A stretch of 64,000 nucleotides of DNA from Paenibacillus sp. G2S3. GTDB taxonomy: Bacteria > Bacillota > Bacilli > Paenibacillales > Paenibacillaceae. The notes beneath the pieces were generated by a model that saw only the letters and a program-made list of their open reading frames with translations, made no database searches and was not told the DNA's origin. The stretch is from the NCBI RefSeq assembly GCF_030123105.1, contig NZ_CP126095.1, positions 6,572,001 to 6,636,000 of the forward strand. The letters are read 5' to 3'. The translations under genes were made by a program, and so were the position numbers. Positions 1 through 64,000 of the stretch are shown here, piece after piece. Each line of letters begins with the position of its first letter. Position 1 is the first letter of the stretch.

Positions 1-692
1 GCAACTAAATAGATTTCCCGAAATACCTTAAATGAGTTCAGAATGGACATCAGCATCACTAAAAATCCTGTCGGTATTAAATAAATCAAGGTGATCTGGA
101 GCTTACGAGCCCAGCTTGCTCCTTCCAGGTTTGCTATCTCATAATATTGATCAGGAATATTTTGCAAGCCGGCCAAGAACAGGACCACATTATAGCCAAT
201 ATTTTTCCATACATAGATAAAAATAATGACACCTTGCGCCCACTCTGATTTCATCCAATCGATCCGCTCCATTCCCATCCACTCTAATGCATGATTGAAA
301 AAACCGTTCCAATCGAATAGGATCTGCCATACGAGCACAATTGACGCTACTGGAACAACCAGTGGCAGTACATAAGAGGTGCGCAGCCAATTTCGAAGGT
401 AGACTCGTTTGTTAAGCAGCATGGCAAGAGTAAGTGACAACACAATAAGGATCGGAACGCCAATAATTGTGAACCAGAATGTATTCCCCGCCGCCTTTTG
501 AAAGGACGAACTTGCTAATAGGCTCTGGTAATTGGCAAGCGATATCCCTGCCTCACCACTTGGATTCTCAAATGAAAATACAACACTTTGACCAAACGGA
601 ATCAAATAAAATAGTGCAAAACCAATCAAACTCGGAGCAAGAAAGCAGAATGCCACAAGAATCTCCTTGCGAGCCAAATATGAAATTCTCAC
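1..692 (-). CDS. sugar ABC transporter permease, MalF/LplB type (3' end outside window)
   Basis: Inner-membrane permease of a CUT1-type carbohydrate ABC importer. I translated this strand directly: a GTG start at 692-690 follows a GGGGG ribosome site; the N-terminus has a hydrophobic segment (FLAPSLIGFALFYLIPFG), then several more membrane segments. Near the window edge is the cytoplasmic EAA-type loop (LQNIPDQYYEIANLEGASW), which contacts the ATPase. About 230 residues are visible; roughly the last 60 lie before base 1. The rest of the operon (second permease, binding protein) should continue to the left. The divergent two-component genes at 870-2970 may or may not regulate it. Family assignment is secure; the sugar is unknown. 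Confidence 0.85.
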   Translation of the reverse strand, partial: MRISYLARKEILVAFCFLAPSLIGFALFYLIPFGQSVVFSFENPSGEAGISLANYQSLLASSSFQKAAGNTFWFTIIGVPILIVLSLTLAMLLNKRVYLRNWLRTSYVLPLVVPVASIVLVWQILFDWNGFFNHALEWMGMERIDWMKSEWAQGVIIFIYVWKNIGYNVVLFLAGLQNIPDQYYEIANLEGASWARKLQITLIYLIPTGFLVMLMSILNSFKVFREIYLV

Positions 693-869
693 AGCCTCAA
701 CCCCCTTTCGAGCTTGTTCCATACAAGCAACATATTTACCGTACAAATAACTATTCTATAGATCAGCTTCGGTATTAATTTGGAGCAATTGTGGAAAAAG
801 TATGGAAAAGCCCGCTTGAAAGAACAACTTTGTTAGAATAATAGATGTATGGGTTAGGAGGTCTGCCTG

Positions 870-1580
870 ATGAAGAGCTATCAAATCGCAATCGTTGAAG
901 ATGATTGTCATATAAGAGATATCGTTGAGACTTATTTACAGAAGGAAGGCTACAGAACTATATCTTTAGGGTCAGCAGAAGAAGCGCTCATGTTATGGAA
1001 CATAGAGCGCCCGGATATGTGGATTCTAGATATCATGCTTCCAGGTATGAATGGCTATGAATTCTGCAAACAAATTCGCAAGGAAGCCGAAGTTCCTATT
1101 ATTATGATCTCTGCCCGTGATGAGGAAGTAGATAAAATCCTTGGACTTGAGCTTGGAAGTGATGATTATTTAACTAAGCCCTTCAGCCCACGTGAGCTGG
1201 TCGCACGAGTAAATCGTTTATTCCATCGGCTTAACTCTCTTACTGAAAAATCAGAACAGAGTATAGTCTTTTCAAAATCAAACGACCTCATCATCGACGA
1301 TCTCCGTCTAGTATTAGATAGTCGTCTGGTGTACTGGCAATCTAAAGAGATTGAAATGACGGTGAAGGAATTTTCCTTGCTTCATACCTTAGCAGCGCAG
1401 CCCAATCGTGCTTTTTCACGCAATGAGCTGTTAACATTAGTGTGGGGGGATGACTATTTCGGCAGCGATCGAGCCATTGACGATTTAGTCAAAAGACTTC
1501 GTCGTAAAATGGAAGACCTGCCTCTTGAAACCGTTTGGGGCTATGGTTATCGAATGCGCGTGGATGGAGTGAAGACATAA
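870..1580 (+). CDS. OmpR/PhoB-family response regulator
   Basis: Two-domain DNA-binding response regulator of 236 residues. The receiver domain (about 1-120) carries the acidic pair D11/D12, the phospho-acceptor D54 in WILDIMLPG, S81 and the conserved K103 in YLTKPF. A winged-helix domain of OmpR type fills about 135-232 (EFSLLHTLAAQPNRAFSR, then the recognition-helix region around AIDDLVKRLRRK). The start has an AGGAGG-like site (GGTTAGGAGGTCTGCCTGATG). The kinase gene follows after one base, so the two form an operon. The signal is unknown. Confidence 0.95.
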   Translation: MKSYQIAIVEDDCHIRDIVETYLQKEGYRTISLGSAEEALMLWNIERPDMWILDIMLPGMNGYEFCKQIRKEAEVPIIMISARDEEVDKILGLELGSDDYLTKPFSPRELVARVNRLFHRLNSLTEKSEQSIVFSKSNDLIIDDLRLVLDSRLVYWQSKEIEMTVKEFSLLHTLAAQPNRAFSRNELLTLVWGDDYFGSDRAIDDLVKRLRRKMEDLPLETVWGYGYRMRVDGVKT

Positions 1581-1581
1581 C

Positions 1582-2970
1582 ATGAAACTAATCTATAAGC
1601 TTCATTTATCATTTGGAATATTACTGGTGTGCGTACTCGTGCTTACAGCTACATTCGTTTATCCCTTACTAATGGACACGCTGATCAATAATCAAAGAGA
1701 AGAACTAAGATCACAAGGTAGTGCAATGATGGAGTTGGTCAATTCGTTACCTGTTCAAGACCTAACACCTTCTCAATCAGCAGCAGCTATCGTACAGCCA
1801 GCTCAAGAGATTAATAGATCAGTAGATGCGTTACTCATAGAGCCGAATCGTAATATATTATTTAGTACAATGACTGAAGCGCAGACACAGACATGGTTAC
1901 CGCTCATTGAACAGTACTCAAGTCACAATCAGCAGGGCTTCTGGCAAAATGGACAGGAGAAATATATTGTTGAGACCTTAACTTCTAATCCACAGAGTCT
2001 TGATCCAGCAAGTGCTGTGGCCCCAGCCACACTTGTCTTGTCTACACCGCTAAGCAAACTTAAATCATATCAATCAGAGCTTTTTACAAGAATGATGTTC
2101 ATTATGGTGATTGGGGGAACTATTGCCTTTGGCCTAAGTTTATTTATTACCAAACGTCTAGTTACTCCTCTTGAGAAATTAAAGCTTGAGCTCAAAAAAG
2201 TTGAAAAACGTCATTTTGATGAGGTGCAGCTTATTCAAACTGGCGGAGAAATTGGTGAGGTAGCCCAAAGTGTCCATCATCTCGCTGGAGAACTTAAGCA
2301 ATACCATCATGCTCAAAGGCAATTTTTCCAGAATGCTTCTCATGAGCTTAAGACCCCACTAATGACTATTCAAGGTTATGCTGAGGGAATTCGAGATGGT
2401 ATTTTCACCGGGGATCGTGCTGACAATGGTCTCGATGTAATCTCGAGCGAATGTGAACGGCTTAAGGGCATTGTCACAGAGATGATCTTGTTAGCCAAGC
2501 TTGAAAGTGAAGATGGTATTTTTGATCAAGAAGAAGTGTCGGTTAAACAATTAATCGATAAAACCGTCGATCGAATACGTCCATTAGCTATAAATGAGAA
2601 AGTTGACATCAAGGTAAGGTACGAAGTGGATAACCCGAGCAAACTTCATATTCATGGAGATTCGGAAAAACTATTACAAGCGGTACTAAATATTATGAGT
2701 AATGCGATCAGGCATGCATCACAAGCCGTGGATATAGAAACTTCAGAGCAGGATGGACAAGTGCAAATCGATGTCATTGATGATGGTGAAGGTATTCCTG
2801 ATCATCTACTGCCTCAGCTATTTCAGCGTTTTATTAAAGGTAAGAATGGAGAAACAGGACTTGGCCTCGCCATTTCACGTGCAATTGTTGAACGGTGTGA
2901 TGGGGCTATATCCGCTCATAACGGAGAGCATGGTGGGGCTATATTTCGAATGAGTTTTCCTTCAAAATAA
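1582..2970 (+). CDS. membrane sensor histidine kinase (HAMP, HisKA, HATPase)
   Basis: Partner kinase of the upstream regulator, 462 residues. Order of parts: transmembrane helix about 9-30, extracytoplasmic sensor region of about 135 residues, second transmembrane helix about 170-189, HAMP linker (RLVTPLEKLKLELKKVEKR), the phospho-accepting H254 in NASHELKTPL, and a C-terminal ATPase domain with N-box (NIMSNAIRHA), DDGEGIPD and GLGLAIS. All key residues are present. The ligand cannot be read from the sensor region. No further gene is co-transcribed, as a gap with no ORF follows. Confidence 0.95.
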   Translation: MKLIYKLHLSFGILLVCVLVLTATFVYPLLMDTLINNQREELRSQGSAMMELVNSLPVQDLTPSQSAAAIVQPAQEINRSVDALLIEPNRNILFSTMTEAQTQTWLPLIEQYSSHNQQGFWQNGQEKYIVETLTSNPQSLDPASAVAPATLVLSTPLSKLKSYQSELFTRMMFIMVIGGTIAFGLSLFITKRLVTPLEKLKLELKKVEKRHFDEVQLIQTGGEIGEVAQSVHHLAGELKQYHHAQRQFFQNASHELKTPLMTIQGYAEGIRDGIFTGDRADNGLDVISSECERLKGIVTEMILLAKLESEDGIFDQEEVSVKQLIDKTVDRIRPLAINEKVDIKVRYEVDNPSKLHIHGDSEKLLQAVLNIMSNAIRHASQAVDIETSEQDGQVQIDVIDDGEGIPDHLLPQLFQRFIKGKNGETGLGLAISRAIVERCDGAISAHNGEHGGAIFRMSFPSK

Positions 2971-3116
2971 ATGTCATTCTGATACCTAAAGACTGTCGTC
3001 GAATCGAACGAATTGTTTCTATAATGCCGCCACACAGCTCCATACTTTGCATGACTTTTTTGGTAAAGAGCCATACTAACCCTCACAGACTATGACTATC
3101 CCGAAGGAGAGTACTG

Positions 3117-3707
3117 ATGAGCGAACAACAATGGCTGATTCCAGCAACCAAGGGATTGGGCTTCAAGTTGGACAAAGGACAGATTGTCCGGGTAACCGAT
3201 GTAGAGGGAGAGCAGGTAGCCGATTTCGCTGCTTATAACGCCGTTCGCCCTAATGAGCGGATTGACCCCGGTGTAACGATAGATGCTCTAGGCAAGATGA
3301 ATGTGCTCCCGGGGGACATCCTCTATTCCAACCAATATAGACCACTGCTTACGATTATTAAGGATACTGTGGGGCGCCATGATTTCATTAATTCCGCCTG
3401 CCGTCCCGAGATGTATGAGGTGCTGTATAACAAAAAGGATCACGCCAGCTGCTACAATAACCTGAATGAGGCACTGGGAGAGTTTGGACTGCCTGCTCCC
3501 GATCAGCATTATCCATTTAACCTCTTCATGAATACTGTCATTGATCCTTCTGGAAAAGTCAGCGTGGAGCGTCCTCTCTCAAAAGCCGGCGATTATATTG
3601 AGTTGCGGGCTGAGATGGATCTGATCATTGCCATATCGGCATGTCCATGCTCCGAAAGTGTCTGCAACGGGTACAAGTGTACACCGATTGCCGTGGAGAT
3701 TGTTTAG
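3117..3707 (+). CDS. DUF1989 (urea carboxylase-associated) family protein
   Basis: Cytoplasmic protein of 196 residues matching DUF1989, a family often found beside urea carboxylase or amino-acid permeases. Diagnostic features are the C-terminal cysteine cluster CPCSESVCNGYKC and the central HDFINSACRPEMY stretch; conserved His and Cys suggest metal binding, which is an inference. The start has an AAGGAG site 8 bases upstream. The following genes (LysE exporter, YcgG-like protein, permease) are the set I recall around B. subtilis ycgF-ycgI, where YcgI is the DUF1989 member. No enzymatic reaction is established to my knowledge. Confidence 0.85.
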   Translation: MSEQQWLIPATKGLGFKLDKGQIVRVTDVEGEQVADFAAYNAVRPNERIDPGVTIDALGKMNVLPGDILYSNQYRPLLTIIKDTVGRHDFINSACRPEMYEVLYNKKDHASCYNNLNEALGEFGLPAPDQHYPFNLFMNTVIDPSGKVSVERPLSKAGDYIELRAEMDLIIAISACPCSESVCNGYKCTPIAVEIV

Positions 3708-3763
3708 AGTATGTCGCAAAGAGAATAGCGCCCGCCAGGCTCGTCTTCTAACTTACCCACTTC

Positions 3764-3793
3764 TTGAATAGAATGACTTGTACAAGTTAACAT
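3764..3793 (+). promoter_or_regulatory. promoter with palindromic operator in its spacer
   Basis: TTGAAT (3764-3769) and TAACAT (3788-3793) are separated by 18 bases that contain the perfect 12-bp palindrome ACTTGTACAAGT (3776-3787). It lies directly upstream of the LysE-family exporter. A repressor bound here would block RNA polymerase. In B. subtilis the homologous exporter gene sits next to a MarR-type regulator; none is visible here. Confidence 0.5.
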
Positions 3794-3814
3794 CTCATTC
3801 AAGGAGCGATGACC

Positions 3815-4441
3815 ATGAATAGCTTTATCACCTATATAGTACTCGGCATTTCATTATCTGCACCTATTGGTCCCATCAATGCAGCCCAGCTTGACCGGGG
3901 AGCGCGGATGGGATTTTTCCAATCCTGGATGATTGGACTGGGGGCCATGTGTGCAGATTTAGTGTATATGCTACTCATTTACTTTGGATTAGCTCACTTT
4001 CTGAATACCCCGTTTATGAAAACCTTCCTGTGGACATTCGGCAGCTTCGTTCTCCTGTATAGCGGAATTGACACTTTGAAAAATATCAATGCCGTGCCTG
4101 GATCCGCCTCGCGTGGTGCACAGACCGGCACTAGCGCCTTCCGTTCTGGATTTCTAATGGCACTGATGAACCCACTCAGCATTCTTTTCTGGTTAGGCAT
4201 TTACGGCTCCATTCTGGCCAAAAGCATAGAAAATCAACATTTCGATCAGGTACTGTGGAACAGCATGGGTATCTTTGTTGGCATCCTACTCTGGGATGTG
4301 GTGATGGCGATGCTGTCTAGCTTCTTTCATCGGTTCACCGGCCCTTCTATGCTCCGGTTCATTTCCCTTGCCGCGGGAATTTGCCTTCTTGGTTTTGGCA
4401 TCTACTTCGGTTCTCAGGCATTTATACAGTTGTTTGGCTAA
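3815..4441 (+). CDS. LysE-family amino-acid exporter (YcgF-like)
   Basis: Membrane exporter of the LysE/RhtB family, about 208 residues with six hydrophobic segments. The family signature is at the N-terminus (LSAPIGPINAAQLDRG). Two in-frame ATGs exist; I chose the second (3815) because the AAGGAG site at 3801-3806 is 8 bases before it and only 2 before the first. The gene has its own promoter with a palindromic operator, and a YcgG-like gene follows 92 bases later on the same strand. Substrate unknown; members export amino acids or related small molecules. Confidence 0.9.
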   Translation: MNSFITYIVLGISLSAPIGPINAAQLDRGARMGFFQSWMIGLGAMCADLVYMLLIYFGLAHFLNTPFMKTFLWTFGSFVLLYSGIDTLKNINAVPGSASRGAQTGTSAFRSGFLMALMNPLSILFWLGIYGSILAKSIENQHFDQVLWNSMGIFVGILLWDVVMAMLSSFFHRFTGPSMLRFISLAAGICLLGFGIYFGSQAFIQLFG

Positions 4442-4533
4442 TAGGTTCAACCAGCAAGAGCCTTCCTGGGCCTTCACCTATCTCCCTCCCTTCGCATAGG
4501 ATGTTTTGAACTTAACGAGGAGGGTGTTTTTGA

Positions 4534-5307
4534 ATGGCCCATTTGAATACAAAGGTCTGGCTGGATGAGCATCTAGCTGAGCTGCCGTACTGGCAGCAGG
4601 ATGCTTTTTCCCAATTTACATCTATGATTGCAGATCCCGAAGGCAAATATCCCTGTATCCCGGGACGGCAGGGGTTTCTGTCCAATAATTTACGTTTTGG
4701 CTTCGTAGCTGATCCGCGAAACGAAGATTCGACTATGGAAGTCGCTCATTTCCTTCGTCAATATGGCGAATGCTCGCGGGATACCGGTAAATATGCCTCT
4801 CTTGTCCTGTTTTTTGAAACACCGGCAGATCTGGCAGAAGGCTACTCCATTGAGGAATATGAGAATTTGTTCTGGTCCATTCTGGGCCGCGTCAGTGCGG
4901 TGGACACGGTGCCCTGGCCGGATGAAATTTCTACAGATCCCGCACATCCTTCGTGGGAGTTCTGCTTTGATGGACATCCTTATTTCGCGTTCTGCGCAAC
5001 CCCGGCACATGAGCTGCGGAGAAGCCGCCATACCCCTTATTTTGTCATTGCTTTTCAGCCGCGTTGGGTGTTCGAGAATATTAATGATTCTACCGCATTT
5101 GGCCGCAACATGAAGAAGCAGATCCGCAAGAAGCTCGCTGACTACGACAGTGTTCCCGCACATCCTTCCCTTCAATGGTATGGGCAGGAGAGCAATTTAG
5201 AATGGAAGCAATATTTTCTGCGAGATGACGAAAGTGCACCGTCTAAATGTCCATATACTTATATGAAAAACAAGTTCAAAGCAATAGGAACCAAATTCCA
5301 CTCTTAA
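4534..5307 (+). CDS. YqcI/YcgG family protein
   Basis: 257-residue cytoplasmic protein recognised by the family segments YPCIPGRQGFLSNNLRFGF, PWPDEISTDPAHPSWEFCF and RRSRHTPYFVIAFQPRWVFE. No catalytic motif that I can name. The start follows a strong GAGGAGGGTG site. It ends five bases before the stop of the convergent amino-acid permease. The conserved association with a LysE exporter and a permease suggests a role in handling an amino acid or modified amino acid, which is inference only. Confidence 0.88.
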   Translation: MAHLNTKVWLDEHLAELPYWQQDAFSQFTSMIADPEGKYPCIPGRQGFLSNNLRFGFVADPRNEDSTMEVAHFLRQYGECSRDTGKYASLVLFFETPADLAEGYSIEEYENLFWSILGRVSAVDTVPWPDEISTDPAHPSWEFCFDGHPYFAFCATPAHELRRSRHTPYFVIAFQPRWVFENINDSTAFGRNMKKQIRKKLADYDSVPAHPSLQWYGQESNLEWKQYFLRDDESAPSKCPYTYMKNKFKAIGTKFHS

Positions 5308-5311
5308 GCGC

Positions 5312-6622
5312 TTATGAGGTTTGTCTGCGTTTTTTCAAGAGGTGCTCCCTAAACCAGGTAATCAACGCAATGACACAGATGATCACAAGGCTGGACCAGA
5401 AGCCGGGACGGCCACCTTTTTCAAAAAGTGTACCTGCCACGGCAGCAATGATCAGCACCATAGCGACTATGGATCTAATCCAACCGCCCATCTTTGGTTT
5501 CAATAACTTAAGGAATGAGGCAAGGATGAATAGCCATGTGTACAAAATAACTAGACCTGCCGCTGTGGTGATATGCTCAAAAATTTGCTTTGGCAGAAAC
5601 AAGCTCAGTACAATTGTCACGCACAGGCCCAGCATGTTGATACCAAGTGCGTAGAGCGGCATCTTTCTTTTGCCTTTGGTCACCGCCAGCCAAGAAGGAG
5701 CATCTTTATCCTCAGCCAAGGTCACCAGCATAGTCGAAACCGCGTACAATGAAGCCACTAAAATGGAGAACCCGGCCACGATCATTACCCCGTTCAGCAC
5801 ATATACAAGAATAGGTAGTCCCATCGCTTCAAGCGCAGCAATAATTGAGCTTTGGTGAGGCGTAACTTTCTCAGGGCTTACGAATAATAGGGCGAGTCCA
5901 ATCGACAGTACATACAGCAGGGTCACGCCTAGCAGCATAAACCTGCCTGCTTTTGGAGCTTCTTTCGAGTCCCGGAGATCTGAAGCCATAAAGCCCATGA
6001 CCTCAATGCCGCCAAAAGCATAGAACGCATAAAGTAATCCTTTCCAGGCACCCATCCATCCTTTATTCAGCCATGCTGCCGAACTGTGAATCGTATCCCA
6101 GTTCCCCCTTCCTCTCAAAAGGGCAACTACGGCGACCACGATGAACATCAGCACCGCGGCGATTTTAATCATGGCGAATAGATTTTCCGCTTTGTTAATC
6201 CCTTGGCTACCTAGAATAATGACCAGCAGACCCAGCACGGCATAGACGGCAGTAAAAATCCAAAGCGGCCAACTCGGAAACCATACCCGCGAGAACAGGC
6301 CTAAGGCAGTCAAGGTGCTGCCAAGTATTAGAATTTCTGAACACCAATACATCCAGCCCATGCCGAACCCGGCCCAGCGGCCAAAAGCCTCTTTGGCATA
6401 ACTACGAAAAGAGCCCTTTTGAGGATTCTGCATAGTCATTTGGGCCAGCGCCTCATAGACGAACAGAGTTGCCACAGCAGCCACCACAAAAATAACCAGC
6501 ACCAATAATCCGCTTTTACGGATAGCGATGCTGGAACCAAGAAAAAACCCCGTGCCAATCGTGCAGCCTACACCAAATAAAGTAAGCTGCCACCAGGGTA
6601 GCTTGCCAGTTGGAGTACCCAT
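5312..6622 (-). CDS. APC-family amino-acid permease (YcgH-like)
   Basis: Twelve-segment membrane transporter of the APC superfamily, 436 residues. The N-terminal motif GVGCTIGTGFFLGSSIAI is the substrate-binding bend of helix 1 in this family. The start has GGAGG eight bases upstream (GGGAGGATATACATATG). It is convergent with the YcgG-like gene. Its position beside a LysE exporter implies that uptake and efflux of the same or a related amino acid are encoded together; the substrate is unknown. Confidence 0.9.
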   Translation of the reverse strand: MGTPTGKLPWWQLTLFGVGCTIGTGFFLGSSIAIRKSGLLVLVIFVVAAVATLFVYEALAQMTMQNPQKGSFRSYAKEAFGRWAGFGMGWMYWCSEILILGSTLTALGLFSRVWFPSWPLWIFTAVYAVLGLLVIILGSQGINKAENLFAMIKIAAVLMFIVVAVVALLRGRGNWDTIHSSAAWLNKGWMGAWKGLLYAFYAFGGIEVMGFMASDLRDSKEAPKAGRFMLLGVTLLYVLSIGLALLFVSPEKVTPHQSSIIAALEAMGLPILVYVLNGVMIVAGFSILVASLYAVSTMLVTLAEDKDAPSWLAVTKGKRKMPLYALGINMLGLCVTIVLSLFLPKQIFEHITTAAGLVILYTWLFILASFLKLLKPKMGGWIRSIVAMVLIIAAVAGTLFEKGGRPGFWSSLVIICVIALITWFREHLLKKRRQTS

Positions 6623-6703
6623 ATGTATATCCTCCCATCTGTTCTTACTATGCGTTTTAGGGTGTTATTTTATTCTGGTGTAGGCTTAGGAAGGCAAAAG
6701 AAA

Positions 6704-6738
6704 ACCCGACTTCTGTTCAATAACGAACGAAGTCGGGT
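6704..6738 (-). terminator. terminator after the coat protein gene
   Basis: Ten-base-pair stem ACCCGACTTC / GAAGTCGGGT with a 15-base loop. On the minus strand it is followed by a T-rich tract, as expected for the gene ending at 6767. Confidence 0.8.
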
Positions 6739-6766
6739 ATTTTACAATTTTGAGATCCGTAGTACC

Positions 6767-7384
6767 CTAGTTGTTTAGGGGCATCTGTGGAGATCCGGCA
6801 GCCGGAACATAAGCATCCAGCATCTGTTGTATTACTGAACCCTGAAGCTGCGGAACCTGATAATAGGCATGTTTGTTCTGATAAAGAAACAACTCATATG
6901 CCATTTCAATAAAATGCTGCACCTGTGAAGCCAATACCCGGCGCAGCGCTGGGTTCGTCACTTCAGGTGACGACATGGCCAGCAAAGAGGCATGGGATTT
7001 GATTAGACCAAGCATATACCCGCTGACGCCCCCATCTTTCACATCCGCTAATGACGCGTTGGGCTTCTTCGGCTGAGCAGGCTGGAGACCGTAAACCGGC
7101 TGTGTCATATTCGGGATAAGATAGGTAGCCGTTTCCTGGCTTGGCTTTTGCCCTGTCTTAAAGCATTGGCAGGTCAAGTTGTATTGTTCCAGCATGAAAT
7201 TGTACTGTCGATCCAAGATAGACAGTAGCTCTTGATCCTGAACAAAGGTTCTGAATATCATGAACTGATCCAGTAGATTGATCTGGCAGGACAATACCTC
7301 GTGCACATCGAACATTTCGTGGGCGCCGTGATCTTGCTGCTGTCCCCCCATCGTTATACTTCCTGATAGTGGTTGCTGCTGCAA
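6767..7384 (-). CDS. CotF-type spore coat protein
   Basis: Spore coat protein of the coat-F family, about 205 residues. The CotF domain starts near HEVLSCQINLLDQFMIF and continues through ILDRQYNFMLEQYNLTCQC and the helical C-terminal half; the proline- and glutamine-rich flanks are usual. I start it at the TTG at 7384-7382, because a consensus AAAGGAG lies 8 bases upstream; the longer frame from 7498 begins inside the neighbouring MFS gene and has unconvincing residues. An ATG at 7351 with AGGAAG upstream is the alternative. A sigma-K/E-like -10 lies just upstream, consistent with expression in the mother cell. Confidence 0.85.
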   Translation of the reverse strand: MQQQPLSGSITMGGQQQDHGAHEMFDVHEVLSCQINLLDQFMIFRTFVQDQELLSILDRQYNFMLEQYNLTCQCFKTGQKPSQETATYLIPNMTQPVYGLQPAQPKKPNASLADVKDGGVSGYMLGLIKSHASLLAMSSPEVTNPALRRVLASQVQHFIEMAYELFLYQNKHAYYQVPQLQGSVIQQMLDAYVPAAGSPQMPLNN

Positions 7385-7419
7385 ATTACATTCTCCTTTG
7401 CTCTTAGATGAGTACCCTC

Positions 7420-7428
7420 TATAATATG
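7420..7428 (-). promoter_or_regulatory. candidate sigma-E/K -10 element for the coat gene
   Basis: Minus strand reads CATATTATA, matching CATANNNTA for mother-cell sporulation sigma factors, about 35 bases before the chosen TTG start. The -35 half is not convincing, so this is a weak call that depends on the coat gene assignment. Confidence 0.3.
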
Positions 7429-7484
7429 AAGGACAAGATAGCCAATTATGCATGCAGTTATATTTACATCCCTCCATATCTAAG

Positions 7485-8747
7485 TCAAAGTGACTCACTT
7501 ACTGCAACCTTCTTATTTTGAACCCGAAGATTCCTTCTATGTGTCGTGAATAATCCGAAGTAGCCTAGCGTTACGAGGATACAGATTATAACATCAACAA
7601 CAATCAAGTTCTGATAATTCCCAAAATAATCGAAGGATAGGCCTCCGATTAATACACCTACTATACCGCCGCCCTGGTGCATGAGAAGTAGAATACCGGT
7701 ATGTTTTCCTTTACCCTTTGCAAACTCATTAATGACAAGCATTCCACCTGGTAATGCACTTAAGTAGGTAATTCCGAACGCTATAGCAAAAAGAATAGGT
7801 GAACTTCCCAAGTGCATAAAGAGGAAAGCAAAACCTATAATACGTATGCCATACAATAGAGACATCATCATTAATTTATTGTATCGGTCCAGAAAATAGC
7901 CGCAAATGAGTGCCCCCGTGATTTCCATAATACCAAGGATGCTCATAGATAAGGCGATCATGCTTGGTGATACATCTGCCAACTGATGTATGGCTACCAA
8001 ATTCATCTCGACGGATCCCATATTGATACCGCAGGTGAACAGCGCAATCGCGACTACGACAAAGATAGGAAGAGAAATAAATTTTTTGGACGGTGGAGTT
8101 ACTCTAGGTGATGTATCTTGACCTTCGACTTCTATTGAACGATCCGAAGGAGCTCTCTCCGTATTTTTCTGTTGTAAACTCTTAATTCCTAACCAAATTA
8201 CGGGAAGTGTTACACAAACACCTAGGATAAAAGAAGCCATAAAGGCGTTTTTCCAAGTCAGCCAGTCCATGGATACGAAAATGGGTGTAATAATCGCTAA
8301 TCCTACAGAAGAGGCACTCGCCAGCAAAGCCATTGCTTTAGCCCGATGATGCCGAAACCATTCAAACATCAATATATAATTCGTCGTCGCCCCAATACCT
8401 GCCAAACCAGAGATAACACCGTATCCAATAAAAAAGACAATAGGATGGTGGTCTAACACGACAATACCAGTACCCAAAGTACTCATGATTGCACTTAACA
8501 TTAGTATCTTCTTTGTGCCATAACGATCCACGAGCCAGCCCCCCAAAGGCGCGCATACGGCTACGATGAATAAATTGGTGGACCATGCCATTGAGATGAA
8601 TCCCCTGCTAATCTGTAAATCCGTCGATATTTGCACCTGAAAAAAAGACAAGCTGAAGCGAGTCAATGCACCAATAAATCCAATAACCCAGAGAGATCCT
8701 AATCCAATCCATGCATACCTGGATTCCTTAAACCATGTCGTTTCCAT
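7485..8747 (-). CDS. MFS transporter
   Basis: Major facilitator with twelve predicted membrane segments, about 420 residues. The loop 2-3 signature is seen as GGWLVDRYGTKKILML and again in the second half as GYFLDRYNKLMMM. The long hydrophilic central loop (about 195-230) separates the halves. It resembles the monocarboxylate/oxalate-formate branch, but the substrate cannot be assigned. I chose the ATG at 8747, which has GGGGTGG 8 bases upstream; a GTG at 8759 is possible. A TetR gene is divergent across a long palindrome, so this pump is its probable target. Confidence 0.88.
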   Translation of the reverse strand: METTWFKESRYAWIGLGSLWVIGFIGALTRFSLSFFQVQISTDLQISRGFISMAWSTNLFIVAVCAPLGGWLVDRYGTKKILMLSAIMSTLGTGIVVLDHHPIVFFIGYGVISGLAGIGATTNYILMFEWFRHHRAKAMALLASASSVGLAIITPIFVSMDWLTWKNAFMASFILGVCVTLPVIWLGIKSLQQKNTERAPSDRSIEVEGQDTSPRVTPPSKKFISLPIFVVVAIALFTCGINMGSVEMNLVAIHQLADVSPSMIALSMSILGIMEITGALICGYFLDRYNKLMMMSLLYGIRIIGFAFLFMHLGSSPILFAIAFGITYLSALPGGMLVINEFAKGKGKHTGILLLMHQGGGIVGVLIGGLSFDYFGNYQNLIVVDVIICILVTLGYFGLFTTHRRNLRVQNKKVAVSESL

Positions 8748-8765
8748 TATGGTTTCCACCCCTGT

Positions 8766-8803
8766 CTATTATAAAAGATACCGATCGGTATCTTTTATAA
8801 TAG
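8766..8803. promoter_or_regulatory. 38-bp perfect palindrome, TetR operator
   Basis: Nineteen bases (8766-8784) are followed immediately by their exact reverse complement (8785-8803), centred on ACCGATCGGT. Each arm holds a TATAAT-like hexamer facing outwards. It lies between the MFS gene and the divergent TetR gene, so it is the natural binding site for that repressor, possibly as two dimers. Confidence 0.85.
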
Positions 8804-8818
8804 CATAGATGCTTTTCT

Positions 8819-8848
8819 TTGCAACAGAATAATTTCATTTGATATACT
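8819..8848 (+). promoter_or_regulatory. promoter of the TetR gene
   Basis: TTGCAA (8819-8824), 18-base spacer, TATACT (8843-8848); the start codon is 35 bases downstream of the -10. The palindromic operator ends 15 bases upstream of the -35. Confidence 0.6.
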
Positions 8849-8883
8849 ACGTGTACATATACAATTAAGGACGGAGGATGACA

Positions 8884-9486
8884 ATGGAAAAGGGTGAGAA
8901 GACTCGCAATTACATCATAGCTAAAGCCGCTGAACTGTTTAACCAGAAAGGATATTCGGGCTCATCCTTATCTGATATAACTGAATTGACAGGCATTAAG
9001 AAAGGTGGAATTTATCGTCATTTTTCCAGTAAGGATGAGATTGCATATGAAGCCTTTAGCTATGCGGGTAGTATTGTAGGGGCCCAACTAGCTCATGCCA
9101 TTAGTCAGCAAGAAACGGCCTCTGGCAAGCTATTAGCTTATTTACATGTGTACGAGAAAGTAGTTGAAGCGCCACCCTTTATTGGGGGGTGCCCGCTCCT
9201 CAACACGGCTATTGAAAGCGACGACAGCCATCCAGGCTTACGTGAAAAAGCCCAGCAAGCCCTAATAGGCACACTGGAATCCAAAAAGAAAATCATTTCT
9301 GAAGGTGTACAAAGTGGTGAATTCAAAGCAGATCTCGACATTGAGGCACTAGCTACCTTCTCCCTTTCCATCATGGAGGGCGGCATCATGATGAGTAAGC
9401 TCGAGGGCAATAATCGGCATATACGGATGAATATCAAGAGCTTTGCTGCTTATTTAAAAAAAGAGTGCCTACGTGAACCTAGTTAG
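8884..9486 (+). CDS. TetR/AcrR-family repressor
   Basis: About 200 residues. The N-terminal helix-turn-helix (LSDITELTGIKKGGIYRHFSS, broken here at GIKKGG) is typical of TetR; the C-terminal ligand domain has a GGCPLLNTAIE segment common in regulators of efflux genes. The ATG at 8884 is preferred because GGAGG is 6 bases before it and abuts the earlier ATG at 8878. It probably represses itself and the divergent MFS gene through the 38-bp palindrome. The inducer is unknown. Confidence 0.93.
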   Translation: MEKGEKTRNYIIAKAAELFNQKGYSGSSLSDITELTGIKKGGIYRHFSSKDEIAYEAFSYAGSIVGAQLAHAISQQETASGKLLAYLHVYEKVVEAPPFIGGCPLLNTAIESDDSHPGLREKAQQALIGTLESKKKIISEGVQSGEFKADLDIEALATFSLSIMEGGIMMSKLEGNNRHIRMNIKSFAAYLKKECLREPS

Positions 9487-9527
9487 TTCATTCAAATTTT
9501 TTTTAACATACAAAGATTTTAAAATAA

Positions 9528-9561
9528 AAAGGAGCTTCGTCACTACTCACGAGGCTCCTTT
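9528..9561. terminator. bidirectional terminator, copy 1
   Basis: Stem AAAGGAGCTTCGT / ACGAGGCTCCTTT with one G-T pair, between the convergent TetR and DUF1349 genes. A very similar hairpin occurs at 11352-11388. Confidence 0.8.
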
Positions 9562-9584
9562 AGCTTATTCTTAGTTCCTTAACT

Positions 9585-10172
9585 TTATTTATGCTCCAAC
9601 CACTGACATTCTGTGATTTCTATTTCTGTGAAAGTTGCTTTAAATGAAGAATCCTCTGGGCTACAAGCATATAAACCGAAGTTGATATGCTCATTCCCTT
9701 CAAACAAATGAAAAATACGCATCTGCTTAAAGGTAATTCCATCTAAAGAGCTTTCAACGCAGAAGTCACTCTCACGTCGACTTAATCTGTAGTACATTGT
9801 TTTTATTGTTGCGTCGAGATCTGTTGTTGCCCAGTCTGAATATCCGTGATTCGTAACCACACTACCCAATCTTTGATATTCTTCATTCTCGTATTCAATC
9901 GATGCCTTGAACCAATTGTCACTGTCCTGATAAATAATTACTCCACACTGGTCAAATCTATGAGCGCTGTCAAAATCAGTTTTCACTATAAAAGAAAAGT
10001 ATTTCTCATCCGTCTTCATTAGCAGCGCAGGTGCATTATCGTTCCTGAACCCATAATAGGTGCGTTGCCAAAAATCCGTATTAGGCTCAGTTATAATTTC
10101 AATCTTCTCATCTGTAATAGAAAAAGTGTTTACTGGATACTGCCAAAAAAGATTTTCTTTTATAAAATTCAT
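9585..10172 (-). CDS. DUF1349 protein (concanavalin-like fold)
   Basis: 195-residue soluble protein matching the DUF1349 family, which adopts a lectin/glucanase-like beta sandwich. Typical segments are FIVKTDFDSAHRFDQCGVII, WFKASIEYEN and YYRLSRRESDFCVESSLDG. No signal peptide, so probably cytoplasmic. The start has GGAGCGG 7 bases upstream. No catalytic residues can be named and the ligand is unknown; sugar binding is a guess from the fold. Confidence 0.88.
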   Translation of the reverse strand: MNFIKENLFWQYPVNTFSITDEKIEIITEPNTDFWQRTYYGFRNDNAPALLMKTDEKYFSFIVKTDFDSAHRFDQCGVIIYQDSDNWFKASIEYENEEYQRLGSVVTNHGYSDWATTDLDATIKTMYYRLSRRESDFCVESSLDGITFKQMRIFHLFEGNEHINFGLYACSPEDSSFKATFTEIEITECQWLEHK

Positions 10173-10323
10173 TTCACCGCTCCTTATCTAACATGTCTTA
10201 TAATCACTTTAACGGAGTGACTTTAGCTTTACAACTCTCCTTCAAGAAAGTTAATAAGCTGAAAATGCTTCAACTCACGTTGAATATTGCATACACATTC
10301 AAACAAAGGGAGATGTTCCGACA

Positions 10324-11346
10324 ATGAGTGCTTATGATGTACATATCGGCAAGCTAATCAGTGGAAGACGGGAATTGGATGGCAGTGGAGGCTATATCCT
10401 CTGTACCCCCGATAAGAAAATCATTGAGATGGATTCGATCAGCTCGACTGATGGTATCGTTGTGAGTTCCAAAGACATTGAAGACGCCTTATATGAATTT
10501 TGTAAATCTGCTTTGAGGAATTATATCGCGGAGGGGAACAACAAGGATGTCTACACCTTTTCCATTTATACGGATACGTATCACGGAGACTATCTAATAT
10601 ACATCAACAATCTGGAATGTTTGAACCAAAGTGTAGAGGAAGCCCTTGAACATAATCGTCAGCGGTATCTTGAAAGAGAAAACGACCACTATAACCTGGC
10701 CCGCGAGCAGCTTTATCAGGAATTCAAATACGCAGAAGGTGACTACACATTCATGTATGAAGAAATACCTGAGCGGCTTCAGAAGTGGCTGAGTATTCTC
10801 TACTGTATCAACATGGAAGAGCCCCGATATCTCGCAATCGAAGAAGACTATATGTTGGAGAAAACACTTGGAGATTCCCAGCTCTTCCTGATAGCCATTG
10901 ATGTGATTCATCGTTTGGAGCATGACCTTCAGCAGCTCAATCGTACCGATGATTTCATCGCCTACGTCTCTGCGGCGGATGGTGTCGGAGGAGATCTTCT
11001 CACCACCAGTCAGTTGCTTCGAAAATGCGTTAGCGAGGAGCAGCTATATAAGGCGATGCCTAATGTAAACGAGAAGGACGAAGCCTTCCGGATAGCCGTC
11101 AACGCAGTGCAGCAGAAACCGCTTAAAGGGCAAGTTCTTCATTGGGTTACCGTCATCGAGCAGGGTGAATTCGGTGAGGGCAGCCCATACAGCTTCTGGA
11201 AAACCGACTACGAAGCGTACGAGCAAATGATTGGACTCGGCGAACCGGCTGTCTCTTATATCAGAGAGCATTTGAATGGCGAACTGAAACAGGATACGAG
11301 GATGATTCTGAAAATGGTGCTAGAGGATTTGGATAAGGGATTTTAA
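10324..11346 (+). CDS. uncharacterised cytoplasmic protein, possibly DUF4303-like
   Basis: 340-residue acidic, soluble protein with no signal peptide or membrane segment. The first third has a stretch (VYTFSIYTDTYHGDYLIYIN) that resembles DUF4303, a family linked to toxin immunity; the last 60 residues (MIGLGEPAVSYIREHL) look like a single HEAT-like helical pair. I do not recognise it with certainty. It is monocistronic, with a terminator directly after the stop. No toxin gene is visible beside it, which weakens the immunity idea. Confidence 0.75.
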   Translation: MSAYDVHIGKLISGRRELDGSGGYILCTPDKKIIEMDSISSTDGIVVSSKDIEDALYEFCKSALRNYIAEGNNKDVYTFSIYTDTYHGDYLIYINNLECLNQSVEEALEHNRQRYLERENDHYNLAREQLYQEFKYAEGDYTFMYEEIPERLQKWLSILYCINMEEPRYLAIEEDYMLEKTLGDSQLFLIAIDVIHRLEHDLQQLNRTDDFIAYVSAADGVGGDLLTTSQLLRKCVSEEQLYKAMPNVNEKDEAFRIAVNAVQQKPLKGQVLHWVTVIEQGEFGEGSPYSFWKTDYEAYEQMIGLGEPAVSYIREHLNGELKQDTRMILKMVLEDLDKGF

Positions 11347-11351
11347 AATAA

Positions 11352-11388
11352 AAAGGAGCTTCGTCCCTACTCACGAAGCTCTTCTTTA
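11352..11388. terminator. bidirectional terminator, copy 2
   Basis: Stem GAGCTTCGT / ACGAAGCTC and an upstream AAAATAAAAAG tract. It shares the order AAAATAAAAAGGAGCTTCGT, C-CTACTCACGA with the terminator at 9528-9561. Confidence 0.7.
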
Positions 11389-11411
11389 TAATCTATGATA
11401 ATTGTCCCTCT

Positions 11412-11888
11412 TTACCCTTGAATGTCTCTCCTGGCATCTTGCTCGGCGAGAATCTCTTTGTCCTCCGCGTTATCTCTCGTCACTTTCTGAACGCCAACGG
11501 CGCTATATGAGATCAACACAATAACAGCTATATAATACCCCTTTACATTCAATTGAAATGGAGCATTGTACAGACCAATAAAGAACATTACATACCCAAT
11601 AACCAAGCCTGCAAAAGCCATAATTGTGAAAGCCCCTGTATTTCTCATCCTGTGTTTCGGATTTTCTAGCTTAATTTCTTTATCCTCTGAGTTGTCTCTA
11701 ACGACCTTTTGCACAACGATACAGCTAATCGTAATTAACACCATGCAAAGCAAATAATACCCTTTCACGTTCAATTCCCAATCGTCGTTGTACACCCCCA
11801 AACAGAATAGAAAAAGACCTGCAGCCAATGCAAAATACGATACCCCTGTGAAAGCAGCTGTGTTGCGTTTACGATACCTCTGATTCAT
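11412..11888 (-). CDS. YiaA/YiaB-family membrane protein, internally duplicated
   Basis: 158 residues with four membrane segments in two tandem YiaA/B units. The repeat is plain: RNTAAFTGVSYFALAAGL...LNVKGYYLLCMVLITIS...VVRDNSEDKEI against RNTGAFTIMAFAGLVIGY...LNVKGYYIAVIVLISYS...VTRDNAEDKEI. The start follows GAGAGGAATCGTCGG. The family is widespread in inner membranes and its function is not established. It stands alone, convergent with the unknown gene at 10324. Confidence 0.9.
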   Translation of the reverse strand: MNQRYRKRNTAAFTGVSYFALAAGLFLFCLGVYNDDWELNVKGYYLLCMVLITISCIVVQKVVRDNSEDKEIKLENPKHRMRNTGAFTIMAFAGLVIGYVMFFIGLYNAPFQLNVKGYYIAVIVLISYSAVGVQKVTRDNAEDKEILAEQDARRDIQG

Positions 11889-12080
11889 CCGACGATTCCT
11901 CTCCCAATACAGAATTGAATGGTGTTATAACCTTCTTCACTATACCGTGGAACATCGGTAAAATTCTACCATTAATTAGATTGTTTTGGGAAAATACAAA
12001 GAGGACGGTCTCCGTCCCAGGCAATTCAGGACTAAAGCCGCCTCCTATATTTTCTGCAACTTTATGATTTAGAAAAAATG

Positions 12081-12365
12081 CTACTCCCTCTCCTGATCCA
12101 CCAATTGCTGCTGTGCGAGACGAATCATCTCGCGGACCATCGACCCACCAATTTTTCCGCCAATCTGACCCACTGATTCTGTACTCAAATGTCCATTCTC
12201 ACCGTGTTCTAATGGGATACCAAGTTCTTTTGCGACTTCATATTTCACATCATCAGGCCGCTCCGGATCTACATCATAACCCTCGCGCCGCATCACCTCG
12301 GCTTTAAACGTTTGCATTCCGCGATTGACTCCTGGCACGGCATATTTCCTGTTTCTTCTGGACAT
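12081..12365 (-). CDS. alpha/beta-type small acid-soluble spore protein
   Basis: 94 residues. The C-terminal half carries the family signature (LSTESVGQIGGKIGGSMV) and a trailing MIRLAQQQL. Such proteins coat and protect DNA in the forespore and are cut by the GPR protease on germination; the cleavage region is probably near FKAEVMRREGYDV. Start with GGAGGGG eight bases upstream. The N-terminus (MSRRNRKYAVPGVNRGM) is longer and more basic than that of the major SASPs, so it is a minor, SspF-like member. A sigma-G promoter could not be located with confidence. Confidence 0.93.
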   Translation of the reverse strand: MSRRNRKYAVPGVNRGMQTFKAEVMRREGYDVDPERPDDVKYEVAKELGIPLEHGENGHLSTESVGQIGGKIGGSMVREMIRLAQQQLVDQERE

Positions 12366-12517
12366 CCCTTATCCCCTCCTAAAACATGTTGTAAGTAACA
12401 TGCCCGGAAATCGGAACCTCCACCCCTGTTGATTTGCTCCGATTATTTCCAAGAGGGCGCTGAAAGGCCAACTGTTGTCAGGGTGCTTGCCCTCTGTTTC
12501 TTATACATAAATTTTGC

Positions 12518-12548
12518 TTGAAGGTGACGTTACGTCACCTGCTATACT
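12518..12548 (+). promoter_or_regulatory. MerR-type promoter with 19-bp spacer and perfect operator
   Basis: TTGAAG (12518-12523) and TATACT (12543-12548) are 19 bases apart, the overlong spacing typical of MerR activators. The spacer region holds the perfect 9-1-9 inverted repeat AGGTGACGT T ACGTCACCT (12522-12540). The start codon of the MerR fusion is 46 bases downstream, so the regulator controls its own operon. Confidence 0.85.
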
Positions 12549-12594
12549 AACTGAGAACAACATGCTGGAGCAATCGATTGGATGTGAGGAAAGG

Positions 12595-13779
12595 ATGTAC
12601 AAAGAGAACTATTTAACGACAGGGCAGCTTGCAAAGCGTACAGGAATAACGGTCAGGACATTGCGATATTACGATCAGATTGGGCTTCTAATTCCAGAAA
12701 ATCATCATGCGGGATCGATAAGATCTTATAACATGAAAGACCTAGAAAAATTGCAGCAAATTCAAACGTTGAAATACTTAGGGCTATCACTTCAAGAAAT
12801 AAAAGACATCTTAGATGCAGAGTCGCTATCCATAGGGGAGATCAGACATTCATTACAAGCACAGCTCGATGTTCTACAGAGAAAAATCACTCATACGGAG
12901 CATGTAGTTCATGCAATACGAGATGCTATGCAAATGTCGGTCAATCGGTCTGATTGGAACCACTTAGCAAATGTTATTCAAACCTTACAGAGTAAGCAAG
13001 ATTGGGGGGAACAGTATCGGACGGCAAGCCGCTTGCAAACGCGGATACATCTTTATGACAAGTTCAGTACAAATCCGCAAGGCTGGCATAATTGGGTGTT
13101 TGAACAACTGGAGGTGCACCCTGGAGCCCACATTCTAGAGTTAGGTGGCGGCGATGGGACCTTTTGGATAAGAAACGCCGAACGAATTCCAAGCAGCTGG
13201 CGCATCACACTTACTGATATTTCGAGCGGGATGGTAGAAGAAGCACGTTGCCGCTTAGGAAGTAAAAGTTCACAGTTTAAGCTCTTATCTGTTGACGCGC
13301 AACAAATCCCCTTCCATGATGAGCATTTCGATGTGGTTATCGCTAACAACATGCTGTATCACGTGCCGGATATCCCTAGAGCGATCCACGAGATACACCG
13401 CGTCCTAAAGCGAGGGGGTATAATATGCACCTCTACAATGAGCACTCAACACCTACAAGAGATTGAGCACTTGGCGGTCTCGTTCGACCCCGACCTTCAT
13501 GTATTGGATCAAGCTATTAAACGATTTAATCTGGGTAACGGAGGAGACCTGCTATCTTCTTGCTTCTCCGATCTTCGGTTACTACGTTACGACGACCGTC
13601 TGTTAGTCGACGAAGCTGAACCCCTGATTGAATATATGATATCGACCCCGATGAACGCAAAAGAGCGACTTGTCGGTGCGGCTATAGACGAATTTCTAAA
13701 ACACGTCAATCGGCTTCTACAGGAGAATGGAGCTCTCGAAATGACTAAAGAAAATGGGGTTTTCCTAGGGAGGAAATGA
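12595..13779 (+). CDS. MerR regulator fused to a SAM-dependent methyltransferase
   Basis: 394 residues from the ATG at 12595, which has GAGGAAAGG upstream; the frame is open further but that part contains the promoter. Residues about 6-75 form a MerR helix-turn-helix (YLTTGQLAKRTGITVRTLRYYD), about 75-125 the dimer helix, and about 150-300 a class I methyltransferase with motif I (HILELGGGDGTFW), an acidic TDIS after strand 2 and ANNMLYHVPD after strand 4. The methyltransferase replaces the usual ligand domain, so SAM or a methyl acceptor could be the signal. The next gene starts two bases after its stop. Confidence 0.93.
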   Translation: MYKENYLTTGQLAKRTGITVRTLRYYDQIGLLIPENHHAGSIRSYNMKDLEKLQQIQTLKYLGLSLQEIKDILDAESLSIGEIRHSLQAQLDVLQRKITHTEHVVHAIRDAMQMSVNRSDWNHLANVIQTLQSKQDWGEQYRTASRLQTRIHLYDKFSTNPQGWHNWVFEQLEVHPGAHILELGGGDGTFWIRNAERIPSSWRITLTDISSGMVEEARCRLGSKSSQFKLLSVDAQQIPFHDEHFDVVIANNMLYHVPDIPRAIHEIHRVLKRGGIICTSTMSTQHLQEIEHLAVSFDPDLHVLDQAIKRFNLGNGGDLLSSCFSDLRLLRYDDRLLVDEAEPLIEYMISTPMNAKERLVGAAIDEFLKHVNRLLQENGALEMTKENGVFLGRK

Positions 13780-13780
13780 G

Positions 13781-14743
13781 ATGAAGGCACAGCATTACAA
13801 CCCAAGAGTACGGATCGTAAAAGAGGAACTTCTATCAGATAACTGGTACACCTTAAAGAAGATCACATTCAAGTATGAAAAAGAAAATGGACAATGGGAG
13901 ACACAATCCCGTGAAGTGTATGATCGAGGCAACGGAGCGACCATTCTACTCTATAATCGACACAAACAAACCATCGTACTTACGAGACAATTCCGAATGC
14001 CTACTTATCTAAACGGCAATGTGACTGGAATGCTTATCGAAACCTGCGCGGGGCTACTCGATAAAGAAACACCAGAAGAAAGTATTCTGAGGGAAACGGA
14101 GGAAGAGACGGGGTACCGTATCGATCGAGTGCAGAAAGTTGGCGAGGTCTATATGTCACCAGGATCTGTTACCGAAACCCTGCACTTCTTTGTAGCTGAG
14201 TATAGTGATGTCATGACAAAAGGTCCGGGTGGGGGACTTGAGGAGGAACAGGAAAATATTGAAGTAGTGGAACTTCCGTTTGCTCAAGCGCTTGACATGG
14301 TCCAAAGCGGCGAGATTCGTGATGCTAAGACGGTAATGCTGCTCCAATACGCTCAGATCCAAGGTCTCTTGAAGGTAAAATCGAAACCGCTGCACATCCT
14401 CATCGCTGGCCCATATCGTTCTGGAACCAATGATGATCCAATATTAATCGAGGAAAATGTCAAATACATGAATAAAATTGCTCTTCAAGTTTACGAGGCT
14501 GGGCATATGCCTGTGCTGGGGGAGTGGTATGCTTTGCCTCTTATTGCTACAGCCGGTTCCACTAATCTAGGAGACGACGTTTTCAACCGAATTTTCCATC
14601 CATCTTCCATTCGCCTGCTTAATTACTGTGATGCCGTGCTTCGAGTTGGAGGATCATCTCAGGGTGCCGATGAAATGGTACAGGTTGCGCAAGAGAAAGG
14701 ATTGTTGATTTACGAACGGCTGGATGAACTTCCGTTAATTTGA
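13781..14743 (+). CDS. NudK-like Nudix hydrolase fused to a DUF4406-like domain
   Basis: 320 residues. The first 200 closely follow GDP-mannose pyrophosphatase NudK: GNVTGMLIETCAGLLD, the Nudix helix LRETEEETGY, EVYMSPGSVTETLHFFVAEY and GEIRDAKTVMLL. The Nudix box is one residue short before the first Glu, as in NudK. Residues about 205-320 (LHILIAGPYRSG, then EWYALPLIA and CDAVLRVGGSSQGADEM) look like DUF4406, related to nucleoside deoxyribosyltransferases. Translationally coupled to the MerR-methyltransferase. The substrate is presumably a nucleotide sugar or other nucleoside diphosphate derivative. Confidence 0.9.
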   Translation: MKAQHYNPRVRIVKEELLSDNWYTLKKITFKYEKENGQWETQSREVYDRGNGATILLYNRHKQTIVLTRQFRMPTYLNGNVTGMLIETCAGLLDKETPEESILRETEEETGYRIDRVQKVGEVYMSPGSVTETLHFFVAEYSDVMTKGPGGGLEEEQENIEVVELPFAQALDMVQSGEIRDAKTVMLLQYAQIQGLLKVKSKPLHILIAGPYRSGTNDDPILIEENVKYMNKIALQVYEAGHMPVLGEWYALPLIATAGSTNLGDDVFNRIFHPSSIRLLNYCDAVLRVGGSSQGADEMVQVAQEKGLLIYERLDELPLI

Positions 14744-14791
14744 TAACAAGCCTTTGTTCCTGTCTGATGATGCACTTCTTGATTTAAGTCA

Positions 14792-15382
14792 ATGCCCGCC
14801 ATACTACTCCTAATTACAATGAAAATAAAAAGTCCTTTAGGAGGCTATATTAAGGCTATCTCAGAAAAAGACCTATCGAATCAGCGAAAATCCGCTCTAA
14901 CTGCTGGAATCTCTCTTATCATCATGACCCTTGCCTCATTTTTTTCGTATGGCTTTGTCCATGGGAATCTTGTAGTGCAGGGCGATGCCAGCGCCACATT
15001 CAACAATATCGTATCATCAAACAATCTTTTCAAAGGTGAAATCTTGGGTTGGATCATCATTATGATTACTGACATCCTGGTCGCCTGGGCGTTTTATGTG
15101 TTTCTAGAACCGATTAACCAAAAGCTATCATTACTCGGCGCCTGGCTTCGTCTAACCTATTCCGATATATTGGGAGTCTCTATACTTAACTTGATAGTTG
15201 TGCTGCTGCTCACGGGAAATACAATCGACTTTCCCTCATTAAAAATCGAACAGACTCAAGCATTTATAATGTTATTTCTGGATGCATTTCAATTGATCTG
15301 GTCTATGGGGTTGGTCGTTTTTGGCGGGCATCTGGTAATTGTGAGTTATAGAACTAGGTTTTGGGATATGGCTACTGCTTAG
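14792..15382 (+). CDS. DUF4386-like membrane protein, probably shortened
   Basis: 196 residues with about five membrane segments, resembling DUF4386 proteins (RKSALTAGISLIIMTLASFF; LEPINQKLSLLGAWLRLTYSD; WSMGLVVFGGHLVIVSY). Family members I know are longer; the last two membrane segments after GHLVIVSY appear to be missing. The start is also poor: neither ATG 14792 nor ATG 14819 has a good ribosome site. With the broken Crp/Fnr gene next door this may be a decaying gene. Function unknown. Confidence 0.65.
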   Translation: MPAILLLITMKIKSPLGGYIKAISEKDLSNQRKSALTAGISLIIMTLASFFSYGFVHGNLVVQGDASATFNNIVSSNNLFKGEILGWIIIMITDILVAWAFYVFLEPINQKLSLLGAWLRLTYSDILGVSILNLIVVLLLTGNTIDFPSLKIEQTQAFIMLFLDAFQLIWSMGLVVFGGHLVIVSYRTRFWDMATA

Positions 15383-15418
15383 AGGAGGAAAACTCCCCAA
15401 AAATGTATGACTTTCTTT

Positions 15419-15933
15419 TTAGTTACCACTGGAATGAACCCGCTTCTTAATTCTGCTCAACGACTCTGGTGTCATCCCCAGATAGCTGGCCAATTGATGC
15501 TGAGGTACGCGAGTGAGTAAGTAAGTGAGGTCTTTTTTTGCAACAAGGCTTTATAACGTTCTTCAGGATTGGAAGCGATAAATGAAGTTAATTCGTCCTG
15601 CACCTCACCTAAGTTCTCCTCTACCATTTTGCGGATCATCGTTTCCAATTGCGAGTGTTTGTGAAGCATATCTTGTTCCGCATTAAGTTCACCAACCACC
15701 AATGTACTATCTTCTAGACAGGTTAAGGTGTATGCAGAGGGCTTATTTTCTTGATGCCGATTAAAAATCGAAGCCGCTTGCTCTTCCGTGTAGAAATTAG
15801 ATGTGACTTCTTTGCCCGATTCATCTATCGAGTACTGCCTAACACAACCTTTTAACACGAAAAAACATTTTGTGGGAACAATCTCTCTCCAATCTTCCGA
15901 AGCTAATGGCCCGCTTATGATGCGCTTGAAGCT
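15419..15933 (-). pseudogene. broken Crp/Fnr-family regulator
   Basis: A 128-codon frame (15472-15858) covers the middle of a Crp/Fnr protein (FFVLKGCVRQYSIDESGKEV to SNPEERYKALLQK). At a run of seven A on the minus strand (about 15530) the frame is lost; one more A restores the expected C-terminus with the DNA-binding helix (VPQHQLASYLGMTPESLSRI, stop at 15419). Upstream, SFKRIISGPLASEDWREIV is in frame but joins FFVLKG with about 25 residues missing and has no start codon. At least two lesions make a sequencing error an insufficient explanation. Confidence 0.8.
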
Positions 15934-16066
15934 ATTTAGGCTCCCGTGAGGGAGTCTCTTTCCTAATTATACTAGCTCATACTAAAACAAATCCAACCTC
16001 TCAACTCTTTATACGCCGCTCGGCTGTGTCCGCTAGCACCTTCATATACGATCCATCTCAAAAAAC

Positions 16067-16107
16067 AGGGAGGCCCAACAGCCATTTCATGACTGTTGGG
16101 CCTCCCT
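16067..16107 (-). terminator. terminator of the sugar ABC operon
   Basis: Fifteen-base perfect stem AGGGAGGCCCAACAG / CTGTTGGGCCTCCCT, followed on the minus strand by a T run; just after the binding-protein gene. Confidence 0.92.
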
Positions 16108-16118
16108 TATCGTGTATA

Positions 16119-17711
16119 TTACTTGTTCGCTAAGAAAGCATCGATTTGCACTTGCAGCTCGGCTTGGATCTTATCAATGCCAGCTGATTTCAGCTGTTTG
16201 TTCAAATCTGCAAGGCCTTTGTCGATATCTTTAATTACGCCGTACTCAAGCGGAATGGCATAGCGGAGCATTACATTGCCCACATTGGCAATTTCCGTCT
16301 TCACTTTGCTATTGTCGAATACAAAGGTTTCAAGGGCATAGTGGTAGACGTTAGCTTCCCAGCCCTTAGCCAGATCGTTAGCTTCTTGAGGGAATGCTTC
16401 ATTGTCAAGGTTGAGTGGCGAGTTGAAGTTCCAATTAGAGAAGCCGGTAAAGTTCGGATTTTTGTCGAGTGCTTTATATTTGGTGTCGCCAACCGGTTCA
16501 TAGTGCACGCCACTAATTCCGTACATCATCAGGTCGTGCAGTTCTTTATCGTTTTGCATCAGATCGATCAGCATCAAGGAACGTTCTACATTTTTGGAAG
16601 TCGCATGAATCGACGTACCGTTTTGTGTAGAAATCGCCACTGATTTTTTCTTCCCTTGGTTAATATCAGCCAACGCAACTTCATAAGGAGAATTTTCTTG
16701 GCGCATCAAGGCCATGAGTGCTCCAAGTGTTCCGTTATTATGCGTAATTGAAGCGGTTTTGCCTGCTTTAAAATCCGCTTGATGATCATTTTTACTGTTC
16801 AGAACGTTTTTCGACCAAGCATTGTTATCAGCGAGATCTTTGTAATACACGAGTAGATCTTTGAACTCTTGCGTTTCATAGACGTTAAAGACTTTACCTG
16901 TTTCATCGGTCAATTTGAAGGCAAACGGAAGATCTAGGTCAAACATATTCCATTCGTTTTGCTGCTTCAATAATACACGGTCCAAGTTATGATACTTCCA
17001 GTCCCCCGTTTCCGGAGTGAACGGTGTAATTCCTTTTTCCTTTTCTGCTATCGTCTTCAAATAAGTAGCATATGCTTCCGGGCTGTTGATTTCGGGAAGA
17101 TTGTATTTCTTACGTAAATCTTCACGATAGAGAATCAGCTTTTCAACAGATTCCCCTCTGTTTTGTGGAACCATGTACAGTTTGCCGTTTACTTTTGCCT
17201 GATCCCAGCTCACATCTGACATAGCTTCCTTAGTTTTTGGCATATATTTGGTAATTAGCTCATCGGTTAATTCTAGAAATCCGCCTTTCAGCGCCTGATC
17301 ATTATAACCGGCCCAGTTTGCTGAATAGATGAGGTCAAAATCTTCATTTGCCGCTAGCTTCAGTGGATATTTTTGAGCCCAGTCAGACCAGTCCAAGAAC
17401 TCGCCCTCAAGGGTCGCATTAATTTTTTCTTTCAGTTTCTTGTTAATTTCAGCAAAAACACTATCATAGTCTACGGGTTTAGGCCCTACAAAAATCATTT
17501 TTAGCTTTACTTCTTTAGAGGTGTCTATGGTATCTGAAGCTTCGGCTGCATTCGTTGCACTCGCTGTTTCTGTAGGCTCACTTGTTACCTCAGAGGCATT
17601 ATTTGTAGCCTTAGCGGGCGCATTGGCCTTGTTGTTGCCGCCACATGCGCTCAAAATCATTACGAAGGTTAAAACGAGTGCGAGCATAATGAATCTATTT
17701 TTTCTCAGCAT
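16119..17711 (-). CDS. extracellular sugar-binding lipoprotein (LplA/YtcQ type)
   Basis: 530-residue solute-binding protein of a CUT1 ABC importer. Signal peptide with lipobox LSAC, lipidated Cys at residue 23, then a Gly/Asn/Ala/Thr-rich linker to about 60 and a long periplasmic-binding fold. Large size (over 500 residues) and association with LplB/LplC-type permeases place it with LplA/YtcQ proteins that bind oligosaccharides. Last gene of the operon 19606-16119, with a strong terminator after it. The ligand is not visible from the sequence. Confidence 0.93.
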   Translation of the reverse strand: MLRKNRFIMLALVLTFVMILSACGGNNKANAPAKATNNASEVTSEPTETASATNAAEASDTIDTSKEVKLKMIFVGPKPVDYDSVFAEINKKLKEKINATLEGEFLDWSDWAQKYPLKLAANEDFDLIYSANWAGYNDQALKGGFLELTDELITKYMPKTKEAMSDVSWDQAKVNGKLYMVPQNRGESVEKLILYREDLRKKYNLPEINSPEAYATYLKTIAEKEKGITPFTPETGDWKYHNLDRVLLKQQNEWNMFDLDLPFAFKLTDETGKVFNVYETQEFKDLLVYYKDLADNNAWSKNVLNSKNDHQADFKAGKTASITHNNGTLGALMALMRQENSPYEVALADINQGKKKSVAISTQNGTSIHATSKNVERSLMLIDLMQNDKELHDLMMYGISGVHYEPVGDTKYKALDKNPNFTGFSNWNFNSPLNLDNEAFPQEANDLAKGWEANVYHYALETFVFDNSKVKTEIANVGNVMLRYAIPLEYGVIKDIDKGLADLNKQLKSAGIDKIQAELQVQIDAFLANK

Positions 17712-17764
17712 TTCAAGCCTTCCCCCTTGTATTAATTATATTGATAAACCGGATATCCCCGGGT

Positions 17765-18646
17765 TCATCCTTTCACAGCGCCAATCGTCAAGCCTTGGAC
17801 GAAATATCTTTGAACGAATGGATAAGCTAGCAAAATCGGACCAGTCGCCACAACCGTCATTGCCATCTTCAAGCTCTCGCTTGGGATCGATGTGGTTACG
17901 ACTGCACCTGCACCCATCATGGCTTTTCGCATGCCGTCCATATTTCCAAGCATTTTGTACAAATAATATTGAAGCGGCATCAGCTTCTCATCGGAAATAA
18001 ATAGAAGGGCATTGTACCAGTCGTTCCAATAGGCAAGAGCCAGAAACAAACCAATAGTCGCTAGCGCCGGCTTGGAAAGAGGCAGGATTAGACGAGCGTA
18101 GATCTTAAAATCGCCTGCACCGTCAATTTTAGCCGATTCTACGATTGCTTCCGGAATGCTGCCCATAAACGACTTCATAACAATGATGTAGAAGACGTTG
18201 AGCATCATCGGAATCACTAAAGCCATCAGTGTATCTTTGATATGGAGGTAGTTGACCATAAGCAGATACCAAGGAACCAGACCCCCGTTAAATAAAGTTG
18301 TAAAGAAAAAGAAGAACGAAAATTTATTACGCCATTTAAAATCTTTTCTGGATAGCGCATAAGCCGTCATCGAAGTCAGAAACAAACCAAATAGTGTGCC
18401 TATTATAGTAACCCCTATGGTCACCATATAGGCTTGAATCATCTGGTCGGGATACTTAAACAAAATGCTGTAGGCTTCTGTTGAGAAGGCCGTAGGTATA
18501 AATTGATAGCCATCTGTTAATATTTTTGACTCTTCCGTCAGCGATGAAGATACGACAAGTATAAACGGGAATATACATAAAATTGCGAGAAAGATTAGGG
18601 ATACATAACCAATACCCGAGAATATTTTACGATCGAGCTGCTTCAT
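17765..18646 (-). CDS. sugar ABC permease, LplC/YtcP type
   Basis: 293 residues, six membrane segments. Contains the EAA loop near PEAIVESAKIDGAGDFKIY and the typical LPLSKPALATIGLFLALAYW. Start with GGAGG seven bases upstream. Second permease of the importer, 39 bases after the first. The C-terminus ending in LTIGAVKG is standard for this subfamily. No ATPase gene is present; such systems usually share an MsmX-type ATPase encoded elsewhere. Confidence 0.94.
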   Translation of the reverse strand: MKQLDRKIFSGIGYVSLIFLAILCIFPFILVVSSSLTEESKILTDGYQFIPTAFSTEAYSILFKYPDQMIQAYMVTIGVTIIGTLFGLFLTSMTAYALSRKDFKWRNKFSFFFFFTTLFNGGLVPWYLLMVNYLHIKDTLMALVIPMMLNVFYIIVMKSFMGSIPEAIVESAKIDGAGDFKIYARLILPLSKPALATIGLFLALAYWNDWYNALLFISDEKLMPLQYYLYKMLGNMDGMRKAMMGAGAVVTTSIPSESLKMAMTVVATGPILLAYPFVQRYFVQGLTIGAVKG

Positions 18647-18685
18647 ATCGTTACCTCCATTATGAAAACTGTACCTCTGATGCGG

Positions 18686-19606
18686 TTAGAATAAGGCGCG
18701 GTCTTTATCGTATTTACGAACAGCATAGTTTACAGTCATGATCGTTGCGAAGCCAAGAACGGACTGGAAAACGCCAGCCGCAGCCGACATGCCGATATCA
18801 TTCGAAGTAATCAGCGATCTGAACACGAAAGTATCGATAACGTCCGTCGAAGAGAACAACAAACCGTTATTGCCGATCATGTTATAAAACATCCCGAAAT
18901 CACCGCGGAAAATATTCCCGACCGCCAGCAGCACCAAAATAATAATTGTCGGGTAAAGATTTGGAATCGTCACTTTCCGGATCCGCTGAAAAATATTGGC
19001 GCCATCGATTTCAGCTGCCTCATACTGTTCAGTATCTATGCCCGTAATCGCGGCCAAGTACATTACTGTTCCGTATCCAAGGCCTTTCCAGGCGGACACG
19101 AGAACTAGGATATACGGCCAGTAGGCAGGCGTATTGTAAATATCAATAGGTTCTAGCCCGAGTCCTCTAAGGAGTGCGTTCACAGTACCAATATCATAAT
19201 TGAGCAGGTTATAGGCAATCGCGCCGACAACTACCCATGAAATAAAGTAAGGAAGAAATAGCGCCGACTGCGTAATTTTGCGGAACCATTTGCCGCCGAC
19301 CTCAAACAACATAATCGCTGCAAAAATTTGCAAAGAGTTATTCACTACGATAAATGCAATATTGTATAAAGCTGTATTTCGTGTTACCCGCCAGGCATCT
19401 CCTGATTCAAAGAAAAAGCGGAAGTTATCGAACCCGTTCCAGGCACTTCCAAAAATACCGCCCGCGTAATCATAATGCTTGAAGGCAATAATAATACCCG
19501 CCATTGGGACATAGGCAAACAAAAGAAAAAAAGCAACCGCCGGAGCCAGCATCAGCAACAGAACCCTATAGTTTTTTAAATCGCTCCAAAATGTATGCCC
19601 TTTCAT
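18686..19606 (-). CDS. sugar ABC permease, LplB/YteP type
   Basis: 306 residues, six membrane segments; the EAA loop reads TEQYEAAEIDGANIFQRI. The N-terminus (LLMLAPAVAFFLLFAYVP) and the C-terminal YAVRKYDKDRALF are hallmarks of LplB proteins. First gene of the transport operon; the start has GGGG seven bases upstream. The upstream two-component operon ends with a terminator, so this operon has its own promoter, the likely target of the YesN-like regulator. Confidence 0.94.
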   Translation of the reverse strand: MKGHTFWSDLKNYRVLLLMLAPAVAFFLLFAYVPMAGIIIAFKHYDYAGGIFGSAWNGFDNFRFFFESGDAWRVTRNTALYNIAFIVVNNSLQIFAAIMLFEVGGKWFRKITQSALFLPYFISWVVVGAIAYNLLNYDIGTVNALLRGLGLEPIDIYNTPAYWPYILVLVSAWKGLGYGTVMYLAAITGIDTEQYEAAEIDGANIFQRIRKVTIPNLYPTIIILVLLAVGNIFRGDFGMFYNMIGNNGLLFSSTDVIDTFVFRSLITSNDIGMSAAAGVFQSVLGFATIMTVNYAVRKYDKDRALF

Positions 19607-19726
19607 CTTTGCACCCCTTTCTTCTCTATATCTCTCATTATAAAAGGACGGCGGCGGTGAGATAATTCAGCGAAACAACTAAACATAATACTAATTCAAC
19701 GATTCATAAACAATTTCGATAAAAAA

Positions 19727-19758
19727 GAAGCCCCTGTTCCATATAGAACATGAGCCTC
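19727..19758 (-). terminator. terminator after the YesN-like gene
   Basis: Imperfect 13-base stem (GAAGCCCCTGTTC / GAACATGAGCCTC) with an AAAAAA tract that becomes a T run on the minus strand. It separates the regulator operon from the transport operon. Confidence 0.7.
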
Positions 19759-19775
19759 CCCAATAAGTAATCGAT

Positions 19776-21350
19776 TCAGATTTTATTTTTCTTCCGATAT
19801 TCCCCTGGCGACATCCCCATATATTGCTTAAATTGCCTATTGAAATAAATAATGTTCTTATACCCGGCTTGTTCCGCAATCTCATATACTTTTTTCGTTG
19901 GATCTTCGAGCAGCTCGCATACCCGCTTCATACGTAGTTCACTTAGAAAATCGCTGAAGAGACTGTTGGTTTCGACCTTGAACAAATGCCCCAGATAGTT
20001 AGGCGTAAAATCGAAATGTGCCGCGACTTCGTTCAGCGTTATTTTTTGATCTAATCTTTCTTTCACATACTCCGTTATTTCATCAATTAACTTACGCTTT
20101 TGCCTTTGGCGTTTCAAATAAAGCAGCTCCGACAGTTCAAAGAATCTTCTTCTCAGCCACGAGAGGATATCATGTACCGTTTCGAACTGGAACAACACAA
20201 AAGGATGATGAGAATCCCAATTCAAAATCTCGTACAAATGCTCATTCATTTGCTGCAGATCAGCATGAAGCTTAGAGGTAATCCGGATAATGATATCGTA
20301 GATGTCATTTTTCTGGGAGATCGGGCTGTCTCCGGCAAATAGCTGAAGCAGGCAATCATCAATAGTGGTAAGGTCGTAGTCGAGCATAGCTTTAAGCATA
20401 CGATCCACAATAACCTCTAAGTCCGAAGCCATTTTTTCCTTTGGAGACCATTCCGAGGCATCTTGGATCAGTCTATTCTTCCCTACGATCCATTTAATGC
20501 TTAATGCGGCCTGAGCCTGTCGGTAGGAGTCATGCAGCTTGATCGGGTCGGTTGTGTACATTCCTCTTCCGATCGTAATCGAACAGGAGAACTCCTGATA
20601 GAACACCCGAATCAACTCTTCCAGCAAAGCTGTAAAATATTGTTCCTGAACTGCAGCAAGGATCACAAAGTGATAATCATATGTCGTAATCACCATGCCC
20701 AAATTTTGATCCTGAGCAAACTTTCGGATAAACTGATTGGCAGTGCTGCTCCATAAACTCCGCTCTTCTTCCGTCCAGGTTTGGATTTTCCGCGCCATGT
20801 CGTCGATTTCAATGATGGCAACCGCCGATGCACCTTGTAAGTATGGCGTGAGAACGTTGTGAATGTGCGTCTCAACCTGTCCCGGTGCAGCCTCGTTAAA
20901 CCAACGCAGCAGCAACTCCTGATTAACAAGCGTTAGCGTTTCCGACAAGGAAGTACGCTGCGTCCTCTCTTTCTCAATCTTGGTACAGAGTTCGGTCAGC
21001 GTCTCGTTCAGCTCATCATCATCCACAGGCTTAAGCAAATAACTGTATGCGTTCAATTGAATTGCTTCTTTGGCATAATTAAAATCCTGGTGTCCGCTAA
21101 TAAAAAGAATATGGACCTCAGGATTAATCTCCTTCGCTTTCCGTGCAAATTCCACGCCTGACATAATCGGCATACCGATATCAGAGAGAATGATATCAAC
21201 AGGGTGCTGCTCCATCATTTTCAGAGCGGCAAACCCGCTCGTTGCCGTTCTCACGCTATGCAAAGGCAAATGATCACTGCCGGCTACACGCCGTCTAAGC
21301 CATTCCAAATCGATTACTTCATCATCCACCAGCAGAACATTGATCTCCAT
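19776..21350 (-). CDS. YesN-like response regulator with AraC DNA-binding domain
   Basis: About 524 residues. Receiver domain at the N-terminus (INVLLVDDE, acceptor Asp in LSDIGMPIMSG, Lys in YLLKPVDDDE), a long middle region, and a C-terminal AraC double helix-turn-helix (ITLNEVAAHFDFTPNYLGHL; VYEIAEQAGYKNIIYFNRQF). The ATG at 21350 is chosen for its AGGAG seven bases upstream; GTG 21365 and ATG 21356 are alternatives. The frame overlaps the stop of the kinase gene, so they are coupled. It presumably activates the adjacent sugar ABC operon. Confidence 0.94.
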   Translation of the reverse strand: MEINVLLVDDEVIDLEWLRRRVAGSDHLPLHSVRTATSGFAALKMMEQHPVDIILSDIGMPIMSGVEFARKAKEINPEVHILFISGHQDFNYAKEAIQLNAYSYLLKPVDDDELNETLTELCTKIEKERTQRTSLSETLTLVNQELLLRWFNEAAPGQVETHIHNVLTPYLQGASAVAIIEIDDMARKIQTWTEEERSLWSSTANQFIRKFAQDQNLGMVITTYDYHFVILAAVQEQYFTALLEELIRVFYQEFSCSITIGRGMYTTDPIKLHDSYRQAQAALSIKWIVGKNRLIQDASEWSPKEKMASDLEVIVDRMLKAMLDYDLTTIDDCLLQLFAGDSPISQKNDIYDIIIRITSKLHADLQQMNEHLYEILNWDSHHPFVLFQFETVHDILSWLRRRFFELSELLYLKRQRQKRKLIDEITEYVKERLDQKITLNEVAAHFDFTPNYLGHLFKVETNSLFSDFLSELRMKRVCELLEDPTKKVYEIAEQAGYKNIIYFNRQFKQYMGMSPGEYRKKNKI

Positions 21351-21361
21351 CGCCATACTCC

Positions 21362-23098
21362 TCACTCCCCCATCACTTCCCTGATTTCTGCATTTTCCAC
21401 CGGTAAAATAATTTGAACTGTCGTTCCCGCTCCAAAATAACTGCCGATTTGAATGCCGAAATCACTGCCGTATCGCAGTTTAATTCGCTCTTCCACATTT
21501 CTCAGGCCGTAGCTACCTGGTTGGTATGCGCTTGATCGCATGTTTCGAAGTGTCTCCGGTCGCATGCCGATCCCGTTATCAATGACCTTGAGTTCGATAC
21601 GGTCACCCAGCCGCTTTCCAGTAATACGGATCGCAATGGTCTCCCCGAACCAGGCGTGCTTGAATATATTCTCCACAAACGGCTGTAAAATCAGCTTAAT
21701 AATAGGCACCTGTAAAATTTCCGGATCGACATCATAATAAACCTCAAAAGCATCCGCATATTTTACTCTCTGAATTTCCAGATACATCCTCACCTGCTCC
21801 AGCTCATTTTCAAGAGAGATATATACATGCCCATCGTTCAATGTGAGTCGATAAAACTTGGATAGGCCTTGTACCATCTGCGTAACCTTCTCCACTTCCC
21901 CCATATTGGCCAGACTGCCGATGGTGGACAGTGTGTTGTATAGGAAATGTGGACTGATTTGGGCTTGAAGCACATCCAGCTCCGCTTGCTTTTTCTGAAT
22001 ACCCTGCACATAGACGTTCCGGATCAGTTCCTGAATACTCGTCGCCATTTGATTAAAGCTATTAGCTATATAGACAAATTCATCGTTGCCCGGAAATCCA
22101 ATTCTTTTATAAAAATTGCCCTCCTGAAACGATCGAACCAAATACACAATCCGCTTAATTTTTTTGCCAGAAATACGTGCAACTAGAAAACCGATAATAG
22201 CCATTACCAAAAAACTAATAGAACAAACGGTGCTAATTACCTTCCGCATTCTACTAGCGTCTTTGTTCAAATAAGAGTGCGGTACCCGCGCCTCAATGAC
22301 ATAGCTAGATACCGGAATATCTTCACTAATGATCAAATAAGCGTCTTGTTTCCTTTGTTCATCGACAACACCCTGTTCATACAGCGTCAATCCTGTAGCC
22401 CTATCCATTAGACGGAGGTTAATCCCCTGTTCAGTAGGAAAGGTATCAAAATTACCAAAGAGCTCATCAATCCTCGCCGTAACGCGAATATATCCGATAA
22501 TAGCAGGTGCTGCCTTGGAAGACACAAGCTTGCGAAAATATGAAATATTACCGAGTTCACGGTCCTTGTCCGCTTGAAGCCACAAGCTGTCTTTGTTATT
22601 TGCAATGATTGACTTAAACCACTCCGTATTCTCGATCACCTGATCAGAAAGAACATAATAATCACTTCTACCGATGGGCGTCGACATATCATCACCGGTA
22701 ATTTCAAGCATCGTCTCATTGACCGTAAAAAGCGCAAGTCTCAGCTTATTCCCATACAATTGCAGAGGTGCTTTCATATAAGGAACGATATCATCTCTCA
22801 TTTTGAGCATATTTTCCAAAGGATCTCCTCTGAATTGAAGAGCATTCTGGAAATTCGTATTCAGAAACAGCGAGTTGGTCATACGTTTGATTTCATCTGT
22901 CTGGTATTCAATGTTGTTCCTTGTCTGCTTTAATGCGGTCCGGACATTCGTTTCCGCCATTTCAGTCCTGGACTCTACGAGCATTGTATAGGCTATATAG
23001 CCAACCAGTACATCTGTCAGCAATACAAGAATGAGATACGGAATCATCATCTTATATGTGAACGGAATATACTTTTTACTAGACAGTTTCCTCTCCAT
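21362..23098 (-). CDS. YesM-like sensor histidine kinase
   Basis: About 578 residues from the ATG at 23098 (AAGGGAG seven bases upstream). A transmembrane helix at about 15-37, a large extracytoplasmic Cache-like sensor, a second helix at about 290-310, HAMP, the phospho-acceptor His in HFLYNTLSTIGSLA, and an ATPase domain (DNGIGM; YGLRNVEERI). This kinase type pairs with YesN regulators beside Lpl-type importers and is thought to sense the transported sugar, sometimes through the binding protein. Confidence 0.95.
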   Translation of the reverse strand: MERKLSSKKYIPFTYKMMIPYLILVLLTDVLVGYIAYTMLVESRTEMAETNVRTALKQTRNNIEYQTDEIKRMTNSLFLNTNFQNALQFRGDPLENMLKMRDDIVPYMKAPLQLYGNKLRLALFTVNETMLEITGDDMSTPIGRSDYYVLSDQVIENTEWFKSIIANNKDSLWLQADKDRELGNISYFRKLVSSKAAPAIIGYIRVTARIDELFGNFDTFPTEQGINLRLMDRATGLTLYEQGVVDEQRKQDAYLIISEDIPVSSYVIEARVPHSYLNKDASRMRKVISTVCSISFLVMAIIGFLVARISGKKIKRIVYLVRSFQEGNFYKRIGFPGNDEFVYIANSFNQMATSIQELIRNVYVQGIQKKQAELDVLQAQISPHFLYNTLSTIGSLANMGEVEKVTQMVQGLSKFYRLTLNDGHVYISLENELEQVRMYLEIQRVKYADAFEVYYDVDPEILQVPIIKLILQPFVENIFKHAWFGETIAIRITGKRLGDRIELKVIDNGIGMRPETLRNMRSSAYQPGSYGLRNVEERIKLRYGSDFGIQIGSYFGAGTTVQIILPVENAEIREVMGE

Positions 23099-23199
23099 GC
23101 GCATGCTCCCTTATATCCGTATCCATGACAAATGCTATTTTCACCCATTCTACAACGAAAAGAAAGCGGTTACTATATCTTGTATCTGGAAACTTTGCT

Positions 23200-23634
23200 T
23201 TATAGTAGCACTCTGTTTTCCAAAATATTTTTCAAGCTGATATGAGATTTGGAAGGTCCAAACTTTATCAGGTGATCTTGAAATTCAGCAAGCGCCTCAA
23301 TCGATGAGGTCTGTACCTTAATAAGATAATTATATTCTCCACTAATGCGGAACAAATCGGTAACTTCCATAGCATCGCTGCAAAAATCAGTGAGCTCTTG
23401 GCAATGTTCTGTTTTGATTAGAATAAAAGTAGTCGTCCCCCGGTTCAGATCCCGCAAATTAAAAGCTGTATGATACCCCGAGATGATGTTCCTTTCCTCC
23501 AACTTAATGATTCTTTCTTTAACGGATGGTTGTGACATCGAAACCTCTTTGCTAATTTGTGAAATGGGCATTCGAGCATTGTACTGCAGTAATTTCATAA
23601 TCTTTTTATCAATATCATCCATAAGATGTTCCAT
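23200..23634 (-). CDS. Lrp/AsnC-family regulator
   Basis: 144 residues: N-terminal helix-turn-helix (MPISQISKEVSMSQPSVKER) and a C-terminal RAM ligand domain (ISGEYNYLIKVQTSSIEAL). Start with AGGAGG eight bases upstream. Divergent from the VOC gene at 23794, which may be its target. Lrp-type regulators usually respond to amino acids; the effector here is unknown. Confidence 0.93.
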   Translation of the reverse strand: MEHLMDDIDKKIMKLLQYNARMPISQISKEVSMSQPSVKERIIKLEERNIISGYHTAFNLRDLNRGTTTFILIKTEHCQELTDFCSDAMEVTDLFRISGEYNYLIKVQTSSIEALAEFQDHLIKFGPSKSHISLKNILENRVLL

Positions 23635-23793
23635 AGCAATCGCCTCCTCGCCCTATTTTATAAAATAAACCCGTTCAGTTAAAATACCTTATATTCAATA
23701 ACCATGTGAGTATAAAACACTTATCTTATATATGTATCTCCTATTTTAATCCAACTATAATAAATAGTACATTAGATATAGGAGTGATTAATA

Positions 23794-24258
23794 ATGAGCG
23801 TAAAAGGTCTTGCACATATAGCGATTCAAGCCAAAGATTATAAAGCAACAATTTCATTTTATATCGACGTTTTAGGGTTCAAGTTAGGTCATCATTGGAG
23901 TCTGCCCTCCTTTCAAATCAAAGAAGCATGCATGTTGATTTCACCTGACCAAAAGACCTGCATTGAGATTTTTGATAACGATGCAGTCATTGCCGCCCAA
24001 GGAAAAAAAGCCTTGTCTGAGGAAGAAGTAGCTCACGGAGCACTCTTACATTTTGCCTTCTACGTGGATAATGTCGATGAAATGTACCAAAAAGCCCTTG
24101 CTCATGGAGCAAAGGCTTTTATAGCACCAGATTCGCTTTCTCTTGGTGAACCACCTCTCCTGATCAAGAACGCGATCGTTCACAGCCCCAATGGGGAAGT
24201 TATCGAATTTCTTGAAGAGGTTGATTTTGATATGTCTAGTACGACCAATGTAAACTAA
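23794..24258 (+). CDS. VOC-superfamily (glyoxalase-like) protein
   Basis: 154 residues with the paired beta-alpha-beta-beta-beta units of vicinal oxygen chelate proteins. Likely metal ligands are His in GLAHIAIQ, His in LLHFAFYVDN and Glu in GEVIEFLEE; FYIDVLGFKL is the usual conserved helix and strand. Start with AGGAG nine bases upstream. Divergent from the Lrp gene. Could be a lyase, dioxygenase or resistance protein; the sequence does not decide. Confidence 0.9.
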   Translation: MSVKGLAHIAIQAKDYKATISFYIDVLGFKLGHHWSLPSFQIKEACMLISPDQKTCIEIFDNDAVIAAQGKKALSEEEVAHGALLHFAFYVDNVDEMYQKALAHGAKAFIAPDSLSLGEPPLLIKNAIVHSPNGEVIEFLEEVDFDMSSTTNVN

Positions 24259-24300
24259 AATGTATCCACTCAGCACATTGGCAAATAACAAAATACAAAT

Positions 24301-24331
24301 AAGGAGCCTTCTCATGTTGAGAAGGCTCCTT
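24301..24331. terminator. bidirectional terminator
   Basis: Perfect 14-base stem AAGGAGCCTTCTCA / TGAGAAGGCTCCTT with a three-base loop, between the convergent VOC and GH1 genes. Confidence 0.88.
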
Positions 24332-24380
24332 TCTACTAATTATTCAGTTGCTCTCTTGCTTAAATCATTTAGTCTTAATT

Positions 24381-25646
24381 TTAAAAATTCAAACTATTAT
24401 TGTGTGCGATCCGTCCTAAATACTCGGCGCTTTCTTTCACTTTACGTTCTTGTGTGCCTCTATCTACTCCAATAATCCCGAATGTCATCGAATATCCTGA
24501 GTTCCACTCAAAGTTATCGAAGGATGTCCAGTACATGTACCCTCTTATGTCGATCCCCTCTGCCAAACAAGCCTGTACGCCTTCTAACCCCCTACGAATA
24601 AATTCAATCCGACGACTGTCATCATCTGTAGCAATTCCATGCTCCGTAATAATAATGGGGATATGTAGCTCTTTCGCTACTTTTCGAATGACATTCCCAA
24701 GCGCTTCAGGGTAGAACTCATATTTCATTTGTGTGAGCTTTGCTCCATCCGCAGGCTTGACCAGACCATTCGGACCGTAAACCTCCCTGGTATAGTTTTG
24801 AAGCCCAAAGAAGTCATCCCCTTTCACTATATCTGCATACTCACCAAAGTTATCTTTCCATTTCTTCTCGGCGAGTGCTTCACCACCCGGGATCGACTGA
24901 AAATCGGAAAGGGCCATGGATAAGCCTACCTGAATGTTAGGCTGTATACCCTTGATAACTTCACGTGCTTTCAGGTGTGCCTCCTTAAGGATGCTGATAC
25001 TTGCTTCATCAGAGATCATATGAAACGTGAAGTATTGGTCCACTGTAGTTCCACAGAGCTTAGCCGCCGATTCTCTCCATTTAGGCGAGGACCAGGATTT
25101 GGTATCAATTCCTACAGGGGGAATAACTCCGATATTGGAGAAAACATCCCGTAACATGATCGGAAGATTTACTTCATTGAAAGTCAATACATAGGGGATT
25201 AAATCGCCCAGTTCACGGATAACAACCTCACAATAGGCTGAGAAAAGGTCAGGAATATTCGGATTAGCCCATCCTCCTAGTCTCATTAACCATTTGGGAG
25301 AAGAAAAATGGTGCAATGCCACAATCGGAGTAAGTCCAAACTCATGACAGGTCTGCAACACATCTCGATAATGAAGGATAGCAGAACGTGAAAATTGTCC
25401 GGATTCCGGTTCAATCCTCGACCATTCCAAGGAAAAACGGTAGGCTTTCAAGCCTAAACTAGCCATAAGGGCAATATCTTCTCGGTACAACCGATAGTGA
25501 TCAACAGCATCGCCTGATTTATCCAAATAAGGAGAACCCTCTGCGTGTTCCTCTGCCCAAAAATCACTGTTCGTATTGTTACCTTCTACTTGGTAAGCTG
25601 CCGTAGATGAACCCCAAATAAAGTTTACAGGAAATAAATTCTCCAC
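24381..25646 (-). CDS. GH1 family beta-glycosidase
   Basis: About 421 residues, cytoplasmic. N-terminal signature FIWGSSTAAYQVEG, acid/base Glu (about 158) in TFNEVN and nucleophile Glu (about 335) in ITEHG, where most GH1 enzymes have TENG. Retaining beta-glucosidase, galactosidase or 6-phospho-glycosidase are possible; with a GPH symporter upstream rather than a PTS, a non-phosphorylated disaccharide is more likely. I chose GTG 25646 because TAGGAG lies 8 bases upstream. Second gene of the operon with 27150-25750. Confidence 0.93.
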   Translation of the reverse strand: MENLFPVNFIWGSSTAAYQVEGNNTNSDFWAEEHAEGSPYLDKSGDAVDHYRLYREDIALMASLGLKAYRFSLEWSRIEPESGQFSRSAILHYRDVLQTCHEFGLTPIVALHHFSSPKWLMRLGGWANPNIPDLFSAYCEVVIRELGDLIPYVLTFNEVNLPIMLRDVFSNIGVIPPVGIDTKSWSSPKWRESAAKLCGTTVDQYFTFHMISDEASISILKEAHLKAREVIKGIQPNIQVGLSMALSDFQSIPGGEALAEKKWKDNFGEYADIVKGDDFFGLQNYTREVYGPNGLVKPADGAKLTQMKYEFYPEALGNVIRKVAKELHIPIIITEHGIATDDDSRRIEFIRRGLEGVQACLAEGIDIRGYMYWTSFDNFEWNSGYSMTFGIIGVDRGTQERKVKESAEYLGRIAHNNSLNF

Positions 25647-25749
25647 AATCAACACTCCTAATCCTAATTTATTCTATATTTTAAAGTCCCGATTCGGACA
25701 ACTACACGAACCTTACCACGTGAATGGCTCTTGCAGTTTCCGTTAAGGT

Positions 25750-27150
25750 CTAGGACTTCTTATCATTAGCCAAAGCTTGCAGCTCGGCCATAATTGCAGG
25801 ATATTTCTTATCCAGACTATAAATAGACATCAACACGATTTGCAGTACAGCCAATACCATTGGAACATATATAAACAAATTCTTAATGGATAATAGAGCC
25901 ATATCCGATTGAACTTCAAGCCCACCTACATATCCTCCGAAGGCTAATGTCCATCCAACAACCGCTCCTCCCAGCCCACTACCGACTTTCGATGCTACGC
26001 TGTGTCCGCTATAAATTAAGCCTTCCGTGCGAACTCCGGTTTTCCATTCCCCGTAATCCACAGTATCAGCAAGCATGGCTGCACCTGTGGCAACGGCTGG
26101 AGCTATTCCAAGTGTCTTCAATATTGTACTGATCATAATGACTTGAAAGCTTGTTGGGTCTACAAGAATCAGTAACGATCCAACCAAGGAGATACAAGCT
26201 CCTATTAGAGCTGCATTTCTTTTTCCAACCTTCTTAATGAGAGGTGTTGAGATGATCATGCCGACCACAATTGGCACCAACCCAGCAAGAGATAAGGCTC
26301 CGACAAGAGCCGGATTATGCAGAATGTATTGCGCGTAATAGATATTTAGCGCCCCGCTAACCCCCGAGCTTAGGAAAATCAGCGTGGAGAATGGAATAAC
26401 AATTAACCAGAACTTATTCCGCAGCAAAGCCTTAAAACCCACTCGGAATGGAATAGCCTTCTGTACAACAATTGGTTTTACGCGCTCCTTCGTTGTTTTG
26501 TACGTAATGGCATATAGGAGTGGAGAGATAACCCCGATGATCACAAAGGTTAAGAACCAACCCATTTTTCCACCACCGAATGTGTTTATCATAGGCATGG
26601 CGAAAAAACTAATGAGAACCCCTCCTGAAATGCCTAAGACCATCCGAGTTATACTAAGCAAAGAACGTTGATAAGGGTCCTGTGTCATAAGCGAATTCAA
26701 AGCACCATAGGGAATATTAATGGATGAATAGATTAAACTGACAATGAAATACGTGAGCGACGCATAGACAATGGCACCTGTGTGGCCTAATTCTGGTGCT
26801 GTAAACAAGATCATGACCGACAAGCCGAACGGCACAGCCATCCATTTGATCCAAGGTCGAGCCTTGCCATGCTTACTCTTCGTCCGGTCAACCAAAGCAC
26901 CGATGCCTACATCAGCTACCCCATCTAGGAGTCGAGTAACCAGAAGGATTGTACCTACAATACCTGCTGAAATTCCAACAATGTCTGTATAAAAAAAGGT
27001 GAGAAAGGTTGTAATAGCCGTCCAAATAATATTTGTAGAAAAATCACCTATCGCATATCCAAAACGTTCTTTCAACGATATCTTTGTATAAGCATCCTGA
27101 GCTCCGTTATCTAATATAATCGCTTCGGTTCCCATCGCCGGTGTAGCCAT
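25750..27150 (-). CDS. GPH (MelB-type) sugar:cation symporter
   Basis: About 466 residues and twelve membrane segments. Typical N-terminus (FGYAIGDFSTNIIWTAITTF), motif GIGALVDRTKSKHGKARPW after helix 2 and TPLIKKVGKRN in the second half. ATG 27150 has AGGGGG seven bases upstream. Imports a glycoside or disaccharide that the downstream GH1 enzyme would split. A cre-like site lies 80 bases upstream, and the divergent AraC gene is the probable activator. Confidence 0.92.
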   Translation of the reverse strand: MATPAMGTEAIILDNGAQDAYTKISLKERFGYAIGDFSTNIIWTAITTFLTFFYTDIVGISAGIVGTILLVTRLLDGVADVGIGALVDRTKSKHGKARPWIKWMAVPFGLSVMILFTAPELGHTGAIVYASLTYFIVSLIYSSINIPYGALNSLMTQDPYQRSLLSITRMVLGISGGVLISFFAMPMINTFGGGKMGWFLTFVIIGVISPLLYAITYKTTKERVKPIVVQKAIPFRVGFKALLRNKFWLIVIPFSTLIFLSSGVSGALNIYYAQYILHNPALVGALSLAGLVPIVVGMIISTPLIKKVGKRNAALIGACISLVGSLLILVDPTSFQVIMISTILKTLGIAPAVATGAAMLADTVDYGEWKTGVRTEGLIYSGHSVASKVGSGLGGAVVGWTLAFGGYVGGLEVQSDMALLSIKNLFIYVPMVLAVLQIVLMSIYSLDKKYPAIMAELQALANDKKS

Positions 27151-27231
27151 CTTTTGTCCCCCTAAAATCATGATTAGCTTCAAATTGAACCTTTCACCTC
27201 ATGTGATTAAACCCTCCTTCACCACCTATTT

Positions 27232-27246
27232 TAGCAAGCGTTTTCA
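27232..27246. promoter_or_regulatory. cre-like site (CcpA) upstream of the GPH/GH1 operon
   Basis: TAGCAAGCGTTTTCA matches the consensus WTGNAANCGNWNNCW at every fixed position but one. Confidence 0.5.
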
Positions 27247-27333
27247 TTTATTTTAATGCTAAAATCCAACCACATTAGTGCTCGTTTCAAAGATTTAATT
27301 TTCACTGTTCTGAAGCCATTCATAAAAATAAAA

Positions 27334-27360
27334 GAAGCTCCTCTCTTTCTTAGGAGCTTC
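27334..27360 (-). terminator. terminator-like hairpin inside a divergent intergenic region
   Basis: Perfect nine-base stem GAAGCTCCT / AGGAGCTTC; on the minus strand it is followed by TTTTATTTTT. It lies between the divergent AraC and GPH genes, where no finished gene ends, so it may be a leader attenuator or stop stray antisense transcription. Confidence 0.6.
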
Positions 27361-27384
27361 CAAGTAAACTAATTTATCACGCTA

Positions 27385-27413
27385 TTGAGGTAAAACATAT
27401 ATTGAACTATAAT
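27385..27413 (+). promoter_or_regulatory. promoter of the AraC-family gene
   Basis: TTGAGG (27385-27390), 17-base spacer, TATAAT (27408-27413). It overlaps the first ATG of the open frame and therefore supports the later start at 27459. Confidence 0.6.
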
Positions 27414-27458
27414 TTAAAAAGATATATCATGCTGGTTTCAAAGAATAGGAGCCTTCCA

Positions 27459-28451
27459 ATGAATAATAGTGAATTACGATCCTATTTGATATCCAACAAC
27501 CTTAGAGATGTGCCAGATTGGGAACTTATTAAAAACACATATAACGCTGAAACGATAGAGGTAGATGGTCAGACGGTTTATATATTTAACTTGAGTTTTG
27601 ATATGGCCTATACACCCATTGAGGATAACATTGTTATTTTTCAATCCGTGCCTTCCTCGGTAGTCCCGCTGCATATTCATCAATACATCGAATTGATTTA
27701 CGTCTACCAAGGAAAATGCACAGTGGTCATGCAAAATGGGGAAATCAACATGCATGAGGGCGGAGTCATCATCATTGATAAGCAAACCCCTCACACACTA
27801 AAAGGAATGTCAAACTCGGATATTGTCATCGATATCAAGCTAAAACATGATTACTTGACCTCAGGTTTTCTTAGCCGTTTCACAAAAAAAAGCACTATCT
27901 CTCAATTGTTGATAGACTCTCTGATCGATTCTCGAAGAGCAAATAATTATCTCCACTTCCCCTTAGAAAACGGCTCTAAAATCGTAGAAATCATGCAGAA
28001 TATAATGTGTGAATATTTCGATCGAGATTTTTGTTCCACGGATATGATTGACTCTTATTTATTCGTTTTTTTTACAGAATTGATTCGGAACAGTAACACC
28101 AAGACCAGTATCGAGGCCGGAAATATAAGTCAGAAAGATTCTATTGTTATTGACTTTCTAAGATATATTGAAAAGAATCATCGTGATTGCACCCTCACCA
28201 AAATGGCTGCGCACTATAAATATCACCCTAACTATATCTCAGCTATGCTCAAAAGAGCGACCGGGAAGTCGTTTAAGGAACTTCTCCAGATTGAACGGTT
28301 GAATAAGGCCGTCATCTATTTGTCCAATTCAGAACTTCCCATCCCTGATATCGCAGAGGAAGTCGGGTATTCAAGCGTCTCCTTCTTCTTCAAAAAATTT
28401 AAAGAAGTCTACTCCCAAACACCCAACAAGTATAGAGAAAATAAACACTAA
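27459..28451 (+). CDS. AraC-family regulator of the GPH/GH1 operon
   Basis: 330 residues. An N-terminal cupin sensor domain (VPLHIHQYIELIYVYQGKC; IIDKQTPHTL) is followed by two C-terminal helix-turn-helix motifs (LTKMAAHYKYHPNYISAML; IPDIAEEVGYSSVSFFFKKF). Start ATG 27459 has AGGAG seven bases upstream. Divergent from the GPH symporter and GH1 genes, it probably activates them when the sugar is present. Confidence 0.93.
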   Translation: MNNSELRSYLISNNLRDVPDWELIKNTYNAETIEVDGQTVYIFNLSFDMAYTPIEDNIVIFQSVPSSVVPLHIHQYIELIYVYQGKCTVVMQNGEINMHEGGVIIIDKQTPHTLKGMSNSDIVIDIKLKHDYLTSGFLSRFTKKSTISQLLIDSLIDSRRANNYLHFPLENGSKIVEIMQNIMCEYFDRDFCSTDMIDSYLFVFFTELIRNSNTKTSIEAGNISQKDSIVIDFLRYIEKNHRDCTLTKMAAHYKYHPNYISAMLKRATGKSFKELLQIERLNKAVIYLSNSELPIPDIAEEVGYSSVSFFFKKFKEVYSQTPNKYRENKH

Positions 28452-28499
28452 AAGAACCTGACATCCGGTCATCAACAGCAAGCCGTGCGGACAATCTTA

Positions 28500-30929
28500 T
28501 TACACTTCCTCATACAAAGAGGTATCCAAGGCTTGAATAAAGTGTGACCAATGGCCTGTCGTGTACAGCAGAAGCCGATGCATCGCGCGCGTACAAGCTG
28601 TATAAAAGAGTTTACGTTCGCTCTCCCGATGATACGTCTGCGTAGAAGCATCGTAGATTAGCACAGCGTCGAATTCTACGCCTTTAGCAAGATACGCGGG
28701 AATAATTAGCGTTCCCTTCTCAAAGGTGAGCGTCTCCTTCGTAATAAGCCGCAGATTTTCGCCCCCCTGTGCAAGCAATGCTTCATAGGCTTCGCGGCTT
28801 TCCGCAGCAGTTTTAGTAATAACGGCAATGGAGTCGAGACCTTCGGCCATAAGCGCCGCAAGATTCTCTTTTATCTGTACCGCCCGCTCCACGTCATTGC
28901 TAGCCTTCACTAGGTGCGGCTTCTCGCCGCCCCTTTCAAAAGGTACAATCTCTTCACGAGGTAGCAGCGCCTTCGTAAACTCCACAATCTCGCGAGTCGA
29001 ACGATAGCTTCGGATTAAACGAAACAGGTTCGTTTCCTCTTCACCATAAAGCCGGATCAAAGGAGAATTCACCTCTTGCAGATTCGTCGCTTGCGGGAAA
29101 ATCGCTTGACTGAAATCGCCGAGTACTGTCATGCTGGCACGGGGAAACAATTGCTTGAGAAACGCGAATTGGAACGGCGAATAATCCTGTCCTTCGTCAA
29201 TAAATAAATGCCGCACCATTGTATTCGTGCGTGAACCCTCGATAAGCTCTTTTAAATACAGGAATGGGGTCTCATCCTCATAAAACAGCTCGGTACGGCT
29301 CAACTTTTCCTTCGTCTGCTTGCAGATTTCTGGCCACTCCTCAGGCACTTCGATCTCACCCGTCATTTTCTGATAAGTGCCTTCATCACTAAATAACTGC
29401 TCGTATAATCCAATCGTATCTATGAACTTCAACCGTTTGGCATCTCGTCTCAGCGGTTTGAAGTGCTCCTTCACGATCATGCGACGCAGCAGCTCATCTT
29501 CCTGCGAACTAAAATCAAAGACATTCTCTTCCCCGTCCTTCTGAGTACGAAAATCACCATAGATTTCAAGATACTGCTCTGTAAAATCGAAGACAGCTTC
29601 TTCTCGCCGGTACTTCTTAAGCACCTCACTGTAAGCTTCGGCATATTGATCGTTGTCGAGGTAATCGACCTCATCTTGAACCCACGGTGCCTCCATTTCC
29701 TGACGCTCTAGCTTAGTCAGCTCGCGCAGCAGCCACTCACGTAATAAAGCGACGCGATTAGCCAATCGTATAGAGCTGTCGTAGCTGTAAAACTGCGATT
29801 TCATTTGCTCCGCAGTAATCAACTCACGTTCCCGAAAACGGATACTGTGGAACAGCATACCTTCTTTGCCTAACCATAACGCGTAGCTTTGGAGAGCATG
29901 CAAGAAAGCCTCAGAAGCCTTATATTGCATCCCCGTTAACCGTGCTTCATACCCCTGTGAGGATTGTGATGTCAGTACATATTCAATCTGCTCGAAGGGG
30001 TCCTCTAGTTGAACTGTGGATCCAAGCCAATAAGCAAGGTACTCCTGAAAGGTCGTTTGCTGCATATTCTCTTCACCCAGCTCAGGAAGCACCGTCGATA
30101 CATAACTGTTAAACATCGGATTTGGCGAAAAAAGAACGATTTGGTCCGCCTTAAGCCTATCGCGGTGTTTGTATAATAAATAGGCTACCCGTTGCAGCGC
30201 TGCGGACGTTTTTCCGCTGCCAGCCGCTCCCTGCACAATAAGCATACGGCTTTTGTCATTACGGATAATGGCGTTCTGTTCCTTCTGTATGGTCGCCACA
30301 ATGCTCTTCATTTGTGAATCTGCACCTTTACCAAGCACCTGCTGAAGCAATTCGTCCCCGATCGTTAAGCTCGTATCGAACACGTTCTGGAGCTGACCGG
30401 AACGGATCTGATATTGCCGCTTCAGCATCATCTCACCTGTAATCTGTCCTCCCGGTGTTTCGTAAGTAGATGGTCCTGGAGAATGATCATAGTACATGCT
30501 TGCAATAGGCGTTCGCCAGTCATACACCAGAAAGTCCACACCGTCTGCATCAACGAAAGAAGCCACTCCGATATAAATTTTCTCACTCAAGCTCAAACCG
30601 TCTTCTTGAAAATCCATTCGTCCAAAATAGGGGGACGGCAGTAGCCGTTTCATATTCTTAAAACGCTGCACCCGTTGCCGGTGGCTGCGCTCCCGCTCAG
30701 ATAACAACGCTTCTTGCTGCTTTATACTGTAGAAGGTCTCTTCGAAATCTTCGTCTGTGCTCGTATTGACCGTGACTTCTTCCCAAAACCGCTTGCGAAT
30801 GTCCACCACTTGATCACGTAGCCCAGTCACTTCTGGTTCTAGTTCTGCGATTCTTGATTGCAGCTTTTCCGTAACCAAATCAAGCCGATCTTGTTCTTGC
30901 TGCCAATCCATTACGTTTACCATCTTCAC
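28500..30929 (-). CDS. helD: HelD-like UvrD/Rep-family helicase
   Basis: About 809 residues. HelD is an ATPase that binds RNA polymerase and helps release it from stalled or finished complexes. Visible: an N-terminal coiled coil (about 8-95) that enters the polymerase channel, the early YIGVASFVDADG and YDWRTPIASMYYD segments, Walker A GAAGSGKTSAA (about 234-244), Walker B FIDEGQDYSPFQ and the late motif YTACTRAMHRLLL. GTG 30929 has AAGGAG seven bases upstream; ATG 30947 overlaps that site. Monocistronic. Confidence 0.9.
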   Translation of the reverse strand: MKMVNVMDWQQEQDRLDLVTEKLQSRIAELEPEVTGLRDQVVDIRKRFWEEVTVNTSTDEDFEETFYSIKQQEALLSERERSHRQRVQRFKNMKRLLPSPYFGRMDFQEDGLSLSEKIYIGVASFVDADGVDFLVYDWRTPIASMYYDHSPGPSTYETPGGQITGEMMLKRQYQIRSGQLQNVFDTSLTIGDELLQQVLGKGADSQMKSIVATIQKEQNAIIRNDKSRMLIVQGAAGSGKTSAALQRVAYLLYKHRDRLKADQIVLFSPNPMFNSYVSTVLPELGEENMQQTTFQEYLAYWLGSTVQLEDPFEQIEYVLTSQSSQGYEARLTGMQYKASEAFLHALQSYALWLGKEGMLFHSIRFRERELITAEQMKSQFYSYDSSIRLANRVALLREWLLRELTKLERQEMEAPWVQDEVDYLDNDQYAEAYSEVLKKYRREEAVFDFTEQYLEIYGDFRTQKDGEENVFDFSSQEDELLRRMIVKEHFKPLRRDAKRLKFIDTIGLYEQLFSDEGTYQKMTGEIEVPEEWPEICKQTKEKLSRTELFYEDETPFLYLKELIEGSRTNTMVRHLFIDEGQDYSPFQFAFLKQLFPRASMTVLGDFSQAIFPQATNLQEVNSPLIRLYGEEETNLFRLIRSYRSTREIVEFTKALLPREEIVPFERGGEKPHLVKASNDVERAVQIKENLAALMAEGLDSIAVITKTAAESREAYEALLAQGGENLRLITKETLTFEKGTLIIPAYLAKGVEFDAVLIYDASTQTYHRESERKLFYTACTRAMHRLLLYTTGHWSHFIQALDTSLYEEV

Positions 30930-31011
30930 GAACACGCTCCTTTTCATTCTTGTTATAAAGAAGCAAAAATTAAATTTGACAAACTGTTAATCCACATGGT
31001 ATTATAATATT

Positions 31012-31150
31012 GTAGATAAGATGTTATACTTATGTTCAAATATGTGAAATAAACAGCGATTATCTTATAATATCACGAACTTTCTTTGCATGCAAATTAT
31101 TTATATAAGTTAGAAGAACCAGCAGTCTCTGCTGGTTCTTCTTTTTTTGA
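31012..31150 (+). ncRNA. candidate small RNA between helD and the galactanase gene
   Basis: On the + strand TTGACA (30976-30981) is followed after 18 bases by TATTAT (31000-31005). About 100 bases later there is a strong hairpin (AGAACCAGCAG / CTGCTGGTTCT, 31115-31140) and a CTTTTTTT tail. No protein frame of note lies between, both flanking genes are on the minus strand, and the T run is on the + strand only, so neither flanking gene needs this terminator. The transcript would be about 135 bases. No known RNA family was recognised. Confidence 0.4.
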
Positions 31151-31182
31151 ATGCCAACCTTGGGCGCACATAGAGAATAGAC

Positions 31183-31211
31183 AAAAAGACCGTCCTTAGG
31201 ACGGTCTTTTT
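31183..31211. terminator. terminator of the galactanase gene
   Basis: Thirteen-base perfect stem AAAAAGACCGTCC / GGACGGTCTTTTT with loop TTA, 20 bases after the galactanase stop; works in both directions. Confidence 0.9.
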
Positions 31212-31230
31212 TCTTACTACAGTAAGTTTA

Positions 31231-35385
<4,155 letters not shown>

Positions 35386-35413
35386 TCAGATGCATATGTG
35401 TGCGCCCTAAGTT

Positions 35414-35428
35414 ATGTAAGCACTTACA
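35414..35428. promoter_or_regulatory. cre-like site upstream of the galactanase gene
   Basis: ATGTAAGCACTTACA fits the cre consensus except for CA in place of the central CG; it is also nearly palindromic. It lies 56 bases from the GTG start of the galactanase. Confidence 0.45.
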
Positions 35429-35472
35429 AATTAATATACCAATAGTTAAAATATTTAGTAACGGATGAAAAG

Positions 35473-35592
35473 ATAACATTTTGTATGCTTAAGCAAGCTT
35501 TATAGGATTTAATCTTCATTTTCCATTATTCTGGAATAGATGATATTAAATAGATTTCAGATTTTTTTATTCAAATATAACTTTTTGTATGC
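35473..35592 (+). repeat. pair of near-identical 16-bp motifs before the ECF sigma gene
   Basis: ATAACATTTTGTATGC at 35473-35488 and ATAACTTTTTGTATGC at 35577-35592 differ at one base and are 104 bases apart in the same orientation. The second is 47 bases before the sigma factor start. The AAC core is reminiscent of ECF -35 elements, so autoregulation is possible. Confidence 0.45.
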
Positions 35593-35638
35593 CTTCTCCA
35601 TCTAATCATACAGAGGGCCCTCAAGGAGGAAAAATCAT

Positions 35639-36181
35639 TTGCTGGAAAACGAACTGGATATCAAAAAAGCGCAGAAAGGCGACCACGAGGCGTTTACCCG
35701 TCTTTTTAGGCAACTGGAATCCCAGTTGTACAGATTAGCCAAAACCATTCTGCTAAAAGATGAAGATTGCGCGGATGCTCTTCAGGAAACGACACTGAAG
35801 GTGTATAAAGGGTTGGCCAACCTTAAACAGCCTAAGTTTTTTAAAACCTGGGTTATACGCATCCTGATTAATGAATGCAATCAGTTACTTCGTATGCGAG
35901 AGCGAACTATAGCTGTGGCGGAAATTCCCGAAGAACCGGTCGATTCCTATGTGCATTTTGAAGATTCAGGCAACGTAGACCTGCAAAGCTTCATTAATCA
36001 GTTGGACGAATCCCTGCGGCTTGCTATCGTGCTTTTTTATTATGACGATTTATCCATTAAGCAGATTGCAGATGTGCTCGACATCTCCGAAGGAGCGGTC
36101 AGGGCACGACTTCATCGCGCACGGAGATTGTTGTCCAAACAGATACATCCTGTGCGGGGGGAGGGTCTTGCTAATGAATAA
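35639..36181 (+). CDS. ECF-type RNA polymerase sigma factor
   Basis: 180 residues with region 2 (EAFTRLFRQLESQLYRLAKT; DCADALQETTLKVYKGL) and region 4 (LSIKQIADVLDISEGAVRAR) of group 4 sigma factors. It starts with TTG at 35639, nine bases after a perfect AGGAGG. Its last eight bases overlap the anti-sigma gene, so the two are translationally coupled. The signal and regulon are unknown; the secreted paralogue downstream is presumably part of the regulon. Confidence 0.94.
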   Translation: MLENELDIKKAQKGDHEAFTRLFRQLESQLYRLAKTILLKDEDCADALQETTLKVYKGLANLKQPKFFKTWVIRILINECNQLLRMRERTIAVAEIPEEPVDSYVHFEDSGNVDLQSFINQLDESLRLAIVLFYYDDLSIKQIADVLDISEGAVRARLHRARRLLSKQIHPVRGEGLANE

Positions 36182-37334
36182 TAACAATTTAGAAAAGCAG
36201 ATCAGGGAGCTAGGAAAAGCTAATATACAGGAGCTTCCTCCTTTACTACGATCGCGGCAGGATTCGATTTATGCATCGCTCGCCACCATTGTCCAGGACC
36301 CTGTGGAAAAGGAAAAGAAAAAACGGATATATCCAAAAATCGCAGCTGCTGTATCTGCAGCGATAGTGGTAAGCGTTATGCTAACGGCCGTCTATCCGCC
36401 AGCGTTGGCCAATGCGCTCAAGCAGCTTCCAATAATAGGTGGAATTTTTGAACGGGCAGATGATATAGGATTGCAGGCCGCTCAGCGTCTGGGTCTGATC
36501 ACCCGACCGAATAGCAGTGATACGCATGATGGAATCACCTTGTCTGCCGAAGAGGCTGTATTCGATGGAAACCGATTGGCATTCTCAGTGAAGCGTGAGG
36601 GAGAAGGGCTGGACGGTAAGCTCGCCGGAGTGACGATTGGAGAGGATGGGAAGCCTTTCCTAGGGAAAGGTTCGATAATGTCTGCAGAAGTATTGATCGA
36701 CGGGGCTTCCCTAGAGCAATTTTCAGATGGTCTCTGGAAAGCTATGCCGTTTCTAAGCTGGATGGAAGGCACGGAGCGCAATACTGCTATTTTTAGACTC
36801 GTGGATTACTCGAATTCGGGTATTTCCACCAAACCTTTTCCTGATCGATTTGTATTGACCGTAACCCTTGGCTTAAACGGTATTGATGAACCGTTTGTTC
36901 TCCAAATTCCTGCGCGGAAGGCTACCGTCAATAAAATTTCCACACCTGATATACGCGCACAAGTTGGAGGATGGAGTTTGATCCTGCAAAAGCTAGAATA
37001 TAGTCCATTAACGACTCGTCTGTCGCTCATGCTTGAACAGGACTCAGACAGAGATCACACAGCTTTGAATTTAGTGGGCTTTGAAGTAAAGGATCAGCAA
37101 GGACAGGTACTGAAAGATATATCACAGAAAGTCCTCTCGACTTCCAATAGGTCACTTAATGTCGATTTGCTTACTGAGCCGTTTGAGAAACACCCTAATA
37201 TGCTCACAATCCGTGGCTACCTTTATGAGTTCGAGGATCCAAAAAGTAAGAGTGGCGCATTCAAAACAGACAGTGCTGGAAATCCTGTGAAGCATTATAT
37301 CGATGGTCTGGAAATAAACGTGCTAGTTAAATAA
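36174..37334 (+). CDS. anti-sigma factor with DUF4179-like outer region
   Basis: 386 residues from ATG 36174 (GGGGAGGG upstream). A short cytoplasmic N-terminus of about 50 residues would bind the sigma factor; one transmembrane helix lies at about 51-72 (AAAVSAAIVVSVMLTAVYPP); the rest is outside. The outer part opens with DGITLSAEEAVFDGNRLAFSV, as in DUF4179/DUF5643 proteins coupled to ECF sigma factors. No zinc-binding anti-sigma motif (HxxxCxxC) is present. The next gene encodes a secreted copy of the outer region. Confidence 0.88.
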   Translation: MNNNNLEKQIRELGKANIQELPPLLRSRQDSIYASLATIVQDPVEKEKKKRIYPKIAAAVSAAIVVSVMLTAVYPPALANALKQLPIIGGIFERADDIGLQAAQRLGLITRPNSSDTHDGITLSAEEAVFDGNRLAFSVKREGEGLDGKLAGVTIGEDGKPFLGKGSIMSAEVLIDGASLEQFSDGLWKAMPFLSWMEGTERNTAIFRLVDYSNSGISTKPFPDRFVLTVTLGLNGIDEPFVLQIPARKATVNKISTPDIRAQVGGWSLILQKLEYSPLTTRLSLMLEQDSDRDHTALNLVGFEVKDQQGQVLKDISQKVLSTSNRSLNVDLLTEPFEKHPNMLTIRGYLYEFEDPKSKSGAFKTDSAGNPVKHYIDGLEINVLVK

Positions 37335-37354
37335 ACACTAAGGAGATTGATATC

Positions 37355-38260
37355 ATGAAGAAAACGACTACGAAATTGTCTGTAATTTTAAGTGCGGCTG
37401 TATGCCTTGGAGCGTTGGGAATGCCAGCTTTAGCCCAAGCATCCAGTGTTCAACCCGCTGCTGAGGCTTCCCTGAATACAACAAAAGTCGCCGATTCACA
37501 CGATCAGCTTACTTTAAAGGGCAGTGCACAGTTTGATGGTAATTATATTAAGATCGATCTGAGCCGTGAGGGATCCCTGTTCTCAGGAATGCTCGCAGGA
37601 GTAACCTTGAATGACAAAGGCGCGCCTTATCTTGCAGAAGGAACCATTGTGGGAATAGACGCCAAGATCACTCAAGCAGGAGGAATTGATTTAAAATCAC
37701 CACGCTGGATCAGTGATGGTGACGCCAACAAGGCGGTTGTTGTATTGCAGACCGGATGGCTAACAGAGCAACAAAAGACAAGCCTGGCTTCCTCTGAATT
37801 GAGCATCAGTGTGAAGCTTAACGGAATCGAAGATCCGTATGTCCTAAAGTTTTCTCTCAAGCAAGCAGGAGTAGCGCGTAACATTCAGCTACCAGCTTTG
37901 AAGAAAGACAACCAGTTTGAAATCAAAACCACTCGTGTTGCTGTGGGAGAGACTTCTGTGCGCGTTGCTTTAGCAGTTAAAGGGGTTGCTACCCAAGCTC
38001 AGGCTTTAGGATATGATATTTATGATAATCTAGGAAATGAATTAGAATATATTGTACGGGAATCTGTTGCAACAACCCAAAATACGGTTTCTGAAGATTT
38101 ATTGTTCGAGGCGCCTCGCCCGGCCGCAGAATATCTGATTATCAAACCTTATCAAGCCGTATTTGAAAAAGGTACTGCCGGGGCTTATAAAGTAGATGCC
38201 AAAGGTAATGTAGTTAAAAATTACAACAAACAACTGGAGATCAAAATTCCTCTGAAATAA
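37355..38260 (+). CDS. secreted DUF5643-type protein, paralogue of the anti-sigma outer domain
   Basis: 301 residues with a cleavable signal peptide (cut near AQASS, about 30). The mature part aligns with the outer domain of the preceding anti-sigma protein: SREGSLFSGMLAGVTLNDKG against KREGEGLDGKLAGVTIGEDG, then a shared ELSISVKLNGIEDPYVLKFS-like strand and a shared GAYKVDAKGNVVKNY ending. Start with AAGGAG eight bases upstream; third gene of the operon. It could compete for the signal or partner sensed by the anti-sigma factor. No enzyme motif. Confidence 0.85.
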   Translation: MKKTTTKLSVILSAAVCLGALGMPALAQASSVQPAAEASLNTTKVADSHDQLTLKGSAQFDGNYIKIDLSREGSLFSGMLAGVTLNDKGAPYLAEGTIVGIDAKITQAGGIDLKSPRWISDGDANKAVVVLQTGWLTEQQKTSLASSELSISVKLNGIEDPYVLKFSLKQAGVARNIQLPALKKDNQFEIKTTRVAVGETSVRVALAVKGVATQAQALGYDIYDNLGNELEYIVRESVATTQNTVSEDLLFEAPRPAAEYLIIKPYQAVFEKGTAGAYKVDAKGNVVKNYNKQLEIKIPLK

Positions 38261-38298
38261 TAATCGTTATCGCTGCAACAGATCCATATTTATGAGGA

Positions 38299-38345
38299 AA
38301 AAGGAGATTACCTGTTGGCCGTAAGGCCTGAGGTAATCTCCTTTT
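38299..38345. terminator. bidirectional terminator
   Basis: Fifteen-base perfect stem AAAAGGAGATTACCT / AGGTAATCTCCTTTT between the sigma operon and the convergent MerR gene; the loop contains a small second hairpin. Confidence 0.9.
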
Positions 38346-38370
38346 GCATGGATGAAGCGTAAATGTGCAA

Positions 38371-38757
38371 CTAGTCATTCATAGACAAATCCAGTGTATT
38401 CCCTTTACTAATGAAGACCTTGTAATTAGCAATTTTGTCGTTCAGCATCTTCTCTGTCTCTGTTAAATGTCTGATTTGATCTTGAACTGAGCTTCTATGA
38501 TCTTCCAGAAGATTCAAGCGGGCTTGGCTTGTATGTTCTCCTTCTAAATATAACTGAGCATATTGCCTGATTTGTGAGATGGGCATTTGGGTTTGTTTCA
38601 ACCTCAGTACAAATCGCAGCCAAGCAAGATGGCTTTCCTCATATACCCGTTCTCCATTCGCATTGCGTACTGGAGTAACGATCCCTTCTTTTTCATAATA
38701 TCTCAGTGTATATGTGGTTATCCCCAATAACTTAGATACCTCGCTAATCGTGTACAT
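38371..38757 (-). CDS. MerR-family regulator
   Basis: 128 residues. N-terminal helix-turn-helix YTISEVSKLLGITTYTLRYYE and wing, then a long dimerisation helix; the C-terminus is short with no Cys, so it is not a metal sensor of the usual kind. Start with GAGGATTGG upstream. Divergent from an SDR gene whose promoter has the 19-bp MerR spacing with a perfect operator, hence its probable activator. This arrangement is common for regulators of short-chain dehydrogenases. Confidence 0.93.
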   Translation of the reverse strand: MYTISEVSKLLGITTYTLRYYEKEGIVTPVRNANGERVYEESHLAWLRFVLRLKQTQMPISQIRQYAQLYLEGEHTSQARLNLLEDHRSSVQDQIRHLTETEKMLNDKIANYKVFISKGNTLDLSMND

Positions 38758-38810
38758 ACCAATCCTCGAATCTATTTTTATTTAAAAGTCATCCTGATTA
38801 TAAAAAACAT

Positions 38811-38841
38811 TTGCCTTAGAGTAAACTCTAACCTATATAAT
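38811..38841 (+). promoter_or_regulatory. MerR-type promoter of the SDR gene, 19-bp spacer
   Basis: TTGCCT (38811-38816) and TATAAT (38836-38841) are 19 bases apart. TTAGAGT AA ACTCTAA (38816-38831) is a perfect inverted repeat inside the spacer. Confidence 0.85.
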
Positions 38842-38895
38842 CAAATCGCTGTTAGATCCAATTACATTCTCGTAGAAAAAATAGGAGGAACTCAC

Positions 38896-39654
38896 ATGAA
38901 ATACACTGTAATTACCGGCGCTAGTTCAGGAATAGGTTATGAAACTGCCCTAGCTTTTGCTTCTCGTGGAAAAAACTTAATCCTTGTGGCCCGCAGAAAG
39001 GAACAGCTAGAGGAATTACAGTCTAAAATCGCTCGTATTCATCCTAATGTAGAGGTTGTCATTCAAACGACTGACTTATCGGTTATCGAGAATGCTCATA
39101 CGTTGTATGAAAGCCTACAAGGATACCCCATCGAAACCTGGATCAACAATGCCGGATTTGGGAACTTTGCTTCTGTGGCCGAGCAAGATTTAAATAAAAT
39201 AACTACAATGCTACATCTGAACATAGAAGCATTAACCATACTTTCCTCTCTATTCGTTCGTGACTATTCTACTATTGAAGGAACACAATTAATTAACGTT
39301 TCATCTGGTGGCGGCTATACGATTGTGGGCAATGCCATAACGTACTGCGCGACCAAGTTTTATGTAAGTGCATTTACTGAAGGACTATCTCATGAGTTGA
39401 AGAGTCAAGGTGCACCTATGCAGGCTAAAGTGTTGGCACCTGCCGCAACAGAAACAGAATTCGCGAAGCGTGCTTTCGATGTCACGGATTTCGAATATCA
39501 CGGCGCTGTACGAAAATTCCATACCGCGAAGGAAATGGCTGGATTCATGCTTAATCTGTATGACAGCAATCATGTGGTAGGACTTGTGAATGGCGTGACC
39601 TACGAGTTTGAATTGAAAGATGCTGTATTTAATTATGTGGAGAGTACGCGATAG
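38896..39654 (+). CDS. short-chain dehydrogenase/reductase
   Basis: 252 residues, classical SDR. Cofactor motif TGASSGIG (about 7-14), NNAGFG in strand 4, Ser in LINVSSGGG and the catalytic pair in YCATK. The basic residues after strand 2 (VARRKEQ) favour NADP(H). Start with AGGAGG eight bases upstream. Controlled by the divergent MerR regulator. The substrate, probably a carbonyl compound, is not identifiable. Confidence 0.93.
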   Translation: MKYTVITGASSGIGYETALAFASRGKNLILVARRKEQLEELQSKIARIHPNVEVVIQTTDLSVIENAHTLYESLQGYPIETWINNAGFGNFASVAEQDLNKITTMLHLNIEALTILSSLFVRDYSTIEGTQLINVSSGGGYTIVGNAITYCATKFYVSAFTEGLSHELKSQGAPMQAKVLAPAATETEFAKRAFDVTDFEYHGAVRKFHTAKEMAGFMLNLYDSNHVVGLVNGVTYEFELKDAVFNYVESTR

Positions 39655-39672
39655 GCTTAGCTCATAAGAAAT

Positions 39673-39698
39673 ATGGCCGTCCTTCCACAGACGGCCAT
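39673..39698. terminator. hairpin between convergent SDR and glycosyltransferase genes
   Basis: Nine-base perfect stem ATGGCCGTC / GACGGCCAT. The T tract is weak on both strands, so its strength as a terminator is uncertain. Confidence 0.55.
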
Positions 39699-39703
39699 GC
39701 ATA

Positions 39704-40906
39704 CTAACCAAGATATTGACGCTTCCAATCGATTATCTCATCAACAGCTTGGTGAGACCCGCCGGATGTTCGAAAGGAATCTCTAATCGCTGCAACAGCT
39801 TTTTGGAATGACGGATGGGTAAGCACACGTTCTACAGCTTTACGTAGTTCAGTTGCAGTTAATTCTTCCATTTGTAATTTAATGCCCGCTCCAATATTGA
39901 CGACTTGCTCCGCAATGATCGGTTGATCCGCGCTTTGTGGAATAACAATTAGCGGAACCCCGTAGTAAAGACCTTCATGCGCACTGTTCATTCCACCATG
40001 TGTAATGAATATTTTGGTGTATTGCAAGACATCCATTTGTGGAACATAATTTTTCACGATGAAGTTTTGAGGAATGTCTCCCAAATCATAGATTTGAGCT
40101 TTATTCCCAATCGACATCACAATCGTATAATCCGAATTCCCAAATGCCTCAAAACAAAGCTTATAGAAATCAATGGCTTGGTTGAAGACCGTACCCATTG
40201 AAATGTAAATTAGTTCTTTCCCCTTCATTGCAGAAAGTTCAACATGTTCTGGAGTTAATCGCGAGGAAATAGAAGGACCCACAAATTTATACGTTTGGTC
40301 GAAGGCCTCTCCATAAGGCTGAAACTCCCTTATCGTATAAACGATGTTAAGTGGTGCAGGATTACAGAACGCTTCGTAAGGAGAGTGAATTTGAACACCA
40401 TATTGTTCCTTTATTTTTGCGGTCAAACTATGAAATCTATCTTCTACAGCTTTTACTATTTCTGCAGGAGCTTCTGTGTAAAATTGCTCCATGAGTTGAT
40501 CGAATGATTCCTTTGTCTGTACAAAAGAAGTACAGGAGTTGATTGCAGGAAGCTTAAGAATTTGAGCTATTAAACGTCCACAACCAAACATCGAATCATG
40601 GATGATGTAATCAAAATGCTCCCCTTTAATCTGCTCAAGTACACTTGGTATAACTATATCCGCGGTAAGTAAAAGCCCATTGACTCTTTCGAGCAAATAA
40701 TCCCTTCCACCTGAAATAAAGGCCTTTATAAATTGCTGATCGTCCAATGTCCGTACTATAGCGCCAGTCTCCTCAATACGCTCCCGAAAAGCTTCTATCG
40801 AGAAGTACACTACCTCTTCTCCACGAGAAATAAGCTCCTGCACAACGCCAATCGTTGGGTTGATATGACCCTCTGATCCTGCATTAATAAATAAGACACG
40901 CGCCAA
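39704..40906 (-). CDS. MGT-type UDP-glycosyltransferase
   Basis: 400 residues, GT1 family, related to the Bacillus YjiC/YojK group that glycosylate macrolides, flavonoids and other small lipophilic molecules. N-terminal acceptor half starts VLFINAGSEGHINPTIG, with the catalytic His; the C-terminal half has the sugar-nucleotide site (ITHGGMNSAHEGLYYGVPLI and PQSADQPIIAEQV). TTG 40906 is chosen because AGGAGGGG lies six bases upstream. It follows the DUF2238 and MATE genes' strand but is the last of that direction. Self-protection or detoxification is likely. Confidence 0.92.
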   Translation of the reverse strand: MARVLFINAGSEGHINPTIGVVQELISRGEEVVYFSIEAFRERIEETGAIVRTLDDQQFIKAFISGGRDYLLERVNGLLLTADIVIPSVLEQIKGEHFDYIIHDSMFGCGRLIAQILKLPAINSCTSFVQTKESFDQLMEQFYTEAPAEIVKAVEDRFHSLTAKIKEQYGVQIHSPYEAFCNPAPLNIVYTIREFQPYGEAFDQTYKFVGPSISSRLTPEHVELSAMKGKELIYISMGTVFNQAIDFYKLCFEAFGNSDYTIVMSIGNKAQIYDLGDIPQNFIVKNYVPQMDVLQYTKIFITHGGMNSAHEGLYYGVPLIVIPQSADQPIIAEQVVNIGAGIKLQMEELTATELRKAVERVLTHPSFQKAVAAIRDSFRTSGGSHQAVDEIIDWKRQYLG

Positions 40907-40966
40907 TGTTCTCCCCTCCTCAGCTTTACTATTTTCTAAATTGTACATCCCCTATCTTTCTCAAAT

Positions 40967-41551
40967 CTACGTGTTTCTGCGTGCTTTATTATACAAATAG
41001 AAGGAGGCGACGAAAGCGCCCGATGTTCCGCAGATCATATCCATCATCGTGTCGCTCAAACTACCGTTTTGTGAATTTAATCCGAATAGATGATCCACCG
41101 TAAACTCATAAATCTCCCACATTCCAGCCATTGCAACAGCAAAAAAGAGTGCGAACCAAATGATGATATTGGAAGGTAAGTCGCCCAGTCCTTTACGCTT
41201 AACCATCTTGATTAAGATGAATTGTCCTACGAAAAATAGGATAACTCCAGAAAGCAGATGCTCAATCTTGTCTAAATAAGGGATAACTCCATACATATTG
41301 AACAAATTGGCGAGCATCATCGTAATCGCAATAAAGACCAGCACCGAGAATCGTAGTGCAGGAGGCAGTTCACTTTTGGTCCATGTGATTAAGCCCCTAA
41401 AGAGTATCAGGACGACAATGATAAGACCCGCTTGAAATGTTTTATCATAATTCCCAATCAGGGCAAAATAAACAATCGATACTCCGCAAATGAGGTAGAG
41501 AATCATTTCAAAAAAATAATTGAACCTAAGGTTTCTAGAAGTCTCTTGCAT
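40967..41551 (-). CDS. DUF2238/YjdF-like membrane protein
   Basis: 194 residues with about six membrane segments. The conserved polar signature is in the second half: FFAVAMAGMWEIYEFTVDHLFG and SLSDTMMDMICGTSGAF, whose acidic residues in the membrane suggest ion or phosphate chemistry, but no function is established. ATG 41551 has AAAGGA six bases upstream; the earlier ATG at 41575 has no site. Located 60 bases before the glycosyltransferase gene, so possibly co-transcribed. Confidence 0.85.
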   Translation of the reverse strand: MQETSRNLRFNYFFEMILYLICGVSIVYFALIGNYDKTFQAGLIIVVLILFRGLITWTKSELPPALRFSVLVFIAITMMLANLFNMYGVIPYLDKIEHLLSGVILFFVGQFILIKMVKRKGLGDLPSNIIIWFALFFAVAMAGMWEIYEFTVDHLFGLNSQNGSLSDTMMDMICGTSGAFVASFYLYNKARRNT

Positions 41552-41638
41552 AGCAGTTCCTTTCTGACTAGACATGTTTAATTAATTATCACCCGTTCAA
41601 AGCCCCACCATACGACAATCATATCATTAGTTACAAAA

Positions 41639-41681
41639 AGACTCCCGCGTATTCCCTTAAGCAGGAATATACGGGAGTCTT
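41639..41681. terminator. terminator after the MATE gene
   Basis: AAGACTCCCG / CGGGAGTCTT outer stem plus an inner TATTCC / GGAATA pairing; followed by CTTTTTG on the minus strand. Confidence 0.88.
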
Positions 41682-41696
41682 GAGCGACTGAGAACC

Positions 41697-43061
41697 TTAC
41701 ATCGCCTTTTCAGCCAAATCGTTAACTAAATTTCTCATCCACTTGCGAGAGTAAATCCGAGCGTAGCCGAAGCCAAAACGGACAACCTCCTCCAGCGAGA
41801 TAACGAGATACACAAGATAGATAGGCTGCTTCCAGACGTATGACAGTAGAAGCCCGGATGGAACACCGATCAGCCACGTTGCGGTGGACTCCATACTGAA
41901 CACGAACTTGCTATCTCCCCCACTATTTAGAATGCCGCCAGCTATAATCATATTGGATACTTTAACCCAAAGAAATCCAGCGAACACGATGACGATAAAT
42001 ACACCCATTTGTTTGGCATCCTCGGAGATATTGAACGCCGAGACATACAGCTTTGAGCCTGCCGCAACGATAACCCCGACAATCAAAGAGATAATGACGC
42101 CAAGACGAATGAACCTTTTCGCATGATCGAGTGCGATATCCGTTTCATTCGCGCCCAAACGGTTGCCAACCAGTACTCCGGCTGCACTAGCCAGTCCAGA
42201 TAATAAGCCGATACAAAGTCCTTGCAGTGGAAAGGTAATGGTCATTGCTGTCATTTCCGTCGTCCCCATGCGGCTATAGATGATTGCATATGCTGTTTCG
42301 CCCAACACCCAGATCAATTCAGTCAGCAGTAGTGGATAGGTTGTTCCAAAAAAATTGCGGATGAGCGGTTTAGGAATGATGAACAAATTCTTTATCCCGA
42401 CAGCTCCCGGTAACAGATACCGGTACACGGCACCGATGATTAACAAACATTCAAAAATCCTGGAAATAAGAGTGGCAATGGCCGAGCCCTTCAAGCCAAG
42501 CGCAGGAGAGCCGAAATGGCCGAAAATAAGCACGTAATTCAGTATAAGATTCAAAACAACTGTAATTAAGCTCACATACATCGGCCATTTGGCATGCCCC
42601 GTACTGCGCAAAATCGCGGAATACATCATGGTGAGCATGACAGGCACAAAGCCGAGCGACATGACTTGAAGGAAAATGAACCCGTCATTTATTACATTCA
42701 CGTCTGTAGTGAACATACTCAGAAAGAACGGGGAATCGATGAAGACAGCCGCAGAGAACAGGAACGAGAACGCGAAACCGATAATCAGTCCGAGACCCAG
42801 CACCTGGGAGACGCTTTTAGAATCTTTCTTCCCCCAAAACTGGGCAGCATAAATGGATACCCCCGTCGATAAGCCGGCCAAGACAACCGCGATGATCCCG
42901 TATATTTTGGTGGACATCCCCACCGAGGCAATCGCCACATCTCCAAGCTGCCCGACCATCAATTGATCCGTCAGATTGAGCAATGCCATCAGCAAGCTCT
43001 GAAGCGTAACGGGCACAGCGATTTTATACACACTTTTATAGAAATCTTCCTTCTCTGACAT
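41697..43061 (-). CDS. MATE-family multidrug/cation antiporter
   Basis: 454 residues, twelve membrane segments in two halves. N-terminal YKIAVPVTLQSLLMALLNLTDQLMVGQLG and the central motif AAGVLVGNRLGANETDIA are typical of NorM-like MATE proteins. Predicted to export cationic or aromatic compounds in exchange for protons or sodium. It has its own terminator. The start has only a distant GGGGG site; no better internal start was seen. Confidence 0.92.
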   Translation of the reverse strand: MSEKEDFYKSVYKIAVPVTLQSLLMALLNLTDQLMVGQLGDVAIASVGMSTKIYGIIAVVLAGLSTGVSIYAAQFWGKKDSKSVSQVLGLGLIIGFAFSFLFSAAVFIDSPFFLSMFTTDVNVINDGFIFLQVMSLGFVPVMLTMMYSAILRSTGHAKWPMYVSLITVVLNLILNYVLIFGHFGSPALGLKGSAIATLISRIFECLLIIGAVYRYLLPGAVGIKNLFIIPKPLIRNFFGTTYPLLLTELIWVLGETAYAIIYSRMGTTEMTAMTITFPLQGLCIGLLSGLASAAGVLVGNRLGANETDIALDHAKRFIRLGVIISLIVGVIVAAGSKLYVSAFNISEDAKQMGVFIVIVFAGFLWVKVSNMIIAGGILNSGGDSKFVFSMESTATWLIGVPSGLLLSYVWKQPIYLVYLVISLEEVVRFGFGYARIYSRKWMRNLVNDLAEKAM

Positions 43062-43136
43062 GAATCGTTCACAGCCCCCATATTCTCGATTTTCCCAAAA
43101 TCCATAGCCATTCGCAGTCTATGACTTCGTGTGAAG

Positions 43137-43796
43137 TTATATCACTTTTTTATAGCGCATGAGTGTGTAGTTATCTTTTGGCTGAATTTCAACGACCTTG
43201 AACTTTTTAGTAAAGCTCAATTGCTGATACCCATCTCCATCCACTAAAGTAATGTTCGTAGAACCGCCTATGATGATCGGAAGCTGCATTAGAATAATCT
43301 CATCGACGATGTCCTGATTGAAAATATGCCAGTTTAAAAATCCGCCGCCTTCGACCATCAGACTGGTAATCCCATAGTTCTGCTCCAACTGACGCTCAAG
43401 CTCCACAAAATCGACTTTATCCTCGCCGCAGATGAGGCAATCCTTCCCTCTTTCCCGGATCTGCTTGATTTTTTCCTCATCCCGTCCTTTCTCGGTCGTG
43501 ACAATAATCGTCTTCCCCTGATCCGAAAGCACATTGCAATCTAGCGGAATATCCAAGGTAGTGGTCGGAATGATACGGATTGGATTTTTATTCTCCTCAT
43601 ACCGATTAGTAAGAAAGGGATTGTCCGTTAGGATTGTATTTTTGCCAACCATAATGCCCTGCACATTCCCCCGGAATAGATGGATGAATTCCATATCCTC
43701 ACTGGAAAACAAAGAAAAAAGCTCCTTACTCGAGTTACCGGCTCCCATAGTGAGCTTTCCATCAATCGAAATTTGGCTGAATATCGTTGTTTTCAT
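43137..43796 (-). CDS. RibD C-terminal-domain (dihydrofolate reductase-like) protein
   Basis: 219 residues. Reductase fold of the RibD/DHFR type: SQISIDGKLTMG at the start, GIMVGKNTILTDNPFLTNR, and LMVEGGGFLNWHIFNQDIVDEI near the end. It lacks the N-terminal deaminase domain of full RibD, and no other riboflavin gene is near, so it is probably a stand-alone NADPH reductase acting on a different substrate. Start with GGGGAG eight bases upstream; 21 bases after the solute-binding protein gene, so possibly the last gene of that operon. Confidence 0.88.
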   Translation of the reverse strand: MKTTIFSQISIDGKLTMGAGNSSKELFSLFSSEDMEFIHLFRGNVQGIMVGKNTILTDNPFLTNRYEENKNPIRIIPTTTLDIPLDCNVLSDQGKTIIVTTEKGRDEEKIKQIRERGKDCLICGEDKVDFVELERQLEQNYGITSLMVEGGGFLNWHIFNQDIVDEIILMQLPIIIGGSTNITLVDGDGYQQLSFTKKFKVVEIQPKDNYTLMRYKKVI

Positions 43797-43817
43797 TTGT
43801 TTTCTCCCCGTCTCTTA

Positions 43818-44954
43818 TTAGCTTTTATATGCGCCCCAGGATGCTTGAAGGGTCTGTTCTATTTTGTTCAATGCTTGTTCAGGATTGCTCAAGGGCAACT
43901 CGGTCAGACCCGCATTTAGCGCCTCCCATACATGAATCATGAAGGGGTACGTCGGCATTGGCCGTGCGTGATCCAACAGCGATAAAATCTTCTTTTTGTT
44001 AGGCGTAGCAGAGGCAGCTAGACGGTTCAGCACCTCTTCCTGAGCCGGAATTCGCTGCACACCCAGCGTCCACATGGTTTGGCACTCATCACTCAGCATA
44101 AAATGCGTGAACGATAAAATATCTTCCCGCTCCTCCGATGTTAACGAATGATTCGGGTAAATCAGGCCGATAGAAGAAGACATGGATAACGATTGCTGGT
44201 CCTCTATGACCGGAAGCTGGCAGACCGCAAGCCTGTTGTTCATCTGCTTGTCCAGATGGTTATAAATCCACTCTCCACAAATAATGGCGCCGATCTTACC
44301 GTCAATGAACTGCTCTAGCAGTCCTGTAGAACCGTCGAGACTGACTAGCACGCCTTGATCCATCTTGTCATGGATGAACTCAAGTGCTTGCTTCATTTCA
44401 GGGGTAGCGATATTCGGATTTCCATGCTGAACAGGCCAACCACCGAAAGCCGTAAGGAACGGAATAAACCAATAACCCTGCTGTAAATCTGCTCCAATCG
44501 GTACGATACCTTGAGCGGACAACCTCTCTGCCGCCTCTTCGAACGCGTCCCATGTCGTCGGCGCACTGGCGTAAATCTCCGGATTGTAATACACAACCAG
44601 ATGATTGCCCCGCAATACCGGAATACCATATTGAACACCATCCAGTTGCATCGTTGAAAGGGCCCCTTCGGTCAGTGCATCATCAAATAGCCAGCCCGGT
44701 ACTTCAGAGTAAAGGCCATTCTCAACATAGGAGGACATATCCGCAGGAACCATCGCCAGATGCGGACCTTGCTGGGTGTCCTTAATTCGGTTCAGGCGCG
44801 CAGTCAGCTCCGTAATATTCATCACTTGTGGCGTAATTTGTACGCCGAAGCTTTCTGTATACAGCTTACAAATTCCCTCCAGCACCTCGATCGAGGTATC
44901 TCCCGGACCGTCAAATTCATGCCATAACACGATTTCTTTGTTCTTCTTTTCCAT
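43818..44954 (-). CDS. solute-binding protein without signal peptide
   Basis: 378 residues with the fold of MalE-type extracellular sugar-binding proteins (KEIVLWHEFDGPG; GVQYGIPVLRGNHLVVYYNPEIY; GAIICGEWIY), but it begins directly at the first beta strand. The frame upstream of the ATG runs into the GH13 stop without a hydrophobic segment, and the ATG has a good GAGAGAGG site, so the absence is real. No ABC permease is nearby. In an operon after the GH13 gene it may act as a cytoplasmic sugar sensor or chaperone; that is inference. Confidence 0.88.
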   Translation of the reverse strand: MEKKNKEIVLWHEFDGPGDTSIEVLEGICKLYTESFGVQITPQVMNITELTARLNRIKDTQQGPHLAMVPADMSSYVENGLYSEVPGWLFDDALTEGALSTMQLDGVQYGIPVLRGNHLVVYYNPEIYASAPTTWDAFEEAAERLSAQGIVPIGADLQQGYWFIPFLTAFGGWPVQHGNPNIATPEMKQALEFIHDKMDQGVLVSLDGSTGLLEQFIDGKIGAIICGEWIYNHLDKQMNNRLAVCQLPVIEDQQSLSMSSSIGLIYPNHSLTSEEREDILSFTHFMLSDECQTMWTLGVQRIPAQEEVLNRLAASATPNKKKILSLLDHARPMPTYPFMIHVWEALNAGLTELPLSNPEQALNKIEQTLQASWGAYKS

Positions 44955-44969
44955 CGTTGCCTCTCTCCC

Positions 44970-46910
44970 TTAACTAACTTGTCTATGATTGTTTACGAGC
45001 ACCAAAGCCTGATTTGGCCCAAGTAGTAAGCTGTCTAACGTCTGCCCTACAATGCTGCCCGTTAAGGAACTATCCAGCGTCACGGTCATTGGGCACCGCC
45101 CAGGTATCGCAGCCTTCAAATCGACTTGGCAGGAAGCATCCGCACTCAAGTTAAAGCAGCAGAGCAGCATCTGTTCCCCATGCATATACCCATACAAAAC
45201 GGTACCTTCAGGGGATTGAGCCACGAAAAAGTTCTCTGGCTTCACTAGCTGGCACCAATCTTTCTTGAATTCACTTAGCTCCGTCAGTAGCGGTAGCATC
45301 GGTGCAGGATTAGTCCAATTAATTTGCATGACGTTAAAAAAAGCGCGAGAAATCTCTTCACCGTTCGTGTTGTCGCCAAGACCACAGTTGAGAGGCTGCT
45401 CCTCATTCATTTCATAGCCCGTCGTCACGTAAGGAATTGCGTTCGGAAGAAATTGATTGAATACCGCAATCATCCGAGCAACCTCGACACCACCACGGCT
45501 CGTGATCCGGGGAGTATCTGCCGTTTCTGCACAGGCAAACACATGAATATTTAACTCAGGCAGCTCCTCTAAGAATGAAACCAGATTCTCCTTAGTAATC
45601 TGAGTCATGACGTTCCATCCGCTGCCAAGCATAATGTTATAGCCAGTGCTCGCTGCCTTCTTGTGGTTACGGTTAAATAAATCCTCGCTAATCAAGATCG
45701 CATTCGGATTCATCTCTTTAATCGTGTCAAAAATACGAGTCAATAACGGAATAGGAAGCACATGTCCGATGTCGATGCGAAAGCCGTCAATCCCATACTT
45801 TTGGAGATTAAACCGTACTGCTTCCTCCAGCACATCCCACAGCTCCAGATTCGGCTCCTCTCCCGGGTAGTCATTGCATTTTATCGTATCAAAAAGGACA
45901 TATGGAGCCTGATCCGGACTTATAAGATGTCTCACGTGCGGAGAGAAGTCCTTGTACAGTCGTAAGAACGTAATGTCTGTCCAAATTGGCTGTACATCGT
46001 TAATCCAATCCGAATGCGCAGGAGCCGTCGTTATCCCCATCTCTTGCTCCACCAAAGTTAATAGCTCATTTCCAGTTTTAGCAGCCTTCTCCTTTAACTG
46101 CTGCCAAAGGATTGGATGAAGTTCATTAGGCGGCGGCGAAAACTTCCGCAGAAAGTCTGCGGTTTCCTGGCTGCGGTAGACCGTCTCCAATTTGTCAGGC
46201 GTACACTCCTCAAAAAATCCAAGCTCGGGAATCGGGGGCGGTGCAAAGCCTTCTAATTCCTGCATTTTGATCCAATACACCCAATCAGGATGTTCGTTAA
46301 TGAACGCACTGTTTTTCGCCGTTACACGGGGAATGAAATCAACAACCGTTTTTATATCAAGTAAATGGCAAGCTTCTACCAAAGCGCTAAGCTCATCATG
46401 AATCGTGAATTCTTCCATACCATCCAACAAGCTGTCATGCAGGTTCTGGTCCAAGTGGAATAACGATTGCACAGCGTAAGGTGACCCGATATCCCCCTTC
46501 AGATTCAACTTGCTGTACTGGTTGACTGGAAGCATGTATAGAATATTGATGCCCATTTTTTTAAGCAGTGGCAGAATAATAAGAAACCTTAAAAAAGTAC
46601 CAGATTCGATAGTCCCATCATGGTTGTAATCCCAAGCCGTCGAATAACGAATTAACGAGGAATAGATCGCGCTGTCGTCTAAATTCGTGTGTTGCTTGAG
46701 CATATACCTCCACGAAAGCTTGTCTACATACTTCAAATGTTCTGTCATAAAATCATACGGATGCACACAAATTTCACCGTCTTTTTCGAAGAGAACACGT
46801 TCATACTGGCACTCGTTCCACACTGTCGGTATCCAAATTGGCTCTACGTCTTTATCTTTGTATGTAGACAAATAGTCCTGAACAAGTCTTAATTTGCTAT
46901 CTTTGCTCAT
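44970..46910 (-). CDS. cytoplasmic GH13 enzyme, maltosyltransferase/GlgE-like
   Basis: 646 residues without a signal peptide. A GH13 barrel is shown by VVDFIPR (region I), nucleophile Asp about 380 in GIDGFRIDIGH (region II), acid/base Glu about 409 in LISEDLF (region III) and ACAETADTPR, which replaces the NHD of region IV. These variants recall maltosyltransferase and GlgE-like enzymes rather than alpha-amylases. C-terminal beta domain from about 560. ATG 46910 has GAGGTGG eight bases upstream. It lies between an alcohol dehydrogenase and a signal-less binding protein. Confidence 0.88.
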   Translation of the reverse strand: MSKDSKLRLVQDYLSTYKDKDVEPIWIPTVWNECQYERVLFEKDGEICVHPYDFMTEHLKYVDKLSWRYMLKQHTNLDDSAIYSSLIRYSTAWDYNHDGTIESGTFLRFLIILPLLKKMGINILYMLPVNQYSKLNLKGDIGSPYAVQSLFHLDQNLHDSLLDGMEEFTIHDELSALVEACHLLDIKTVVDFIPRVTAKNSAFINEHPDWVYWIKMQELEGFAPPPIPELGFFEECTPDKLETVYRSQETADFLRKFSPPPNELHPILWQQLKEKAAKTGNELLTLVEQEMGITTAPAHSDWINDVQPIWTDITFLRLYKDFSPHVRHLISPDQAPYVLFDTIKCNDYPGEEPNLELWDVLEEAVRFNLQKYGIDGFRIDIGHVLPIPLLTRIFDTIKEMNPNAILISEDLFNRNHKKAASTGYNIMLGSGWNVMTQITKENLVSFLEELPELNIHVFACAETADTPRITSRGGVEVARMIAVFNQFLPNAIPYVTTGYEMNEEQPLNCGLGDNTNGEEISRAFFNVMQINWTNPAPMLPLLTELSEFKKDWCQLVKPENFFVAQSPEGTVLYGYMHGEQMLLCCFNLSADASCQVDLKAAIPGRCPMTVTLDSSLTGSIVGQTLDSLLLGPNQALVLVNNHRQVS

Positions 46911-46946
46911 TAGCAGATCCACCTCTCGTTGATTGTAGTATTACAT

Positions 46947-47987
46947 TTAGGGAACAAAAACCGTCTTAACGGTTTCACTCCCAACCACCTTCAAAGAGTT
47001 CAATTCATAGCCGATCAACTCGTCTATCGCAGCTTCATGCTGGCTGAGCCTAACTTTTCTGGTTACCAGTTTTTCAAGTCCAGGTGTTTCAGCGGCAAAC
47101 CGCAAAGCTTCCTCGAACATGTAGCGGTATTCACCTGCTGCGATAATTTTGATCGCCTGCTGTACGAATTTGGTAGGAGAAAAGGTGTACCGATACTTCG
47201 CATTAATACCAAAAGGAACGATGCGGCCTCCACGCTCGATCCACTTCTCCGCCATTTCGAGCTGAGTGCCCACCGTGTCGATAATCACATCAAACTTACG
47301 TCCCGCGCAAATTTCGTCTACGGTAGCTTGATTTAATTGGGATGGAGTTAGCGCAAAATCTGAGATTTCTCTAGCAAAAGCCAGCCGATAGGGATTAATT
47401 TCCGTCGCTACCGTGAGCGCAGCTTTTGATTTACTCACCATTTGACTTAACAGTCCCATTGGACCCGATCCAAGAATGAGGACCTTATCATCTGCTGTGA
47501 CATTTGCCTCTTTGAAATTGTGCAGCACACAGGCAAGAGGCTCAATTAATACCCCCGTCTCCCAGCTCATATGATCTGGCAGAAGGTGTGCAAACGTTTG
47601 TGCAGTAGAGTAAAAAAAAGTGAACGTCCCATTTCGATTCAAACCAGCAATAGGCATCCCATTTCCATCGGTGCCCGTACATAAGTGCGGCTGTCCCTTC
47701 AAGCAAAAATAGCATTCATCACAGCTTAGATTCGGATCGATAACTACGCGGTCCCCCACCTTGACACGGTCAACATGACTGCCAATTTCGATTACTGTCC
47801 CTACGGCCTCATGGCCGCGAATGACCCCTGAAACTCCTTCCTCTTTACCGGTTATGACTGCTAGATCTGTTCCGCAAATGCCTGTCATCTCAATTCGGAT
47901 CTTAACTTCATCCGGAGCTGCAATCTGTGGTTCTTCCCATTCACAGAGCTCCAGCTTATGATTAGATGTCCACACCAGCGCTTCCAT
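46947..47987 (-). CDS. zinc-dependent alcohol/polyol dehydrogenase (MDR)
   Basis: 346 residues, medium-chain dehydrogenase. Catalytic zinc ligands in GICGTD and GHEAVG; structural zinc Cys in CDECYFCLKGQPHLC; Rossmann motif LGSGPMGL; an acidic residue after strand 2 (ATEINPYR) favours NAD. ATG 47987 has AAAGGA nine bases upstream. First gene of the operon with the GH13 enzyme and the binding protein, so a sugar or polyol substrate is likely. Similar to threonine/sorbitol dehydrogenases. Confidence 0.92.
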   Translation of the reverse strand: MEALVWTSNHKLELCEWEEPQIAAPDEVKIRIEMTGICGTDLAVITGKEEGVSGVIRGHEAVGTVIEIGSHVDRVKVGDRVVIDPNLSCDECYFCLKGQPHLCTGTDGNGMPIAGLNRNGTFTFFYSTAQTFAHLLPDHMSWETGVLIEPLACVLHNFKEANVTADDKVLILGSGPMGLLSQMVSKSKAALTVATEINPYRLAFAREISDFALTPSQLNQATVDEICAGRKFDVIIDTVGTQLEMAEKWIERGGRIVPFGINAKYRYTFSPTKFVQQAIKIIAAGEYRYMFEEALRFAAETPGLEKLVTRKVRLSQHEAAIDELIGYELNSLKVVGSETVKTVFVP

Positions 47988-48113
47988 ACGCATTCTTCCT
48001 TTCATTTTTACTAATATCCATTTTCAACCAGAATATATCATACCTCCCATGTAAAAGTAAGGTGAATAATGTCGTAAATTGTTATTGTTTACATTTTAAT
48101 ATAATAATCACAT

Positions 48114-48128
48114 AAGTAAGCGCTTTAA
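48114..48128. promoter_or_regulatory. cre-like site before the dehydrogenase/GH13 operon
   Basis: AAGTAAGCGCTTTAA has the cre core with two mismatches at the outer positions. On the minus strand a TTTAAA-17-TATTAT promoter overlaps it. Confidence 0.35.
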
Positions 48129-48142
48129 AATGTGGGTAGTAT

Positions 48143-48175
48143 AAACACCTTCCCCGTGAATCAGAGAAGGTGTTT
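48143..48175. terminator. terminator after the GtrA-like gene
   Basis: Ten-base perfect stem AAACACCTTC / GAAGGTGTTT, five bases past the GtrA-like stop. Confidence 0.75.
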
Positions 48176-48180
48176 CTTTA

Positions 48181-48804
48181 CTAAGCCTGTTTTTCAGGCT
48201 CTTGTTTGAAAATGATTTTAAAGATAGGGTAGAATATCAAGAACGAAATTGTACTATTGATTATCATTGTAATAATATCCGCTATTGTCTCCCCCATTGA
48301 ACCCATTCCCCATGTGTTAATTAATAAATTATAGATAGGAGCCTTGTAAAATCCTTGTGCCGCGGCAGCACCAATGGTTATAAGAATATACGCTAATACA
48401 TACCAGAAAGCAGCCTTCCATACGTTACTGTTTGATTTAAATGTAATGGTTCTCTGTGCGAAGAAGTTAATGATCTGTGCAATGCCGAGCGTGATTTGAA
48501 CGGCAAGAAAATAGCCAAGTCCTCCTCCACCTCCTGATGCAAGTGAACCAGCGGCATAATCGAATACATAATAAGCACTTCCATCAAAGTTATGTCCCAA
48601 CTGAAAAACTTGAAGGCTTGTAGATAGTAATGATGTCTGTGCAAATATAAGTTTAAATAAAGGCATTAAAACAAATTGTAATACCGTCATTCCAGCACTC
48701 AGTATAAAAAATACTATGAACTGTGCAATATTTGGATGCAATCCTTTAAATTTATTCCAAACACCCATCATTCCTGTATTTTTCTCGATATTTACTTCGC
48801 TCAT
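48181..48804 (-). CDS. GtrA-like membrane protein
   Basis: 207 residues, four membrane segments and a long glycine-rich outer loop (GSLASGGGGGLGYF). The segment INFFAQRTITFKSNS corresponds to the conserved NxxxxRxxxF of GtrA proteins, which move or help move polyprenyl-linked sugars across the membrane. Larger than usual GtrA (about 130-150 residues) because of the loop. Follows the two GH3 genes but is separated from them by a hairpin. Confidence 0.75.
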   Translation of the reverse strand: MSEVNIEKNTGMMGVWNKFKGLHPNIAQFIVFFILSAGMTVLQFVLMPLFKLIFAQTSLLSTSLQVFQLGHNFDGSAYYVFDYAAGSLASGGGGGLGYFLAVQITLGIAQIINFFAQRTITFKSNSNVWKAAFWYVLAYILITIGAAAAQGFYKAPIYNLLINTWGMGSMGETIADIITMIINSTISFLIFYPIFKIIFKQEPEKQA

Positions 48805-48835
48805 ACTCTTCTATTTCTCCTTTGAAGCCTAGAAA

Positions 48836-48859
48836 AAGGAGATACCGTGGTATCTCCTT
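48836..48859 (-). terminator. terminator after the second GH3 gene
   Basis: Eleven-base perfect stem AAGGAGATACC / GGTATCTCCTT with a two-base loop; TTTTTC follows on the minus strand. It would reduce transcription into the GtrA-like gene. Confidence 0.75.
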
Positions 48860-48878
48860 ATCTACACTTCCTATTTGT

Positions 48879-51227
48879 CTATCGGTTTATCCATTTCAAC
48901 ACCTTCAGGATTTGCTTTCGACTAATTTTCCCCCCAGTAAAACGGTCAATTTGACGAAATGGCATATTCAGAACAAAGTAGACATTATTCGCTAGCAGAG
49001 GTTTATTGACTGCTTCGAAAAACTTGTTAAAGAAAAGGACAATATGATAGATTGTCTTTCCCAGTGCGTTCTTATATTTGGCTTGCGCAATCGTGTCGTT
49101 TAACCCCAGATCCTGCTTCGGATCCCAATAAGGAGAAGGAGGTTCATAACCCAACAGCCCCTTATATTCCGCTGCCGTTACTTCATGAACATGTCCGCTA
49201 AAATAATGCGGGAATTGATCCTTGGTATGTTCACAAGAAACGGAATCTCCGACAAGCGTAATACGTTCCTGCAAAAGAATAGACTGGATCGAACTGCCGA
49301 TTTGAATGTCGTAAGCGCCAGGCTCAACCGCCCAATCGTGAATCGTCGGATTATAATACGAAAAATCACGTTCCTCCAGCAAGATTGTGACACGCTTACT
49401 TTCACCCGGCTCTAAGCTCACCTTTTCAAAGCCTTTTAATTCTCGTTTCGCTCTAAAGATGGACGAATCTTGTTTCTGGATGTACAGCTGCGCAACCTCT
49501 TCCCCTGCAACTGTCCCTGTATTGGTAATGGTAAACGAAACCTGATGCTGATCAGCCGTTAAATCCGTATATGCAAAGGTTGTATAGGACAGTCCATATC
49601 CAAACGGAAATAACACAGGTTTATTCACGGTATCAAAATAACGGTAACCAATAAAAATGCCTTCAATATGTTCCGCGGTTGCCTCCTTACCCGGATAATA
49701 AGGAGCAGAAGAAACATCGCTATAATTGATCGGGAATGTCTCACTAAGCTTGCCACTTGGGTTGTACTCTCCAAGTAAAACACTCTTTAACGCTTCAGCG
49801 CTTCCTTGTCCAGATAAATAGGTATGAACGATTGCTTTCACATTTTGTATGAACGGCATTTCAATGGCACCGCCGCCAGCGAGAATTACCACTATATTGG
49901 AATTGACTTCTGTTAATGAACGAAGCAATTCGAGCTGGTTCTCACGTAAGCTAAGATTTACGCGGTCAACACCTTCGGCTTCGCTGCCTTCGTCCAGCCC
50001 CAAGAACAGCAGAATGGTATCTGCTTTCTTAGCTAACGTAACAGCTTCCTTTAGTAACCGATCATTTTTTCCGCCCATTCGCTTGAAGCCTTTCGCGTGC
50101 CCAACAATCGATAAGCCAGATTGACTGAGCACATCGCAGGCGTTGGATAGCTTGGCAGGATTAATAAGCGAGCTTCCAGCACCCTGGTAGCGAGGATTAC
50201 TGGCGAAATCACCAATAATCGCAACGTTTTTCCCGTGCCTAAGCGGTAATATCTTGTCGTCATTTTTCAATAACACAATCGAACGTTTGGCAGCTTCTAT
50301 CGCTTTATTGTGATGCTCCTCATAATCAATGCGCAGTGTGTCTTGATCATGCAGTTGGGTAGTAAAGACTAACTCCAACAGACGATCGACAGCGTCATCC
50401 AACACTTCTTCCGCCAGCTCATTATTTCTAATCGCTTGCACGATTTCCTGATCCGTAATTCCATTGGTTGAAGGCATTTCCAATTGATTTCCTGCTTTCA
50501 ACCCTGCAACACGGTCATTATTACCGCCCCAGTCCGTAACGACTACGCCATTAAAATCCCATTCACCGTATAGAATATCCTGTAACAAATCGTTATTTTC
50601 ATTGGCGAACGTGCCGTTCACTTTGTTGTAAGAGGTCATGATGGTTTTGGGTTGACCCTTCTCAACTACACGTCTGAATCCTTCTAAATACAATTCTCTT
50701 AACGAGCGTTCATCCACGACTTCATCAATCGTCATTCGCATATGCTCTTGGCTATTGACCGCAAAGTGTTTAGGACATGCAGAGATGCCGTTCACCTGAA
50801 TGCCTTTGACCATCTCGCTCGCTAATTCTCCCGTTAAATAGGGGTCCTCGGAAAAATACTCAAAATTTCGTCCGCATAACGGATTCCGCTTGATGTTCAA
50901 TCCAGGACCAAGCAACACGCTCACTTTTTCGCTAGCTGCTTCTTTTCCAATCGTTTGACCAACTTCATAGATCAATTGTCTGTCCCAGCTATTAGCCAAG
51001 GTTGCCGCCGTCGGAAAACAAGTGGCAGGCAGGCTTTTATTTAAGCCTAAGTGGTCTGCCTTTCCGCCTTGCTTCCTCAAACCATGCGGTCCATCGGTCA
51101 GCATAATGCTTGGAATCTTCACTCGGTCGATTGCTTTTGTATTCCAAAAGTTTGCGCCAGACATTAAAGATGCCTTTTCTTCTACGGTCATACTTTCGAT
51201 TAATGCTTTATACTTCAATCTCTTCAC
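48879..51227 (-). CDS. GH3 family beta-glycosidase
   Basis: 782 residues, cytoplasmic, normal domain order: N-terminal barrel with GRNFEYFSEDP, KHFAVNSQEHMRM and nucleophile Asp232 in VVVTDWGG; the alpha/beta sandwich domain (IVLLKND; FLGLDEGSEAEG); and a fibronectin-like domain. The last 60 residues (KPLLANNVYFVLNMPFRQID) resemble no domain I can name. Start is a GTG with a weak site; it lies 15 bases after the first GH3 gene, so the two are co-expressed. Probably beta-glucosidase or beta-xylosidase. Confidence 0.92.
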   Translation of the reverse strand: MKRLKYKALIESMTVEEKASLMSGANFWNTKAIDRVKIPSIMLTDGPHGLRKQGGKADHLGLNKSLPATCFPTAATLANSWDRQLIYEVGQTIGKEAASEKVSVLLGPGLNIKRNPLCGRNFEYFSEDPYLTGELASEMVKGIQVNGISACPKHFAVNSQEHMRMTIDEVVDERSLRELYLEGFRRVVEKGQPKTIMTSYNKVNGTFANENNDLLQDILYGEWDFNGVVVTDWGGNNDRVAGLKAGNQLEMPSTNGITDQEIVQAIRNNELAEEVLDDAVDRLLELVFTTQLHDQDTLRIDYEEHHNKAIEAAKRSIVLLKNDDKILPLRHGKNVAIIGDFASNPRYQGAGSSLINPAKLSNACDVLSQSGLSIVGHAKGFKRMGGKNDRLLKEAVTLAKKADTILLFLGLDEGSEAEGVDRVNLSLRENQLELLRSLTEVNSNIVVILAGGGAIEMPFIQNVKAIVHTYLSGQGSAEALKSVLLGEYNPSGKLSETFPINYSDVSSAPYYPGKEATAEHIEGIFIGYRYFDTVNKPVLFPFGYGLSYTTFAYTDLTADQHQVSFTITNTGTVAGEEVAQLYIQKQDSSIFRAKRELKGFEKVSLEPGESKRVTILLEERDFSYYNPTIHDWAVEPGAYDIQIGSSIQSILLQERITLVGDSVSCEHTKDQFPHYFSGHVHEVTAAEYKGLLGYEPPSPYWDPKQDLGLNDTIAQAKYKNALGKTIYHIVLFFNKFFEAVNKPLLANNVYFVLNMPFRQIDRFTGGKISRKQILKVLKWINR

Positions 51228-51242
51228 CCCGCATGCTTACGC

Positions 51243-54005
51243 CTATTTTTCGAATAAGTAGGTTTGCAGGATCGTGTACAACACATGATGAACACTTGTG
51301 CGAACCCCATTTGTGATTCCTGCAGGATCCTTCTTGTATGCTTGTTTTAATAATTTCTCGTTTTTAATTGGTGTCATAATATCGAGCATGAGGTCATTGC
51401 CAGCTACAACCGCATCCGGCGCTTTCATAAATCCAAAGACTGCATCGCTCGAAACAAATCCATCAAAGCCCCATTCTTTACGCAGAACATCATTTAACAA
51501 GACGGAATTCGCTCCAGCCCACTTTGTTCCGATGATCGAAAAGCTGGACATTGCGCCTAGAGGGCTGCTGTCTTTGACCGTAATCTCAAACGGCTTCAAG
51601 TAAATTTCACGCATCGCTTGTTCGTTAGCCCATATCAGATTACCTGAACGAGCATTTGTTTCTTGGTCATTTAGCGCAAAGTGCTTCATAAAGGCAATAA
51701 TGCCTTGGTCTTCTGCGCCGTTTATCATAGATGCCGCTATTTTTCCCGAAAGCACAGGATCTTCAGAGAAGTATTCGAAGTTACGGCCGCCTTGTGCTGT
51801 ACGGTGGATATTCATCCCTGGTGCATACCAGCCTTGAATACCATACGCACGCGCTTCTTTACCGACCGCTTCTCCCATTTGATATGCTAGGTCATTGTTC
51901 CATGTTGCAGCAATGACGATTTCAGACGGATATGACGCGGCTTCGATTGGCTTAAAGAAGTAACTAAATCCAGCAGGTCCGTCCATCAACAACGTTTTAG
52001 GAACACCCAAACGCTCTACTGCCATCGTTCGATAGGCTCCGTTTGCTACATAATCAATCATTTCGTCCAATGTAAACTGATCCATGAAGTCATTCCATTT
52101 CGGATCATCAAAGGCTAAACCTTTCAGATCCTCCAGTACTAAGCCATTATCAGCGCCAACAGTTGGCATTTCCAAATTTGATGCTTCTGGCTCTTTTGAG
52201 AATGCGTCGACCACATTTTGCGGCGCTTTATGACTAATATTTTCATCCGAAGGATATGTCTTTTCCCAATCATTCCGTGACAAATACGTTAAATCGCCAT
52301 TTGCTAGCTCAAAACGATTCTCGTAAGGTGTTCCAGTATCCTTATCCTCTTTGAAAATCTTTTTCTCAGCCAGCTCAAGGTCATAGCTTGCCACGATATC
52401 ATGTACATTGTGAGCCACTTTAATCGTATATCTGCCTGGGTCTAATACATATGCTTCTTCTACGTTCATATCATAAGAAGCCATCTCTTCCGTTGCGAAC
52501 GAAAGGGTAAGCACCTCGGATTGACCCGCTTCCAGCAGAGACGTCTTTGCATAAGTGGCCAGTTCGATGGCCGATTTTTCAATGCCGCCTGCAAGATATG
52601 GAGCTGAATAATAAACTTGAACAACATCTTTTCCGGCTTTGTCGCCAACATTTTTCACTTCGACTTGTAGTTCAATCTTATCTTCCGACAATGACTGATT
52701 CAGGACCTTCCACTCAAAATCCGTGTAGCTTAATCCATGTCCGTAAGGATATAACACGGTATCTCGATAGCCTGCTTCATCATTTAAAAAGAAGGTTTCA
52801 TAGAAACGGTAGCCCACATAGATACCTTCTTGATAATTGAGGAATGAATACTTCAAATTATCGTATTTGTAGTCTCCAAAGTTCTCACTTGCTGGAGCCG
52901 ATGAATTGTCATACACGTACGTATCCGTGATGCGCCCCGATGGGTTAATATTTCCTGCAAGAATATTTCCTAATGCGTTGGCACCATAAGGACCAGGTGT
53001 TCCTATCCACAATACAGATTTAATGGATTTAAATTCATTTACGAAACCAAGCTCTAAGGCATTCCCCGCATTTACAACGATTGTGACATTTTCAAAGGAC
53101 TGTGCAACCTTTTCAATCAAAGCGCGCTTATTAGCTGTCAATTTCAACTGCTCAGCGGTCGCATCACTAGCTTCTGTGCTCTCACTAGCAATAACAATAA
53201 TTGCATTTTCCGAATAGGATTTCGCTTGTGCGATCGCTTCGTCCGATAAATAATCGATTTTAGGTTCATCGCTAGAGTTTCCGCCTAACATACCTTTTAC
53301 AACTTGAATGACTCCGGTACTCGCCTTGCTACCCACTCCTGCTTTTGCACCAACCTCTTGATACAAGTCATGAAGCTCCGTATTGTACGAAATACCGGCA
53401 TTTTCTAAGCCTTTAAATAAATTAACTGCACGGGAAGTATCCCCCGCACCCGATCCTCCGCCTCCATAACGTAGCTCTAATGCAGCTAATCCGAAGACGT
53501 TAACCTTTTTATCTTTCAAAGGCAGCTGTTTATCATCATTCTTCAATAGAACAATGCCTTCATTCGCAATTTCTTCAGCTATTTTCCCACCTTGATCACG
53601 TGCTGCAAGCGCCTCAGGGGTATCCGTTACGGCTGTAATGTGCTTTCCTGTGAGCGCATCGATGATGCTAGAAGCGGTTGCACCAAACTGTACGAACAAT
53701 AATATGACAACAAGCGCTACGATCGACCAGCCGGCGAAGCGCCTTGGTCTATTTTTAATTTTCTTGTAGCGTTTCTCTTCTTTTTTCATCGCCCTACGAT
53801 CTTTGCGACTTAGAGCTTTCATCTCCATTTTTGTTTGTTGCTTTTGCTCTTTTCGTAATTGTTTGTCCTGTTCAATCGCTGCTGTTCGTTCCGCTTCCGG
53901 TAGCGCTTTAATTTCTTGCTTTCGCTCACGTAGTTTAGCTTTATCTTCCTTCACCTTTTGTACGATTTCACTTTTTTTGGTTTGTTTAGCTTTAAAATTG
54001 TCCAT
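51243..54005 (-). CDS. membrane-anchored GH3 enzyme with permuted domain order
   Basis: 920 residues. A highly charged Lys/Glu-rich, probably coiled-coil, cytoplasmic tail of 90 residues, a single membrane helix (about 91-110, SIVALVVILLFVQFG), then on the outside the GH3 sandwich domain first (EGIVLLKNDDKQLPL), a fibronectin-like domain, and last the barrel (GRNFEYFSEDP; KHFALNDQETN; nucleophile Asp about 854 in FDGFVSSDA). This reversed order is known in a few GH3 enzymes such as Ruminococcus. ATG 54005 has GGAGGGGG upstream. A cre-like site lies 45 bases upstream. Confidence 0.92.
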   Translation of the reverse strand: MDNFKAKQTKKSEIVQKVKEDKAKLRERKQEIKALPEAERTAAIEQDKQLRKEQKQQTKMEMKALSRKDRRAMKKEEKRYKKIKNRPRRFAGWSIVALVVILLFVQFGATASSIIDALTGKHITAVTDTPEALAARDQGGKIAEEIANEGIVLLKNDDKQLPLKDKKVNVFGLAALELRYGGGGSGAGDTSRAVNLFKGLENAGISYNTELHDLYQEVGAKAGVGSKASTGVIQVVKGMLGGNSSDEPKIDYLSDEAIAQAKSYSENAIIVIASESTEASDATAEQLKLTANKRALIEKVAQSFENVTIVVNAGNALELGFVNEFKSIKSVLWIGTPGPYGANALGNILAGNINPSGRITDTYVYDNSSAPASENFGDYKYDNLKYSFLNYQEGIYVGYRFYETFFLNDEAGYRDTVLYPYGHGLSYTDFEWKVLNQSLSEDKIELQVEVKNVGDKAGKDVVQVYYSAPYLAGGIEKSAIELATYAKTSLLEAGQSEVLTLSFATEEMASYDMNVEEAYVLDPGRYTIKVAHNVHDIVASYDLELAEKKIFKEDKDTGTPYENRFELANGDLTYLSRNDWEKTYPSDENISHKAPQNVVDAFSKEPEASNLEMPTVGADNGLVLEDLKGLAFDDPKWNDFMDQFTLDEMIDYVANGAYRTMAVERLGVPKTLLMDGPAGFSYFFKPIEAASYPSEIVIAATWNNDLAYQMGEAVGKEARAYGIQGWYAPGMNIHRTAQGGRNFEYFSEDPVLSGKIAASMINGAEDQGIIAFMKHFALNDQETNARSGNLIWANEQAMREIYLKPFEITVKDSSPLGAMSSFSIIGTKWAGANSVLLNDVLRKEWGFDGFVSSDAVFGFMKAPDAVVAGNDLMLDIMTPIKNEKLLKQAYKKDPAGITNGVRTSVHHVLYTILQTYLFEK

Positions 54006-54049
54006 CACGGCGACCCCCTCCGGTATCGTCTTTCTTTTTCACAATCATA

Positions 54050-54064
54050 ATATAGCGCTTACAT
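54050..54064. promoter_or_regulatory. cre-like site upstream of the GH3 operon
   Basis: The minus strand reads ATGTAAGCGCTATAT, one mismatch from the cre consensus. Confidence 0.5.
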
Positions 54065-54149
54065 TTTAACTATGAGGATCTTGTCGAAAAAAAAGCTAAA
54101 TATTGCGATCATCCGATTTTCAAAGAAATCGAAAGAGCAACATTTAGTA

Positions 54150-56429
54150 CTAATCGTTAGTCTTTTCTAGGTCGATCATAAAGATTCCGAATATCGGGAC
54201 TTCGAACTCAAGTGTATGATTTCCCTTTATTTTCAGTTGCTCTACGCTTCTCGAAGGTCGATTAATCGCATTCCAATACGCAATATCTTCGAAGGACAAC
54301 TTTTTACATTTTCTTAAATCAGCAAGATCTAATCGCTGATCTATCTGCTCAGTTGTTAATCGTTGCTTGATCAATCGGTATGTCCCTTCAAGGTTTGTAA
54401 GTTCCAGCTTCACAAAAACATAGGGACTTTTTGCCTTATGCCAAGCTAATTCCAGTTTTTCCTTATTTTCATTGATAAACAGATGTTGCTCTTCTTCTGG
54501 ATAAACAGTTAAAATGCGGTAATTATCTTGCTGTTTTGTCACGATACATGAGTTGTTTTTGAACACAATCTCATCAAACAAGCGACTCACAAACTCTGTC
54601 GCATACCAATTGTCCTTGTAACGACCATCCGGTGTAAGTAATGAAAGCTTACTTGCCAGCTCATCTGGAAAATACTCAAACAGCTTCGCTGAATCGAGTG
54701 ATAATGGGGGGAAATAGTGACCTGCAATTTCGTTTTGATTCATTAGGTTTATATATTGCCAGATGCTTGCATTTGCTTGCGCTAGATCCGAATAGGCGTG
54801 CAGATAATCATCCTGATCGTAAATCAGCATTCGATCCAAAATACGGTTCTGATCTTGTATGTTTGTATTCTCACCAATGACCCGAATGTAGTCTTCATCA
54901 AATAGATAATTAAGCGCAGTTTCAAGTGGGATCTTGCGCATACGGGTCCAGTCATCTATGCAATAAACGGCATTATGGCAGGTTATATCGAGCAACATCG
55001 CATCTTCTGGCGGTATGGGAAAATGAATGACCACGTTCTTATAGTTCTTAAAAATTGAAATGGCATTCACTAGCGACAGACGCAATTGCCTGCTATTTTT
55101 CATTTCATAGAAGCAGCGGAACTCATACATCCAATCCTGACTTGTCATATAATTTTGCTGCAGATGGAGATTCAATTCAGTCATTACCGTTTGAAACCAT
55201 TCATTATTATGAAATCCCCGCTCCTCCCAATCATCCAAATCTATAGATTGAAATTGAAGGTAGGGAAACATGCCAACAGACACGATCTGCTGCAACATTC
55301 GATCCAACTCACCAAATGAACAGACCAGCTTCCCTTCGCTCAACCGTATATCCACTTTTTTAAAAATACGATTGACCGCTACCCACTTCACGCCTAGGCG
55401 CTGACGCACTTCGAGCAAACGGCTATCCATAAGTTTACCTTTTACTTTAAGTACATGATTTACCTTTGAGTACTGGCCAATCGTTTTATGCAAATCTAGT
55501 TGAACCTCGATGCGATTGGGGGCAATAGATGGGCCAGCCGGTAATTCACCTAACGGCACATACGGCGATAGCAAGGCTAATACATCTTGCGACAGCTCCG
55601 CATCGACACGATTCTGCACCGCTCTTATTTGACGCTGTTCACGAAATTCAGCAGGTGAAAGCTCATACCTTATTTTAAATGCCTCGTTAAATGAACGTAC
55701 ATTGGGAAAGCCGTTGGCTAAAGCAATCGTGACAATCTTATCGTTCGTATTTTCCAGCATACGTAAGCTATGAAACAATCGCACTTCTTTGATGTAATTT
55801 CCGATTGAAATCCCTAGCTGATTTTTAAAGGAATGCGCCAAGTAGTATTTGCTACTATAAGACTTTTCAGCAATCTCATCCAGGCTGAGTTTGTCCGCAT
55901 AATTAACATTGATATATGATACAATTTCTTTTACCTTGTCCGAAGTAGCGTGTGCTTGCTCCTTTTCTTCTACCGACCCAAGATACCGGTGCAGTAGTCC
56001 GATTAGATGCTTCGAATACCCTTCGATGATATAATCAGAACCGACTCCCGGATAAACCATTTCGACGTACAGATACGCCATACAATTCTTCACAAGCTCA
56101 TATCCATCTTTTTTGTACACCATCGATAATGGAATGTTAAGCTTAAATGGAGAAAACTCCTCTTGATACTCATTGGTTAGAAACTTTACTGTGAGCGTCG
56201 CATTCTCTTCACTGCTAATCACACGAACGATATCACCTTTATTCAAAACGAAAATATCGCCTGTCCGAATCAAAATATCCGAACCGTTTCGCATAATTTC
56301 CAGATAACCAGAAAGAACAAACCATGCCGTTAACTCCGTCATAAGTAGAAAATCCACTTCCTCAATCGTTTCGATTGCGGCCAGTACGATTTGATCTGAT
56401 CCATTTTTCTTCTTATTCAAAATCAACAA
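54150..56429 (-). CDS. AraC regulator fused to a degenerate GH39-like domain
   Basis: Up to 759 residues. Parts: cupin sensor domain (about 30-110), AraC double helix-turn-helix (about 166-266: LSLDEIAEKSYSSKYYLAHS; IVTIALANGFPNVRSFNEAF), and a C-terminal 450-residue region resembling GH39 beta-xylosidases (SFGELDRMLQQIVSVGMFPY; AGHYFPPL). The expected WNEP acid/base motif appears as RCFYEMKN and no clear nucleophile remains, so this part probably binds sugar only. Start is one of three TTG codons after GAGGAG; 56429 is the outermost. Likely activator of the adjacent GH3 operon. Confidence 0.87.
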   Translation of the reverse strand: MLILNKKKNGSDQIVLAAIETIEEVDFLLMTELTAWFVLSGYLEIMRNGSDILIRTGDIFVLNKGDIVRVISSEENATLTVKFLTNEYQEEFSPFKLNIPLSMVYKKDGYELVKNCMAYLYVEMVYPGVGSDYIIEGYSKHLIGLLHRYLGSVEEKEQAHATSDKVKEIVSYINVNYADKLSLDEIAEKSYSSKYYLAHSFKNQLGISIGNYIKEVRLFHSLRMLENTNDKIVTIALANGFPNVRSFNEAFKIRYELSPAEFREQRQIRAVQNRVDAELSQDVLALLSPYVPLGELPAGPSIAPNRIEVQLDLHKTIGQYSKVNHVLKVKGKLMDSRLLEVRQRLGVKWVAVNRIFKKVDIRLSEGKLVCSFGELDRMLQQIVSVGMFPYLQFQSIDLDDWEERGFHNNEWFQTVMTELNLHLQQNYMTSQDWMYEFRCFYEMKNSRQLRLSLVNAISIFKNYKNVVIHFPIPPEDAMLLDITCHNAVYCIDDWTRMRKIPLETALNYLFDEDYIRVIGENTNIQDQNRILDRMLIYDQDDYLHAYSDLAQANASIWQYINLMNQNEIAGHYFPPLSLDSAKLFEYFPDELASKLSLLTPDGRYKDNWYATEFVSRLFDEIVFKNNSCIVTKQQDNYRILTVYPEEEQHLFINENKEKLELAWHKAKSPYVFVKLELTNLEGTYRLIKQRLTTEQIDQRLDLADLRKCKKLSFEDIAYWNAINRPSRSVEQLKIKGNHTLEFEVPIFGIFMIDLEKTND

Positions 56430-56535
56430 TCTCCTCTTCCAACATGAAAAAATATGTTACTCTTACTGAGTACGTGACCATGTGTTCATAATTATTGATT
56501 ATAAACGATTGCTCTCTGAAATCTAATGAAATAGG

Positions 56536-57699
56536 ATGGTGCATCAGATGGTATTTGCATTTTTGTTTATATTCGCTATGTACGCGGCAAGTAATTATTA
56601 CATCGCGAGAAAGATTTTTAAATGGTTACAACATATATTTCCAAATATTAATGGGATTATATACGGAGTCATCTACAGCTTATGTGCGTTAACAATCATT
56701 ATTAATTTGCTATTGTCTTCTTCAGCTATTACGACTGATTCAAGTATTGTTAATTTTATTGGTCAATTCGGGGACTATTGGATGGGGATCTATTTCTATA
56801 TGTTCTTGCTGTTGCTTCTTTCCGACTTAATCTTACTTATTAGTAAATGGATCAAGATCATCCCCTCTCCTGCACCAAAACGTGTTATTTTCCATACAAG
56901 ATCGGTAGTATTTATTCTAGTCATAGGATTGGTGTCCTATGGAATTTATAATGCGAATCAGATAAAAGAAGTATCGTATCCGATCCAAATACACAAAAGT
57001 ACCTCATTAGAGCATTTAAATATTGTTCTGATCAGTGACTTACACTTAGGCTACATAAATGATGTGAATTTTCTTGCAGAAGTTGTTGATCGCATTAATG
57101 ACATGCAGCCGGATATTGTGTTGATGTCAGGAGATATATTTAATGGTAACTACTATGCGCTCTCTAATCCTTCCAAAGGAATAGAATTATTAAATACTAT
57201 TCAGTCCACCTATGGGGTTTATGCTTGTTTAGGTAACCATGATGCAGGACGATCATACGATGAAATTGTGAACTTTATAGACAAGAGTAACATTAAACTT
57301 CTAAATGATGAACATGTCGTTATAGATAATCAATTCGTTGTAGTTGGCAGGAGAGATTCATCCCCTATTGGTGATCAAGGAAATGCTAGAGCAGTGACTT
57401 CCGAAGTGATGAGTAACATAGATACAACTATGCCCGTTATCGTAATGGATCATCAACCCACAAATATGATTGAATATGGAAATGATGTCGATTTAATACT
57501 TAGCGGACATACACATCAAGGACAAGTATTCCCTGCAAATCTAATCACCAATGCTATGTTCACAGTAGATTACGGACACTATCAGAAGAATTCAAGCAGT
57601 CCTCAAGTTATTGTTACATCTGGTGTGGGTACCTGGGGACCGCCATTACGCATTGGTACGAATAGTGAGATAGCACAAATTAAAGTTGATTTTAAATAG
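56536..57699 (+). CDS. membrane metallophosphoesterase
   Basis: 387 residues. Four membrane segments within the first 150 residues, then a calcineurin-like phosphoesterase domain: DLHLG, SGDIFNG, GNHD, DHQP and GHTHQGQ supply all metal ligands. The domain order matches YkuE/YaeI-like enzymes reported to act on lipids such as UDP-diacylglucosamine or similar, but the substrate is not certain. The start is unsure: ATG 56536 and ATG 56548 are both weak. Monocistronic. Confidence 0.88.
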   Translation: MVHQMVFAFLFIFAMYAASNYYIARKIFKWLQHIFPNINGIIYGVIYSLCALTIIINLLLSSSAITTDSSIVNFIGQFGDYWMGIYFYMFLLLLLSDLILLISKWIKIIPSPAPKRVIFHTRSVVFILVIGLVSYGIYNANQIKEVSYPIQIHKSTSLEHLNIVLISDLHLGYINDVNFLAEVVDRINDMQPDIVLMSGDIFNGNYYALSNPSKGIELLNTIQSTYGVYACLGNHDAGRSYDEIVNFIDKSNIKLLNDEHVVIDNQFVVVGRRDSSPIGDQGNARAVTSEVMSNIDTTMPVIVMDHQPTNMIEYGNDVDLILSGHTHQGQVFPANLITNAMFTVDYGHYQKNSSSPQVIVTSGVGTWGPPLRIGTNSEIAQIKVDFK

Positions 57700-57720
57700 A
57701 CTGAAAATTTTAGACTGATT

Positions 57721-57775
57721 AAAAAGCGACCAGCCTTTGGACGAGATGTATCGTCATAGACTGCCGCTTTTTTTT
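57721..57775 (+). terminator. terminator after the phosphoesterase gene
   Basis: AAAAAGCG / CGCTTTTT outer stem with a partly paired long loop and a run of eight T on the + strand. Confidence 0.6.
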
Positions 57776-57868
57776 GCTCAATAATATAAAAAACATGGAA
57801 GAATATCCCGATATTATGGATATAAGAGAATAAATGGAATAAATAAACGAGATAGGGGCGCGTTAATA

Positions 57869-58717
57869 ATGAAGATTCAAGGCTCAACCCAGCTTGATTT
57901 AAATGCATACATAAGTTCGAAAAAGCTCGCGGATAAACCGTCCTTAGTCAATTGCACAATACCCGAACTGTCGCATGAGACCGACACTGTGGAAATCAGT
58001 TCGGCTTCCAGACAGTTGGCAGCATCCGATATTGTAAATCATTCGGCTACATATTTCGGAACTACCCAAATCAACGATTCGCTTACCCGCCTGCTGGCAG
58101 ATCAACCCTCGGAAGTGAAGGAAGCTGTCTACGGCATCATTCAATCCAACTTCATTACAGACGTAACCGGAGACGAGGAAAGATCAGCGTTATTAGAATT
58201 GGGACTAACTCAAGCGAAGTATATCGCAGACAATTACATGAAGGATGATAAAGCGGCAGAATTTATGAATACGATCCGTCAGATCGGAGCGATCTCTACA
58301 ACAAGAACGGTAGATCCTGAAACGAAACAAATCCAATACGATACACCACCGCAAAGACCTGTTGGAGCTCCAGATGATTATATGGATTTAAACTATATGA
58401 TGAAAAAATTCGAGCCCAAAACGCTGGAAAAGCTACAGGAAGCTATTGTGAACGGGAAAGACTGGAGTAGCATCTTACTGAACTTCGCCAAAAATGCAGC
58501 AACTCGTAAGGATTGGATTCAGGAATATAAAGAAGATGTAAACAAACAGATCGGCAGTATCCCCAGCGAGAACAGATTCCAAAATGCTTCCACTTCCAGC
58601 CTGAGTGTGTTTGTAGGAGATATCAAGGATATGATTACCCAGGCAGGATTTCAAAATAGTGGATTTCTAACAAACAATATAGAAGCTTTTATGCGTACAT
58701 TGGGAAAGACGCTCTAG
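57869..58717 (+). CDS. uncharacterised soluble protein
   Basis: 282 residues, acidic and mostly helical, no signal peptide or membrane segment. The N-terminal 50 residues are Ser/Asp-rich and contain VEISSASRQLAASD, which looks like the linker of flagellar or FlgM-type proteins, but no such gene is nearby and the rest does not fit. The start has AGGGG nine bases upstream. I do not recognise the family. A terminator follows 24 bases after the stop, so it is a single-gene unit. Confidence 0.8.
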   Translation: MKIQGSTQLDLNAYISSKKLADKPSLVNCTIPELSHETDTVEISSASRQLAASDIVNHSATYFGTTQINDSLTRLLADQPSEVKEAVYGIIQSNFITDVTGDEERSALLELGLTQAKYIADNYMKDDKAAEFMNTIRQIGAISTTRTVDPETKQIQYDTPPQRPVGAPDDYMDLNYMMKKFEPKTLEKLQEAIVNGKDWSSILLNFAKNAATRKDWIQEYKEDVNKQIGSIPSENRFQNASTSSLSVFVGDIKDMITQAGFQNSGFLTNNIEAFMRTLGKTL

Positions 58718-58740
58718 AGTTTTGACCACAATAATGAGAA

Positions 58741-58770
58741 AAATCCACCACCGCATGAGGTGGTGGATTT
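58741..58770. terminator. bidirectional terminator
   Basis: Twelve-base perfect stem AAATCCACCACC / GGTGGTGGATTT with a six-base loop, between the unknown gene and the convergent TetR gene. Confidence 0.85.
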
Positions 58771-58839
58771 CTATGCAAACAAGGCCTGAGCAACATAATT
58801 CACAAAGGGTGTAAACGTTGCTTTAAATTTTAGATAAGC

Positions 58840-59394
58840 TTATAAATACCTTCTTTTATACATCAAGGTAATTTGGCCCGCTATGTATTCCGCACTATAT
58901 TGGCTGCCATCCTTAATCCACCACATAATAATCCCCAGTAGTGATGATGCAATAATATCAAGGGAGACTACTTCTTTAGTGGAATCTATGTTTCTCACGT
59001 TTCTTCGTTTCTCGATAGTATTTTTTAATAGGTTAGTCAATTGGTTTTTGAAACCTTTGTGCTCAACCAATACAGCAAAGATTTGCCGGTATTCATAAAA
59101 ATAGCTCAAAAATGTGACCAGCTGCTCCTGTTCGATGCTGCTCTTCACTTGTAATAGCGGTTCAACCTTCATGGACAGCTCATCAAAGATTTCATGTACA
59201 ATCTGGCGCAATAAATCTGTAATATCCTCATAATGCAAATAAAACGTTGCACGATTCAGCTCAGCACGTTTGGCGATTTTTTGGACAGTCAATTGAGAAA
59301 TCTCCACATTCTCGGCCAATAATGAAAAAACAGCATTTTTCAGCATCTTTTTTGAGCGAATGGCTCGTGGATCAACTCTTTTATGTTCGGACAT
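58840..59394 (-). CDS. TetR-family repressor of the adjacent MFS pump
   Basis: 184 residues. Helix-turn-helix LTVQKIAKRAELNRATFYLHY at about 36-56; the C-terminal domain (FLSYFYEYRQIFAVLVEHKG) is of the DhaS-like TetR subgroup. Start with AGAGGG upstream. Divergent from the MFS pump, with two matching inverted repeats between them. Confidence 0.93.
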   Translation of the reverse strand: MSEHKRVDPRAIRSKKMLKNAVFSLLAENVEISQLTVQKIAKRAELNRATFYLHYEDITDLLRQIVHEIFDELSMKVEPLLQVKSSIEQEQLVTFLSYFYEYRQIFAVLVEHKGFKNQLTNLLKNTIEKRRNVRNIDSTKEVVSLDIIASSLLGIIMWWIKDGSQYSAEYIAGQITLMYKRRYL

Positions 59395-59447
59395 TTCATC
59401 CCTCTATTATCGTTTATATAGTTTTTCATCAACTAATTTACCCATTC

Positions 59448-59463
59448 TGTCGATTAGTCGACA
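59448..59463. promoter_or_regulatory. TetR operator, site 1
   Basis: TGTCGA TTAG TCGACA, perfect inverted repeat, 54 bases upstream of the TetR start. It shares its half-site with 59520-59534. Confidence 0.7.
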
Positions 59464-59519
59464 TTTTCAATAAAATTGCAAATAGGAATACCGTTTAAAT
59501 GCTGATAAGATTTATTTTA

Positions 59520-59534
59520 TCGACACTATGTCGA
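59520..59534. promoter_or_regulatory. TetR operator, site 2
   Basis: TCGACA CTA TGTCGA, perfect inverted repeat of the same half-site in opposite polarity, 26 bases before the MFS start codon. Confidence 0.7.
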
Positions 59535-59560
59535 AAAAGCAATGAAGAGAGGCCTGCACC

Positions 59561-61024
59561 ATGCAAAAAGATATTAAGAAAATAAATAAAGGAATCCTAC
59601 TAACCATCCTAATTTTTGGTTGTTTTTTATCTACACTCAATCAGACGCTTTTAAATGTCGCCTTAAGTAGTCTGATGGATGTATTTGATGTCACGGCAAC
59701 AACTGTACAATGGATTTCAACGGGTTTTATGCTGGTCAACGGGATATTGATTCCGATTACAGCCTATTTAATGAAACGTTTTACAACACGTCAATTATTT
59801 CTAAGTGCCATGTCATTTTTATTAATTGGCTCAATCATTTGTGCAGCAGCGCCGAGCTTTAGTCTACTCTTGGTCGGACGGATGATCCAAGCTGCAGGTG
59901 CCGGTATTATAATGCCGCTCATGATGAGCGTTGTGCTCGCGATCTTCCCCGTTGAGAAACGTGGCAGTGCCATGGGACTGCTTGGACTGGCGATGATATT
60001 TGCTCCTGCTATTGGGCCGACGCTTGCGGGATTTATTGTTGAATATCACTCTTGGCGCTGGTTATTTATCGGCCTCATTCCACTCGTCATCATTGTTATA
60101 GCGTTGGCATTCAAGTATTTAGTGAATGTATCCGAGACGTCTAAGTCTAAGCTTGATGTAGTAAGTGTTCTTTTATCAACAGTTGGATTTGGCTTAATTT
60201 TATACGGCTTCAGTAGTGCAGGCAGTAAAGGCTGGGACGATTTAATAGTAATTCTGACCTTAGGGATCGGGATCGTTGTAACGGCCGTATTTTGTATGCG
60301 ACAAATCAAGTCTGATGATCCACTGTTAAACCTGTCTGTCTTCAAAAATAAAGTCTTTACGATGACTTCTCTTATTAATGTGTTAATTACCATGATGATG
60401 TACGCAGATATGATTTTATTGCCTATTTATCTGCAGAATGGTCGTGGTTTTACAGCATTTGATGCAGGACTACTCTTGTTGCCGGGGGCACTCGTAAATG
60501 CGTTCATGTCACCCGTCACCGGTAAATTATACGATCGTTTCGGTGCCAAGCCACTGTTCATTATTGGTTTACTCTTTATTATTCCATCTATGTGGGCGGT
60601 AACCGATCTATCTGAATCGACAACGTATATGTATTTAATGATTCGTACCATCGGCCTCCGAATTGGATTAAGCTTCATCACTATGCCTCTCAATACGGCT
60701 GGACTAAATGCACTGCCCAAACAACTCGGTACGCATGGTACAGCAGTGAACAATACCGTTCGCCAAATTGCCGGAGCCATCGGTACTGCCGTCGTAATTA
60801 CGATCTATACCGTGCAGGCAACAAGTCATGCGGCCACAGTGATGCAGAGCAACCCCTCTACTACTCCTGAGATCCTTAAATCCCTAGCATCGATTCTTGG
60901 GGCGAGTGACGCCTATTACTTTATGATGATATTATCCGTTGCGGCGTTTGTTATAACATTATTTATGCCGATGAAAAGCAAGATCGCGATTGAAAAGAAA
61001 GCAAACCTAGTTAGCAAGGAATAA
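59561..61024 (+). CDS. DHA2-family (EmrB/QacA-like) drug efflux MFS transporter
   Basis: 487 residues with 14 predicted membrane segments. Motif D1 (LNQTLLNVALSSLMDVFDV), motif A region (ITAYLMKRFTTRQLF) and the helix-5 antiporter motif (GLAMIFAPAIGPTLAGFIVE) place it with LmrB/EmrB-type drug:proton antiporters. Start with AGAGAGG upstream. Induction presumably by release of the divergent TetR repressor. Confidence 0.93.
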   Translation: MQKDIKKINKGILLTILIFGCFLSTLNQTLLNVALSSLMDVFDVTATTVQWISTGFMLVNGILIPITAYLMKRFTTRQLFLSAMSFLLIGSIICAAAPSFSLLLVGRMIQAAGAGIIMPLMMSVVLAIFPVEKRGSAMGLLGLAMIFAPAIGPTLAGFIVEYHSWRWLFIGLIPLVIIVIALAFKYLVNVSETSKSKLDVVSVLLSTVGFGLILYGFSSAGSKGWDDLIVILTLGIGIVVTAVFCMRQIKSDDPLLNLSVFKNKVFTMTSLINVLITMMMYADMILLPIYLQNGRGFTAFDAGLLLLPGALVNAFMSPVTGKLYDRFGAKPLFIIGLLFIIPSMWAVTDLSESTTYMYLMIRTIGLRIGLSFITMPLNTAGLNALPKQLGTHGTAVNNTVRQIAGAIGTAVVITIYTVQATSHAATVMQSNPSTTPEILKSLASILGASDAYYFMMILSVAAFVITLFMPMKSKIAIEKKANLVSKE

Positions 61025-61043
61025 CCTCATAAAGTGGAATGTC

Positions 61044-61070
61044 AAAAGGACAGCGATCAGCTGTCCTTTT
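61044..61070. terminator. bidirectional terminator
   Basis: Eleven-base perfect stem AAAAGGACAGC / GCTGTCCTTTT with loop GATCA, after the MFS gene. Confidence 0.88.
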
Positions 61071-61176
61071 ACATTATTAATAGCGATTCCCAGCTCACTA
61101 GCTACTCTTCTATTAATTTTTCTTTCAGTATGCCGGAGCCGATCCCCCGCTAACTATTAAAATATGCTAGCCTAAC

Positions 61177-62535
61177 TCAAGCTTGATTGCTTTTCCCCTT
61201 TTTGCTTCTAATCGAATACAGGATGACTAATAAAATAAACCATAACGGAGTACACAATAAAGCCGGGCGTGTCTCTCCAGCGAACAGCATGATGATCAGT
61301 ATCCCAGCGAACAAGGTTAGGACAATATAATTAATAGCCGGTGTGAACGGTGCTTTGAATTTGGATTTCGCCTGTAAGTCTGGCCGGGTTTTCTTATACT
61401 TAATATGGCAGATGAGCACAATGCCCCACACCCATATAAAACAAATAGCGCTAATCGTTGTCACTATTCCAAAAGCCTGCTCCGGAATAAGTTTACTTAA
61501 AAGAGCCCCTACAGATATGACAATTGTAGAAATGAATAACGAGTTACCTGGTACATGATTTTTATTCAGTTTGCCCAAATGAGGTGACGCCTGGTCGTTT
61601 CTACTCAAATTATAGAGAATTCGGCTTGTCGAGAACATCCCACTATTACAAGCTGAGGCCGCTGAGGTTAGTACAACAAAATTAATAATCCCTGCGGCAA
61701 TTGGAATCCCTACTAAAGTAAAGGTTTTTACAAAAGGACTCTCTGCCGGACTGAGCTCCGTCCAAGGATTTATGCATAGCAGGACGAAAAGCGCACCAAC
61801 ATAGAAGAATAGAATCCGTAAAGGAATTTTATTAATCGCTGATGGGATGTTTTTCTCCGGATCCGCTGTTTCCGCTGCCGACACCCCTACCAATTCCACA
61901 CCGACGTAAGCAAATACAACCATTTGAAAAGAAAATAAGAAGCCTGATATGCCGTTCGGAAAAAAGCCCCCATGCTCCCATAGGTTTCGTATCGTCACCG
62001 ATCCTGCATCCGTCTTAAACCCAATGATCAGTAAAATGACCCCAAGACCAATCAAGGCGAGAATCGTAATTACCTTAATTAAAGCAAACCAAAATTCGAG
62101 TTCTCCAAAACTCTTTACAGTTAATAGATTAAGTCCTAATAACACGACCAGACAAGCGATGGCAGGAACCCACTGCGGGATATCAAACCAGTACTGTACA
62201 TATACGCCAACAGCAATGACATCAGCCATAGCCGTCATGATCCAGCAAAACCAATAGGTCCAACCGGTAATGAATGCGACCCGTGATCCAAGGTAGTCTT
62301 CAGCAATATCCGTAAAAGATTGATAGCCCGCTTTAGATAATAGGAGTTCTCCCAGTGCTCTCATCACAAAAAACACAGCAATACCCACGATTAAATACGT
62401 GATCATAATGGATGGGCCTGCCTTCTCTATCGCCTTGCCTGATCCCAAGAATAATCCTGTACCAATGGTGCCACCAATAGCGATAAGTTGAACATGCCGA
62501 TTAGCCAGCTCTCTCTTTAATTCTGGTTGTGCCAT
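61177..62535 (-). CDS. CycA/AlaP-like amino-acid permease under a glycine riboswitch
   Basis: 452 residues from ATG 62535, which has AGGGGG eight bases upstream. Twelve-segment APC transporter: RHVQLIAIGGTIGTGLFLGS (helix 1), YWFCWIMTAMADVIAVGVY, KSFGELEFWFALIKV and MFSTSRILYNLSR are typical of the CycA/AlaP group that imports D/L-alanine, glycine and D-serine. The glycine aptamer and terminator in its leader support glycine or alanine as substrate. The last gene of its unit. Confidence 0.93.
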   Translation of the reverse strand: MAQPELKRELANRHVQLIAIGGTIGTGLFLGSGKAIEKAGPSIMITYLIVGIAVFFVMRALGELLLSKAGYQSFTDIAEDYLGSRVAFITGWTYWFCWIMTAMADVIAVGVYVQYWFDIPQWVPAIACLVVLLGLNLLTVKSFGELEFWFALIKVITILALIGLGVILLIIGFKTDAGSVTIRNLWEHGGFFPNGISGFLFSFQMVVFAYVGVELVGVSAAETADPEKNIPSAINKIPLRILFFYVGALFVLLCINPWTELSPAESPFVKTFTLVGIPIAAGIINFVVLTSAASACNSGMFSTSRILYNLSRNDQASPHLGKLNKNHVPGNSLFISTIVISVGALLSKLIPEQAFGIVTTISAICFIWVWGIVLICHIKYKKTRPDLQAKSKFKAPFTPAINYIVLTLFAGILIIMLFAGETRPALLCTPLWFILLVILYSIRSKKGKSNQA

Positions 62536-62571
62536 ACCTAGTTCCCCCTTGTGAGTACAATAAATTGGAAT

Positions 62572-62603
62572 AAAAAAAGAGAGATTGGATGTCATCCAAT
62601 CTC
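62572..62603 (-). terminator. expression-platform terminator of the glycine riboswitch
   Basis: Ten-base perfect stem GAGATTGGAT / ATCCAATCTC followed on the minus strand by TCTTTTTTT, between the aptamer and the permease ribosome site. Confidence 0.88.
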
Positions 62604-62676
62604 CCAGATCGTAAGAATATCAAATAATATTTGCCCTGCTGATAGCGATCAGCATGACAAATACATATTCAGTACT

Positions 62677-62743
62677 CTTCTGTCCTTTTGCCTGAGATTG
62701 TGAACCCTTCGGCGCCGCGGAATTTCCGCAGTCTCTCCAGAAG
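62677..62743 (-). promoter_or_regulatory. glycine riboswitch aptamer (single)
   Basis: Read on the minus strand: P1 CTTCTG-type closing stem, then CTGGAGAGACTGCGG, the GCGCCGAAGGG core, AATCTCAGGCAAAAGGACAG and closure. These blocks are the conserved core of glycine aptamers. Only one aptamer is visible. An extended -10 (TGTTAGAAT, + strand 62831-62839) about 90 bases upstream may be its promoter. Confidence 0.92.
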
Positions 62744-62953
62744 CTGCTCCAGCTAAAGTGTAATCCTTAGCTATCATAGCTCGTGAATTATGAAGTTGAT
62801 AAAGCGGTAACGCAGTAAAGCTGTTCTGATATTCTAACATATTACTTGCGATATGAGTGTTAATCAGTGATAAAAGTCTCTTTGTAGTTTGTGGGAATAG
62901 GAGTAGTGGAACTCAGATAGGGGCTCCTCATCACTTATCAATTTTAAAAAGTG

Positions 62954-62981
62954 TTGACACGTGCACATGTATGCATATAAT
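62954..62981 (+). promoter_or_regulatory. promoter and operator of the ArsR gene
   Basis: TTGACA, 16-base spacer, TATAAT. The spacer and -10 hold TGCACATGTATGCATATA (62962-62979), matched at 63359-63376 before the transporter gene. Confidence 0.75.
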
Positions 62982-63000
62982 AAATTAAGGGGGTAGTGCC

Positions 63001-63330
63001 ATGGGATTAAACCTTGATTCAAATAAATGTAAAAAGCTGATAGAAGACAATATTGATATTGAGTTCTTCCGAGCAGTATTTGATCCAGTGCGGAGTGAGT
63101 TGTTGATTTTTCTTTCTGCAAATGGTGAAATGACAATCGGTGGTATTGCAGAATATTTTCCACAGAATCGTTCAGTTATTTCTCGGCATCTTGATTTCAT
63201 GAGTCGTTTTGGTATCGTTCAAAGGAGAAAAGAAGGGCGAGAAGTTTATTACAAAACTAATAATAATTTCATTGTAGATAAATTTGAAAAAACAGCTAAC
63301 AATATGAAAGCACTCATGAATTTGAAATAA
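63001..63330 (+). CDS. ArsR-family winged-helix regulator
   Basis: 109 residues. Helix-turn-helix MTIGGIAEYFPQNRSVISRH with wing RRKEGREVYYK. No CxC metal motif, so it is not a classic metal sensor. Start with GGGGG seven bases upstream. The adjacent DHA2-type pump carries a copy of the presumed operator in its own leader, so the two form a regulator-pump pair. Its codon use is richer in A+T than the surrounding genes. Confidence 0.9.
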   Translation: MGLNLDSNKCKKLIEDNIDIEFFRAVFDPVRSELLIFLSANGEMTIGGIAEYFPQNRSVISRHLDFMSRFGIVQRRKEGREVYYKTNNNFIVDKFEKTANNMKALMNLK

Positions 63331-63358
63331 TGCAGTGCTTTTTATTTTATTATATATA

Positions 63359-63376
63359 TGCACTTGTACACACATA
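63359..63376 (+). promoter_or_regulatory. second ArsR operator copy
   Basis: TGCACTTGTACACACATA, 14 of 18 bases identical to the site in the ArsR promoter, 20 bases before the transporter start. Confidence 0.55.
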
Positions 63377-63396
63377 TACATGAAAGGGTGTTTATT

Positions 63397-64000
63397 TTGA
63401 CACAAACAAAAAGAAAATGGTGGGTTTTAGCCACGGTTAGTTTAACCGTATTTATGGCAATGTTAGATATTACAATTGTCAATGTTGCATTACCAGAAAT
63501 ACAACAAGCTTTTTCATCGAATTTTTCAAATCTACAATGGGTGTTGAATGCCTATACTTTAGTTTATGCTGCAATGTTGTTGCCAGTTTCAAAATTAGGA
63601 GACATTATCGGACGTAAAAAAGTCTTTTTATTAGGATTGGGTATTTTTGTGATTGGCTCTTTAGCCAGTGGATTAGCAAGCAGTGATATTTGGTTAAATA
63701 TCTTCCGTGGATTTCAAGGAATTGGTGGAGCAGCTATGATGTCATTATCATTAACGATAGTTACTTCTTCGTTTCCTGAAAAACAAAGAGGACTTGCACT
63801 AGGTATTTGGAGTAGCGCCGTTGGGCTTGCTATTGCCGGTGGTCCGTTGATTGGTGGAGCATTAGTTGATAGTTATGGTTGGCGGTCTATTTTTCTAGTT
63901 AACATTCCTGTTGGGATTGTAGCAATTTTACTAGGAATGTTTGTTATTAAAGAAAGTGAAACAAACAAAAATGGAAGAATTGATATTTGGGGACTGATTT
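63397..64000 (+). CDS. DHA2-family drug efflux MFS transporter (cut by window end)
   Basis: I translated this frame directly. It starts with TTG at 63397 after GAAAGGGTG. Six or so membrane segments are visible in 201 residues: LDITIVNVALPEIQQAF (motif D1), SKLGDIIGRKKVFLLG (motif A), FRGFQGIGGAAMMSLSL (motif B) and GLAIAGGPLIGGALVDSYGW (motif C). It belongs to the 14-segment QacA/EmrB group; the remaining 270 or so residues are outside. The low G+C third positions match the ArsR gene. Confidence 0.92.
   Translation, partial: MTQTKRKWWVLATVSLTVFMAMLDITIVNVALPEIQQAFSSNFSNLQWVLNAYTLVYAAMLLPVSKLGDIIGRKKVFLLGLGIFVIGSLASGLASSDIWLNIFRGFQGIGGAAMMSLSLTIVTSSFPEKQRGLALGIWSSAVGLAIAGGPLIGGALVDSYGWRSIFLVNIPVGIVAILLGMFVIKESETNKNGRIDIWGLI

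Follow-up and report, generated by a model that had tools for sequence, protein, structure and literature searches.

Transcription factors of the MerR family are known as sensors of metals and drugs, which they bind in dedicated pockets, and in members that have a ligand domain it is the part C-terminal of the coil that holds the ligand site. In regulators of the BmrR, EcmrR and TipA type, this C-terminal part is GyrI-like, TipAS or metal-binding. Transcription factors fused to an enzyme have also been described, among them BirA, NadR and PutA. The regulator described here, the product of gene 1, shares with BmrR, EcmrR and TipA the MerR winged helix and a promoter with a 19-bp spacer and a dyad inside it, an arrangement in keeping with a published account that has the family activating promoters with spacers of 19–20 bp (PMC8113463). 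Its C-terminal half, unlike theirs, has the complete fold of a class I SAM methyltransferase. Like BirA, NadR and PutA it joins a DNA-binding domain to an intact enzyme fold; it differs from them in having a MerR-type promoter and a putative methyltransferase.

The product of the neighbouring gene 2 resembles the GDP-mannose pyrophosphatase NudK/YffH of E. coli, but adds a C-terminal DUF4406-like domain and has N in place of D152. Homologous Nudix and DUF4406-like parts also adjoin a regulator gene in Hymenobacter, Streptomyces, Pantoea and others, where they are two separate genes accompanied by DeoR, whereas at the Paenibacillaceae loci they are fused and lie beside the MerR-methyltransferase. 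By its description, TunM can be likened to the gene 1 protein as a putative SAM methyltransferase tied to a nucleotide-sugar-like antibiotic, although the available passages of that report mention no DNA-binding part (PMC6105854). In searches of titles and the beginnings of abstracts, no paper turned up that deals with a MerR-methyltransferase fusion or a MerR-type regulator carrying a methyltransferase domain, and none of relevance on a NudK-DUF4406 pair or on DeoR with Nudix and deoxyribosyltransferase; a literature search for MerR with UDP-GlcNAc 2-epimerase also came back empty. The parts are of known kinds, and their combination and the exchange of partners appear to be a novel variation on them.

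The two genes lie on the forward strand of a 64-kb stretch of Paenibacillus sp. G2S3 DNA, referred to below as the window. They are preceded by a MerR-type promoter (12518..12548, forward strand) consisting of a -35 element TTGAAG (12518-12523), a 19-bp spacer and a -10 element TATACT (12543-12548), and by an operator overlapping the spacer, the perfect 9-1-9 inverted repeat AGGTGACGT-T-ACGTCACCT (12522..12540, no strand assigned). Both are present base for base as the initial annotation had read them, with the dyad inside a spacer of the 19–20 bp typical of MerR-family promoters. When up to 3 mismatches were allowed, the 9-1-9 repeat matched once in the window and not at all in 100 shuffles, and the promoter/operator pattern occurs at a single site in the whole genome (G000). 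A sigma-70 scan with spacers of 16–18 nt returned four sites where 6.5 were expected, the MerR promoter not being one of them, and no Rfam family exceeded its gathering score between 11000 and 16500.

Gene 1 (12595..13779, forward strand) encodes a 394-aa MerR-methyltransferase fusion, as seen from its domain matches and a predicted model (pLDDT 80.8). Both of the domains previously assigned to it score above their Pfam cutoffs. The N-terminal winged-helix DNA-binding domain (aa 1-75, 12595..12819) matches MerR_1 (PF13411) over aa 8-75 with 70.4 bits against a cutoff of 21.6 and PF00376 with 46.9 bits against 28.2, and its best solved match is TipA. It is followed by a helical linker (aa 76-140, 12820..13014) in a low-confidence part of the model, which is a probable dimerisation coil by analogy with the MerR family. 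The remainder (aa 140-394, 13012..13776) has the class I SAM methyltransferase fold together with its SAM-binding motifs, and matches Methyltransf_11 over aa 181-278 (78 bits, cutoff 21.2). Positions G184, G186, D208 and D234, which we take from the class I motifs to bind SAM, are kept in 51, 51, 51 and 50 of the 51 chosen homologues, respectively, so that the description of the methyltransferase as intact-looking stands, these residues being retained and not lost among homologues; residue 185 is G in the window protein and C in 50/51 of the homologues. The best structural matches of this half are GtmA, OxaG, TmtA and RoqN, all small-molecule methyltransferases.

Close named relatives of the gene 1 protein occur in P. 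polymyxa (85%) and P. terrae (87%), and a scan of genome contigs with gene 1 yielded one locus, in P. terrae. A phylum-wide search with the homologue from Clostridium fermenticellae (P0227) matched three of 348 genomes, including the window's own, the other two being matched by the methyltransferase part only or mainly. PADLOC reported nothing beyond hits of mads_1 and mads_2 to the MerR and methyltransferase domains and a weak one to Nudix; we read these as shared domains, and for this reason rejected a defence system.

Gene 2 (13781..14743, forward strand) starts 1 nt past the gene 1 stop and encodes a 320-aa fusion of a NudK-type Nudix domain with a DUF4406-like domain (predicted model, pLDDT 88.4). 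The Nudix domain (aa 9-197, 13805..14371) scores 251.3 bits against the NCBIfam NudK equivalog NF011585, for which the cutoff is 234. Its Nudix box (aa 91-112, 14051..14116), G-X4-E-X7-R-E-X2-E-E-X-G-Y, is one residue shorter than the canonical box, and E105, E108 and E109 are present in 50/50 chosen homologues; the YffH box is likewise shortened in the form in which one report gives it, GX4DX7KEX2EEXGU (PMC5389931). In the alignment, residue 159 takes the place of the E. coli aspartate D152, which is mutated in 3o6z; the window protein has N there, and the 50 chosen homologues have N in 24 cases, D in 15 and another residue in 11. Because this residue is N and variable among homologues, GDP-mannose may not be the substrate, and because the aspartate is not matched we use the label "NudK-type" in place of NudK.

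The C-terminal domain (aa 203-318, 14387..14734) has no Pfam name above cutoff. DUF4406 (PF14359, cutoff 22 bits) did not match it in the Pfam copy used, and its best Pfam match, DUF7768, was under that family's own cutoff (E 0.033). Two of four free-standing homologues do match DUF4406, at 15.3 and 13.8 bits and so also below cutoff, and the free-standing homologue is annotated as a "DUF4406 domain-containing protein" in six plasmid records and as a "NUDIX hydrolase" in three. Of the NudK-DUF4406 fusion proposed in the initial annotation, the NudK-type half is thereby upheld, while the DUF4406 name is half supported. Fold searches with the gene 2 model returned a viral N-deoxyribosyltransferase (E 3.9e-5) and a DUF7768 protein (E 1.7e-4), both of them among mostly Nudix matches and listed without the matched range, the PDB lists being filled by the Nudix half; a sequence-profile search for solved structures of the C-terminal domain gave only two unrelated matches (E 0.62 and 0.74). 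Position 298, presumably the catalytic glutamate of the deoxyribosyltransferase superfamily, is E in 34 of the 50 chosen homologues and in one of five free-standing ones. The earlier term "deoxyribosyltransferase-like" thus has weak support from the fold, but the presumed catalytic residue varies. PF27456 was considered as a name for this domain and rejected, since P0102 and P0105, which are without their first 83 and 64 residues, keep the domain and not the label; found on most gene 2 homologues and on none of the 120 free-standing proteins listed, it seems to belong to the N-terminal region of the gene 2 protein.

We sampled 296 genomes evenly from the order, counting that of the window. The Nudix fusion was found whole or in large part (E <= 1e-40) in 39 of them, spread over 12 genera. 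A MerR-methyltransferase gene, whole or broken, lies within 1 kb on the same strand in 38 of the 39, and in the exception (G246) the Nudix half alone matches. The initial annotation had named a lack of conservation in related genomes as evidence against its reading; instead, the pair is kept together. Flanking genes vary between most loci, with close relatives sharing some, and decay is seen in several places: one genome (G310) has only remnants of both genes, two (G235 and G237) have an interrupted regulator gene, and the operon is broken in L143 and L149-L152. The close spacing of the genes holds at the window locus but is not general, and was dropped as a conserved trait since the gap is 5 nt or less in just 18 of the 33 loci for which it was computed. 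A Niallia plasmid (L177) has one pair with an interrupted second gene. It was rejected as an unfused intermediate, the second ORF being in another frame and starting with the tail of the Nudix domain, and judging from its sequence the second gene is more likely an interrupted fusion. The patchy distribution and the plasmid copy suit an accessory function.

We fetched 60 loci and searched for the operator in the 48 (L114-L161) that have a MerR-methyltransferase and/or Nudix gene, scanning the gene strand for TTGNNN, a core resembling GTGACGTNACGTCAC with at most 3 mismatches, and TANNNT, at spacers of 14–22. A site was present in 45/48 loci, always at spacer 19, with four matching again at 16 or 21, whereas a letter-shuffled control gave one site in 11.2 Mb; the 48 loci include near relatives, and these counts are not independent. 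The three loci missed at 3 mismatches are L125, a second, partnerless copy with a shortened site; L153, which has the Nudix gene only; and L158, in which the same layout is present with 4 mismatches. A strict form of the pattern, run over 40 whole genomes, gave 29 sites in 27 genomes and no exact match in the other 13, and its reverse gave no sites in the same 40. Of the strict sites, 27 are at these loci and two are beside other MerR genes, which suggests a local regulon and an operator motif that is not fully restricted to the MerR-methyltransferase type.

The loci in which the two genes have come apart indicate which of them the operator serves. In all six with genes more than 60 nt apart (L131, L132, L140, L141, L143 and L149), the operator sits between them, ahead of the Nudix gene, and the search gave no site in front of the regulator; in L135, where gene order is reversed, it again precedes the Nudix gene. 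As this is true of all seven loci, control of the Nudix gene is the part that appears to be conserved. This placement marks the Nudix gene as the operator's putative target, with autoregulation coming along with the operon layout. The operon had been called self-regulated, which is apt here and at most loci, but not at these seven.

Similar regulators are found beside other enzymes. In a sister clade of six loci (L154-L159), the regulators are 36–38% identical to that of the window, the Nudix gene is absent from the fetched stretch, and a gene for a WecB-type UDP-GlcNAc 2-epimerase lies directly upstream of the regulator in 6/6, at gaps of 18–102 nt, with the operator in front of it (in L158 with the 4 mismatches already mentioned). 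The WecB equivalog scores 454 bits in L155 against a cutoff of 210, while the match in L159 spans residues 138-392 only. In all six genomes the WecB gene next to the regulator is a second copy, the other copy sharing 48–52% identity with the L155 query. Of four comparison genomes, three carry a single WecB copy and one (G216) carries two, the second lying outside its fetched loci. GalE-like partners, which rest on two loci, take two forms: in L134 the operator is followed by GalE (442 bits, cutoff 262), then by the regulator and the Nudix fusion, and L160 has a GalE-like protein 9 nt downstream that stays under the GalE cutoff of 262 at 180 bits. In a tree of 63 proteins, made by a quick method with SH-aLRT as the only support measure, the Nudix-partnered regulators (36 rows, including the partnerless L125) and the WecB-partnered ones (6 rows) form clades with support 100. 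The view that the Nudix protein is the regulator's only partner therefore holds for most of its clade, but not for the sister clade or for L134 and L160. As far as can be told from sequence, the identified partners in these clades are enzymes that handle nucleotide sugars.

In most of the records chosen from outside the Bacillota, the NudK-type and DUF4406-like genes have a different regulator for a neighbour. Ligands of the DeoR/GlpR family are mostly sugar phosphates, and a DeoR-type gene lies beside NudK and/or DUF4406-like genes in 13 of 14 records that we chose from 113 plasmid records, all outside that phylum and several from the same genus; Gemmatirosa is the exception. Nine of these DeoR genes were identified by annotation and four by tblastn (L186, L187, L191 and L192). 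Phyllobacterium and Streptantibioticus have DeoR next to a DUF4406-like gene but no Nudix match, and Caballeronia has a Nudix fragment in addition. The free-standing DUF4406-like queries had no match in Sinorhizobium (L192), where the window protein aligns in one piece, up to residue 278. DeoR in other phyla and the MerR-methyltransferase here can be read as an exchange of regulators.

Taken together, these data are best explained by a patchy, one-component local switch in which the methyltransferase half binds a small molecule and turns on a nucleotide-sugar enzyme, a reading to which we assign a probability of about 50%. In such a switch the MerR half would bind the 9-1-9 repeat within the over-long 19-bp spacer, reshape the promoter as other MerR regulators do, and activate transcription. 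It would be triggered either by a small molecule in the substrate pocket of the intact-looking methyltransferase or by SAM or SAH in its cofactor pocket; this half may, however, be an active enzyme that does no sensing. The probable role of the Nudix domain is to cleave an NDP-linked compound (GDP-mannose-like or a different NDP-sugar), which yields a nucleotide and a sugar phosphate; the DUF4406-like domain may act on or bind one of these products. As the same type of regulator is found beside a second UDP-GlcNAc 2-epimerase and GalE-like epimerases, the signal most likely concerns nucleotide-sugar metabolism, whether as an intracellular imbalance or as a nucleotide-sugar mimic.

One rival, which we consider rather unlikely, is a metabolic sensor: the methyltransferase half would report either SAM/SAH or some metabolite of the nucleotide-sugar type, with the operon serving to trim the nucleotide-sugar or nucleotide pool. 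The nucleotide-sugar enzymes identified as partners agree with this, as do the DeoR/GlpR-type regulators in 13/14 chosen records from other phyla, but a spread as patchy as 39/296 genomes, with several broken copies, is unusual for core metabolism. That same patchiness, with broken loci and one interrupted copy on a plasmid, would fit inducible self-protection against a UDP-GlcNAc-like nucleoside antibiotic of the tunicamycin type, which we think unlikely. Recognition and methylation of the drug or its target would then fall to the methyltransferase half, and the operon would supply more of the Nudix hydrolase or, in the sister clade, of a spare UDP-GlcNAc 2-epimerase. The epimerase partners lend the nucleoside-antibiotic idea circumstantial support, the WecB of the sister clade being a second, diverged copy in 6/6 genomes, and the best matches of the methyltransferase half, GtmA, OxaG, TmtA and RoqN, point the same way. 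According to passages of the respective reports, tunM alone gave S. coelicolor complete immunity to tunicamycin (PMC6105854), and MnaA of S. aureus is bound and inhibited by the drug (PMC4856313). However, a third report states that tunicamycin does not inhibit MnaA of P. alvei (PMC11464976), so that a spare copy would be unneeded for that drug; moreover, in flanks compared by clustering without annotation, no exporter was recognised as recurring beside the operon, and the second WecB of G216 is not at its fetched loci.

Alternatively, the methyltransferase might sense nothing and simply be an output enzyme to which its regulator is fused, with MerR responding through the linker. Free-standing methyltransferases of the same family exist, and in 2/12 fetched loci (L163 and L166) a gene read from its sequence as MarR-type lies directly upstream of one, an arrangement in which regulator and enzyme occur without fusion. 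We nevertheless regard this as improbable, as the methyltransferase holds the ligand-site position of MerR proteins, C-terminal of the coil. In a further reading, the MerR-methyltransferase is a transcription factor with DNA binding gated by its own reaction: a nucleotide-sugar-like antibiotic would be recognised in the active site and methylated, and the bound or methylated state would switch on a counter-enzyme. The candidates for that enzyme are the Nudix-DUF4406-like protein, the spare UDP-GlcNAc 2-epimerase or the GalE-like epimerase. This we consider decidedly unlikely; were it true, Paenibacillaceae would possess a resistance switch that uses an enzyme as its sensor, with relatives in Clostridium. 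That the genes are chance neighbours behind a generic MerR promoter is barely credible, even with the same operator pattern beside two other MerR genes, given 38/39 co-occurrence, with the 39 genomes in 12 genera, flanks that differ at most loci, and an operator whose position tracks that of the Nudix gene.

With regard to the initial annotation, the observation is confirmed and the interpretation is partly supported. On the reading of a local switch, a whole methyltransferase fold that has kept its presumed SAM site occupies the sensing position of a MerR regulator. The regulon looks small, with one genomic site, and can be tested with one reporter and one protein. The locus also ties a widespread, uncharacterised NudK-type and DUF4406-like pair, found elsewhere beside DeoR, to a regulatory context. 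With a nucleoside antibiotic as ligand, this would be an inducible resistance switch of a new class; with a metabolite, it would be a regulator that reads SAM or an NDP-sugar.

In the window, the operon encoding the MerR-methyltransferase fusion (12595-13779, + strand) and its Nudix-fusion partner (13781-14743, + strand) is flanked on its 5' side by a divergent gene for an alpha/beta-type small acid-soluble spore protein (12081-12365, - strand) and on its 3' side, on the operon's own strand, by a gene for a DUF4386 membrane protein (14792-15382, + strand), whose protein cluster recurred rarely (3 of 60 loci retrieved).

The methyltransferase half has free-standing relatives, homologous to approximately residues 132-394 of the fusion, at loci L162-L173; in two of these (L163 and L166) a MarR-like gene lies immediately 5' of the methyltransferase gene. 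Residue 185 of the SAM motif (13147-13149) is a glycine in the window protein and a cysteine in 50 of 51 aligned proteins. Among homologues of the Nudix fusion, P0002 (87% identity) is recorded under the fungus Hortaea werneckii, probably reflecting bacterial contamination of that assembly. The new label found on NudK-type homologues, PF27456, appears to describe an N-terminal region ahead of the Nudix box rather than the C-terminal domain: P0102 and P0105, truncated at the N-terminus but with the C-terminal domain retained, do not bear it.

A relative of the MerR-methyltransferase (37% identical) is encoded on the Lactobacillus johnsonii plasmid NZ_CP040855.1 (L182), where we found neither an operator of the window type nor an annotated Nudix gene beside it. 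A near-identical second MerR-methyltransferase copy, at L125 (G058:C1:6026150-6037283), is without the Nudix partner, and its operator/promoter is shortened, so that the 19-bp geometry is lost. At L151 and L152, operon remnants in which both genes lack large parts retain a promoter site.

The identical operator pattern also adjoins two other MerR genes (L194 and L212). Judged from sequence, one neighbour at these sites looks like a flavohaemoglobin, and the other resembles a CPBP-type membrane protease.
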